A stretch of 37,325 nucleotides of DNA from a virus (IMGVR_UViG_3300018428_006193:1-37325), one strand, 5' to 3'; numbered from the stretch's first letter, positions 1 to 37,325 are shown. A program made the numbers and translations. The notes: a model not told the origin generated them from the sequence alone.

Positions 1-152
1 AATACCTGCCTCATTGAAGCATTTGAGAAATAGGGACCTTCCACAGACTCGTCGTCTCTGTATCCGTCACTGAATGTCCAGTATCCTGTCTTGGTGTCTT
101 TGTAATAGGCGTTCATTCTTGCGCCTTCTGTTATGAATTCATTTGCTCTCAT
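1..152 (-). CDS. Putative capsid-tagged small protein (3' end outside window)
   Basis: This reading frame runs off the left edge; about 50 residues are visible. It begins MRANEFITEGAR, which resembles the N-terminal capsid-targeting tags of T4 internal head proteins: an aromatic/aliphatic pair followed by I-T-E, a fit to the (L/I)-x-E cleavage rule of the T4 prohead protease gp21. The rest (tyrosine-rich, with KDTKTGYWTFSDGYRDDES) matches no family I recognise. The start ATG overlaps the stop of the upstream Cys-rich gene in an ATGA junction, which suggests translational coupling. The internal-protein role is inferred from the tag alone. Confidence 0.6.
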   Translation of the reverse strand, partial: MRANEFITEGARMNAYYKDTKTGYWTFSDGYRDDESVEGPYFSNASMRQV

Positions 153-319
153 TGGCAGGCCTCGCATCTACATTGTTTGCATACCTCAATTGGGTATTCC
201 ATGTATCCGTCTGTTGGGTAATGTTTTTCTTTCCTCCGGCATTCTTTGCCGCAGTGTGAATCACAACCGCAGTTGTTACACTTGACTACCCATTCTTCTT
301 TTAGAACCAGTGTGCTCAT
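149..319 (-). CDS. Cys-rich mini-protein (putative zinc binder)
   Basis: A 56-residue protein with nine cysteines in two clusters: CNNCGCDSHCGKEC (residues 14-27) and VCKQCRCEAC (47-55). This spacing is typical of small zinc-ribbon or zinc-finger proteins, but I cannot assign a family. It starts in a TAATG overlap with the stop of the upstream gene and ends in an ATGA overlap with the downstream gene, so it sits inside a coupled operon and is unlikely to be a chance frame. The function is unknown; a nucleic-acid or protein-interaction role is only a guess. Confidence 0.7.
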   Translation of the reverse strand: MSTLVLKEEWVVKCNNCGCDSHCGKECRRKEKHYPTDGYMEYPIEVCKQCRCEACQ

Positions 320-597
320 TATGGATAACTCCTCTTGATCGCTGGTCCGCCAAAAAGGCTGACACCGTCCAACTTGCCTGTCTGTGCTCCTTTGGCTGTG
401 CCGTCCGGATTCTTTGGTTGAACTATCTTGGGAAGGTTGGGTGCCTTTGTGCCTGATCTGCCAGGTGTTCCTGTGTATGATTTCTTGAATCTGTCTCTGC
501 CGATCGCTATGTGCGGTGACACCACAGCGGCAATATTGCCAGCACTTGTGGCACCTGCTGTGGCCTGTTCTCTAATTATAATTTCATTGATTTTCAT
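319..597 (-). CDS. Putative internal head protein with capsid-targeting-like tag
   Basis: This protein of 92 residues uses the ATG at 597; an in-frame ATG 24 bases upstream is rejected because a TAAATA box lies between the two. The N-terminus MKINEIIIRE has I-R-E at residues 8-10, the same position as the cleavage motif in T4 capsid-targeting sequences. The remainder is Ala/Gly/Pro/Lys-rich and low in complexity, consistent with a small internal or core protein. The box GATAAATA (606-613) ends 8 bases before the start and no Shine-Dalgarno sequence is present. The packaging role is inferred from the tag and context. Confidence 0.65.
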   Translation of the reverse strand: MKINEIIIREQATAGATSAGNIAAVVSPHIAIGRDRFKKSYTGTPGRSGTKAPNLPKIVQPKNPDGTAKGAQTGKLDGVSLFGGPAIKRSYP

Positions 598-1297
598 ACT
601 GTTGATATTTATCGAATACAAAGTGTTTCCATTTGTCTCTCAAGACCCTAGACTCGGGACCTATCAATAACTTATTTTTCAGCATACCGTATTGGTCACT
701 GATGTTTGGAACAAATCTATTATTTTTACGTCTTAGACGCAGTAAAAACTCTCCCGAATCTGCTGTAGTAAACAGTGTGGCATGATTCTTTATATTTTTA
801 GTATTGGTGAAATTTGTGAAATTTGCCAGATTCTCGAACACAGGTGTATTGTTTCTGGAAAAAATTTTTTGTGTGTCAGGACGTGTTTTTTTTGGCATCC
901 TGATGTATCTGTTGATGATTGGTTTGGGAATAAGGTAGAGGTGCAACAGTTCAACATATGTTGTCAGTGTCATAAAACCATTTGAATAATTGTTGTCTTG
1001 ATTTTTAATCTCAATACGTAGGTCCATGTCGTTTGCCAGGACTTTGTCGTTTAACTCATAGAAAAACAAAGTAGGACAACTGTTAAAATGATTTACCTGT
1101 TTTTTGTTGTTGTTGATGTGTCTGTTGACACGTGTGTAAACTTGTTCGTTTTTTTTGGCGAAACGCATCATGAAAAATTCGCTGAGAAATTCAGGTATAT
1201 CTATTTCGTCAACAAAATAATCATTTGAAAATATTCTTGCTCGGGGTCTTTTTTTGTAAACGAATGAATTGAAACCCAATACTAAAACCTGTGTCAT
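584..1297 (-). CDS. Hypothetical protein
   Basis: A 237-residue protein of unknown family, beginning MTQVLVLGFNSFVYKKRPRA; a GTG one codon upstream is also possible. It is rich in Asn, Lys and aromatic residues and has no membrane segment or recognisable catalytic motif. Its composition resembles the other unknown minus-strand proteins here. It lies between two small basic or tagged genes and overlaps the next gene by 14 bases, so it is probably cotranscribed with them. Confidence 0.65.
   Translation of the reverse strand: MTQVLVLGFNSFVYKKRPRARIFSNDYFVDEIDIPEFLSEFFMMRFAKKNEQVYTRVNRHINNNKKQVNHFNSCPTLFFYELNDKVLANDMDLRIEIKNQDNNYSNGFMTLTTYVELLHLYLIPKPIINRYIRMPKKTRPDTQKIFSRNNTPVFENLANFTNFTNTKNIKNHATLFTTADSGEFLLRLRRKNNRFVPNISDQYGMLKNKLLIGPESRVLRDKWKHFVFDKYQQYENQ
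606..613 (-). promoter_or_regulatory. Late-promoter-like box GATAAATA
   Basis: Minus-strand GATAAATA ending 8 bases before the ATG at 597, matching the T4/cyanophage late consensus (T/N)ATAAATA. No Shine-Dalgarno is present between box and start. Confidence 0.5.
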
Positions 1298-1306
1298 CAC
1301 AAGTAA

Positions 1307-1735
1307 TTATTTGGATTTTTTGCGTCCAGACTTCATGTTGGCACACCAGTGATACATCTTGCCTTTTTCACCGCCATACTTTTTTGCTTTGGATCTCAGT
1401 GAACTAACCGAGCCCTTGCAACTGGCGCCTGCACGTTTCACACGTCCTGGTCTTGACTTGCCCTTCCGTTTGCCGTCGGCAAAGTTCTCGTGCATCTTTT
1501 TGGCGAGATGTAATTTTTTAACATTCATATACTCGCCGCCAACTGGCACATCTTTTGTAGCGTTCTGTTTTGTCACGATACCAACGCCAGCGGCTTCCTC
1601 GTTTGCTCTGTTGTTGCCTTTGTTTTTGAAATCAAATCTGTTGTTCGGTCCTGTGCCTGCTCTGTGAATAAGGCCCAAAGGTTTTACCGTCTGAGGCATT
1701 ATTCTCCATGATCTGATAATGTCTTTGATCTTCAT
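1307..1735 (-). CDS. Small basic protein with C-terminal Cys/Trp module
   Basis: A strongly basic 142-residue protein. The N-terminus starts MKIKDIIRSW, similar in style to the tagged neighbours but without the I-x-E cleavage motif. The middle contains NEEAAGVGIVTKQN. The C-terminal 40 residues are Lys/Arg-rich with two cysteines (ASCKGS and YHWCAN). I recall segments of this kind in hypothetical proteins of marine T4-like phages, but that is memory and not a search. The basic tail suggests binding to DNA or to acidic head proteins. It starts in an ATGA overlap with a 49-residue gene. Confidence 0.7.
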   Translation of the reverse strand: MKIKDIIRSWRIMPQTVKPLGLIHRAGTGPNNRFDFKNKGNNRANEEAAGVGIVTKQNATKDVPVGGEYMNVKKLHLAKKMHENFADGKRKGKSRPGRVKRAGASCKGSVSSLRSKAKKYGGEKGKMYHWCANMKSGRKKSK

Positions 1736-1881
1736 TTCACTCTGAACGGGTATGCCATCATTGAATGGTATCCCATTCTCCTTTTGCCTTTTGCTCTCTT
1801 TTGATACTTATCCAATATCCTGTTGACATCTGGTTGTATCAACTTCCTGTCTTTTGTGTATACTATCTCTCGGATTTTCAT
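1732..1881 (-). CDS. Small basic protein, 49 residues
   Basis: A short gene that is easily missed. It encodes MKIREIVYTKDR followed by a Lys/Arg-rich body ending MMAYPFRVK. Its ATG overlaps the stop of the Dps-like gene (TAATG) and its stop overlaps the start of the next gene (ATGA). Without it there would be an unexplained gap of about 145 bases in an otherwise packed operon. The MKIREI start echoes the MKINEI and MKIKDI starts of neighbouring proteins. The function is unknown; a small packaged or DNA-binding protein is possible. Confidence 0.65.
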   Translation of the reverse strand: MKIREIVYTKDRKLIQPDVNRILDKYQKRAKGKRRMGYHSMMAYPFRVK

Positions 1882-2318
1882 TACTTCAGTGTGCTTTTTA
1901 GCATCCACTGATGTTTGTTGTGTGCGTCGATCCTGCCTGCTATGAAGTCACCAAATCCATGTAGGTGGTTGTTTTCTAACATATCAAACAGTGCGTTCAA
2001 AGAAGATAAAACTTTTTCGTTGTCCTTGATCAATTCCATATGCATTTCTTCTGCTGACGGTATGGCACTCTTTTGTTCTATCTGTGACAAGTCCATGAAT
2101 CTGTCAAAAACACCAGGTGCGTATGTGCCAAGTGTTCTAATTTCCTCAGCAAATTTATCTAGAGAATCTTGCACGTCCTCATAGATGTCGCCAAAGAATT
2201 TATGGTCTTGGCTGAAATGTCTGCCCTCAACGTTCCAGTGATAGTAATGTGCTTTTAGATAGAACAAAAAACTATCTGCGAATGCTTGTTTGGCTTTTAA
2301 TTTTATTTCTGGTGTCAT
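1881..2318 (-). CDS. Dps-like ferritin-family protein
   Basis: A 145-residue protein matching the Dps/mini-ferritin family. Dps proteins form dodecamers that oxidise iron(II) with peroxide, store iron and protect DNA. The signature HWN at 27-29 is followed by His39 twelve residues later, then Asp54 and Glu58, which align with the ferroxidase ligands of bacterial Dps (His, His, Asp, Glu). The carboxylate expected four residues after the second His is Gly43, with Asp44 beside it, so one ligand is shifted or lost. It lacks a long Lys-rich DNA-binding tail. A CATAAATA box ends 6 bases before the ATG. It heads a run of small basic and tagged genes. Confidence 0.85.
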   Translation of the reverse strand: MTPEIKLKAKQAFADSFLFYLKAHYYHWNVEGRHFSQDHKFFGDIYEDVQDSLDKFAEEIRTLGTYAPGVFDRFMDLSQIEQKSAIPSAEEMHMELIKDNEKVLSSLNALFDMLENNHLHGFGDFIAGRIDAHNKHQWMLKSTLK

Positions 2319-2323
2319 TGTGC

Positions 2324-2980
2324 TTATTTATGAAAGATCATATCTCCTTCTAGTCCATTGTGTTGTATGTAGTCAGACATCTGTATTACTTTGTAACCTA
2401 TTTTTTCCAGTCGTTCATTGATTTTAACCACGTGTTCTCTGTCACAGTTTCTGTTTGCTTCAAACATTATTTTTTTTGGATATTCTGATTCGTTTTTTGT
2501 TTCCAGATAGTTCAAATAATGTTCCAATACAAAACTGTCCTCACCTTCTATGTCTAATTTTAAAAAATTACAACCAGTCACATTGTTTTCTTCGTGTAGT
2601 TGATGAATAGGAATGCAGTCTATTTCTATAGTTGATACAAAGTTACCAATGTCTTTAGATTGCTTTTTGAAATAGTTAAAATATGTTTTATGAACAAAAT
2701 GGTAATCTCCTATAGAGTTGCAACCTAAAATTTTATCGCTTATTCTAAATTTTTCCAGTTTGTTTTTCCAAGTATCTGGGTGAACATAATACATTGTGGC
2801 AGTTTCATTTTTGTTGTTTTTTGATATGGCCTTGGCAATTTTCTTCACCAAAGGCTTGTCTGGTAGATTATCTAGATATAGTTTTAATGGCTCTACGGTT
2901 AATCCAACTGTGGTATCTGATGCTTTTTGTATTTCTGTGTCAAAATCTGCGGTACCAATTTCTATAAAATCGTAGAACAC
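2324..2980 (-). CDS. FkbM-like SAM-dependent methyltransferase
   Basis: The protein fits the FkbM-type class I methyltransferases, which methylate sugar hydroxyls and other small molecules. Visible features are a SAM-binding start VFYDFIEIGTADFDTE, the following VGLTVEPLKLYLDNLP, and the late motif FLKLDIEGEDSFVLEHYL. I chose the GTG at 2980, which overlaps the upstream stop as TAGTG and gives 218 residues. An ATG at 3043 is also open but would overlap the previous gene by 64 bases. The substrate is unknown; a phage or host surface glycan is plausible from the sugar genes elsewhere in the window. Confidence 0.75.
   Translation of the reverse strand: MFYDFIEIGTADFDTEIQKASDTTVGLTVEPLKLYLDNLPDKPLVKKIAKAISKNNKNETATMYYVHPDTWKNKLEKFRISDKILGCNSIGDYHFVHKTYFNYFKKQSKDIGNFVSTIEIDCIPIHQLHEENNVTGCNFLKLDIEGEDSFVLEHYLNYLETKNESEYPKKIMFEANRNCDREHVVKINERLEKIGYKVIQMSDYIQHNGLEGDMIFHK
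2325..2332 (-). promoter_or_regulatory. Late-promoter-like box CATAAATA (Dps-like gene)
   Basis: Minus-strand CATAAATA with 6 bases to the ATG at 2318. It overlaps the end of the FkbM-like gene. No Shine-Dalgarno sequence is seen. Confidence 0.5.
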
Positions 2981-3186
2981 TACTTCTTGGGCATTGGGTT
3001 CTCGCCCGTCAGTCTCGGTTGTGCGAACCACAACTTGAACCATTCATCGGTGCCGGGTTGTATGTTGTGTTTGCGTTGATATTCGGCTTTTGCTGTGCCC
3101 ACGTATGATAAATTTTCACCCATGGATGAGTCTGCTGAAGGTTTGTCTATGCCCGCTAACTTTTTTATACGCTCAAGTTCGTCCAC
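2980..3186 (-). CDS. Small virion-type protein with a RIKKLAGI motif
   Basis: A 68-residue protein starting at GTG, which overlaps the stop of the upstream 55-residue gene as TAGTG. It begins MDELERIKKLAGI. Short (R)IxxLAGI motifs at protein N-termini recur, in my recollection, in marine T4-like phages, but their role is not established. The C-terminal half (EYQRKHNIQPGTDEWFKLWF) looks like a small folded domain. Its size and position between tagged genes suggest a minor virion or internal protein; this is inference. Confidence 0.6.
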   Translation of the reverse strand: MDELERIKKLAGIDKPSADSSMGENLSYVGTAKAEYQRKHNIQPGTDEWFKLWFAQPRLTGENPMPKK

Positions 3187-3353
3187 TAGATGGTCCAGTC
3201 TTTCAACTGTTGCTTGGTTGGTTTGTGTGCTTTCACTTTTTCTACTTTGCCACCCTTTTCAAGAAACTTCTTCATCTTCTCGTCAAGTTCTCTCTGTTTC
3301 TCCTGTGGAGTTTTTTCGATTTCTCCTGCTAGGTAAGGTCTATTGATTGCCAT
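3186..3353 (-). CDS. Small charged protein, 55 residues
   Basis: A short gene encoding MAINRPYLAGEIEKTP followed by a Lys/Glu-rich helical stretch and KPTKQQLKDWTI. It overlaps the C-terminal codons of the upstream nucleotidyltransferase gene by 14 bases and its TAG stop forms a TAGTG overlap with the next start. These tight junctions, and the otherwise empty 150 bases, support it as real. The segment EKMKKFLEKGGKVEKVK has the look of a basic amphipathic helix. No function can be assigned. Confidence 0.6.
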   Translation of the reverse strand: MAINRPYLAGEIEKTPQEKQRELDEKMKKFLEKGGKVEKVKAHKPTKQQLKDWTI

Positions 3354-4518
3354 ATGTCTCTCCGTATTTGTTCAGTTCTGATTGTACTTTTATTATACTA
3401 TCTTTGTTGGCCTGATACAAGATGCCAAATCCGCCTTTTGCTGTCCATCTGTCTATGTTCACGGGCCTGTCATCGATAAGGATGTTGGGAGTTCCATCTT
3501 TTTGCTTGGCCCATTTCTCTTTACGTCCTGACACTATGACTTCGTCTGGTTTTTCGATATTTTTGGATATCCATATTTTTTTCTGCGTGGCAGAATTTTC
3601 ATGGTCACCTATCAAGGGTGATGTAAGAATAGAAAACTTGCCGCCTGTGGCAGACTTTATCAATGCTATCAATTGATCCGCTGTTGGAAACTTAGGCAGG
3701 GTCGCGAAAAAATCTGAACCAACTATCCTGTTTATCACTTCCTGTTTTAGTTCTCCTTTGCTTTTTACCGATGTTAGTTCTTTCCAGTGTTTGACTCCAA
3801 ACATCTTTTCCACACCGCCAAAGAAGTCAGCAATGACTCCGTCCATATCTAGATACACGACAGGTTTTGTTTTTGCTTCCATATCGTCCTCATTATACAA
3901 CTTATCGTTGTTGACCGCAACCTTTGTTCCAATCCTTGATTGAAGTGTGCTGTAGAGTTCTTTACCATCATTGCCACCCAGGATTATCTTTAAAAATTGT
4001 TCTTCGTCATTGTTAGACACTAATTCTCTGGCCTTCGATGCCGATGCTCCGGAAATACCATCTGCATCCGGATCTCTTTCACCAGCACTGGCAACTTCTA
4101 TGGTGTCGAACTTGTATAATTCGTTGCCGGCCTTGTCTGGTTTACCATTGTAATTGTTAAGAAGTTTTTTGAATTCTGCCACTCGGTCTGAACCTGCCAC
4201 CATTACCACTTTGGTTCTTCCTTCTGCCTGAATCTTCTGCAGGGCCTGTATTATGGTTTTGACTTCGTCGTGTCCTATGTCAAGGTCAGGATAAAACTTT
4301 TTTATATAGTCTTGTTTTTCTGTAAAACTTAATGGGTCTGTTTTGTTATTTTGTTTGTGTGAAAGAAATATATATCCCTTGCCATCAAATTTTTGTGCTA
4401 ACGTCTGAACTTTGTTCAAAAGTTTTTGATGTCCAATAGTTGGAGGATTGAAACGACCAAAGGCAAAAACTGCGACTGACCGATTGTCTTCCTTAAGAAA
4501 TAGTTCCTTGAGCAACAT
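3340..4518 (-). CDS. Nucleotidyltransferase-HAD phosphatase fusion with capsid tag
   Basis: A 392-residue two-domain protein. Residues about 14-190 form a cytidylyltransferase-like/NMN adenylyltransferase fold: FGRFNPPTIGH contains the (H/T)xGH-type nucleotide-binding motif, and GASASKARELV resembles the second nucleotide-binding motif. Residues about 218-392 form a HAD-type 5'-nucleotidase: VVYLDMDGVIADFF (nucleophile Asp and acid Asp), SILTSPL, and ILIDDRPVNIDRW (metal-binding Asp pair). The N-terminus MLLKELFLKED has L-K-E at 8-10, as in the neighbouring tagged proteins. The pairing suggests nucleotide or NAD metabolism, but the substrates are not evident. The start overlaps the upstream gene by 26 bases. 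Confidence 0.8.
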   Translation of the reverse strand: MLLKELFLKEDNRSVAVFAFGRFNPPTIGHQKLLNKVQTLAQKFDGKGYIFLSHKQNNKTDPLSFTEKQDYIKKFYPDLDIGHDEVKTIIQALQKIQAEGRTKVVMVAGSDRVAEFKKLLNNYNGKPDKAGNELYKFDTIEVASAGERDPDADGISGASASKARELVSNNDEEQFLKIILGGNDGKELYSTLQSRIGTKVAVNNDKLYNEDDMEAKTKPVVYLDMDGVIADFFGGVEKMFGVKHWKELTSVKSKGELKQEVINRIVGSDFFATLPKFPTADQLIALIKSATGGKFSILTSPLIGDHENSATQKKIWISKNIEKPDEVIVSGRKEKWAKQKDGTPNILIDDRPVNIDRWTAKGGFGILYQANKDSIIKVQSELNKYGETYGNQ

Positions 4519-4855
4519 CGTATTCGCCTTGTTTTATATTTTCGTATTCTCTGTCTGCTATTATTTTGGCCAGTTGCCTTCTGAGATCTTTAGGAAATAG
4601 ATCTTTTACATCTTGTTGCGGGTTTTCCTGTTTGACATATTCTTTAGCGGCATTATCTATCAGGTACATCCATAACGTCTGCGCCTTGTCGTGATCGTAT
4701 ATTCCTTTTTGTATTTTCCTTTTGAGATTTGAGATGATAGGCATGAATTGTCTTCTGTACAGATCTTCGTTGTTGTTTATGAAAAGATCTAGTTCGTTAA
4801 CTGCTGAAGAATCAATGTGTTCTTCTTCTTTTATGAATTGAAATGCTCTTACCAT
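4493..4855 (-). CDS. Tagged small protein of unknown function
   Basis: A 120-residue mainly helical protein beginning MVRAFQFIKEEE, with I-K-E at residues 8-10, the same position as in the other tagged proteins and in T4 capsid-targeting sequences. The body contains a helix-rich segment (LDLFINNNEDLYRRQFMPI, then KAQTLWMYLIDNAAKEYVKQ) that resembles short proteins often found next to virion genes of marine T4-like phages (recollection only). It overlaps the upstream gene by 7 bases and the downstream gene by 26. An internal head protein is the simplest inference. Confidence 0.65.
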   Translation of the reverse strand: MVRAFQFIKEEEHIDSSAVNELDLFINNNEDLYRRQFMPIISNLKRKIQKGIYDHDKAQTLWMYLIDNAAKEYVKQENPQQDVKDLFPKDLRRQLAKIIADREYENIKQGEYDVAQGTIS

Positions 4856-5448
4856 TTACGGCAACTCCAGTACCTTGCTTTAGTCTTTGGTCCTGGGTTG
4901 GCGCAGTTGTGTCTAGCCCTAAATGATTTTCTTGCTTTGGGATTTGACTTCCTGATCTTCATTGTTTTCTGTCCGGCCTTTCTTGCTGAACTGCCTCCGT
5001 GACCAAAGTTCACTTTCTTGACGTTTCCTGATTTTGGATCCTTCACGTACACTTTGAATTTCTTCACATCACCACGCATTGGTTTGTTAAGTGGAACTTT
5101 ACGTCCTCTGTATTCTGCGTCAAACAATTCGTTCTCGTCTTCTGGGAAACCCAGTTCACCAAACGCTTCGTAGAACTCATCATCATCCTCGAACGTCATC
5201 TCGTCCTCTTCCGGGAATGGTTGATAGTCGTCGTGTATACCTTTTATGGCTTCTTCTATTCCTTCTAATTGGGCACTAATGGCAAGTTTTGTGTCTTCTT
5301 CCATTTCTGGATGTTCATCGATGGCATCTCTTAAATTACTAACCATTGATAAAATTTTGCCGTCGTTTACTACTTCTTCGTTAGTTGGTGCGTTGGCGCC
5401 GTCTATCCTGTTTAAAATGTTCCTGATATCTTGAAAGTTTGTGCTCAT
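4849..5448 (-). CDS. Acidic-basic bipartite protein with Cys/Trp C-terminus
   Basis: A 199-residue protein in two parts. Residues about 1-110 are very acidic (for example PFPEEDEMTFEDDDEFYEAF). The C-terminal 80 are very basic and end RHNCANPGPKTKARYWSCRKW, a motif I recall from conserved proteins of marine T4-like phages. The acidic half could shield the basic DNA-binding half, as in some head-core proteins. The C-terminal C-x12-W-S-C resembles the Cys/Trp module of the basic protein at 1307-1735. A CTAAATA box ends 6 bases before the ATG, without a Shine-Dalgarno sequence. Confidence 0.7.
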   Translation of the reverse strand: MSTNFQDIRNILNRIDGANAPTNEEVVNDGKILSMVSNLRDAIDEHPEMEEDTKLAISAQLEGIEEAIKGIHDDYQPFPEEDEMTFEDDDEFYEAFGELGFPEDENELFDAEYRGRKVPLNKPMRGDVKKFKVYVKDPKSGNVKKVNFGHGGSSARKAGQKTMKIRKSNPKARKSFRARHNCANPGPKTKARYWSCRKW

Positions 5449-5454
5449 ATGCTG

Positions 5455-5461
5455 TATTTAG
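5455..5461 (-). promoter_or_regulatory. Late-promoter-like box CTAAATA
   Basis: Minus-strand CTAAATA in the short gap before the acidic-basic protein, with 6 bases to the ATG at 5448 and no Shine-Dalgarno sequence. Confidence 0.45.
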
Positions 5462-5941
5462 TTAATATAGGTTCTCTAACAGCCACATATAAAAGGGAGA
5501 TTTGAACTGCAGAGTCCACAGGCCGTTGTGCCCTAGTTTAGTGGCATTTTTAAATTTCAAAGGTAAATCTACGCCTTTTTGCTTCTGTTGTGTTGCCCAT
5601 GGTTCTGGATATTCTGGCTTGTAGTATCCTTCAAACAACATTGTACCTAGATCAATTTCATCTATTTCTATGCTTTTGATACCCACGATCTGATCTTTTA
5701 CAATCTGTCCATTTTCCACAACTGTTTGGTCTTTTGTTTTTCCTGTCCTTTTGATGTGCAACTGGTACTGTAGGTCGTTCTGCATTTCGTGTTCGAATTC
5801 GATTAGGGTAGGCTTGTCCTGGGTCGATGATATTTTGCCACTGTATTTGCTGGAATCGTCTATCAATACTTCTACATCGGGGGCCTTGTCCCAGTATTCT
5901 GCGAATAGTTCTAGTTTAAATTTTAATTTCTCGGTAGCCAC
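5462..5941 (-). CDS. Conserved hypothetical protein (beta-rich)
   Basis: A 159-residue protein that starts at GTG (5941), overlapping the previous gene by 19 bases. It appears to be a beta-sandwich: LKFKLELFAEYWDKAPDVEV, a central charged strand region, and a hydrophobic end SPFYMWLLENLY. Proteins with this FAEYWDxxP start occur, to my recollection, as hypotheticals in cyanophages and may bind carbohydrate, but I see no catalytic residues. It sits directly downstream of the subtilisin gene and a 64-residue gene, and may be read from the same transcript. Confidence 0.65.
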   Translation of the reverse strand: MATEKLKFKLELFAEYWDKAPDVEVLIDDSSKYSGKISSTQDKPTLIEFEHEMQNDLQYQLHIKRTGKTKDQTVVENGQIVKDQIVGIKSIEIDEIDLGTMLFEGYYKPEYPEPWATQQKQKGVDLPLKFKNATKLGHNGLWTLQFKSPFYMWLLENLY

Positions 5942-6117
5942 TCAAATTCCAGTCCTGATTTGTTTCCTATATATGGTCTATTTAAATCTTCTCGGACTAG
6001 GTCTATGGTAATCATGGTTCCTTCGAGAACAACCTTTAAGTGTTTGTCTGTTTTTGACAGCACTTCGGCCATCTTGGTTTTTTCATTGTTGGTGCATATT
6101 ATTTCTATTTTTTCCAT
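5923..6117 (-). CDS. Small hypothetical protein, 64 residues
   Basis: A compact protein beginning MEKIEIICTNNEKTKMAEV with alternating hydrophobic and charged residues that suggest a small beta-barrel (KHLKVVLEGTMITIDLV). It overlaps the subtilisin gene by 13 bases and the next gene by 19, so it is translationally embedded. The family is not recognised. The strand pattern would fit an Sm-like or SH3-like small barrel, but this is a weak guess. Confidence 0.6.
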   Translation of the reverse strand: MEKIEIICTNNEKTKMAEVLSKTDKHLKVVLEGTMITIDLVREDLNRPYIGNKSGLEFEWLPRN

Positions 6118-9100
6118 TTTGGATCATCCTTGTCTATTGGCACAAACATATCTGTTTTTAGATCGTATACAAGTCCGTGTTGAGTTGCCGGGTCACTGTT
6201 TGATTGACCAAACATTAGTTTTTGGTGCTGTGCTGTCAACACCTCTTTGCCGTTTTTGTCCTTGGTATAACACTTGGGATTCTTCATCCATAAAAACTTA
6301 CAACTGCCCCAGAACTTTTTGACATAGTTCATTCCTAGGTTCACTCCGTCCTTGCCCGACTGTCCTGCTATGTCCTGTCTGTATTCTGCTGTGAAGTTGA
6401 ACGAGGCATCGGTCTCGTGTTCAGGCGTGTGATTGTAGAAAAAGCCTATGTTCTTTTCTTTAGTGGTCTGTGTAAGGTCACTTTTTATGTTTGTGTAGTT
6501 TATGGTTCCGTCTAAATTCACGCTCTCGGCTACTTCCAGGTCCATCGTTCCCGATGTTATGTGACTTGGAAGTGAGAACGACCAACCGAGAGTATTGTGC
6601 TTATCTTTGTGTATTTCATAAGCCAATCTGTATGATTCTGTTTCAACGTCTGAGAATGATTTGATCAGGCTTCCATCCACTGTGTTCACATCTGTTTTAC
6701 CTCTAGAATAATCCAGGCTTATCACATTATTGCCCAATTGGTACTCTACTCCTAGTTGTCCAAAGTTTGTGGTATTATTATCGCCCACGGCAAGTACACC
6801 GTCTGACTCATTGCCCAACCAGGTCTCCTGTTCGCTCATTTGTCCGATGTTGGTTTTCAATTTCAATTTGTCATTCAAGAAAAAGAAGTTTTTACCAACA
6901 TTAGAAGTCCAGTCACCATTTCCGCTTTCCCCTGTGAATAGACCAAAATTCATAAATCCTAGATCGTACTGTCCTCCTTGGGTGTAAGAGCCATACATCT
7001 GATTCACTGGCAGATATGTGTATCCGTTCATTAGTTGGCTGACGTCACTGACTTTTCTTTTGTCCTTGACCACGAATGTCTCTCCAAGATTGATGTAGTA
7101 ATCTCTGTCATAGTCGTCTAGCACCATAATTTTTAGATTTGCCAAACTTGACGGCAATGCTGTACCTGTAGAGTAATATGTGTTGTTCAAACCTACAGTT
7201 GGATTGTCTACCCTGCCCGAGGTTGGTATTCCTACAGCACCTTGGGGTTTTGTAGCCTCATTGAGATCAAGTAGACCTTGTCCGTGAATGTTCACATCAT
7301 AACCCGTGAGGTTCTTGTCCGCTGTGTTCATTACGAGTTTAACTAGATTTTCTCCCTTCATATGTGGCCACATCTGATGTAGCACACCAAATGCTCCAGT
7401 AACGTGCGGAGCCGCCATCGATGTACCACTGGCTTTCATATAATCTGTGTTACCTAGAGTTGTTGGAACCGCTGAGGTAATGTTGTCACCAGGAGCAAGT
7501 ATATAAAAGTCTGAGATTCTATAAGTGTCATTACAAGTATTGTTGACAGTGTTGATATCCAAACACACGTGACCTGCTTTGTTACCTGACACATTGGAAC
7601 CGTTCCAACTACCTACTATGACCATCTTGCCACCTAGTATTAAATTACCGTTGGCATCCTCTTCCACTGCCCATATGCCTGGATCACCTGCGTGTTCAAA
7701 TCCATAGTTACCTGCGGAATTGACCAAAATTATATCATTGTCTGTGGCCACCTTCCAGTATCTGGCATCACCGGCACCGTTTCCGATTATCTTGCTTGTG
7801 ATTTCACTGGCGTTGAAAGTACCGTCGGATAATTCTGTTACAGTAGAACCAGAACTGCTTGTGAAAAGTTGTGGAGTGTTGAAACTCATATTGACAGCAA
7901 CAATGTTCATACCCTCGCCACCATTGTCACTTGGAGATTTCAATTTTGCCATATCGTGTAGTGCCTGCTGAGCAGAACCTTTTGATATGCCCCCTCTGCC
8001 GTAGTAGTCAACGTTGGCTCCTACCAGTTCGGCATCGAACGCCACACCGTGTGTGCCTGTGCCATCATTCTTGCCTGCCATTATACTTGCGACGTGAGTT
8101 CCGTGGTATTGAGTGTTACCTCCGTCCTCGACAGTGTTCTCGTACCTAGTGTAATCTTTGTACCATTTGTATTTGCCATCTAGTTCTGGATGATCTGTTT
8201 GTTGCCAGGTGTCAATCACTCCCAGTACCGATCCCTTACCTGTCCATCCTCTGGCATAGGCATCAGCGGCATTGATAGTGTCCAGGCCACCACCTTTGTT
8301 GTATTCTGCAGTTTTGTGATCGGCAACAGTTGTGCTCATATTCGCTGTTGGAGTACCCAAATTGGTGTCATTGTCTGTGTACTCGTTTGAAACCAGTTGT
8401 GTGCTCAATTGTGTTCCAGCATCCGATGTCGTCACAACCTGCTCTGACGTGTCCTCGCTTTGAAGAATGTTCACAGATCTCTGTTCGGTTCTGACAACCA
8501 CAGTGGTCCAGTCGCCTGTGTCAACAGTGGCAGTGCCGTCTATGTTTTCTGTTGTGCCGTCCAGATAAGTTATTTTTTGCTTTGGAGTTGTTGTTGTTAT
8601 TGTTCTAGTATTTTTCTTAATGGTGTCTGTGTAGTGCCTTGTTCTATAGACAAGAGTAGTGATAGGTGTAGTCACAGTGGTGTCAACATATCTCGTGACA
8701 GTGACAGTTGAAGTATTGTTACCATGATCTGTGGTAGTAGTTACATCTCTATTGGCAGTGGTTGTGGTTGCCATACCTTCCTGTGTTTCTGTGGTTGTGT
8801 TTTCGGCATCTGTATAAGTGGTCACTGTGAACTCGTCAGATTCTTCAGTGACTGTGGTAACTACCGGATCGAGGTCAACTGTTGCTGTGACAGGATTATC
8901 ACCTTGTCTTGTTTCAGTTTCCGTTGTTACAGTTGGGTCTAATTCTGTTGTGGCACTTGAAATTTCTGTACAGGTCTGGGCACCATCAGAGTATGTGCCG
9001 TTCAACAGTGTTGTTCTCTCAAAGGTGCATCTTGTCGTGACAGTGGTTCTTAGATTTTTTGTAGTGGTAGTTTTTGTTCTTGTCTCGCTCCCACCACCAG

Positions 9101-9767
9101 CATAAACAGTTTCCCAATCTGAATAACTTACACTAGAAGTTCCAGTTGAGTCAGAATCAGATGTGCTATCATTTGATACTGTTTCTGTTTTCTTTACAAG
9201 TTTGGTTGATGCGTATGATGTTGCTGTTGTGTCCTTTTCTGTATTAATAATCTCTTGTGCTTTTTCTTCTTTTGCTATGGTGTTGTAATCGGCAAGTGTG
9301 ATCGTTCTGCCGTCGGCAACTTTCTGGATGATAGGTTTCACACTGTTTTTGAGATAAAGGAAAGCCGCATAGGCTTCTTTGTATGAGTCTGAATTGTATA
9401 TCGTATATCTATCGCCATCGCTTTGTTGTGCTATAAGTTCTTCTGTCTGTGTCCATAGACTGTCTGCCTGGTCTAACATTCCTATCAGTGTGTTAGCAGT
9501 TTCTATGTCTTCACTGGTAGGACCCGTAAGAATAGCAGAAAGAGAACTGTATTCTCCTCCAGATACCACAGAGTTGAAATTGTTAATAAGATTTGAATAA
9601 TTGGAAATGATGTTTTGTGAACCAGAAAGGTTACTTAGGTCTTCTTGGACAAAGTTAGAAACTGTGCCAACTGCACCGCCTCCACCTCCACCTCCACCAC
9701 CGCAGGCAGTAAGTGTAGTGGCCAAAACAGTGGCCAGTGCGGTATTTTTAAACTTTCCCCTAAGCAT
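6105..9767 (-). CDS. Lipoprotein-like subtilisin-family (S8) serine protease with Thr-rich stalk
   Basis: A 1220-residue secreted protease. The N-terminus has a signal peptide ending LTAC, a lipobox with Cys22, followed by nine glycines, as in bacterial surface lipoproteins. Residues about 180-430 are Thr/Val-rich and repetitive, like an extended stalk. The S8 catalytic domain spans about 505-840: Asp near 518 (LGVIDTW), His near 556 (YHGTHVAS) and Ser near 780 (SGTSMAAPHVTG), in normal order. Residues about 880-1150 show alternating strands like an autotransporter barrel, but the C-terminus continues into a charged tail ending DPKWKK, not the usual aromatic end. It lies downstream of its own promoter and looks host-derived. 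Confidence 0.85.
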   Translation of the reverse strand: MLRGKFKNTALATVLATTLTACGGGGGGGGGAVGTVSNFVQEDLSNLSGSQNIISNYSNLINNFNSVVSGGEYSSLSAILTGPTSEDIETANTLIGMLDQADSLWTQTEELIAQQSDGDRYTIYNSDSYKEAYAAFLYLKNSVKPIIQKVADGRTITLADYNTIAKEEKAQEIINTEKDTTATSYASTKLVKKTETVSNDSTSDSDSTGTSSVSYSDWETVYAGGGSETRTKTTTTKNLRTTVTTRCTFERTTLLNGTYSDGAQTCTEISSATTELDPTVTTETETRQGDNPVTATVDLDPVVTTVTEESDEFTVTTYTDAENTTTETQEGMATTTTANRDVTTTTDHGNNTSTVTVTRYVDTTVTTPITTLVYRTRHYTDTIKKNTRTITTTTPKQKITYLDGTTENIDGTATVDTGDWTTVVVRTEQRSVNILQSEDTSEQVVTTSDAGTQLSTQLVSNEYTDNDTNLGTPTANMSTTVADHKTAEYNKGGGLDTINAADAYARGWTGKGSVLGVIDTWQQTDHPELDGKYKWYKDYTRYENTVEDGGNTQYHGTHVASIMAGKNDGTGTHGVAFDAELVGANVDYYGRGGISKGSAQQALHDMAKLKSPSDNGGEGMNIVAVNMSFNTPQLFTSSSGSTVTELSDGTFNASEITSKIIGNGAGDARYWKVATDNDIILVNSAGNYGFEHAGDPGIWAVEEDANGNLILGGKMVIVGSWNGSNVSGNKAGHVCLDINTVNNTCNDTYRISDFYILAPGDNITSAVPTTLGNTDYMKASGTSMAAPHVTGAFGVLHQMWPHMKGENLVKLVMNTADKNLTGYDVNIHGQGLLDLNEATKPQGAVGIPTSGRVDNPTVGLNNTYYSTGTALPSSLANLKIMVLDDYDRDYYINLGETFVVKDKRKVSDVSQLMNGYTYLPVNQMYGSYTQGGQYDLGFMNFGLFTGESGNGDWTSNVGKNFFFLNDKLKLKTNIGQMSEQETWLGNESDGVLAVGDNNTTNFGQLGVEYQLGNNVISLDYSRGKTDVNTVDGSLIKSFSDVETESYRLAYEIHKDKHNTLGWSFSLPSHITSGTMDLEVAESVNLDGTINYTNIKSDLTQTTKEKNIGFFYNHTPEHETDASFNFTAEYRQDIAGQSGKDGVNLGMNYVKKFWGSCKFLWMKNPKCYTKDKNGKEVLTAQHQKLMFGQSNSDPATQHGLVYDLKTDMFVPIDKDDPKWKK

Positions 9768-9945
9768 TGAACACCCCCATCAGGTAAGCACCCAATAAAA
9801 AGAATAGGAAGTTTCTTGCCCACACGTAATAATTTTTGGTTATTTTGTACCCATTTTCTCTTAGACACATCAAATGGGCGTCCATAGATTCCACTGTCAC
9901 ATTCACGTCAACAGTTTCTATCTGTTCTAGTTCTCGATCGTTCAT
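9760..9945 (-). CDS. Small single-pass membrane protein
   Basis: A 61-residue protein with an acidic N-terminal half (MNDRELEQIETVDVNVTVES) and one C-terminal membrane segment (NFLFFLLGAYLMGVF). Its last 8 bases overlap the start of the subtilisin gene, so the two are probably cotranslated. The start lies only 6 bases after a good -10 hexamer, so the mRNA would be leaderless if this ATG is used; Met21 is an alternative start. It could anchor, regulate or give immunity to the protease, but this is inferred from pairing only. Confidence 0.6.
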   Translation of the reverse strand: MNDRELEQIETVDVNVTVESMDAHLMCLRENGYKITKNYYVWARNFLFFLLGAYLMGVFNA

Positions 9946-9951
9946 AGTCTA

Positions 9952-9979
9952 AGTATAACATAGAACGGAGTTACGTCAA
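9952..9979 (-). promoter_or_regulatory. Sigma70-type promoter for the subtilisin unit
   Basis: Read on the minus strand: TTGACG (9979-9974), a 16-base spacer, then TATACT (9957-9952), a near-consensus housekeeping promoter. The ATG of the small membrane protein follows 6 bases later. I found no -35/-10 pair of this quality elsewhere in the window; other units carry TAAATA boxes. This supports host-polymerase (early or constitutive) expression of the protease unit. Confidence 0.7.
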
Positions 9980-10030
9980 CCAAGTTGATCTTGCAGAAAA
10001 GTCAATGATTACAATGGTTTACAGAGGTGT

Positions 10031-10612
10031 TTAATTATTGTATAGGATTTTGCTCACGGATCCTGCGGTCATTCCAGTCATTTTTGCTCTTGTCCAAACA
10101 AAATTTCCTGTGAAATTTTTACCCGAAACAACTGTGCTTTGGTCTGTTGTGAATGTTGTCCCCGAAACATCAAACCAATCGTCTTCAGTTGGCGTGGTCG
10201 CCAATGATGCCTGCATCTTGATCGAACCTGTACAGGTGCTGTCAACGTGGTATGCCACTGTATGCACTCCATCCGTTTGTGAATAATAGCCATCACCTTT
10301 CTGTTTTGGCGTTACAAATCCAACGTGATCAATGACTGTGTTTGTTGAACCATCTGATGTTTCTGCTGTGACCACTTCTTCGACCACTATGCTGTATCCA
10401 TCTGACGCGACACTTTTCACTGTGAAAGTGGAGTTGTTGCTTGTGGTGCCAGTGACAGAAACAAGGTCGTATTGTGCGAGATTGGCCAGAGAAGTAGAGG
10501 TAGTAACTATCTTGTAAACTCCCGAAGTCGCGGTGAAACTTGCTCCCTCTGTTACAGTGATGTTCGCTTTGTGCGACTTTGATGCCGCTATAGTTGTGCT
10601 TGTCTGTGCCAT
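10031..10612 (-). CDS. Putative virion protein, Thr/Ser-rich beta structure
   Basis: A 193-residue protein beginning MAQTSTTIAASKSHKANITV, rich in Thr, Ser, Val and Gly, with regular beta-strand periodicity and no signal peptide. The C-terminal half (DDWFDVSGTTFTTDQSTVVSG) resembles the jelly-roll-like domains of phage tail or head-decoration proteins. No catalytic motif is visible. A GATAAATA box ends 5 bases before its ATG. It is assigned as structural from composition and late-type promoter; the exact role is unknown. Confidence 0.6.
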   Translation of the reverse strand: MAQTSTTIAASKSHKANITVTEGASFTATSGVYKIVTTSTSLANLAQYDLVSVTGTTSNNSTFTVKSVASDGYSIVVEEVVTAETSDGSTNTVIDHVGFVTPKQKGDGYYSQTDGVHTVAYHVDSTCTGSIKMQASLATTPTEDDWFDVSGTTFTTDQSTVVSGKNFTGNFVWTRAKMTGMTAGSVSKILYNN

Positions 10613-10616
10613 CGTG

Positions 10617-11252
10617 TTATTTATCGTATTTTGATGTAAGGTGTTGTGCTAGGTCATGGTCAACACTGGCCATGGTGTTTTGGTACAGGGCAAAATCTTG
10701 TTGGAAGACTGTTTCAAAGAAAAATGGTTTGAGATTTTGAGAAATTTTTTGGTAAATGTCTTGTTTGGTTTTGTCCGCCTTGTTGGCATACAAATTGTCA
10801 TTTACTAGGCTTTTTGAGGCAAGTTCGGGACAATGAACTTGGAAATATGACCTTAGCAGTTTTTCAGCAGGTAATGTGTCATGGTCCAATGGCAGGAATA
10901 CTGTCCTGTGCTCGATAGGAAGATACTGCAGGAAATACGGATAGGTATGGCAATCGGTGATGCAGATATTCTCTATGAATCTTAAAAAATTTTTGTCCTC
11001 CAACAATTTTTGATTTTGGGTGTTATATATCAATTGTGCAATTGCTTTCACCCGTCTTTTCTTAGGTTCAATGATAAATGTAAAAATCTTATCTGTCTCG
11101 AGAATTTCGTACTGTCTTATCTGTTCAAACCCAAATGTCTTGAACAGGTTTTCATAATAGGTGCCACCGCACTTGTCTGTCCTGATGTACACTATGTTCT
11201 TGTAGCGGAAAGTTCCTGGATCGTGTGTGTGAGCGTGATTAGTGGATGTCAT
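10617..11252 (-). CDS. Sulfotransferase-like protein
   Basis: A 211-residue protein from the ATG at 11252, which has AAAAGGA about 9 bases upstream; a longer frame to 11291 is less likely. Near the N-terminus, NIVYIRTDKCGGTYYENLF resembles the PAPS 5'-phosphate-binding loop of sulfotransferases (the usual pattern is a strand, then K-(S/T/C)-G-(G/S)-T). Later segments (FLPLDHD, FVIEP-like strands) are only loosely similar. Sulfotransferases move sulfate from PAPS to sugars or proteins. The substrate is unknown and the assignment is fold-level only. It overlaps the upstream gene by 14 bases. Confidence 0.55.
   Translation of the reverse strand: MTSTNHAHTHDPGTFRYKNIVYIRTDKCGGTYYENLFKTFGFEQIRQYEILETDKIFTFIIEPKKRRVKAIAQLIYNTQNQKLLEDKNFLRFIENICITDCHTYPYFLQYLPIEHRTVFLPLDHDTLPAEKLLRSYFQVHCPELASKSLVNDNLYANKADKTKQDIYQKISQNLKPFFFETVFQQDFALYQNTMASVDHDLAQHLTSKYDK
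10618..10625 (-). promoter_or_regulatory. Late-promoter-like box GATAAATA
   Basis: Minus-strand GATAAATA with only 5 bases to the ATG at 10612. If transcription starts where T4 late promoters start, the mRNA would be leaderless. Confidence 0.5.
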
Positions 11253-11553
11253 CTGACTTTTTCCTTTTGAACCTTGCGGTTTTTGGAGCAAGTCCGTATA
11301 CAGCGGCTAGATCTTTCGGATCCATTCCGTCCACTAGCAGTATGTCATTATACTTGATTTTAAGAAAAGGAGTTTCTGCCTCGATTTCAAATTCTTCGTC
11401 TGCCACACAATGATCGTTGTGTACTTCTTTGACCCTCAGTGTTTTTTGTAGTATTACCGGACTACCAAACTGCATCTTTCTTATCTTGGCATCGACCATG
11501 GTGCCATCTTTGAAGATCTTTCTATCTATTAACTTTTGTATTAAGTCTTGCAT
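11239..11553 (-). CDS. Hypothetical protein, 104 residues
   Basis: A small protein beginning MQDLIQKLIDRKIF and ending in a basic stretch (KTARFKRKKSDDIH). The middle has beta-strand character (GSPVILQKTLRVKEV, then TPFLKIKYNDILLVDGMD). The family is not recognised. It overlaps the upstream gene by 32 bases and the downstream sulfotransferase-like gene by 14. The segment KYNDILLVDGMDP could be a small regulatory or beta-barrel fold. No function is proposed. Confidence 0.6.
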   Translation of the reverse strand: MQDLIQKLIDRKIFKDGTMVDAKIRKMQFGSPVILQKTLRVKEVHNDHCVADEEFEIEAETPFLKIKYNDILLVDGMDPKDLAAVYGLAPKTARFKRKKSDDIH

Positions 11554-12223
11554 TTTTTTTTACCTTTATGAATTGTATGATTTTTTCTATGTTTTCTCCC
11601 AGCAACATATAAATTGGAGTCAACGATTTTTCGTCTTTTATATAGAAATAGCCATCTCCTGAATAGTCACTGACTCCTTGTAACCACCATTCGAAGTATT
11701 TGTTTGCGGAAAGTCCCACTTCTGGTTGTCCAATGATATATGCGGCCAACCCTTTCCTGAAGTTGTTATTTTTGGTGTATATTTTTTTCTTTAAAAACAC
11801 CTGGTACTGATATTTGTTGTGGGGCAATTTTGTGCAGAGCCTTTTGTTCTTATCAAGTTTTTTGGTGAGGGCAGGATCAACTGTTTCAACACCGATCCAA
11901 TTATTCCAGTATTTGTCTATTACACTTTTGATTACATTCTCAGAACCATAGAAACATATGTTGTCATTTTGTATTCTAAATTTTATGAATCTCCTGTGTT
12001 TAAGTATGTAACTGGCTAGAGATTTCGTTTCGCTTATATTTTTATCACTGTTGATAAATTTGTTGCCCGAAAATAATATTCTGCTTTTCAAATGAGAATC
12101 CACTTTTATTATTTTTTCTAGATGTTCTTTAGTGGTCGGCCAAAGGAACCCTGCTGTGGCAAATTTGAAAGTAGCCTTATGGGTGTATTTTCCGTAAAAA
12201 AGTTTATGATGATGTTTCCGCAT
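11522..12223 (-). CDS. Hypothetical protein, basic and aromatic-rich
   Basis: A 233-residue protein from ATG 12223 (an upstream TTG at 12250 is less likely). It begins MRKHHHKLFYGKYTHKATFKF and is rich in Lys, Asn, Tyr and Trp (for example YFEWWLQGVSDYSGDGYFYI). The composition suggests nucleic-acid binding, but no conserved motif is identifiable. It directly follows clpA with a 20-base overlap. Similar basic hypotheticals with a KYxxKATFK start occur in marine phages by recollection; their function is unknown. Confidence 0.6.
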   Translation of the reverse strand: MRKHHHKLFYGKYTHKATFKFATAGFLWPTTKEHLEKIIKVDSHLKSRILFSGNKFINSDKNISETKSLASYILKHRRFIKFRIQNDNICFYGSENVIKSVIDKYWNNWIGVETVDPALTKKLDKNKRLCTKLPHNKYQYQVFLKKKIYTKNNNFRKGLAAYIIGQPEVGLSANKYFEWWLQGVSDYSGDGYFYIKDEKSLTPIYMLLGENIEKIIQFIKVKKNARLNTKVNR

Positions 12224-14510
12224 CTTGAGTCTTTGGTTTGAATTGATCAAGCACTATCTTCTGTTTGAACTTGACTGTAAGTTTATCCTGCTCAATGTCG
12301 ACCTCGACTCTTCCGCCTTCTTTTAAATCTCCAAACAATATCATTTTCGATAGTGGTTTCTTGATCTCGTCATCTATCAGCCTACTCAACGGTCTAGCAC
12401 CCATTTTGCTGTCAAATCCTTTTTCTATGAGATATTCTATTGCCTTTTCAGTGGCATTTACTTCAACTGTTTTTTCGTTGGTCATTGCGTTCAGTTCTAA
12501 CAAGAACTTGCCTACTATCTTTTTCATAACATCTTTTGAAAGTTTGCCAAACTTGACAACCGCATCCAATCTGTTACGGAATTCCGGAGCAAAGAATTTT
12601 TTCATGGCATCATCATCTTCGGTCCTTTCCTTTTCACCAAAACCCAATGTGCCTTTTTCCATTTCTTCGGCACCAAGGTTGCTCGTCAATATCAAAATAA
12701 TATTTCTACAGTCTGCCTTTTTGCCATTTGAACCTGTTATTGTTCCATAGTCCATTACCTGTAACAACATATTTGATACATCTCTGTGTGCTTTCTCGAT
12801 CTCGTCAAACAGCACAACTGCGTGTGGATTTTTCTCTATCTCGTTTATAAGCATACCGCCGCCCATATCCGAATCTTCATATCCAACATATCCTGGCGGA
12901 GAACCTATCAATTTAGCGATAGAATGTTTCTCTTGATATTCTGACATATCAAAACGTAAAAGTTTCACTCCTAATGTGTGAGCCAGTTGTTTGGCTGTTT
13001 CTGTTTTTCCACAGCCTGTTGGACCTAGGAACAGGAATGATCCTATGGGTTTGTTTAGTGATTTCAAACCTGCTCTAGATATCAATATCTTGTCAATCAC
13101 AGTGTTCAAGGCGTCATCCTGACCAAATACCTGTAGTTTCATTTTTTCTTCCAATGTCTTCAAGTTCACTGCCTGTTTCTGTGAAAGTTGTTCTATTGAT
13201 ATACCTGTCACTTTTGATATTTCGTGTATGATCTGATCGTGATCGATTTTTCCATCTTTGACAGAATTCAATCTCAGTCTAGCACAGGCGGAGTCTATGA
13301 TATCTATGGCCTTGTCCGGCAGTCTCTTGTCTGCGATAAATTTTTGTGAATATTCTACTGCGTCCTCACAGGCCTCATCTGTGATAGTACAGCCATGAAA
13401 TTTTTCATAGTAATGTTTGATTCCTTTGAGTATTTTAATAGATGTTTCGTTTGTGGGTTCGCCTACTTGTAGACGTTGGAAACGTCTCATTAACGCTCTG
13501 TCTTTCTCGAAAAATTTTCTGTATTCTTCCCAAGTTGTGGAAGCAATGACTTTGATTTCTGATCTAGTCAGCATAGGTTTTATCATATTAGCAAGATCCA
13601 TCCCACCTTGTCCGGTAGAACCAGCACCCACCATCATGTGTGCCTCATCTATGAACAGTATTGTTTTGCCTTTTTGTTTCAGTGCGTTGATCACTAATTT
13701 CAATCTTTCTTCAAAATCTCCTCTGAATTTGGATCCTGCCAGCATAGCAGAAACGTCTAGACTGAACACAATATGATCTTTCAAATATTCTGGAACATCG
13801 TCTTTGTTCTTTGCAATTCTACGAGCCAGTCCTTCAACGATGGCAGTTTTACCCACACCCGGGTCTCCCACTATAAGAACGTTTGATTTGTTTCTTCTGG
13901 CCAGTATCTGTTTTAGAACTTCTAGTTCTTCTTCTCTGCCAATGACTGGGTCAATCTTCTTGTCAAAATATTTTTGATTCAAGTTTTCAGTGTAACTCCT
14001 TAGAACCTTGTCTGCCTGGTTTGGTCTCAGTTTTTGTTCGGGCCCGCCACTACTAATGCTATCTTCCCCTAACACACTTTCGGCTGAGACAAGATCACTT
14101 AGGTCTTCTTTGTTCACGTTGTGTTTCTTCAAGAACAGTGCACCATAACTTTTCTTTTCCGCAAATATGCTCAATAGAACGTCTATGGGATTTACATCCT
14201 GTCTGCCCTGGAATAATGCCTGAGTGAACGCCCTGTTCATAAGCCTCTCCAATGAAGCGGTCTTCCTAGGAGATACAGGTTTGTCTCCTTTGTTTGTTAT
14301 GTCCTGACATTTGGTATCCAGATAATCTTCCACATCTTTGATCATTACCGCAACATTAACTTTGAAGTCGTGTAACACTGTGCCTACATCTTTGTCTTTG
14401 ATGAGAGCCAACAACAGGTGTTCTATTGTGACGTATTCGTGTTTTCTGGATTCCGCTTCTTTGACAGCGTTCTCAAAAATATTCTCTAAATTTTCTTCTG
14501 CTTCTAACAT
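12204..14510 (-). CDS. clpA: ClpA-type Hsp100 AAA+ unfoldase
   Basis: A 768-residue Clp ATPase. It has an N-terminal Clp_N repeat domain (about 1-145), a first AAA+ module with Walker A GDPGVGKT near 214, and a second with GPTGCGKT near 496 followed by SPPGYVGYED. The C-terminal D2-small domain ends in a Lys/Asp-rich tail. There is no long ClpB middle domain, and the segment after the second Walker B contains TLGFGEK, a fit to the (I/L/V)-G-(F/L) loop that docks ClpA/ClpX/ClpC on ClpP. No ClpP is encoded here, so it would use host ClpP. Its ATG overlaps the deformylase stop as TAATG. Confidence 0.93.
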   Translation of the reverse strand: MLEAEENLENIFENAVKEAESRKHEYVTIEHLLLALIKDKDVGTVLHDFKVNVAVMIKDVEDYLDTKCQDITNKGDKPVSPRKTASLERLMNRAFTQALFQGRQDVNPIDVLLSIFAEKKSYGALFLKKHNVNKEDLSDLVSAESVLGEDSISSGGPEQKLRPNQADKVLRSYTENLNQKYFDKKIDPVIGREEELEVLKQILARRNKSNVLIVGDPGVGKTAIVEGLARRIAKNKDDVPEYLKDHIVFSLDVSAMLAGSKFRGDFEERLKLVINALKQKGKTILFIDEAHMMVGAGSTGQGGMDLANMIKPMLTRSEIKVIASTTWEEYRKFFEKDRALMRRFQRLQVGEPTNETSIKILKGIKHYYEKFHGCTITDEACEDAVEYSQKFIADKRLPDKAIDIIDSACARLRLNSVKDGKIDHDQIIHEISKVTGISIEQLSQKQAVNLKTLEEKMKLQVFGQDDALNTVIDKILISRAGLKSLNKPIGSFLFLGPTGCGKTETAKQLAHTLGVKLLRFDMSEYQEKHSIAKLIGSPPGYVGYEDSDMGGGMLINEIEKNPHAVVLFDEIEKAHRDVSNMLLQVMDYGTITGSNGKKADCRNIILILTSNLGAEEMEKGTLGFGEKERTEDDDAMKKFFAPEFRNRLDAVVKFGKLSKDVMKKIVGKFLLELNAMTNEKTVEVNATEKAIEYLIEKGFDSKMGARPLSRLIDDEIKKPLSKMILFGDLKEGGRVEVDIEQDKLTVKFKQKIVLDQFKPKTQDAETSS

Positions 14511-14983
14511 TATAAATTATTCTCCTCTGCTTTGAGATCAAAAGTGATGCCATTCAAATGGTCCAATTCGTGCTGGAAACATCTTGCTTCTAATCCTGAT
14601 AATTTTGCTCCCAATGTATCACCTTTCATATTTTGCCATTCAACTTCTACTTCTTTGGATCTATAGACATTATAGACCACTCCCGGAAAACTCAGGCATC
14701 CTTCTTCATCTATCTCTAGTTCGTCTGATGCTTTTGTTACCTTTGCGTTGTAAAGTATAGCAGGTTTTTTGAATTCGTCAAATGATTCATGTCCTATACT
14801 AAAAAATCTTTGTGTTATGCCTATCTGGTTAGCGGCAAGACCAATTCCTCTGCCCCTTATCATTAGATGTATGTAATCTTTTTCAAATTGCGACCAATCA
14901 TTATATCCCGCGGGTGGCATAAAAAAGTTCACAGGAGTGCTGATCTGCCTTAGTGTAGGATAGGGAAATAATTTTATAATCAT
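14510..14983 (-). CDS. def: Peptide deformylase
   Basis: A 157-residue deformylase that removes the formyl group from new N-terminal methionines. All three family motifs are present: GIGLAANQIG (46-55), EEGCLSFPG (93-101, metal ligand Cys96) and QHELDHLNG (137-145, ligands His138 and His142, catalytic Glu139). It lacks most of the C-terminal helix of bacterial enzymes, which is common for phage-encoded versions. It starts in an ATGA overlap with the 78-residue gene and ends in a TAATG overlap with clpA. A likely role is to support rapid synthesis of phage or host proteins late in infection. Confidence 0.93.
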   Translation of the reverse strand: MIIKLFPYPTLRQISTPVNFFMPPAGYNDWSQFEKDYIHLMIRGRGIGLAANQIGITQRFFSIGHESFDEFKKPAILYNAKVTKASDELEIDEEGCLSFPGVVYNVYRSKEVEVEWQNMKGDTLGAKLSGLEARCFQHELDHLNGITFDLKAEENNL

Positions 14984-15216
14984 TCTAAAATTTCAACCTC
15001 TGCTTCTGTTTCTATTACCACTCTAGCACCGCAAGGAAGAATAGGCTTGCCATTACCGCCATAGACAACCGTGGATGGGCCATTGATAGCGACACGATGG
15101 CAATAGGTATTCTTAGAACCCTGCTTAACCGTAATAACTGGATCGTTTCTTTCATTTTTTTTATTGCTCCTTATGACGTGTTGATTGACGTGTATGTACT
15201 TCTTTTTTGTTCTCAT
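14980..15216 (-). CDS. Small basic conserved protein, 78 residues
   Basis: A 78-residue protein beginning MRTKKKYIHVNQHVIRSNKK. It has a basic N-terminus and a beta-rich C-terminal half (INGPSTVVYGGNGKPILPCGARVVIETE). It is placed between dnaJ and peptide deformylase with ATGA overlaps on both sides, so it belongs to the same operon. I recall similar small proteins in T4-like cyanophages without a known role. It may be a nucleic-acid-binding or chaperone-associated protein, but nothing in the sequence shows this. Confidence 0.65.
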   Translation of the reverse strand: MRTKKKYIHVNQHVIRSNKKNERNDPVITVKQGSKNTYCHRVAINGPSTVVYGGNGKPILPCGARVVIETEAEVEILE

Positions 15217-16079
15217 AAATCTTTAATCTTTTCCAAGTCTTTTTTATTTAACTGAGGAATCAAAACATTGATCTTTATCAACAGACTGCCCCTTATGTTT
15301 ATAGCGTCGTGTATTGGTACTCCTTGCCCTTTGAGTTGTATCAAAGAGCCCGGTTGTGTTCCCGGTGGAACTTTCACATTCAGTATTCTGTCATCCAGTG
15401 TTTTCAATTTGAATGTGGTTCCCCTTATGGCTTCAAAACAACTGATTGTTTTTTGTGTGTAGAGATCGTTGACTTTACGAATATAACCATCTGAGTCCAG
15501 CACAGTAACCTGCACCATAAGGTCTCCTCGTGGAACATTCTTCAATGTGTCGTCTCCCAATCCTTTGTATTTGAATATGGCATTGTTCTGACAACCGGCT
15601 GGTATCTTTACTGCCACAATCTCGTCACGTCCGGAGGGAAGTCTTATGCTTATTGTTTTTTCTGATTTCTGCATAACATCTTTAAGGCTCAAACTGATCC
15701 GTATGTTCACGGTCTTGTTCATCTGTTGCCTGGTCCTGTATGTTTTGCGAAAATTAAACGGACCTTTGAAATCCATGTCGCCGCCACCGAATCCCGAAAA
15801 GAAATCTTGGAACACATCTTCGTTGAACATATTATTCATGTTGAAAGAAAACCCGTCACCTGTACCAAAAGACCTTTCACCATATTTTCTCATGGTGTCA
15901 TACTCTTGCCGTTTTTGAGTATTCTTTAGTGTGTCATATGCCTCGTTTATTTCTTGAAACTTGTCTTTGTTTCCACCTTTGTCAGGATGATGCTGAGCCG
16001 CAAGTTTTCTAAAAGCGGATTTTATTTCTTGGTCAGATGCTGTTTCATTCACACCTAGCGTGTCATAATAATTCTTCAT
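15213..16079 (-). CDS. dnaJ: DnaJ-type co-chaperone (type II)
   Basis: A 288-residue J-domain protein. Residues 1-65 form the J domain, with HPD at 31-33, the motif that activates DnaK ATPase. A Gly/Phe-rich linker follows (about 70-110, for example FSGFGGGDMDF). There is no Cys-rich zinc domain, so it is type II (CbpA-like). The two C-terminal beta domains are present, with GRDEIVAVKIPAGCQNN and DDRILNVKVPPGTQPGS. It would recruit host DnaK. A TAAAATA box lies 6 bases before the start. It is the first gene of the proteostasis operon that continues with deformylase and ClpA. Confidence 0.92.
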   Translation of the reverse strand: MKNYYDTLGVNETASDQEIKSAFRKLAAQHHPDKGGNKDKFQEINEAYDTLKNTQKRQEYDTMRKYGERSFGTGDGFSFNMNNMFNEDVFQDFFSGFGGGDMDFKGPFNFRKTYRTRQQMNKTVNIRISLSLKDVMQKSEKTISIRLPSGRDEIVAVKIPAGCQNNAIFKYKGLGDDTLKNVPRGDLMVQVTVLDSDGYIRKVNDLYTQKTISCFEAIRGTTFKLKTLDDRILNVKVPPGTQPGSLIQLKGQGVPIHDAINIRGSLLIKINVLIPQLNKKDLEKIKDL

Positions 16080-16124
16080 TTAAAATATTTTACACTAGAT
16101 GTGGCGTTTGTCAACGCCTGGTAA

Positions 16125-16460
16125 TTATTTGCTTTTTGCTCTTGAACCTGTGTATAGACCAAACCAGGCCGCGCCAGCACCAACTACGATACTAACAAGT
16201 CCTGATTGTTCCATTGTTGGATCAGGCAGTTCCATGTACCATACCACGACTTTGTATAATAAAATTATGTATGTGGTAATAAAAACACGTGGAAAAATTC
16301 TCCAACTGTCTACTGCTCTGGCCAGATGTATCAGCCAAGAAAACGGATTAGGTCCTAAGTCTTTCACTGACGTGTCTACTTCCAGTTCAACAGATACTTT
16401 TTTCTTAGCAGTGTCTGTGTTGTGTGGTACCACCAATTTGTCTTCTTTTAATTCAGCCAT
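16125..16460 (-). CDS. Putative holin (two membrane segments)
   Basis: A 111-residue protein with a charged cytoplasmic N-terminus (about 1-50, MAELKEDKLVVPHN) and two hydrophobic segments, about 58-75 (VFITTYIILLYKVVVWYM) and 87-105 (GLVSIVVGAGAAWFGLY), then a short basic tail. This is the usual layout of a small class II-type holin, which would form inner-membrane lesions and release endolysin. The LPDPTxxQxGLVSxVVGAGAAWFGLY pattern is one I recall from marine phage lysis regions. It starts in a TAATG overlap with the DUF1353 gene, in a cluster with spanins. Confidence 0.7.
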   Translation of the reverse strand: MAELKEDKLVVPHNTDTAKKKVSVELEVDTSVKDLGPNPFSWLIHLARAVDSWRIFPRVFITTYIILLYKVVVWYMELPDPTMEQSGLVSIVVGAGAAWFGLYTGSRAKSK

Positions 16461-17050
16461 TATTTCAACTCCGGTATTTTGTTATTTCTTTTCCTGTGTC
16501 CATTCCAGGCCACAAAGCCACCGATCCTCAATGACCAGTATGCTAGATAGTTCATTGAATAAAAACCATTGACGATGATGTTGATGTCTCTGAAGATCTC
16601 ATCTGCTCTTTTTTGTGTGAGATCACCCATTGTGTCTTTCTTGTTGGCTTCCAATAATGTTTTGTATTTGTAAGCGTAGTCGTGAACAAGTCCGCCGATC
16701 AATAACACGCCCACTGGTGAAAAGAACGTCCTTAGAAATTTAGGAATACTGGCACCATCGAATTGGAATCCTGCTGGAATCACATATTCTTTTCCGTCTA
16801 AGTTGTATTTCCAATCTTTTGTAAGTTCCCAATTTCTAGTTGACAGTAACCACATTATGATTCCTTTCCAGAAACCCTTGCCTTTTGTTTTGATTGCGAT
16901 CGGTTTGAGTTCTGGAAAGCCTTTGAAATTGAATTTTAAATTTGGTTGCTTTCTTTTGTCTGTGAAGTTGATTATTGCTCCGATAATGACAACAGCGATC
17001 AATACAGTCCACTGCCAAAATTTCATTGCTAATGTTAAAATAAGTTCCAT
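16460..17050 (-). CDS. DUF1353-type membrane-associated protein
   Basis: A 196-residue protein with an N-terminal membrane segment (WTVLIAVVIIGAIINF, about 14-29). The DUF1353 core follows: IPAGFQFDGASIPKFLRTFF (about 92-111) and GGLVHDYAYKYK. DUF1353 proteins are common near phage lysis and tail genes; their biochemical function is not established. The start is set by a strong Shine-Dalgarno (GAGGAG), and a GGTAAATA box sits 22 bases upstream of the ATG. It stops in a TAATG overlap with the holin gene, so a lysis-associated role is likely. Confidence 0.8.
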   Translation of the reverse strand: MELILTLAMKFWQWTVLIAVVIIGAIINFTDKRKQPNLKFNFKGFPELKPIAIKTKGKGFWKGIIMWLLSTRNWELTKDWKYNLDGKEYVIPAGFQFDGASIPKFLRTFFSPVGVLLIGGLVHDYAYKYKTLLEANKKDTMGDLTQKRADEIFRDINIIVNGFYSMNYLAYWSLRIGGFVAWNGHRKRNNKIPELK

Positions 17051-17072
17051 AAGTCTCCTCGTTTTCTAGGAG

Positions 17073-17080
17073 TATTTACC
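17073..17080 (-). promoter_or_regulatory. Late-promoter-like box GGTAAATA (lysis cassette)
   Basis: Minus-strand GGTAAATA with 22 bases to the ATG at 17050, followed by the Shine-Dalgarno GAGGAG. It could drive the DUF1353 and holin genes independently of the spanins. Confidence 0.55.
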
Positions 17081-17085
17081 AAATA

Positions 17086-17832
17086 TTATGCTAAAAAAGT
17101 AAACACAGTACAAAACACCTTTTCTGTATGGGTGTTGGTGCCGCAGTGTATCTGTGTACGGTCAAAAGTGAATGCTGAACCTTCCTGCCAATCTACTATT
17201 TTTTCAACTGTTAGACCATGAAGATTTTCATATGGAATGTGATTCATGTATTTTTTGTGTGCGTTTCTATCAAATGGCCGATCATTTATGTTCTGTATCT
17301 TGCTGTAATCGTAGTGCCTTCCATCGATCTTTTTCCTTTTTTCTATAAGATCGTCAAGCAATGACCTAATTTTTACATCATCAGTTTTGTATTCTCTCAT
17401 GTCGGGAATGTATATCTTTTCTGTGTCCAATTGCAGTGTGTATTCAAACTGGGGTATTTCTTTCTTACTGAACTTGCCGCTGGGACCATACCAGTGGTTG
17501 TCAAAAATCACAGTGGATGCTGGTCCGGAAATTTTAAGGGGAAATATGATCACCTTGTAAAGGTTGTCTTCACCGTTGGCACTGTCCACGTGCAATCTGA
17601 ACGCACCTTTGGCCTTGTAAAATATGACGCTCTCTACTTTATAGGGTTTATCTAATACATAGTCCAAGGCATTTTCTATAGAGAACCATGGCCAGTCTTT
17701 GTTATCAAATTTTGGACTCTTTGATGTGACATCCGGCCTTACGTCTAGGTATTGATCTTTTTGGTCCAGCCAGTTGCAGATCAGTTGTCTTTCGCTTGAG
17801 GGAATGACATCATCAATTACTCTTGTCGCCAT
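17086..17832 (-). CDS. 2OG-Fe(II) oxygenase-like protein
   Basis: A 248-residue member of the 2-oxoglutarate/Fe(II) dioxygenase fold. The iron-binding H-x-D is HVD at 81-83 and the distal His is in TQIHCGTN near the C-terminus, followed by EKVFCTVFTF. It is clearly paralogous to the plus-strand protein at 29646-30323: both have (V/F)(I/F)FDNHxxG, then HIPxEN(L/S)xGLTxEKI and the distal His region. Such enzymes hydroxylate proteins, nucleic acids or small molecules; the substrate is unknown. It sits inside the lysis cassette and overlaps the o-spanin-like gene by 20 bases. Confidence 0.75.
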   Translation of the reverse strand: MATRVIDDVIPSSERQLICNWLDQKDQYLDVRPDVTSKSPKFDNKDWPWFSIENALDYVLDKPYKVESVIFYKAKGAFRLHVDSANGEDNLYKVIIFPLKISGPASTVIFDNHWYGPSGKFSKKEIPQFEYTLQLDTEKIYIPDMREYKTDDVKIRSLLDDLIEKRKKIDGRHYDYSKIQNINDRPFDRNAHKKYMNHIPYENLHGLTVEKIVDWQEGSAFTFDRTQIHCGTNTHTEKVFCTVFTFLA

Positions 17833-18172
17833 TTTCTGCTTCGTAGTATTTCTTGTATTCTTCTAACAGGCTGTTTGTCTCCTGTAACTTCTGTCTTATC
17901 TGTGCGAAGTTCTTGGCTATCATTTCAAAGTCTTTGTCCGTCAATCCAAACAGCACGGGATCAATACCCTCTGCCTCCAGTTTGGCGAAAACTTCCTGTG
18001 CGTTCTCTGATGTGATGATGATCCATCTCACCTTCTCCAGATCCAAGGCCTCTGGATTTGGAAGATTCAGTTTTGCCCTGGGTTCCTCTACGGAAAATAT
18101 CTTCACACGCTTCTCTCCAATACTACAACCAGTCAATAATAATATCAGTGCTATCGCTAAAATTTTATTCAT
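17813..18172 (-). CDS. Outer-membrane lipoprotein (o-spanin-like)
   Basis: A 119-residue lipoprotein from the ATG at 18172 (an ATG three codons upstream is also open). The signal MNKILAIALILLLTGCS ends in a lipobox with Cys at 16. The mature part has a Pro-containing linker (EEPRAKLNLPNP), a middle domain (VRWIIITSENAQEVFAKLEAEG) and a C-terminal coiled coil. It overlaps the membrane-anchored coiled-coil gene upstream by 8 bases, as Rz1-type lipoprotein genes overlap Rz. Together they would bridge the inner and outer membranes and complete lysis. Confidence 0.7.
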   Translation of the reverse strand: MNKILAIALILLLTGCSIGEKRVKIFSVEEPRAKLNLPNPEALDLEKVRWIIITSENAQEVFAKLEAEGIDPVLFGLTDKDFEMIAKNFAQIRQKLQETNSLLEEYKKYYEAENGDKSN

Positions 18173-18638
18173 ATGGTACATACGCCGGGTTGGCCAGACT
18201 TGGGCACTCCGGGTTTATCTCCGACTTCTTGGTTGCTTTCAATTCTTCTTCTGTGTGTTCGGCACCTGAAGCCAGTTCCACACACCTCGCGGCGTTGTCC
18301 GCACCCTTGTTGATGATCCTCTCCACGGCCCCAGTCCTGTCTATGGCCAGTTTGCCTATGTCTCGTTTGCCTTTGTTGAAACGTTTATCTAGGTCATCGA
18401 GATCTTTTTTGAATGTCATAACCAATGCGTTTAATTTCTTGTTGCTCTCTAGTATGGCGTTAAAATCCTGTTTCTGTTGTTCCAACAGTTTGGCCTGTGA
18501 CTCTATGCCTTTTTCAAGTTCTATCTGGTTGGCTTTGAGTGTGGCGTTGTCTGCTCTCAGTTTGAAAATATAGGTCGCACCACCGGCAAGTCCTGTAAGC
18601 ATTATAATGATCATTACCATTCTTATAGATGAAAACAT
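18165..18638 (-). CDS. Putative i-spanin (Rz-like)
   Basis: A 157-residue protein with an N-terminal membrane anchor (about 7-24, MVMIIIMLTGLAGGATYI) and a long coiled coil (about 28-115, rich in Lys, Glu, Leu and Gln). The C-terminus ends NPECPSLANPAYVPYE. This is the usual layout of an inner-membrane spanin subunit. It overlaps the downstream lipoprotein gene, which would be its partner. An AATAAATA box ends 5 bases before the ATG and no Shine-Dalgarno sequence is present. Confidence 0.7.
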   Translation of the reverse strand: MFSSIRMVMIIIMLTGLAGGATYIFKLRADNATLKANQIELEKGIESQAKLLEQQKQDFNAILESNKKLNALVMTFKKDLDDLDKRFNKGKRDIGKLAIDRTGAVERIINKGADNAARCVELASGAEHTEEELKATKKSEINPECPSLANPAYVPYE

Positions 18639-18643
18639 AAAGA

Positions 18644-18651
18644 TATTTATT
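18644..18651 (-). promoter_or_regulatory. Late-promoter-like box AATAAATA (spanins)
   Basis: Minus-strand AATAAATA with 5 bases to the ATG at 18638, in the 45-base divergent gap. On the plus strand of the same gap, TTAAATA (18669-18675) lies 8 bases before the epimerase ATG. Confidence 0.5.
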
Positions 18652-18683
18652 GGCTTAAAATACAGCCATTAAATAAGTTCACA

Positions 18684-19568
18684 ATGAAATATTTGATTAC
18701 TGGTTCGGCAGGCTTTATTGGAAAAAATCTTGTCAAAAAACTTTTGAAGAACAATGATATTGTTTACAGTATTGATCGTCAAAGCATTGGGTTCAAGCAC
18801 AAACGCCTCAAACACAAGACCTGCGATATAACCAAACAAAAAATTTTTCCCAAAGTAGATGTAGTTTTTCATTTAGCCGCTTTCAATGGTACGAAATTTT
18901 TCTATGAGAAACCGCTGGATGTTGTCAATGACAATTTCAACTCCACACTCAACCTTGTAAATTTTTACAGGAAAAACAAGTGCAGACTTTTTGTGTATGC
19001 GGGTAGTCCCGAATCTATAGCAGGAACCACAGATTATTTCAAAATGCCTTTACCAAGTAAAGAAAACTATCCTGTTGTAATAGAGGACGTGCAGAACCCT
19101 AGATGGAGTTATGCTACCAGCAAGGCTCTATCAGAACTCACAGTGGCCAACTCGGGTATAAAATACTGCATCCTCAGATATCATAATGTATATGGCCCGG
19201 GACAAAAAGATCATTTTATTCCGGATTTTATTTCAAGATGTAAAAAAGGGCAGTATATTCTAAATGGATTTGACAACACAAGATCATTTATGTACATCGA
19301 CGACGCGGTTGAAGCCACTGAGATGATAATAAAAAATAAAAAATGCGTCAATCAAATTATCAATGTGGGCAATGATAATGAAATAAAAATAATAGAAGTG
19401 GCCAAACTGATTTTGAAAATGTTAGGAAAAAAAGTTAAAATTAAATTAATGCCTGCCCCCAAAGGCAGTGTAAAAAGGCGTAGACCAGACCTAACAAAAT
19501 TACGTGATGTTTTCAAATACCAAAGCAAGATAGGCATCGAGCAGGGACTCAGAGAGGTGTGTAGATGA
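18684..19568 (+). CDS. NAD-dependent nucleotide-sugar epimerase/dehydratase
   Basis: A 294-residue extended short-chain dehydrogenase. The NAD-binding Rossmann motif TGSAGFIG is at 6-13, DVVFHLAA follows, and the catalytic Tyr-x3-Lys is SYATSK (Tyr about 143, Lys about 147). RYHNVYGPGQ is the conserved sugar-nucleotide contact of UDP-glucose 4-epimerase/GDP-mannose 4,6-dehydratase relatives. It is likely to convert a nucleotide sugar for glycan synthesis, but which sugar cannot be said. It is the first gene of a plus-strand trio, divergent from the spanins, and its stop overlaps the next start as ATGA. Confidence 0.88.
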   Translation: MKYLITGSAGFIGKNLVKKLLKNNDIVYSIDRQSIGFKHKRLKHKTCDITKQKIFPKVDVVFHLAAFNGTKFFYEKPLDVVNDNFNSTLNLVNFYRKNKCRLFVYAGSPESIAGTTDYFKMPLPSKENYPVVIEDVQNPRWSYATSKALSELTVANSGIKYCILRYHNVYGPGQKDHFIPDFISRCKKGQYILNGFDNTRSFMYIDDAVEATEMIIKNKKCVNQIINVGNDNEIKIIEVAKLILKMLGKKVKIKLMPAPKGSVKRRRPDLTKLRDVFKYQSKIGIEQGLREVCR

Positions 19569-20365
19569 AAATAGGTATCATAGGTTTAGGAGTCGTAGGA
19601 AACGCAAACAGCATAGGATTCAAGTGTTTGGGTCATGAAGTTTTGGGTTACGATCTTAATACAAAAAATTCTTTCGATGATTTACTCAAGACAGAGATGC
19701 TGTTCTTGTGCTTACCCACTGATCCAAAAAACGGAAAAGATTGTTTTACTGCTGACATAGAAGGATATCTTAAAAAATTGTCTGACAAAAATTATGTAGG
19801 TATTGTGGTTATAAGGTCAACAGTATATCCAGGTTTTACACAAAGAATGATAGAACATTATACTAATCTAAAAATATGCAACAGTCCTGAATTCCTAAAA
19901 GAGCGTTCTTCGGTTGATGACTTTATACATAATCATAATCTTTTGATAGTTGGCACTAACGACAAATGGATGTATAACAAAGTCGTTGACGCTCACGGAC
20001 ATTATCCAAAAAACACAAACCAAGTAATGCCTGTCGAAAGCGAAATTTTAAAATATTATGCTAACACTTTTGCAGGCCTCAGAGTAGTTTTCGCCAATGT
20101 GTTTTATGAACTATGTAAAAAAATGGATGCCAACTACACCGAAATCAAAAAATCTTATGTGACCACTAAGAACACCACAGATTTTTATCTAGATGTGAAC
20201 AAAGACCTAAGAGGATATGCAGGAACCTGCCTGCCAAAAGATATAAATTTCATTGCTAAATTCCTTAAAGACCAAGGTCTGGATTTCAATTTGATAGATA
20301 GTATCATAAACGATAATGACAAATTTGAACCTACCACTCCAAAAGGTATGAGGAAGAATAAATGA
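19565..20365 (+). CDS. UDP-glucose/UDP-ManNAc dehydrogenase-like protein, truncated
   Basis: A 266-residue member of the UDP-sugar 6-dehydrogenase family, which oxidises C6 of a UDP-sugar using two NAD+. It has the Rossmann motif GIIGLGVVGNA (3-13), VVIRSTVYPG, NSPEFLKERS and the catalytic loop GYAGTCLPKD with its Cys near 222. Family members are about 390-450 residues; this one ends soon after the catalytic loop and so lacks the C-terminal UDP-binding domain. It may therefore act as a reduced enzyme, or need a partner. It is coupled on both sides by ATGA overlaps. Confidence 0.85.
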   Translation: MKIGIIGLGVVGNANSIGFKCLGHEVLGYDLNTKNSFDDLLKTEMLFLCLPTDPKNGKDCFTADIEGYLKKLSDKNYVGIVVIRSTVYPGFTQRMIEHYTNLKICNSPEFLKERSSVDDFIHNHNLLIVGTNDKWMYNKVVDAHGHYPKNTNQVMPVESEILKYYANTFAGLRVVFANVFYELCKKMDANYTEIKKSYVTTKNTTDFYLDVNKDLRGYAGTCLPKDINFIAKFLKDQGLDFNLIDSIINDNDKFEPTTPKGMRKNK

Positions 20366-20853
20366 TAATTCAAGGCAAGATTCCTGTGACGTGGAACACA
20401 GATGACTATGAAAATTCAAAGTACAGCAGTCATCCCAATCCCTACAGAGGATTCACAGCATCTAACACTGCCCAAAATAAAAAAATGAATTTGGATGTTC
20501 ATATCTGTTATGATGTTCACGAAAACATAAAAAAATGTGTAAATGGATTTGGTCTCAACAACACCGCAATACAATTACAAAAGTATCTACCGGGGGACTA
20601 CTTGCCATTTCATTCAGACACATATGCTACCTACAAAAAGCACTACAACATAGACAGTGATGAAAAAGTGGTTAGAATAATTGTTTTCCTTCATGACTCT
20701 TTGCCGGGACAACAATTATGGATAAAGGACAAAGTTTACACAGGTCTTGCAGGAGATTATTTTGGTTGGACAGATGACACACAACACATGGCCGCTAATT
20801 TAGGATCATCTGCTAGATATAATCTGCAGATCACAGGCACTGCTATTTTTTAA
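20362..20853 (+). CDS. 2OG-Fe(II) oxygenase, small
   Basis: A 163-residue dioxygenase-like protein. The iron triad is HSD at 84-86 and distal His142 (DDTQHMAAN); Arg152 is suited to bind the 2-oxoglutarate carboxylate. The strands GDYLPFHSDTY and VRIIVFLHDSLPGQQLW are typical of the double-stranded beta-helix core. It differs clearly from the other two oxygenases in the window. It is coupled by ATGA to the UDP-sugar dehydrogenase. It may modify a sugar, peptide or nucleotide; the neighbours suggest glycan chemistry. The gene ends by overlapping the stop of the opposing aminotransferase-like gene. Confidence 0.8.
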   Translation: MIIQGKIPVTWNTDDYENSKYSSHPNPYRGFTASNTAQNKKMNLDVHICYDVHENIKKCVNGFGLNNTAIQLQKYLPGDYLPFHSDTYATYKKHYNIDSDEKVVRIIVFLHDSLPGQQLWIKDKVYTGLAGDYFGWTDDTQHMAANLGSSARYNLQITGTAIF

Positions 20854-21436
20854 AAAGATTTATATTTCTGCAGTCGTAATAATTCACTTTGGTTGGTTCG
20901 TAACTGCCTTTTTCTTGATACTGTTTCAACAACTTACTGCAATTGATTGCGTGTTCTATTGGCATATTGTAATGAAAACCTAGACTGAAATGTTCCTGCT
21001 CACTAGTGCTCAAAGGCAACACTCTTCCATCATAGGACATTTTTTTAAGAGACTCGTACCATGACTTGTTGTCGGTTAGTATTGCTCCACCTCTTTTGTT
21101 GTCTACTGGTTTGCCATTGCCAAAACTGACACATTGTAGTTGTCCTGGTCTGTACATTTTGGGTTTGAGTAATCTTGCACTATCCCATATTGGTGTATCT
21201 TTAAGATTGTATTCACCTATCCATTCCTCACCAGTCAACTCGAAATCTATTCCTAATTTTAGATACAACATAGGCACACTTACATATGTGAACGCACTGC
21301 TGGATACCTTTTTTGGATTAATCAATCTAAGGCAAATCTCCAAGGCGTGTGTACAACAATCTGTAGTGATTGCGTATGTCGATCCTGTGAACTCGGCGAG
21401 TTCTTTTTCGAAATCGAATATGTGTTGATATGACAT
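20843..21436 (-). CDS. DegT/DnrJ/EryC1-type aminotransferase, very short
   Basis: A 197-residue relative of the PLP-dependent sugar aminotransferases. It begins FEKELAEFTGSTYAITTDCCTHAL (the helix and PLP-phosphate region), then IWDSARLL with Asp85 (PLP ring nitrogen) and SFGNGKPVDNKRGGAIL with Lys109 as the likely Schiff-base lysine. Full enzymes have about 370-400 residues. Here the large-domain segments are shortened and the C-terminal domain is missing. It is either a minimal aminotransferase or a decayed or partial one. The start immediately follows the endolysin stop (TAAATG). It is convergent with the sugar genes. Confidence 0.75.
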   Translation of the reverse strand: MSYQHIFDFEKELAEFTGSTYAITTDCCTHALEICLRLINPKKVSSSAFTYVSVPMLYLKLGIDFELTGEEWIGEYNLKDTPIWDSARLLKPKMYRPGQLQCVSFGNGKPVDNKRGGAILTDNKSWYESLKKMSYDGRVLPLSTSEQEHFSLGFHYNMPIEHAINCSKLLKQYQEKGSYEPTKVNYYDCRNINLFKK

Positions 21437-21901
21437 TTAGGCTATCAAGCCAGGTTTGTAAACAGTTTTGCCATTCTCTTTCATGGCAGTAAGGCTTTGC
21501 TTTCTGTTGCCTTCTGATTTATAACTGACGTGTACCCAACCAGAATCAGGTATGCCCGGGGTATAGAACTCCAGTATCAATTGGTCAAAGTCTAGTTCGT
21601 CTTGGATATACTTTGCCACATCATAATTGGGAGTGCCCGGACATTCTATGTCTGCGGCTTCTCCTTTGCAGTGTTGTGATGTTGCTGATCCACCTATCGC
21701 TTTGTTCAATTCGGGACCTCTGTATCCGCTATTGATCACAGTTGGTCCAAACTTGTCTCTTACTTTTTGTACAACATTTCTAAACAATGCTGTGGCACTT
21801 GCCAGATGCTCTTCGCCTGGGGTATTATCTATTCCCATTCTTAAAGCAGTTTGGCTTTTTGTGAATTCCTGTAGTGAAAAATTTTTACTTAATCTTGTCA
21901 T
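21437..21901 (-). CDS. M15-family D-Ala-D-Ala peptidase (endolysin)
   Basis: A 154-residue peptidase of the M15 family that cleaves peptidoglycan cross-links and would act as the phage endolysin. Zinc ligands are in SQHCKGEAADIE (His77, Asp84) and GWVHVSY (His124). The substrate-binding motif NSGYRGPEL lies at 57-65. The start is set by AAGGAG upstream. There is no signal peptide, so export would depend on the holin. It is separated from the holin-spanin cluster by the plus-strand sugar genes, which look like an insertion in the lysis region. Confidence 0.87.
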   Translation of the reverse strand: MTRLSKNFSLQEFTKSQTALRMGIDNTPGEEHLASATALFRNVVQKVRDKFGPTVINSGYRGPELNKAIGGSATSQHCKGEAADIECPGTPNYDVAKYIQDELDFDQLILEFYTPGIPDSGWVHVSYKSEGNRKQSLTAMKENGKTVYKPGLIA

Positions 21902-21914
21902 TTGTTTATTCTCC

Positions 21915-22655
21915 TTACCATTTGTGCTTACTTATAATCGCACTGTTTCCATCCTTTGTGAAAACGAATTTGTTTTCATAAGTTTTGGTAATATGGTAAG
22001 GGCCAAAATATTTTGTAAGATACATACATTCTGACATTGATTCTTGATCTAGTTTAAAGGCTTTTGATTCTCGCAATACTTGGTTGGTAGCACCGAAACT
22101 GTGCAGTTCAAATTTAAGAGAATCCGCATTTTGTTTCTTAACTTCAAATACATTGCCTTCAATTTTGAATTCCAGCAGTTGGAATTTATCAAAGAAACTG
22201 TGTACCTCACCTAATCTCAATTGGTTTATTTTTTGATTGTAGGCGATAGGAGTCCTTGGTAAAACATTCGCAAAATTTTCTCTACTGGCTTCGAAAGGTT
22301 TTCCCCTTTTGTGATAAGTGAATTCGAAAGTTTCGATATTTGTAAGTTTTTTCAAATCTTGTATAAAGTCATCTAGGTAGGTATCTAATTTCTCTTCTCT
22401 AGGAAATTCTACGAATACCCTGTATTTTCCATCTTCCATGGTACCGGGTGTCGCATCTGCATCCAGAACTTTCGGATAACCTTTTTCAGCAAACCTTTCA
22501 AGGTCCTTGGCACCTTCGGCGTTGTTGCACACGAAAGACAAGACGCAAACATCTTTGTCTTCACCCATTTTCGATTTGAATTGATCAACCGAAAATCTTT
22601 TTTCAACTATTCCGTCGAGGTCGCCTGCTCTTAGGCCTTCATTAATCTGTTTCAT
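21915..22655 (-). CDS. Conserved hypothetical with a possible ACT-like half
   Basis: A 246-residue protein beginning MKQINEGLRAGDLDGIVEKR. The first half (VCVLSFVCNNAEGAKDLERF, then GKYRVFVEFPREEKLDTYL) alternates strands and helices like a small ACT-like or ferredoxin-like domain. The second half (VFEVKKQNADSLKFELHSFG) is beta-rich. Proteins with this pair of regions are, by recollection, conserved hypotheticals in marine T4-like phages. No catalytic residues are identified. It overlaps the upstream gene by 14 bases. Confidence 0.65.
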   Translation of the reverse strand: MKQINEGLRAGDLDGIVEKRFSVDQFKSKMGEDKDVCVLSFVCNNAEGAKDLERFAEKGYPKVLDADATPGTMEDGKYRVFVEFPREEKLDTYLDDFIQDLKKLTNIETFEFTYHKRGKPFEASRENFANVLPRTPIAYNQKINQLRLGEVHSFFDKFQLLEFKIEGNVFEVKKQNADSLKFELHSFGATNQVLRESKAFKLDQESMSECMYLTKYFGPYHITKTYENKFVFTKDGNSAIISKHKW

Positions 22656-23118
22656 TTGTGTCTAATACTGATTCGTCTGAATTGAAATCTTTTTGGTTTT
22701 TATTGTCAAGTCCGGTTTTGAAACTGGCCATTAAAGTTTTTGGCATTCTTATTTCTACCACCCATATGTCATGGGCGTCGATTTTTCCTTTTACTGTGCC
22801 GGGCCTGTAGTCTTCCGGTCCTTTGATCTGTCTTGGTTTTAGTAATTCGTCTTGTTTGTATGTGACCTTACATCCTCTGTCTAGCAATCTCTTCCCACCC
22901 GATGGGTCAGGCATTTGATCCTTTGGCCACATAAATGAGCAAGTGGTAAAATGTCTTGAATCGATAGGGCCTTCTAGAAGTTCTCCTTCGTCCCAATTCT
23001 TGAAAACATATACGTCAAGTTCGTCCATAACCCTTTCAAAATCTTTCAATTGATCAAGGGCGGGTGAAATTCCGTACAGGCTTTGCGTATTTTTTATTAT
23101 GTCGAGTACATCATACAT
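22642..23118 (-). CDS. Conserved hypothetical protein
   Basis: A 158-residue protein from the ATG at 23118; an upstream ATG at 23163 would span a TAAATA box and lie in a palindrome, so it is less likely. It begins MYDVLDIIKNTQSLYG and has a conserved-looking core (DELDVYVFKNWDEGELLEGP, then CSFMWPKDQMPDPSGGKRLL). I recall this core in hypothetical proteins of T4-like cyanophages. No function is known to me. The GCTAAATA box ends 7 bases before the start, without a Shine-Dalgarno sequence. Confidence 0.65.
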   Translation of the reverse strand: MYDVLDIIKNTQSLYGISPALDQLKDFERVMDELDVYVFKNWDEGELLEGPIDSRHFTTCSFMWPKDQMPDPSGGKRLLDRGCKVTYKQDELLKPRQIKGPEDYRPGTVKGKIDAHDIWVVEIRMPKTLMASFKTGLDNKNQKDFNSDESVLDTNETD

Positions 23119-23125
23119 TGTCGTA

Positions 23126-23133
23126 TATTTAGC
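23126..23133 (-). promoter_or_regulatory. Late-promoter-like box GCTAAATA
   Basis: Minus-strand GCTAAATA with 7 bases to the ATG at 23118; it helps choose that start over the ATG at 23163. Confidence 0.45.
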
Positions 23134-23151
23134 AGTAATATCTGGGTTGCG

Positions 23152-23167
23152 ATATATGTACATATAT
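23152..23167. promoter_or_regulatory. 16-bp perfect palindrome ATATATGTACATATAT
   Basis: A perfect inverted repeat in the divergent gap between the conserved hypothetical and phoH. Its position suits an operator or a bidirectional promoter element. It is AT-rich, so chance is possible. Confidence 0.35.
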
Positions 23168-23183
23168 TACCTTTGGTAAACCA

Positions 23184-23190
23184 TTAAATA
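23184..23190 (+). promoter_or_regulatory. Late-promoter-like box TTAAATA (phoH)
   Basis: Plus-strand TTAAATA with 10 bases to the phoH ATG at 23201. No Shine-Dalgarno is evident. Confidence 0.4.
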
Positions 23191-23200
23191 CTTTTACAAT

Positions 23201-23914
23201 ATGTCTCGTAAACAAAGACGCAAAAAACAAAAATCAAACATTATAAACTTTATGAACTATCTACAGGAAAAAAAACACACGGCCAGACCTACGGCCAAGA
23301 CAGTGGGTCAACAAGAGTACTTAGATGTTTTAAACAATTATCAATACAGAATTCTGGTAGCGACCGGACCGGCGGGGACAGGTAAAACAATGCTGGCCAC
23401 GGAGAGGGCTATCCAACGTCTGCAAAACGGAGAGATAGACAAAATCGTTATCACTCGTCCTGCGTCCAGTGTGGATGAAGAAATTGGTTTCCTTCCGGGT
23501 GATATAAAAAATAAAATGGAACCATGGATGAAACCAATAATTGATGTTTTCGAAAGCCATTATATGCCTCCGGCTATAGACGAAATGATGCACAACAACA
23601 CACTGGAAATCGCTCCATTGGCATTCATGCGAGGCAGGACCTTCAAACATTCTTTTATCATAGGAGACGAGATGCAGAACGCTACACCTTCACAAATGAA
23701 GATGTTGATGACTAGATTAGGTAAAGGGTCTCAAATGGTTATCACTGGAGATACAAGGCAATCAGATAGGATGCTAGACAACGGACTAACCGATTTCCGT
23801 AGGCACTATGAAAAATATTTCAACGCAGAGTATGTGAAGTTTATAGAGTTGACCAAGAGAGACATACAGAGACATCCTGCGGTAAATGAAGTTTTGAGCA
23901 TATACGGGGACTAG
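23201..23914 (+). CDS. phoH: PhoH-like ATPase
   Basis: A 237-residue PhoH-family P-loop ATPase. Walker A is GPAGTGKT (56-63) and Walker B is FIIGDEMQNATP (about 150-161). The motifs VITRPASSVDEEIGFLPG and TGDTRQSD follow in family order. PhoH is widespread in marine phages; its exact role is not settled, with links to phosphate starvation and RNA metabolism suggested for the family. It is on the plus strand, divergent from the conserved hypothetical, and its TAG stop shares a CTAG palindrome with the stop of the next gene. The box TTAAATA lies 10 bases before the ATG. Confidence 0.92.
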   Translation: MSRKQRRKKQKSNIINFMNYLQEKKHTARPTAKTVGQQEYLDVLNNYQYRILVATGPAGTGKTMLATERAIQRLQNGEIDKIVITRPASSVDEEIGFLPGDIKNKMEPWMKPIIDVFESHYMPPAIDEMMHNNTLEIAPLAFMRGRTFKHSFIIGDEMQNATPSQMKMLMTRLGKGSQMVITGDTRQSDRMLDNGLTDFRRHYEKYFNAEYVKFIELTKRDIQRHPAVNEVLSIYGD

Positions 23915-24507
23915 ATTTTAGCCAACCATAGTTCGTGTGCTTTGGTACACAACTCTTTGTCAATGTCTAAACCTATCCTTTTGGTTTGTGTGACAAGATC
24001 ATCTATAAAATTTTTCCCATCAAATAAATCCTCACCATTAATTTCTACACAAGGTTCTGTTATATCAAATATTTTTACAAAATTTTCAGCGGTGTAAAGA
24101 CTCTTTGACTCGTACCAAAAATAACTGTCTTCAAACGCAGGATATAATTTCTTCATTCTTGTATGTCCTATGCTGTTTTCTCTAGGCATTTTGATCACAA
24201 TAAAACTTTTTTTTATTAATTTTGCGAAGCCAAATCCTCCAAATTCAAAAAAATGGCTTCCGTATGATCTTTTTTCATTTACAATCTTTTTAAGATCTAT
24301 TTGGTCTTTTTCTAGAATTTTGTTGTCGAAATAATGTGCTTTGTTTGAGGTGTCTTTGTAGTCATCTATAACAAATCTTGATATCAATCTACTATCAGTG
24401 GAAACAAGATTCGCGATATGATTGCCACCACAGCCTGGAGCAAACACAGTAAAAATGTTATTAACTGTTAATGAATTGCTGTAAGACATCTGCATACCAT
24501 TTTTCAT
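23911..24507 (-). CDS. P-loop/sulfotransferase-like hypothetical protein
   Basis: A 198-residue protein; starts at 24495 or 24489 are also possible. After an N-terminal strand, FTVFAPGCGGNHIANL (about 19-34) looks like a nucleotide- or PAPS-binding loop similar to that of sulfotransferases. The rest (SFIVIKMPRENSIGHTRM and a C-terminal helical region) fits the pattern but has no clear catalytic motif. I am confident it is a real gene because its stop shares CTAG with phoH and it overlaps the upstream gene, but its enzymatic function is uncertain. Confidence 0.55.
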   Translation of the reverse strand: MKNGMQMSYSNSLTVNNIFTVFAPGCGGNHIANLVSTDSRLISRFVIDDYKDTSNKAHYFDNKILEKDQIDLKKIVNEKRSYGSHFFEFGGFGFAKLIKKSFIVIKMPRENSIGHTRMKKLYPAFEDSYFWYESKSLYTAENFVKIFDITEPCVEINGEDLFDGKNFIDDLVTQTKRIGLDIDKELCTKAHELWLAKI

Positions 24508-24730
24508 AATGTTTGTAAAGGTTTTCGTATGGTATATTTAGGCCTTCTGTTCCGGGCAAAGTACATTTCAATACTTCTTGGTTCACACAATCTAGTATCA
24601 CAGTTGCCTTGGCAAATTTGCCAGTCCCTATTTTCTTCTTCGAAAGTTCGACAAATTCATCAAACTTGCCATCGGGTTTGATATTGTAGTTTACAATAAA
24701 ATATCTTCGTCTTTCTTTTTTACTGCCCAT
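24461..24730 (-). CDS. Small hypothetical protein next to clamp loader
   Basis: An 89-residue protein from the ATG at 24730, overlapping the end of the clamp-loader gene by 11 bases. It begins MGSKKERRRYFIVNYNIK and includes KATVILDCVNQEVLKC. In T4 the gene beside 44 is 62, the small clamp-loader subunit, but this protein is much shorter and shows no resemblance I can see. Comparable small proteins beside replication genes occur in marine T4-like phages (recollection). The role is unknown; a replication link is only positional. Confidence 0.6.
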   Translation of the reverse strand: MGSKKERRRYFIVNYNIKPDGKFDEFVELSKKKIGTGKFAKATVILDCVNQEVLKCTLPGTEGLNIPYENLYKHYEKWYADVLQQFINS

Positions 24731-25649
24731 TGTGTATCCTAGCAAGTTTTATCATTGTTGCCGATAAATTAATTTCAGGGTCTGCTACAAATGAATGATC
24801 CACAAGACCTTGTTTGATTGCCAATATGGCTTTGTCTTGCCCGTCATCGTCTTTGGATATCAATTCTAGATTATCATAAAGCCAACGAAATATTTCTTCT
24901 ACTTCCTCGGGCCTCGCCTGAGAACATACAAGTTTTCTTGCTTCAGTAATTTTTCCTTGCTTGAACAGTTCCACCATTTCTAATCTGTAGTCTGCTTGTC
25001 CTTTGTCTGACTTGTCCGGAGCATACAGTTTGCCATCTCTGGAATTCATCTGTACAAGGTTGATGCATTTTCTCATATCCGGATAGGTCGCTTTCACATA
25101 AGTGTCTATCAAATCAATGTTTGGTTCAACTTTTTCCGCGATCAGAATCTCTGCCACCCTTGCCGTGAATTCATTTTTGTCCAGCGTCTCGATATGGAAA
25201 CCTTGGCATCTTGAATGCAGTGCTGGTATGACTCTGTTGGGATAGTTACAGGTCAAAACAAACCTCGCTGATGTGTGATACATTTCCATCACACCACGCA
25301 GTGCGGCCTGTCCGTTGGGAGTGATGTAATCCGCTTCATCAAGTAGTACATATTTGAAAGCACCAAATGGCATTATCTGTACAAAGTTTATGATCTTGTC
25401 TCTAACAGTATCCACGGAGTTTTCTCTCGATGCGTTTATCTCCAAAATGTCATAAGGGTCAACTTTCAATTCCTCGAACAGCACTTTGGCCAACGTGGTC
25501 TTTCCTGTGCCCGGAGCACCCGAGAACAAAAGATGTGGTATCGCGCCATCTTTCACCCATCCTTGAATCTGTTGCCTCTGATTCTCATCTCTGACAACAT
25601 ACTCTTTCAGTGTTTTTGGTCTATATTTTTCTACCCAGAGTTCTTTCAT
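24720..25649 (-). CDS. 44: DNA polymerase clamp-loader ATPase (T4 gp44)
   Basis: A 309-residue AAA+ clamp loader. Walker A is GAPGTGKT (44-51), Walker B is LLDEAD (102-107), the sensor region is LTCNYPNR and the arginine-finger SRC motif is at 146-148. It loads the sliding clamp (gp45) onto DNA at primer ends with gp62, so the phage polymerase can be processive. Neither gp45 nor a recognisable gp62 lies in this window. The start WVEKYRPKTLKEYV is typical of the family. It is divergent from the radical SAM gene, with a palindromic AT box between them. Confidence 0.92.
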   Translation of the reverse strand: MKELWVEKYRPKTLKEYVVRDENQRQQIQGWVKDGAIPHLLFSGAPGTGKTTLAKVLFEELKVDPYDILEINASRENSVDTVRDKIINFVQIMPFGAFKYVLLDEADYITPNGQAALRGVMEMYHTSARFVLTCNYPNRVIPALHSRCQGFHIETLDKNEFTARVAEILIAEKVEPNIDLIDTYVKATYPDMRKCINLVQMNSRDGKLYAPDKSDKGQADYRLEMVELFKQGKITEARKLVCSQARPEEVEEIFRWLYDNLELISKDDDGQDKAILAIKQGLVDHSFVADPEINLSATMIKLARIHNGQ

Positions 25650-25650
25650 A

Positions 25651-25665
25651 GTTAAATATTTTAAC
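25651..25665. promoter_or_regulatory. Palindromic AT box between clamp loader and radical SAM genes
   Basis: GTTAAATATTTTAAC has 6-base arms around TAT. It presents TAAATA to the plus strand and TAAAATA to the minus strand, so it could serve as a two-way promoter for the divergent genes. Confidence 0.35.
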
Positions 25666-25687
25666 AGTTTTATAGATTAAGATCAAT

Positions 25688-26665
25688 ATGTATTCAACAA
25701 AAACATTAGAACAAATTACCATTGAGCCAACCAGTTATTGTAATGCACGTTGTCCACAGTGTGACAGATTTGACGAAAAAAATAATTTGATAGTTCCATT
25801 GAAACATCTTGATATTAGCATTTTAAATAAAAATTTGCGACCGGAATTTTTTCCTAACTTAAAGCAAATAGATCTGGAGGGAAATTGTGGCGACGTTTTG
25901 AGTCATAAAAATCCCATGGGATTAGTTTATCTATACAGAGATGTGGGCAAACTTCGTATGGTAACAAATGGATCCATAAGGAACAAGGAATTTTTCAAAG
26001 ATCTGGCAACTTTCAAAAACCTCGAACTAGTTTTTAGCATAGATGGCCTGTTGGATACCAACCATCTATATAGACAAGAATGCGACTTTGAAAAGATATT
26101 AGACAATGCCAACACTTTTAATAGTGCTGGAGGTCACTCTACCTGGAAATTTATTGTGTTCAAACACAATGAACACCAAATAGATGAAGCAGAAAATCTT
26201 AGTAAAAAGATGGGATTTAAAAATTTTACAATACAGCACAGTGACAGGAGTTGGCACAATGGATGGAAGTGGCCTGTCTATAATAAAAACCAGTACCAAT
26301 TCGATTTAGAACCAAGCAGTAAATTTGATAAGGATTTATCAAGTGATCATCGACAACTTAATGAAAAGTTGACGCACATTGTTAGACAAAATAAAAAAAT
26401 CAATCACTGTCCAATGGCACAACAAAAGAAAATTTTTGTCGACCATAACGGATATGTGATTCCTTGCTGTATGCTCAGCAATGACCTTTGGAATGAAACA
26501 TACAACACAAAGTTCCTTAAGAAATACATCAAAGACCTAGACAGTGTAAGCCTATACAAAAACAGTGTGCAGGATATTTTTGAATCTGATTTCTATAGAA
26601 AAGATCTTTTACAAAGTTTCGTTAGTAAACCTATGCCAAAGTGTTTGCTTTATTGTGCTGTCTAG
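25688..26665 (+). CDS. Radical SAM/SPASM-type protein
   Basis: A 325-residue radical SAM enzyme. The 4Fe-4S-binding motif is CNARCPQC (Cys at about 18, 22 and 25), followed by a TIM-barrel-like body with EGNCGD and VTNGS. The C-terminal part has further cysteines, HCPMAQQKKIFVDHNGYVIPCC, which is the usual start of a SPASM auxiliary-cluster domain. SPASM proteins often modify peptides or sugars; the substrate here is not known. It is on the plus strand, and its TAG stop shares a CTAG with the stop of the GroES-like gene. Confidence 0.85.
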   Translation: MYSTKTLEQITIEPTSYCNARCPQCDRFDEKNNLIVPLKHLDISILNKNLRPEFFPNLKQIDLEGNCGDVLSHKNPMGLVYLYRDVGKLRMVTNGSIRNKEFFKDLATFKNLELVFSIDGLLDTNHLYRQECDFEKILDNANTFNSAGGHSTWKFIVFKHNEHQIDEAENLSKKMGFKNFTIQHSDRSWHNGWKWPVYNKNQYQFDLEPSSKFDKDLSSDHRQLNEKLTHIVRQNKKINHCPMAQQKKIFVDHNGYVIPCCMLSNDLWNETYNTKFLKKYIKDLDSVSLYKNSVQDIFESDFYRKDLLQSFVSKPMPKCLLYCAV

Positions 26666-27105
26666 TCGTTTCCGGGAAGAGACGTCATCTGTTTCATACC
26701 ACCAGTGTTCACGTATCCGGCTTTCGATCTGTTCTGATCTGGTTCCTCGTCTGATAGCAACAAGATATCATTCTCGTCTATCATTCTAACTTCCAGTTCC
26801 GTGCCTGACTTTTTGACCTTGAATGCTCTTGACCATCTTCCGTGTGCAACAAGTATCCATTGTCCAACTTTCACGTCTTCTTGCTGATCGCCAACTGCAT
26901 AAACTTTGGCCCATCTTGGGTGTATACCCGATTCCGTTCCGTCGTCATCGGTCAAGATTATGCCACCGGCAGTTTTTGTTTCGCCGAAGTGCATATCTGA
27001 AACTAGAACTCTTTTCTTGAGTGGTTTTATATCATGGTCTACTGTGTATTGTTTTCCACCGTGAGAACCAAATCCTTTTGCTTGTAAGTCTTCTATCTGT
27101 CCCAT
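26662..27105 (-). CDS. GroES-like co-chaperonin (gp31-like role)
   Basis: A 147-residue protein containing a Cpn10/GroES fold: DIKPLKKRVLVSDMHFGETKT, TAGGIILTDD, WAKVYAVGDQQEDVKVGQWILV and a final DENDILLL. The mobile-loop and roof regions differ from bacterial GroES, and extra residues lie before and after the core (core about 25-120). T4 encodes its own co-chaperonin, gp31, for capsid-protein folding; this gene could fill that role with host GroEL. Its stop shares CTAG with the radical SAM gene. Confidence 0.85.
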   Translation of the reverse strand: MGQIEDLQAKGFGSHGGKQYTVDHDIKPLKKRVLVSDMHFGETKTAGGIILTDDDGTESGIHPRWAKVYAVGDQQEDVKVGQWILVAHGRWSRAFKVKKSGTELEVRMIDENDILLLSDEEPDQNRSKAGYVNTGGMKQMTSLPGND

Positions 27106-27126
27106 TATAGGATTATTATATAAGAT

Positions 27127-27528
27127 TTATTCTAATCCGTCAAGAGCCGCGTCTATTCCAGACTTGGATTGTTCTTGTTTTGGTGCTGTTTTCACAGTTC
27201 TTTTTGGTGCCGGTTTAGTTTCCTGCACTGTGGGGTTCATTGTTTGAACCTGTTCTACTCTTGGTTGAGGAATCTGCATTGCTGGTCTTGGAGACTTTGG
27301 CACAGGCGTATCTTGAGCCCTACCTTTTGGGGTTTGATAGTATTCCTTCATAACCTGTTCTTTAGGTTTTGCTATCACTCCTTTGGGACCTAGCACATCG
27401 CCACGAGCGTTCACTCCCATATTTCCTACGGCTGGTGTGTCCAGATTCGCCGCTCTTAATTTATCTATATCTACCATACGACCTTGCATGGTTCTATACA
27501 TTTTTTTTCTAGTTGGTTGTCTTGCCAT
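27127..27528 (-). CDS. Conserved small Pro/Lys-rich protein
   Basis: A 133-residue protein beginning MARQPTRKKMYRTMQGRMV. The N-terminal half includes TPAVGNMGVNARGDVLGPKG, and the C-terminal half is Pro/Gln/Lys-rich and probably disordered (PRPAMQIPQPRVEQVQ). I recall this N-terminal pattern in hypothetical proteins of marine T4-like phages. No membrane segment or catalytic motif is seen. The start has a strong AGGAGAT Shine-Dalgarno. A virion or assembly role is a guess. Confidence 0.65.
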   Translation of the reverse strand: MARQPTRKKMYRTMQGRMVDIDKLRAANLDTPAVGNMGVNARGDVLGPKGVIAKPKEQVMKEYYQTPKGRAQDTPVPKSPRPAMQIPQPRVEQVQTMNPTVQETKPAPKRTVKTAPKQEQSKSGIDAALDGLE

Positions 27529-27562
27529 CTTTATCTCCTAAAACTACTTATCACAACAATCA

Positions 27563-28381
27563 TCATGCCAACAAGTGTTTGAATTTGTTGGTGTTGTTTT
27601 GAACATATTTTGGTAATTGCTCTAAATCACATTTTACCAAATCTGTCCCGGGATTGTCGTAATTGTATCTGCCGTCAAACAGATCTTTTCTCTTGATTAA
27701 TTTGTCTTTTATTTCTTCTATGGATAATTTTGTTTCTGGCCTGTAATTTATGAAAGACCAAACTTTTTTATAGATATCCGATTCTGGCAACACGTAAGAG
27801 AAATGCCATCCTCCTGGATCGACCAATTGTGTTGGCAACGACCGATAGTTGCCATAATCCATATGATGGTTTGTGTGCATACGCAATTCCTGGCAGTTGC
27901 CTAGTTTTCCAAATTTAATGGCTTTTGGATGCTTGTCCCATGGGGTGTAGGCAGGATTGATTAAATTTAATTTGCCTTGAAAACAAAGTTGTTTGAAAAT
28001 AAAGAGATCATTTTTGTAATCTAGATTATCTATGATTGGAATTTCGTCCACATCGCACAACAAAATGAGATCCTCTTGTCCTGCGTCTTCCAAACCTTTT
28101 TTAACCTGTTCTCTTAGATTGTATTCACGTTTACGGCCATCACTGTGATTCACTGCCCATTCTGGTATCTGGTAATCCTCACTGTCTAGTATTTTGAAAT
28201 ATCTTATCTTGTGCTGAAATTTTTTATAAGGTTCGAATAGGAAACCTTTGTAGTTGCCAGCAAAATCATGATCCGATTCTACTATGACAAAATAGTCGAC
28301 ATACTTGTCTAAAACTTCAAATCTTATTTCCAGTAGATCTTTTTCTAGGCCAGAGTACGTGACACAATCGTATGTTTTCAT
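27563..28381 (-). CDS. GT17-family glycosyltransferase
   Basis: A 272-residue glycosyltransferase of the GT17 type, the family of beta-1,4-N-acetylglucosaminyltransferases. It has VDYFVIVESDHDFAG near the N-terminus, a metal-binding DxD in LLCDVDEIP (Asp-Val-Asp about 110-112), and VDPGGWHFSYV, which is conserved in the family. No membrane segment or signal is present, so it acts in the cytoplasm, perhaps glycosylating virion proteins, DNA or a host glycan. It starts in an ATGA overlap with the DNA polymerase III-like fragment. Confidence 0.85.
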   Translation of the reverse strand: MKTYDCVTYSGLEKDLLEIRFEVLDKYVDYFVIVESDHDFAGNYKGFLFEPYKKFQHKIRYFKILDSEDYQIPEWAVNHSDGRKREYNLREQVKKGLEDAGQEDLILLCDVDEIPIIDNLDYKNDLFIFKQLCFQGKLNLINPAYTPWDKHPKAIKFGKLGNCQELRMHTNHHMDYGNYRSLPTQLVDPGGWHFSYVLPESDIYKKVWSFINYRPETKLSIEEIKDKLIKRKDLFDGRYNYDNPGTDLVKCDLEQLPKYVQNNTNKFKHLLA

Positions 28382-28902
28382 CTCAAGAATTCTTTATAAT
28401 CCAGGTCATAAAGCAAAGGATTTATCTTGTGTACTCCTATCAGGAAAAGACAGAAACTTGAAACACTACTGCCTCTACCAACACCCCACACTATATTTTT
28501 TTCTCTCAGCGTATCAACAAAATAAATCAGAAACTGTAATACCTTGATGAAGTTTTTTTGTCGGAACAACTTCATTTCATCTTTGACTCTTTGTGTTTCG
28601 GAGTCATCTCTGCATTTGTCCAACAACCATTCTTCAACATCTATTGTTTCATAGTGTGCCGGCATAAACCAATGTTCGCAGTTGGCTTTGTCAAAATCCT
28701 CCAACGAGATATGATTCTTGGGCACGGCTGATATCTCGGGCAGGTCTAGTTCTAGTTCTTTGAGTGCTTTGCTGTATTGTGTAACATCTTCAAGATGTAT
28801 GCCTGATATATCTATATCAGGATTGGCGTATATCTGTTCGATGATGTAGTCCTCAGAGAATACACAGTCGCCGTAATCATTTGTTTTTATCTTTTCCGCC
28901 AT
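28378..28902 (-). CDS. DNA polymerase III alpha (DnaE)-like fragment
   Basis: A 174-residue protein whose C-terminal 70 residues match the thumb-palm entry of bacterial DnaE. RVKDEMKLFRQKNFIKVLQF, IVWGVGRGSSVSSF and INPLLYDLDYKEFLR correspond to the DnaE region with the GPGRGSAAGS motif and the helix that follows. The protein ends just before the residues that would carry the catalytic aspartates, so it cannot be an active polymerase. The N-terminal 100 residues are acidic and unrecognised. It may have been adapted as a DNA- or replisome-binding protein. Confidence 0.7.
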   Translation of the reverse strand: MAEKIKTNDYGDCVFSEDYIIEQIYANPDIDISGIHLEDVTQYSKALKELELDLPEISAVPKNHISLEDFDKANCEHWFMPAHYETIDVEEWLLDKCRDDSETQRVKDEMKLFRQKNFIKVLQFLIYFVDTLREKNIVWGVGRGSSVSSFCLFLIGVHKINPLLYDLDYKEFLR

Positions 28903-29518
28903 CCACTACCTTTGGATTAAATTGGAAAACTTTTGCGTTTTCTTCTTTTTTGTTGCCAGTATTTGATTGTGCGATAGGGTGCCAGGGAAAATGTCCTGTG
29001 TAAATGCCTTTAGATAATTCTTTGTCATAAGTTGCCGTATCACTTCTTAACCACCATGGGTCAAAGTTATTATACTTGGAAGAAAACCAATTGTCAACGT
29101 CAAGCAGATGTAACTCGGTAAAGTCTTTTTCTACCGTGTAACTGATACCATCTCCCTGGAAACTTTCTAGTTCAACACTATCAATTAAAATTTTACCTTC
29201 TAGAATGGCATTTGATTTGGTAAAGCACACAGCGGCCATTATTTGATCATATGGCGGTTTGGGTAGTTCAATGAATCTATTGTTTGTGTGTTTTTGAAGC
29301 ACGTCAAACAAGGGTTCGTTTCTTGCTGTAATGACACAGTTATTGAAAATAATCTGATATAGCAATTTAAGTCGTTCAAAATATACATTTTGCTCGGGCA
29401 AATTTGCCGTGACAGGTCTTATTTTTGTTTTGACTTTGTATGTGTTATGGAACAATTCGCCGTCTACTACTATAATGCCTTTGAATTCTGTGGTCCAATT
29501 GAAATTTTTATGCATCAT
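28877..29518 (-). CDS. Hypothetical protein
   Basis: A 213-residue protein beginning MMHKNFNWTTEFKGIIVVDG (either of the two Met codons may be the start). It has a beta-rich N-terminal part, a middle helical region and a C-terminal Trp-rich stretch (WFSSKYNNFDPWWLRSDT, then GHFPWHPIAQ). No family is recognised. It overlaps the DnaE-like gene by 26 bases. I see no signal peptide or catalytic motif. The tryptophan cluster could mark a carbohydrate- or virion-contact surface. Confidence 0.6.
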   Translation of the reverse strand: MMHKNFNWTTEFKGIIVVDGELFHNTYKVKTKIRPVTANLPEQNVYFERLKLLYQIIFNNCVITARNEPLFDVLQKHTNNRFIELPKPPYDQIMAAVCFTKSNAILEGKILIDSVELESFQGDGISYTVEKDFTELHLLDVDNWFSSKYNNFDPWWLRSDTATYDKELSKGIYTGHFPWHPIAQSNTGNKKEENAKVFQFNPKVVDGGKDKNK

Positions 29519-29645
29519 TTGTTTTAGTTATAATATACGTACATAACTTTTATTCTTTTAGAGTTTGAGATTTGGTAATATTTTGCATCAATTATTTTTT
29601 GTAAGATAAATAAATGTATTATAACTATTTTTAGGAGTCAACACA
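29519..29645. other. Divergent intergenic region, 127 bases
   Basis: The longest gap in the window, between a minus-strand hypothetical and the plus-strand oxygenase. It is very AT-rich. On the plus strand it holds GATAAATA (29605-29612) and the Shine-Dalgarno AGGAGTC before the ATG at 29646. TATTATAAC-like -10 sequences exist on both strands but lack a convincing -35. I see no RNA gene or hairpin terminator in it. Confidence 0.6.
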
Positions 29646-30323
29646 ATGGTTCAAATTATTGAAAACGCTTTAACAGAGCAAGAATTAACTCAAATTAGAG
29701 AGTTCAATCTTGTTGAGGATTCTTCGGTACAGCAAGGAAGAAAATACAGAAACAAAACTTTAAAAAATGATAGTATAGATCAACTATCTAATCCAGTTGC
29801 GGCCTTTGTTGTTGAAAAAGTTAAAAAAATGATTCCTGAAAATCACGAAGTATGCGACATGGTTTTACACACTACCGAACAAGGTATGCAGATACACAGC
29901 GACGGAAACATCAACAAAAAAGATCACAAAGCAGTGCTTTTCCCGATCAATGTTGAGGGCGAAGGTGCTGGAACAATATTTTTTGACAATCACTATCTTG
30001 GTGAAGGACCAATGGTGTTTGCTAAAAAAAATCCGTGGGGCGGAAGTAACAAAAACAAAGACCCAAAAAATTCAAAAAAAAGAAATGTAACAGCAGACTA
30101 TTCAGTTTTAACCAACTATAAAGAAACTGCTAACATAAACGAAGTCCACAAAAAACATTTGGGACACATACCTGCTGAAAACTCAAACGGCTTGACCATT
30201 GAAAAAATTTACAAATGGAAACCAGGACAAGCAGTTATTTTTGATTCCACTCAGTTGCACTGTGCCACAAACCACACAGGTTACAAAACTGCCTGCACTG
30301 TGTTCACAAGAAGAATTGATTAA
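29646..30323 (+). CDS. 2OG-Fe(II) oxygenase-like protein
   Basis: A 225-residue dioxygenase-fold protein on the plus strand. The iron motif is HSD at 84-86 and the distal His is in STQLHCATNH (near 205), with GYKTACTVFTRR following. It shares IFFDNHYLGEGP, HIPAENSNGLTIEKI and the distal region with the lysis-cassette paralogue at 17086-17832, so the two arose by duplication or parallel acquisition. The substrate is unknown. It has a well-formed Shine-Dalgarno AGGAGTC and its own late-type box 33 bases upstream, and is isolated among minus-strand genes. Confidence 0.78.
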   Translation: MVQIIENALTEQELTQIREFNLVEDSSVQQGRKYRNKTLKNDSIDQLSNPVAAFVVEKVKKMIPENHEVCDMVLHTTEQGMQIHSDGNINKKDHKAVLFPINVEGEGAGTIFFDNHYLGEGPMVFAKKNPWGGSNKNKDPKNSKKRNVTADYSVLTNYKETANINEVHKKHLGHIPAENSNGLTIEKIYKWKPGQAVIFDSTQLHCATNHTGYKTACTVFTRRID

Positions 30324-30340
30324 TAAATTTTCTTTTTAGA

Positions 30341-30595
30341 TTATTCTATATTGACTAGTTCGCCAAGGTCTGGCTCACCACGTGCCTTTTTGACATTGTC
30401 CTGCCAATTTTTAACTCGTCTAGTTCTAAGTTCGGATCTGTAACTTTCTAAGGCACCGGTAAGTTGTGCCACAAGCGATGGATTTCTTCCAAACCTAATA
30501 GCACTTGTTTTCTTTTTTGTTAATTCTTGAATTCTTTTTGAAATGTCCTCGTCAGACAAATTAGCAAGTTCTTCTTGTAATGGATGAAAGTACAT
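30341..30595 (-). CDS. Small helical protein, tail-region
   Basis: An 84-residue, mostly helical protein beginning MYFHPLQEELANLSDEDISKR and rich in Lys, Arg and Glu. A strong AGGAGGT Shine-Dalgarno lies 5-6 bases before the start. Short proteins with a MYFxP...ELxxLSDEEI-type start occur next to tail genes in marine T4-like phages by recollection. It follows the fibre-like protein gene and is likely to be cotranscribed with it. No function is known. Confidence 0.65.
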   Translation of the reverse strand: MYFHPLQEELANLSDEDISKRIQELTKKKTSAIRFGRNPSLVAQLTGALESYRSELRTRRVKNWQDNVKKARGEPDLGELVNIE

Positions 30596-30609
30596 CAGTA
30601 CCTCCTATG

Positions 30610-31173
30610 TTAGATATAGTTGTTGCCAAGTTGGTGCATCAAAATAGTTGTACCACCGTCTGGACTCATAAACTCGTAAAGATATCTACCCGATGTTGGC
30701 ACCGTGATTTGGTCGGAACTTCCGTCACCACCTGAAACGTTTCCTGATACTAAAACCGCACTAGGAATAGTAATGGTGTGGGCAGTTGAAGCCACAGTGA
30801 TATCTAAAATTATTCTGCCAAGAGTTGATGTTGCAGGAAGATTTGTGAATGCCAGTGTAATTGCGCCTGTCGTGGTTGCTGTTTGATAATGACCATTTTC
30901 GTGATTCAAAGTTGTCGAACCTGAGATATTACCATGAGCATAAACAGTTTCAGCAGTGTCTTTGAATGTTGCTCTTGATACTACATTATCAGTAAAATTA
31001 GATGCGGCATTTGTTGATGCTTTGTTTGATTGTAAATCTTCAATCTCTGTTTTTGCTTCGGTAAAATTGTTTTTTATCGCTGTAAAATTATCTCTGAAAC
31101 CCTGTGAACTGTTGTCCTGTCCGGCTACTGGATATGTCCCGTCTACGTTTCCTGGTACTATATTACTTGCCAT
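30610..31173 (-). CDS. Putative tail-fibre or spike protein
   Basis: A 187-residue protein beginning MASNIVPGNVDGTYPVAGQD. The N-terminal segment FRDNFTAIKNNFTEAKTEIEDL is a helical module similar to the KINDNFTELY start of the three fibre paralogues downstream in the window, and the rest is Thr/Ser/Gly-rich beta structure (TATTTGAITLAFTNL). It is likely a short fibre or tail component. The start has GAGGAAT Shine-Dalgarno, with a GATAAATA box 32 bases upstream. Confidence 0.65.
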   Translation of the reverse strand: MASNIVPGNVDGTYPVAGQDNSSQGFRDNFTAIKNNFTEAKTEIEDLQSNKASTNAASNFTDNVVSRATFKDTAETVYAHGNISGSTTLNHENGHYQTATTTGAITLAFTNLPATSTLGRIILDITVASTAHTITIPSAVLVSGNVSGGDGSSDQITVPTSGRYLYEFMSPDGGTTILMHQLGNNYI

Positions 31174-31174
31174 T

Positions 31175-33793
31175 TTATTCCTCTAATTTTCTTTTAAATG
31201 CTAGGTATTTATCACCTTTACGCTCCACCCTTATCTTAGATTCGGATGATGGTGCGTTAGTGAACACAATGCTTGTTTTTTTGCTAGATCCGTCGTGCTG
31301 TAATCTAAATTGTGGCTCGTAGTCCGCACTTCTTAGAGAACTATCTGTGCTTAGATACAAAGGCGTCAAATTGTTGTCTGCTGTGATTTGGTCCCCGTAT
31401 GTCAAAACCGTGGCATTTTCTCTTATCTTTATTTCTTCTTCATGCACTATCTCGTTCATTTCGAATGTTGTTGTTGATCCATCTGGTGATATCGTGCCTG
31501 TGTCGACTTTGTGTCCGCTAACCACATATCTGTCTATTTTGTAATCTATTTTTTTGAAATCTATGGATTTATCTAGCACTCGTCTTTTGACTATTTCCGA
31601 CTTGCCAGGTTTGCAGTATGCCAACACCACTGCCATTTTGTACCCAAGAGGTACTCCAGAATCGTCTTGGCTTGTTCTCATCCATAATGGTAAGTGATTG
31701 TATTCTTTTTGTCCTAGGCTTTTCATTCTGGATCTCATATTTGCCACAGCATTTGGGTATAATTTTTCAAATGTGCCGATGTCTGCTGACAAAGGATTAC
31801 TGTATCGTATTTTTGATCCGGAAATACTAAAACTCAATCCACTGTTTGTGGTCACGTTGTACACGTCATAATCTGCCGTGATCCTGGAAGCATCTGCCAG
31901 CGGACCTATGATCGGTTTTGTTACTGCATTTCTTAGATCCACAGATGTTGATATAGCCTCGCCGGCATTATTAACTAGTGGATCCTTCATTTCTATATAA
32001 ACTACCTCATATTTGGTTGCCGATCCTTCTTTCGCCACAGCGGTCTTTATGTCACCAAAGTAAAGGGTTTTGGGAGTATGGTTCTGCTCCATTTGTTGTT
32101 GTAGAGTTGTGATTGTCTGGTGTTCTAGCCCAGAGATCAACAACATTTCAGCACTTGTCTGCATTCCGAAATTGGGATCCTCTGGCCTGAAAATAAATTC
32201 TTCTTTGTTGATATTTGGATCCTGAGCGAGTTGATAAAAAGTATCTCTGTCGCTTAGGCTGTTTGCTTTGTTATTGATTAATCCTTGTGCGTACATACTT
32301 CCATATTCGACTCCGTAAGGAAGACTGACTTTCAATGTAAATTCTCTAGTGGTGGCAGTGCTTTGATATTGATCGCTGGCCCTGATTGTGAATGTGTATT
32401 CTCTGTCAAAACTCAAAGTGTTTGTATCAAATGTGATGGCATTTTGGTCCACGGTTGTGAACTCTGATAGGTCAACGGTTCCTATTATATTTCCTGCCCT
32501 GCTCAACGTCAGTCCAGTGGGCAATGAACCTGCTGTCACAGTGTATTCCAGTACTCGATTGGTTTCGGCCGCTTCTGCCTGTACAGACAACAGACTAGGT
32601 ATGCCTGCTGTGACTGTGCCTAGGTTTGCGGATGTTGTGAATTCAATACCTATTTCTATTTCTCCTACCACGGTCATGGTAAAAGTTCTTTCTCCATAGA
32701 CTGTGACATTTGGATACGGAGTTCTTGATGCTCTGATTGTAAAAGTGAAAGTTGTTTCTACAGCATCTTGTCTGCTCAGTGTGCCTGCTATCTCGCCTGT
32801 GTTTCCGTCAATACTCAGGCCTGATGGAAGACTGCCCGATACTATAGAATAGTTTAGGTCTCCCTGCAGTTTGTCGAAGTCTTCTACATCTATTTTGATA
32901 ACAACATTATTATCGTGTTTGAAAGTTCCCAGAGCAGAATCTGTAAGGAAGACAGGTCTCCTGTTTCCGCTCATGCTCATTACAAGAGAGTACCCATCGT
33001 GTATAGTTTGGTCCACCGTAATGACCGAATTGTCTACTCTAAAATAGTCTGCCGTGTAAACAAAAATATTGTTGACCTGCGTAACACTGCTGGTTCCGTC
33101 GGAAACCCTTACTACGAACTCAAAATTTTCTGACCTTGATTTAGTTCTGGCAGTTGGGTCGTATCCAACTGTGTCATAGGCGTAGACATTACTATATCCG
33201 CCGTACACGCCATAACGCTCGTCTTCGGTCAATTGTATGACCCCAGAGATCAAACCTGTGGAACTCATTGTGACACCTGGAGGTAGTTTACCTTTCACAA
33301 TGTCATATACCAGGGTCTGTCCTGCCGCTGTGTCGGTGTCAGTGGCAACAATCTGGTATTCTACATAACTTCCGTCAAGGATGACAATATCACGAGAAGT
33401 ATCTGCTGTCAGATCCGTTGCATCAGAGGTGATGTCTGTCCTGTCTGATGTTTTTAGACTGGTATCTGCGAAATCTAATTGTCCGCTGTCGGTACTGAAA
33501 CTAGGAACATCTGCACCCTGAATCTGCAGACTGAAATTTCTGTCGGCTATGACAGTTCCATCTGAAGCACGAATCACAAACTCGTACAGAGAACGTGTCG
33601 AGACTTCAAATGGAGTGCCCTGCAGTAAACCTGTGGAAGTAAGTTGTATACCGGGAGGTAGGGTTCCTGCGATGTGAGAATAAGTCAAACTGGTACTGTC
33701 TTGCGAGTTCGCTTCCAGTTGTTTGGAATAGAAGTCGCGTTCGTTGATCACACCCAAAGATCCAGATGTCGTAGACCAATTTACGTTTGCCAT
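31175..33793 (-). CDS. Large virion protein with Ig-like (He_PIG) repeats
   Basis: An 872-residue protein from the ATG at 33793, which has a GGGAGT Shine-Dalgarno and a perfect TATAAATA box 21 bases upstream; a TTG 18 bases upstream is rejected. At least four Ig-like repeats carry G(T/K/S)LPxG(L/I/V) followed by TG(L/E)(I/L)xG near residues 43, 168, 318 and 423. Such He_PIG repeats give adhesive or structural stalks. The C-terminal third (NHLPLWMRTSQDDSGVPLGY) resembles T4-like marine phage tail proteins. It is a likely tail or baseplate-associated fibre with possible host binding. Confidence 0.8.
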   Translation of the reverse strand: MANVNWSTTSGSLGVINERDFYSKQLEANSQDSTSLTYSHIAGTLPPGIQLTSTGLLQGTPFEVSTRSLYEFVIRASDGTVIADRNFSLQIQGADVPSFSTDSGQLDFADTSLKTSDRTDITSDATDLTADTSRDIVILDGSYVEYQIVATDTDTAAGQTLVYDIVKGKLPPGVTMSSTGLISGVIQLTEDERYGVYGGYSNVYAYDTVGYDPTARTKSRSENFEFVVRVSDGTSSVTQVNNIFVYTADYFRVDNSVITVDQTIHDGYSLVMSMSGNRRPVFLTDSALGTFKHDNNVVIKIDVEDFDKLQGDLNYSIVSGSLPSGLSIDGNTGEIAGTLSRQDAVETTFTFTIRASRTPYPNVTVYGERTFTMTVVGEIEIGIEFTTSANLGTVTAGIPSLLSVQAEAAETNRVLEYTVTAGSLPTGLTLSRAGNIIGTVDLSEFTTVDQNAITFDTNTLSFDREYTFTIRASDQYQSTATTREFTLKVSLPYGVEYGSMYAQGLINNKANSLSDRDTFYQLAQDPNINKEEFIFRPEDPNFGMQTSAEMLLISGLEHQTITTLQQQMEQNHTPKTLYFGDIKTAVAKEGSATKYEVVYIEMKDPLVNNAGEAISTSVDLRNAVTKPIIGPLADASRITADYDVYNVTTNSGLSFSISGSKIRYSNPLSADIGTFEKLYPNAVANMRSRMKSLGQKEYNHLPLWMRTSQDDSGVPLGYKMAVVLAYCKPGKSEIVKRRVLDKSIDFKKIDYKIDRYVVSGHKVDTGTISPDGSTTTFEMNEIVHEEEIKIRENATVLTYGDQITADNNLTPLYLSTDSSLRSADYEPQFRLQHDGSSKKTSIVFTNAPSSESKIRVERKGDKYLAFKRKLEE
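31206..31213 (-). promoter_or_regulatory. Late-promoter-like box GATAAATA
   Basis: Minus-strand GATAAATA inside the last codons of the Ig-repeat gene, 32 bases before the ATG at 31173, with the Shine-Dalgarno GAGGAAT between. Confidence 0.5.
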
Positions 33794-33814
33794 TGTTTGT
33801 CTTACTCCCAATGG

Positions 33815-33822
33815 TATTTATA
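33815..33822 (-). promoter_or_regulatory. Perfect T4-type late promoter TATAAATA
   Basis: Minus-strand TATAAATA, an exact match to the T4 late consensus, 21 bases before the Ig-repeat gene ATG at 33793, with GGGAGT as Shine-Dalgarno. This is the best late promoter in the window. Confidence 0.7.
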
Positions 33823-33838
33823 GCGATTTTATTGATTA

Positions 33839-35302
33839 TTAACTAGCCGCGTAATACGGAATAACGTACTCTGTGCCACCTAAATTTAATTTTAGATAAC
33901 CTGTTGGAGTGGCTGGTAGAGCATCGCCGCCGCCTGCCGCACCTACTGTGGTCTGTGTTTGTGGGTTGTTAATTCTGATAGTTCCTGTTCCTTGTGTTCC
34001 TAGCACAAGATCTGAGTTAGTTGCGATATTGTTGATCTCCGCACTAGCACCCATTTGTATCTCACTGGAAACAGCAATATCAACAGCGGCCAACTCGTTT
34101 GTGACAGCAACTACATTACCGTTCAATGTGATTGTGCCGGTGCCATCTGGTGTTATGTTGATACCACCATTGGAGTTAGTTGCTGATATAGTGTTAGCGT
34201 CTATCCTTATGTTGTCGGCATTCAATTGACCGGTCAAATCTACTGTGCCGGTAATTGTCTGACCAACAGTTGTCATCGCACTTTGTACATCTACAACACC
34301 TGTTCCTGCCGCTTCAATTTCTAAATTGTCATTCGTGTTCGCAGATGATACCTTGTTGTCTTTTAACAACACACTGTCTGTCTGTAAACTTCCTGTTATG
34401 ATGACCTGTCCGGTTGTAGTGATATCAGAAGTTACTAGTGTTCCTGTGATGTCAACGTTTTCTGCTAGAGTGATCTTGGTTGAATCCGCTGAGCTCAATG
34501 TCGTTCCATTGATTGTGACCGCACCTGCCACTATGTTTCCTGTTCCGCCTGGTTGTAGGTTAAGGTCGGCATTGGATGCAGTTGATATAGTAGAATCATT
34601 TATGTTGATGTTGTCGACAGATACTGTGCCAGTCATTGTGGCACCATTGATAGTCGGTGATGTTAGTGTTTTGTTTGTTAAAACCTGTGAACCTGTCAGT
34701 GTTGTCACAGTGGAATCTATAGACATTGTCAGGGTGTCTCCAGATACCGCTGAATCCAACCCAGTTCCGCCTGCTATTTGGAAAGTCTCACCGGACCTTA
34801 CTGCTGTACCTGTTGAGTCATCTCCAACAAAAGTCAAAGCCTGTGAAACGTTTTGGGCGTCGATGTATGCCTTGATAGATTGTTGTGTTGCCAATGCTGT
34901 GGCAGAATCTGAAGACATATTGTCTTCGTCTAATATTGCTGTTACAGTGGCACCCGATGCCAGTGCCAAAGATGTTGAAAGTGTTGCGGCACCTGTAAGT
35001 GTTGTGGTGCTCGAAACAGAAAGTGTTCCGGTCACTGCTGTATTGGCCTGTAATTCTATTGTACCTGTTCCAGCAGGGTCTAAAATAATGTCTTCGTTTG
35101 ATCTTGCCGTAACAATTTTTTGTCCGTTAAGATCGAGATTGCCTCCCAACTGAGGTGTTGAGTCCTCGATCAAATCATTGGCTTCTGCTGTAGAGCCATA
35201 TAATTCTGTAAAGTTGTCGTTAATTTTGTCAAAAGCGGTTCTTAGTGGATCACCTGTACCGTCATTTGCTGTAGTTCCGATGTTAATTGTCTGTTTTGCC
35301 AT
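33839..35302 (-). CDS. Tail-fibre paralogue 1
   Basis: A 487-residue fibre-type protein. The N-terminus MAKQTINIGTTANDGTGDPL and KINDNFTELY are shared with the two paralogues upstream on the operon. It contains imperfect repeats of about 30-45 residues with the core DNxIxxxxSNxDLxLxxxGTGxI, for example TASNADLNLQPGGTGNI. The middle has LTNKTLTSPTINGATM, a motif common in phage and viral fibre shafts. The C-terminal AATPTGYLKLNLGGTEYVIPYY may be a tip domain. A GGTAAATA box ends 6 bases before the ATG. Confidence 0.8.
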   Translation of the reverse strand: MAKQTINIGTTANDGTGDPLRTAFDKINDNFTELYGSTAEANDLIEDSTPQLGGNLDLNGQKIVTARSNEDIILDPAGTGTIELQANTAVTGTLSVSSTTTLTGAATLSTSLALASGATVTAILDEDNMSSDSATALATQQSIKAYIDAQNVSQALTFVGDDSTGTAVRSGETFQIAGGTGLDSAVSGDTLTMSIDSTVTTLTGSQVLTNKTLTSPTINGATMTGTVSVDNININDSTISTASNADLNLQPGGTGNIVAGAVTINGTTLSSADSTKITLAENVDITGTLVTSDITTTGQVIITGSLQTDSVLLKDNKVSSANTNDNLEIEAAGTGVVDVQSAMTTVGQTITGTVDLTGQLNADNIRIDANTISATNSNGGINITPDGTGTITLNGNVVAVTNELAAVDIAVSSEIQMGASAEINNIATNSDLVLGTQGTGTIRINNPQTQTTVGAAGGGDALPATPTGYLKLNLGGTEYVIPYYAAS

Positions 35303-35308
35303 ATATCA

Positions 35309-35316
35309 TATTTACC
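35309..35316 (-). promoter_or_regulatory. Late-promoter-like box GGTAAATA
   Basis: Minus-strand GGTAAATA with 6 bases to the ATG of fibre paralogue 1 at 35302 and no Shine-Dalgarno sequence. Confidence 0.5.
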
Positions 35317-35344
35317 TATTATTTTATAAACCTAATGTAAAAAA

Positions 35345-36193
35345 TTAGACGTCTATTAAGAATTTTGTGAATTTGAACACTGTTGAATCACTGGAAATAG
35401 GAGTAACTCTGAATCTCACATCATCGCCACTTATGTCCGCTGTATATGTTCCTAATCCAGATGCATAACTTGATACAGATCCAAACGTGGAAATGTAGGC
35501 ATTTGTTCCGTTGTGGGTTATGTTCGCTTCAAATATCTCGTGCCTGCTGTTGGTGGAGTCTAAAACCGACACTATATATTTCGCACTCCTGTACAGGGTC
35601 TTGTCGAACGTGTCTATGTTTGTCGTTGATGACGAAGCAACAGTGGCAGTGCCGTCAGATATATTGCTGTAACTGAGAGAAGCGCCAGCACTGGCGAAAC
35701 TCAAAGTGCCATTTCCGTTTGTTTTAAGGAACTGTCCTGATGTGCCATCTGCTGTAGGAAATGCGAATCCACTCAACAGCACAGTTCCAGATCCATTACC
35801 AGCAATTTCCAAGTTGGCGTTTGATATGTTTGTTGAAATGGTATTGTCTTTGATCGAAATATCTCCCATTACAACAGACCCTGTGCCTGAAGCATCCAGT
35901 TGTAAATCACTATTTGTGACTGTTGTCGTTATCTTGTTGTCCGTGATCTGAATATTGTTGTCTATCAGCAGTTTGTTGGCTGTCACAGATCCTGTACCAG
36001 AGGCTATCAAATTCAAATCATCGTTGGACCTGTTGGCAGATATGTTGTTGCCGGAAATTGTTATGCCCGAATCAACAGCGGTCTCGTTATATAACTCCGC
36101 AAAGTTTGTATTAACTTTTTCCATTGCGGCTCGTAGAGTATCGCCTGTGCCATCGTTAGCGTTTGAACCTATGTCTATGATTAACCTCGGCAT
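35345..36193 (-). CDS. Tail-fibre paralogue 2
   Basis: A 282-residue paralogue beginning MPRLIIDIGSNANDGTGDTL with KVNTNFAELY and three repeats of the DNxI(T/S)xxxSNxDLxL type. The C-terminal 110 residues (STTNIDTFDKTLYRSAKYIV, then RHEIFEANITHNGTNAYIST) form a beta-rich tip shared with paralogue 3. The start has an AGGAGAT Shine-Dalgarno and a TAATG overlap with the upstream paralogue. It may form a hetero-oligomeric fibre with its neighbours, or give alternative receptor tips. Confidence 0.8.
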   Translation of the reverse strand: MPRLIIDIGSNANDGTGDTLRAAMEKVNTNFAELYNETAVDSGITISGNNISANRSNDDLNLIASGTGSVTANKLLIDNNIQITDNKITTTVTNSDLQLDASGTGSVVMGDISIKDNTISTNISNANLEIAGNGSGTVLLSGFAFPTADGTSGQFLKTNGNGTLSFASAGASLSYSNISDGTATVASSSTTNIDTFDKTLYRSAKYIVSVLDSTNSRHEIFEANITHNGTNAYISTFGSVSSYASGLGTYTADISGDDVRFRVTPISSDSTVFKFTKFLIDV

Positions 36194-37041
36194 TAAATCT
36201 CCTGTAGTATCCTTATAAATTTTATCACGTGGGCATCATCACTGATTGCCACGGCTTTGAGATTGGCTTGTCCCCCACTCACATCTGCTGAAAAAGTCAA
36301 AAGAGGCAATCCAAAACTCTGCACACTTCCTGCCGAACTCACGTAGGCATTAGAGCCATCGTGAATAACATTCGCTGTAACAAATTCATACCTACTATTA
36401 GTACTGTCAGAAACACTGATAAAATATTTTCCTGATCTGTATGTTGTTGCGTCAAAACTGTCTATGGTGGCAACAGAACTTGCATTCAATGTGATAGTGT
36501 TGTCTGATATATCACTGTTTGCTATAACTATCGCTGGCAAAGTCCAAGTTAAATCTTTTGAACCATCTGTCCTCAAAAGGTAGTTGTTAGGAGCATCGGT
36601 ATTGGGAATGTTGAACCCGTTAATTTTTACTATTCCTGTTCCGTTGGCATCCAGGACCACGTTGTTTGAAGAAGTGGTGTTTATGATAGTGTTGTCTTTG
36701 AACTTGACCTGGTCAACAACAAGTTCTCCTGTGCCTGATGCTTCCAGCGACAAGTCACTATTTGTCTGTGTGGCAGTGATCTTGTTGTCCATGATCTGGA
36801 TGTTGTTGTCAACTTTTAAACTGCTGAATGTAATTTTTCCTGTTCCGCTTCCTACAAGATTTATGTTGCCGTTTGTAGATGTTGCAGTGATATTGTTTCC
36901 TTTGATATCTATAAATGAATCAACGGCAGTAGCATCATACAATTCTAGAAAATTGTCGTTTATCTTTTGCCCAGCGATCCTGAAAGTATCCCCGGTGCCG
37001 TCATTTGCAGTTATTCCGATATTGATATTCTGTCTTGCCAT
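36193..37041 (-). CDS. Tail-fibre paralogue 3
   Basis: A 282-residue paralogue from the ATG at 37041, beginning MARQNINIGITANDGTGDTF with KINDNFLELY; a longer upstream frame is rejected because it would cross a CATAAATA box (37052-37059). It carries the same repeat core and a C-terminal tip close to paralogue 2: TIDSFDATTYRSGKYFISVS and ANVIHDGSNAYVSSAGSV match position by position. Paralogues 2 and 3 are therefore a recent duplication relative to paralogue 1. Confidence 0.8.
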   Translation of the reverse strand: MARQNINIGITANDGTGDTFRIAGQKINDNFLELYDATAVDSFIDIKGNNITATSTNGNINLVGSGTGKITFSSLKVDNNIQIMDNKITATQTNSDLSLEASGTGELVVDQVKFKDNTIINTTSSNNVVLDANGTGIVKINGFNIPNTDAPNNYLLRTDGSKDLTWTLPAIVIANSDISDNTITLNASSVATIDSFDATTYRSGKYFISVSDSTNSRYEFVTANVIHDGSNAYVSSAGSVQSFGLPLLTFSADVSGGQANLKAVAISDDAHVIKFIRILQEI

Positions 37042-37051
37042 ACTTAAACTA

Positions 37052-37059
37052 TATTTATG
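37052..37059 (-). promoter_or_regulatory. Late-promoter-like box CATAAATA
   Basis: Minus-strand CATAAATA with 10 bases to the ATG of fibre paralogue 3 at 37041; it supports that start over an upstream ATG. Confidence 0.5.
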
Positions 37060-37060
37060 G

Positions 37061-37325
37061 TTACGGAGAGACGTTCTTGAACGGATGATCACTGGGCAGA
37101 TTACCCGTCAAACCCCACTTGTGGGCCAGGTATCCCTCGGCCTTCTGGAAGTCTGTTATATCAGTGCCGCCCGTGCCTGGCAGTGCGCCTACCACGAAGA
37201 ATTCCGCCACCCTGCCGTCCAGCCTCTCGTTGGCCCTGTTACGCATTATCCTTATGTCCTGGTTCTGGTTGATGGAGTTGTTGTAGTCGTTGACCGGAGT
37301 GAATGCGTTGGCGCCGTCAACCCTG
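37061..37325 (-). CDS. LamG/concanavalin-like fibre protein (5' end outside window)
   Basis: The frame is open to the right edge, so only the last 87 residues are visible. The C-terminus KAEGYLAHKWGLTGNLPSDHPF is the usual end of a LamG-like lectin domain, with the EGYLAxKWGL...LPxDHP signature. ERLDGRVAEFFVVG is the preceding strand. Such domains bind carbohydrate and are common in phage tail fibres. GC content looks higher here than in the fibre genes beside it, which might indicate separate origin, but this is an impression and was not computed. Confidence 0.75.
   Translation of the reverse strand, partial: RVDGANAFTPVNDYNNSINQNQDIRIMRNRANERLDGRVAEFFVVGALPGTGGTDITDFQKAEGYLAHKWGLTGNLPSDHPFKNVSP

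Follow-up and report, generated by a model that had tools for sequence, protein, structure and literature searches.

A predicted outer-membrane-anchored lipidated subtilase conserved in a clade of jumbo-type phages

Two adjoining genes on the minus strand are the subject of this study, which covers a 37,325-nt stretch of viral DNA (IMGVR_UViG_3300018428_006193:1-37325), here called the window. The first encodes a 61-aa membrane protein (9760..9945), and the second, directly downstream, a 1220-aa protein, P0001 (6105..9767, ATG start), which we read as a lipidated subtilase with an outer-membrane barrel. The protease begins with MLRGKFKNTALATVLATTLTAC-GGGGGGGGG, a lipoprotein signal peptide with the lipobox LTA-C22 (9702..9767), whose Cys is residue 22. 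There follow a nine-Gly linker (residues 23-31; 9675..9701), a 160-residue N-part, a Thr-rich stalk (residues ~191-480; 8328..9197), and a Peptidase S8 domain (residues 510-829; 7281..8240; Pfam match, E 2e-30). Within S8, the catalytic residues are D519 (8211-8213), H555 (8103-8105), and S783 (7419-7421), and the oxyanion Asn is N687 (7707-7709). The C-terminal part comprises a predicted 12-strand outer-membrane beta-barrel (residues 930-1149; 6321..6980), an internal beta-signal (residues 1142-1152; 6312..6344), and a tail (residues 1153-1220; 6108..6311). An earlier note on this DNA had described a small membrane protein preceding a 1220-residue protein with lipobox LTAC, nine Gly, a Thr-rich stalk, and a full Asp-His-Ser triad; all of these were found, the former in the ORF at 9945..9760, with a membrane segment at its C-terminus, and the latter in the ORF at 9767..6105.

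Judged from gene sequence and order, the window is a fragment of a jumbo-type myovirus, from a clade related to Atu_ph07 and Phosso, and its host is probably an alphaproteobacterium. Its ClpA shares 45% identity with the ClpA of Sinorhizobium phage Phosso and 42% with that of Agrobacterium phage Atu_ph07, and the order DnaJ-(deformylase)-ClpA is kept; neither phage carries the protease at the corresponding place. The clade has 8 distinct members (the window, L002, L003, L004, L006, L007, L058, and L060); one of them, L060, sits on a 196-kb contig that also bears a TerL gene. Of the marker profiles, Pfam Gp23 and Terminase_6N picked out almost none of the fragmentary contigs, and PHROG TerL picked out five large ones. 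The neighbors of the protease are identical in order in all fetched members, which had themselves been retrieved with the protease as query. GC3 of the protease is 0.40, against 0.30-0.49 in neighboring genes. Its pairwise identity shows no correlation with that of ClpA (r 0.04), whereas the identity of another neighbor does correlate (r 0.74); this pattern points to exchange of alleles or to a protease that changes faster, and the variable stalk may account for part of it.

The S8 domain is secure in its assignment: it scores 106.6 bits against a curated Pfam cut-off of 21.8, and 23 diverse relatives, and again 57, keep D519, H555, N687, and S783 without exception. Its best PDB match, by sequence (5.6e-28) and by fold (3.3e-19), is the Ssp autotransporter of Serratia marcescens (8e7f). 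The Ssp passenger differs from that of the phage protein, and Ssp is bacterial and, to our knowledge, not lipidated. Lipidation of the phage protein is predicted from its signal peptide and from LTA-C22; the lipobox is kept in the clade and occurs in at least 30 relatives, and by inspection every complete relative carries a lipobox or a Sec signal. In the window and L002-L004 the stalk is rich in Thr; L006 and L007 lack it, and in L060 K/E-rich repeats take its place; because its composition and presence vary in this way, it behaves as a spacer. In the S8 domain, the barrel, and the tail, dN is far below dS (dS is often saturated), which argues that all three are maintained.

The AlphaFold models (57 sequences) show 12 C-terminal strands, ahead of the tail, at pLDDT ~80 (81.6 and 79.6); the S8 domain ends near residue 840, and a low-confidence linker leads to the first barrel strand at residue 930. 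A PDB fold search with the full model was swamped by subtilisins, and the barrel was therefore modelled alone. Nearly all of its fold matches are outer-membrane barrels, all at low TM-score (~0.3), with porins first and EstA and the NalP translocator lower; the model of barrel plus tail matches the BFVD entry A0A6J5TBB6 at TM 0.60. Searched as a profile against PDB sequences, the barrel gave only matches at E ~0.4, to a papain-like protease, none of them credible. Taken as predictions, these models give good support to an outer-membrane barrel, the barrel-like C-terminal part that the earlier note had perceived, and moderate support to a barrel of autotransporter type; with TM-scores this low and porins ranked above autotransporter translocators, they do not support a type Va translocator.

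The very end of the protein sets the clade apart. Relatives outside it end in strands such as GVKLNLKF, and the terminal residue is F or W in 61 of 64 distinct sequences. A terminal aromatic beta-signal is a hallmark of BAM-assembled outer-membrane proteins, and a tail beyond it is unusual. In the clade, the corresponding strand is internal (VNLGMNYVKKF in the window protein, placed by the end point of relatives outside the clade), its last position is F or L, and a tail of 57-69 residues follows (68 in the window protein). The tail carries two conserved Cys (C1156 and C1166) and the motif HGLxYDxxxDxFxPI, in the window HGLVYDLKTDMFVPI (6135-6179); it is present only in the 8 clade members and nowhere else in the fetched DNA. 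The claim that the canonical autotransporter C-terminus is missing thus needs amending: it is present internally, at the beta-signal, and the extra tail comes after it.

Classical type Va membership is not supported at the sequence level: the aromatic beta-signal stands at the very C-terminus in those 61 of 64 relatives and not in the window protein, and 0 of 57 family members match the Pfam autotransporter translocator PF03797 at E 0.1. Group 15 of the subtilisin-like autotransporters (PMC9289746) was also considered and set aside, as the ~200-aa beta-helix expected between a ~400-aa protease and the barrel is absent; the AlphaFold model has no run of strands in the linker between S8 and barrel. 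The nearest functional models are NalP of Neisseria and SphB1 of Bordetella, which share with the phage protein a lipobox, an S8 passenger, and a beta-signal, along with a C-terminal outer-membrane barrel and surface display, both of which are predicted for the phage protein. Unlike NalP and SphB1, the phage protein has no PF03797 match and no beta-helix between S8 and barrel, its stalk stands before S8, it bears an extra C-terminal tail, and it is phage-carried. We conclude that the protease may work like a subtilase autotransporter, although it is not a proven member of that class. An outer-membrane-anchored lipidated subtilase of the self-secreting NalP/SphB1 kind, with S8 displayed outside on a spacer, is the architecture that we consider likely from lipobox, intact S8 site, and barrel prediction, and it bears out the lipidated, surface-directed layout proposed before.

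Upstream of the 61-aa gene stands a sigma70-type promoter (9952..9979, minus strand): a -35 box TTGACG (9974-9979), 16 nt, and an extended -10 box TG-TATACT (9952-9957). The ATG at 9945 lies only ~6-7 nt past the -10 box, and because the two are so close, the transcript is probably leaderless. In AT-rich DNA such as this, boxes like TTGACG-16-TATACT are about as frequent as chance predicts (49 found, 42.6 expected); their number being near chance, box counting was dropped as promoter evidence in favor of conservation. GTTGAC and TGTTATAnT recur at constant distance from the ATG in 8 of 8 distinct clade members, with one -10 substitution in L006, and because hexamers and position are both conserved in all of them, we take the promoter to be real. 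The boxes are exactly those earlier reported, and their conservation fits the early sigma70-type transcription that had been proposed, the timing itself being our reading of the sequence. An inverted repeat, TCAAC-TTG-GTTGA (9976..9988), covers the -35 box and is a possible operator; it occurs also in L003, L004, L007, L058, and L060 and is absent from L002 and L006.

This promoter type is not peculiar to the protease. Sigma70-like boxes also stand at the ATG of DnaJ (start 16079), gp44 (25649), and GroES (27105); the arrangement before DnaJ was seen in the window and five relatives, the other two in the window. The spanin gene (18638) and a virion-like gene at 10612 have TAAATA boxes in front of them. 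The earlier statement that the other units use TAAATA boxes consequently holds for these two genes and fails for DnaJ, gp44, and GroES, and the shared promoter type places the protease unit in an early-type class with replication and chaperone genes, with no alien promoter. The 61-aa protein, a conserved soluble N-part and one C-terminal membrane segment, has no match among annotated phages; the end of its reading frame and the beginning of the protease gene overlap by 8 nt, which suggests coupled translation of the two, and a role in exclusion or as a regulator is speculation. The protease is probably made early, together with this membrane protein, from a promoter of host type that the clade conserves.

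Promoter type and neighborhood bear on two other explanations. A virion-associated protease or tail component, exposed on particles, might be suspected from the adjoining gene (10031-10612), which weakly matches virion structural families, and from the tail-fibre genes that related phages have downstream of ClpA. Yet a lipoprotein signal peptide, an outer-membrane barrel, and an early promoter are unlike a virion part, the neighbor has a late TAAATA box that the protease unit lacks, and the protein bears no resemblance to virion structural proteins, the match named beforehand as the outcome that would count against a surface protease; we regard this explanation as most improbable. The second has the enzyme mature specific phage or host envelope proteins, or disrupt the envelope for lysis and release. 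NalP and SphB1 do mature other surface proteins (PMC9289746), and spanin genes lie ~8 kb upstream in the window, but the early-type promoter of the protease differs from the TAAATA box of the spanin gene (18638), and in distant relatives the protease gene has no lysis genes next to it. This too we find quite unlikely.

The earlier note had called the protease host-like and a moron, and had proposed that transfer would be supported if bacterial relatives were nearest and phage homologues few. We see the opposite. Among viral contigs, a scan seeded with the protein recovered 39 loci and one seeded with a profile 138 related stretches among 154 candidates, while the same profile found 3 bacterial loci in genomes, with copies in 2 of 385 Alphaproteobacteria and in 4 of 61 genomes of one family; the scans were pattern-limited, and all these counts are lower bounds. 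No SAR11-specific relative came up among the anonymized genomes scanned. The annotated phages hold no cultured close relative, for tblastn of the protease against them returned only weak S8 matches in Bacillus, Staphylococcus, and Pseudomonas phages. In an unrooted tree of 63 cores, the clade of the window forms one group (100/100) on a long stem, and the bacterial copies branch from within phage diversity at two points. The bacterial loci examined have ordinary chromosomal neighbors: mlaE/mlaD at L042, the same by homology at L043, and dTDP-rhamnose genes at L041.

A recent host-derived moron, taken from a bacterial surface protease, could appeal to these lipidated S8 relatives, in a few Alphaproteobacteria (beside mlaE/mlaD) and one gammaproteobacterial genome bin. 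We consider it very unlikely: the bacterial copies are rare, only ~30% identical to the window protease, and nested within phage diversity, and the C-terminal tail is phage-only. Where a moron would show sporadic presence and a foreign composition or promoter, the protease keeps a fixed synteny across the clade, its GC3 is ordinary, and its promoter type is common to DnaJ, gp44, and GroES. Its GC3 matches neighboring genes, so no recent host transfer is visible; the gene may have come from bacteria long ago, or have been exchanged in either direction. By sequence comparison, the protease belongs to a family that is mainly viral, and in its jumbo-phage clade the gene is fixed and syntenic.

How, then, might such an enzyme act? 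Transcription from the conserved host-type promoter would start the chain early in infection; Sec would export the protease, its cysteine would then be lipidated, and the 12-strand C-terminal barrel would insert through BAM via the internal beta-signal. The S8 domain would thereby be displayed outside the cell on its spacer and would cut the surface proteins of the infected cell itself, as a receptor-destroying enzyme, with the Cys-containing tail as a clade-specific addition on the periplasmic side. An early-displayed, outer-membrane, lipidated subtilase that cuts host surface proteins is our best overall explanation, to which we assign a probability of roughly 45%. NalP and SphB1, which are lipidated, cleave surface proteins (PMC9977779; PMC9289746). 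Receptor destruction, which would block the adsorption of rivals and/or the trapping of progeny on debris, is a tentative assignment of function, since no sequence evidence chooses among substrates. The small superinfection-exclusion lipoproteins Llp of phage T5 and Cor are non-enzymatic receptor blockers, early and outer-membrane, and are proposed to prevent re-adsorption; the protein described here shares phage origin, predicted early expression, predicted outer-membrane location, and this proposed role with them and would instead be a large protease.

In distant phages, the protease sits among nucleotide and SAM metabolism genes (TK, MetK, exonuclease), not among virion or lysis genes. These metabolic neighbors, together with an intact, broad-type subtilase and the wide spread of the family in environmental viral contigs, would also suit a displayed protease that serves nutrition, digesting external or surface protein into amino acids for a slowly infected, nutrient-poor host. 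No gene for a peptide or amino-acid transporter was seen beside the protease, however, and the substrate would diffuse away, so nutrition is in our judgment unlikely. Around the distant copies, the only other window genes matched encode sugar-nucleotide and aminotransferase functions, with a single radical-SAM match besides, a theme linked to host-surface change in jumbo phages (PMC7824862). Where jumbo-phage papers discuss such change (PMC7824862 and, by keyword, PMC13282480 and PMC9123017), they do so through sugars only.

Phage S8 proteins as such are already known by annotation: PHROG 3677 (a phage "protease" of length 1125) and A0A6J5TBB6 ("Peptidase S8/S53" of an uncultured Caudovirales phage) both match in S8 and very likely belong to the same wider family. 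They are annotated as protease or peptidase only, with no export or autotransporter reading, whereas the clade of the window has lipobox, stalk, and tail. In the openly licensed literature searched, we found nothing on point about phage-encoded autotransporters or surface subtilases and no description of phage S8 proteins as exported outer-membrane display enzymes; keywords retrieved no subtilisin or autotransporter of this kind from the jumbo-phage papers PMC7824862, PMC13282480, and PMC9123017.

Receptor destruction by a displayed subtilase, the reading that we prefer, can be extended to the family at large: self-secreting surface proteases would form a widespread lineage, viral for the most part, by which phages give the infected cell an outer-membrane display module of their own that removes receptors or other surface proteins early in infection, a proteolytic kind of superinfection exclusion; to this module the jumbo clade would have added a disulfide-capable periplasmic tail. 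At this breadth the proposal is doubtful. If it is true, phages bring outer-membrane secretion modules of their own and remodel the exterior of the host with an enzyme during infection, and a broad viral "protease" family would be re-annotated as exported outer-membrane enzymes. It would also pose the question of how BAM assembles a barrel whose beta-signal is internal and followed by a tail. For environmental phages, the same reading would offer a way of excluding superinfection or releasing progeny that can be tested directly.

Within the clade of the window's own phage, divergence of the lipidated subtilase (S8) gene (6105-9767, minus strand) is uncoupled from that of its neighbour ClpA. 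Comparison with relatives L002-L007, L058, and L060 gives a correlation between protease and ClpA pairwise identities of r 0.04 over 28 pairs, whereas in the same clade comparison the identities of another neighbour gene do follow those of ClpA (r 0.74). This contrast hints at allele exchange or rapid change of the protease within the clade.

The Thr-rich stalk preceding the S8 domain varies among these relatives; K/E-rich repeats (ESKEEE...) take its place in L060 (L060:6500-6850), and the proteases of L006 and L007 lack it entirely. Around distant phage copies, the only window genes matched besides the protease are the epimerase, UDP-glucose dehydrogenase-like, and aminotransferase genes (18684-21436), with the sole exception of a radical-SAM match (25688-26665 in L013). 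Immediately downstream of the alphaproteobacterial copies in L042 (5600-8221) and L043 lies an mlaE/mlaD-type lipid-transport operon.

Elsewhere, the window encodes a protein kept across the clade (3340-4518) that joins a nucleotidyltransferase to a 5'-nucleotidase (NT5C) domain; a protein of 878 aa (31175-33811) that contains four putative Ig (He_PIG) domains and adjoins baseplate/tail-fibre connector genes; and a 174-aa protein (28378-28902) that matches a short DNA-polymerase family and may be one part of a polymerase that is split.

Sigma70-like boxes sit right at the ATG of the DnaJ gene (16087-16114) and of the gp44 and GroES genes (upstream of 25649 and 27105, respectively). This placement suggests a putative class of leaderless early transcripts in the window's phage lineage.
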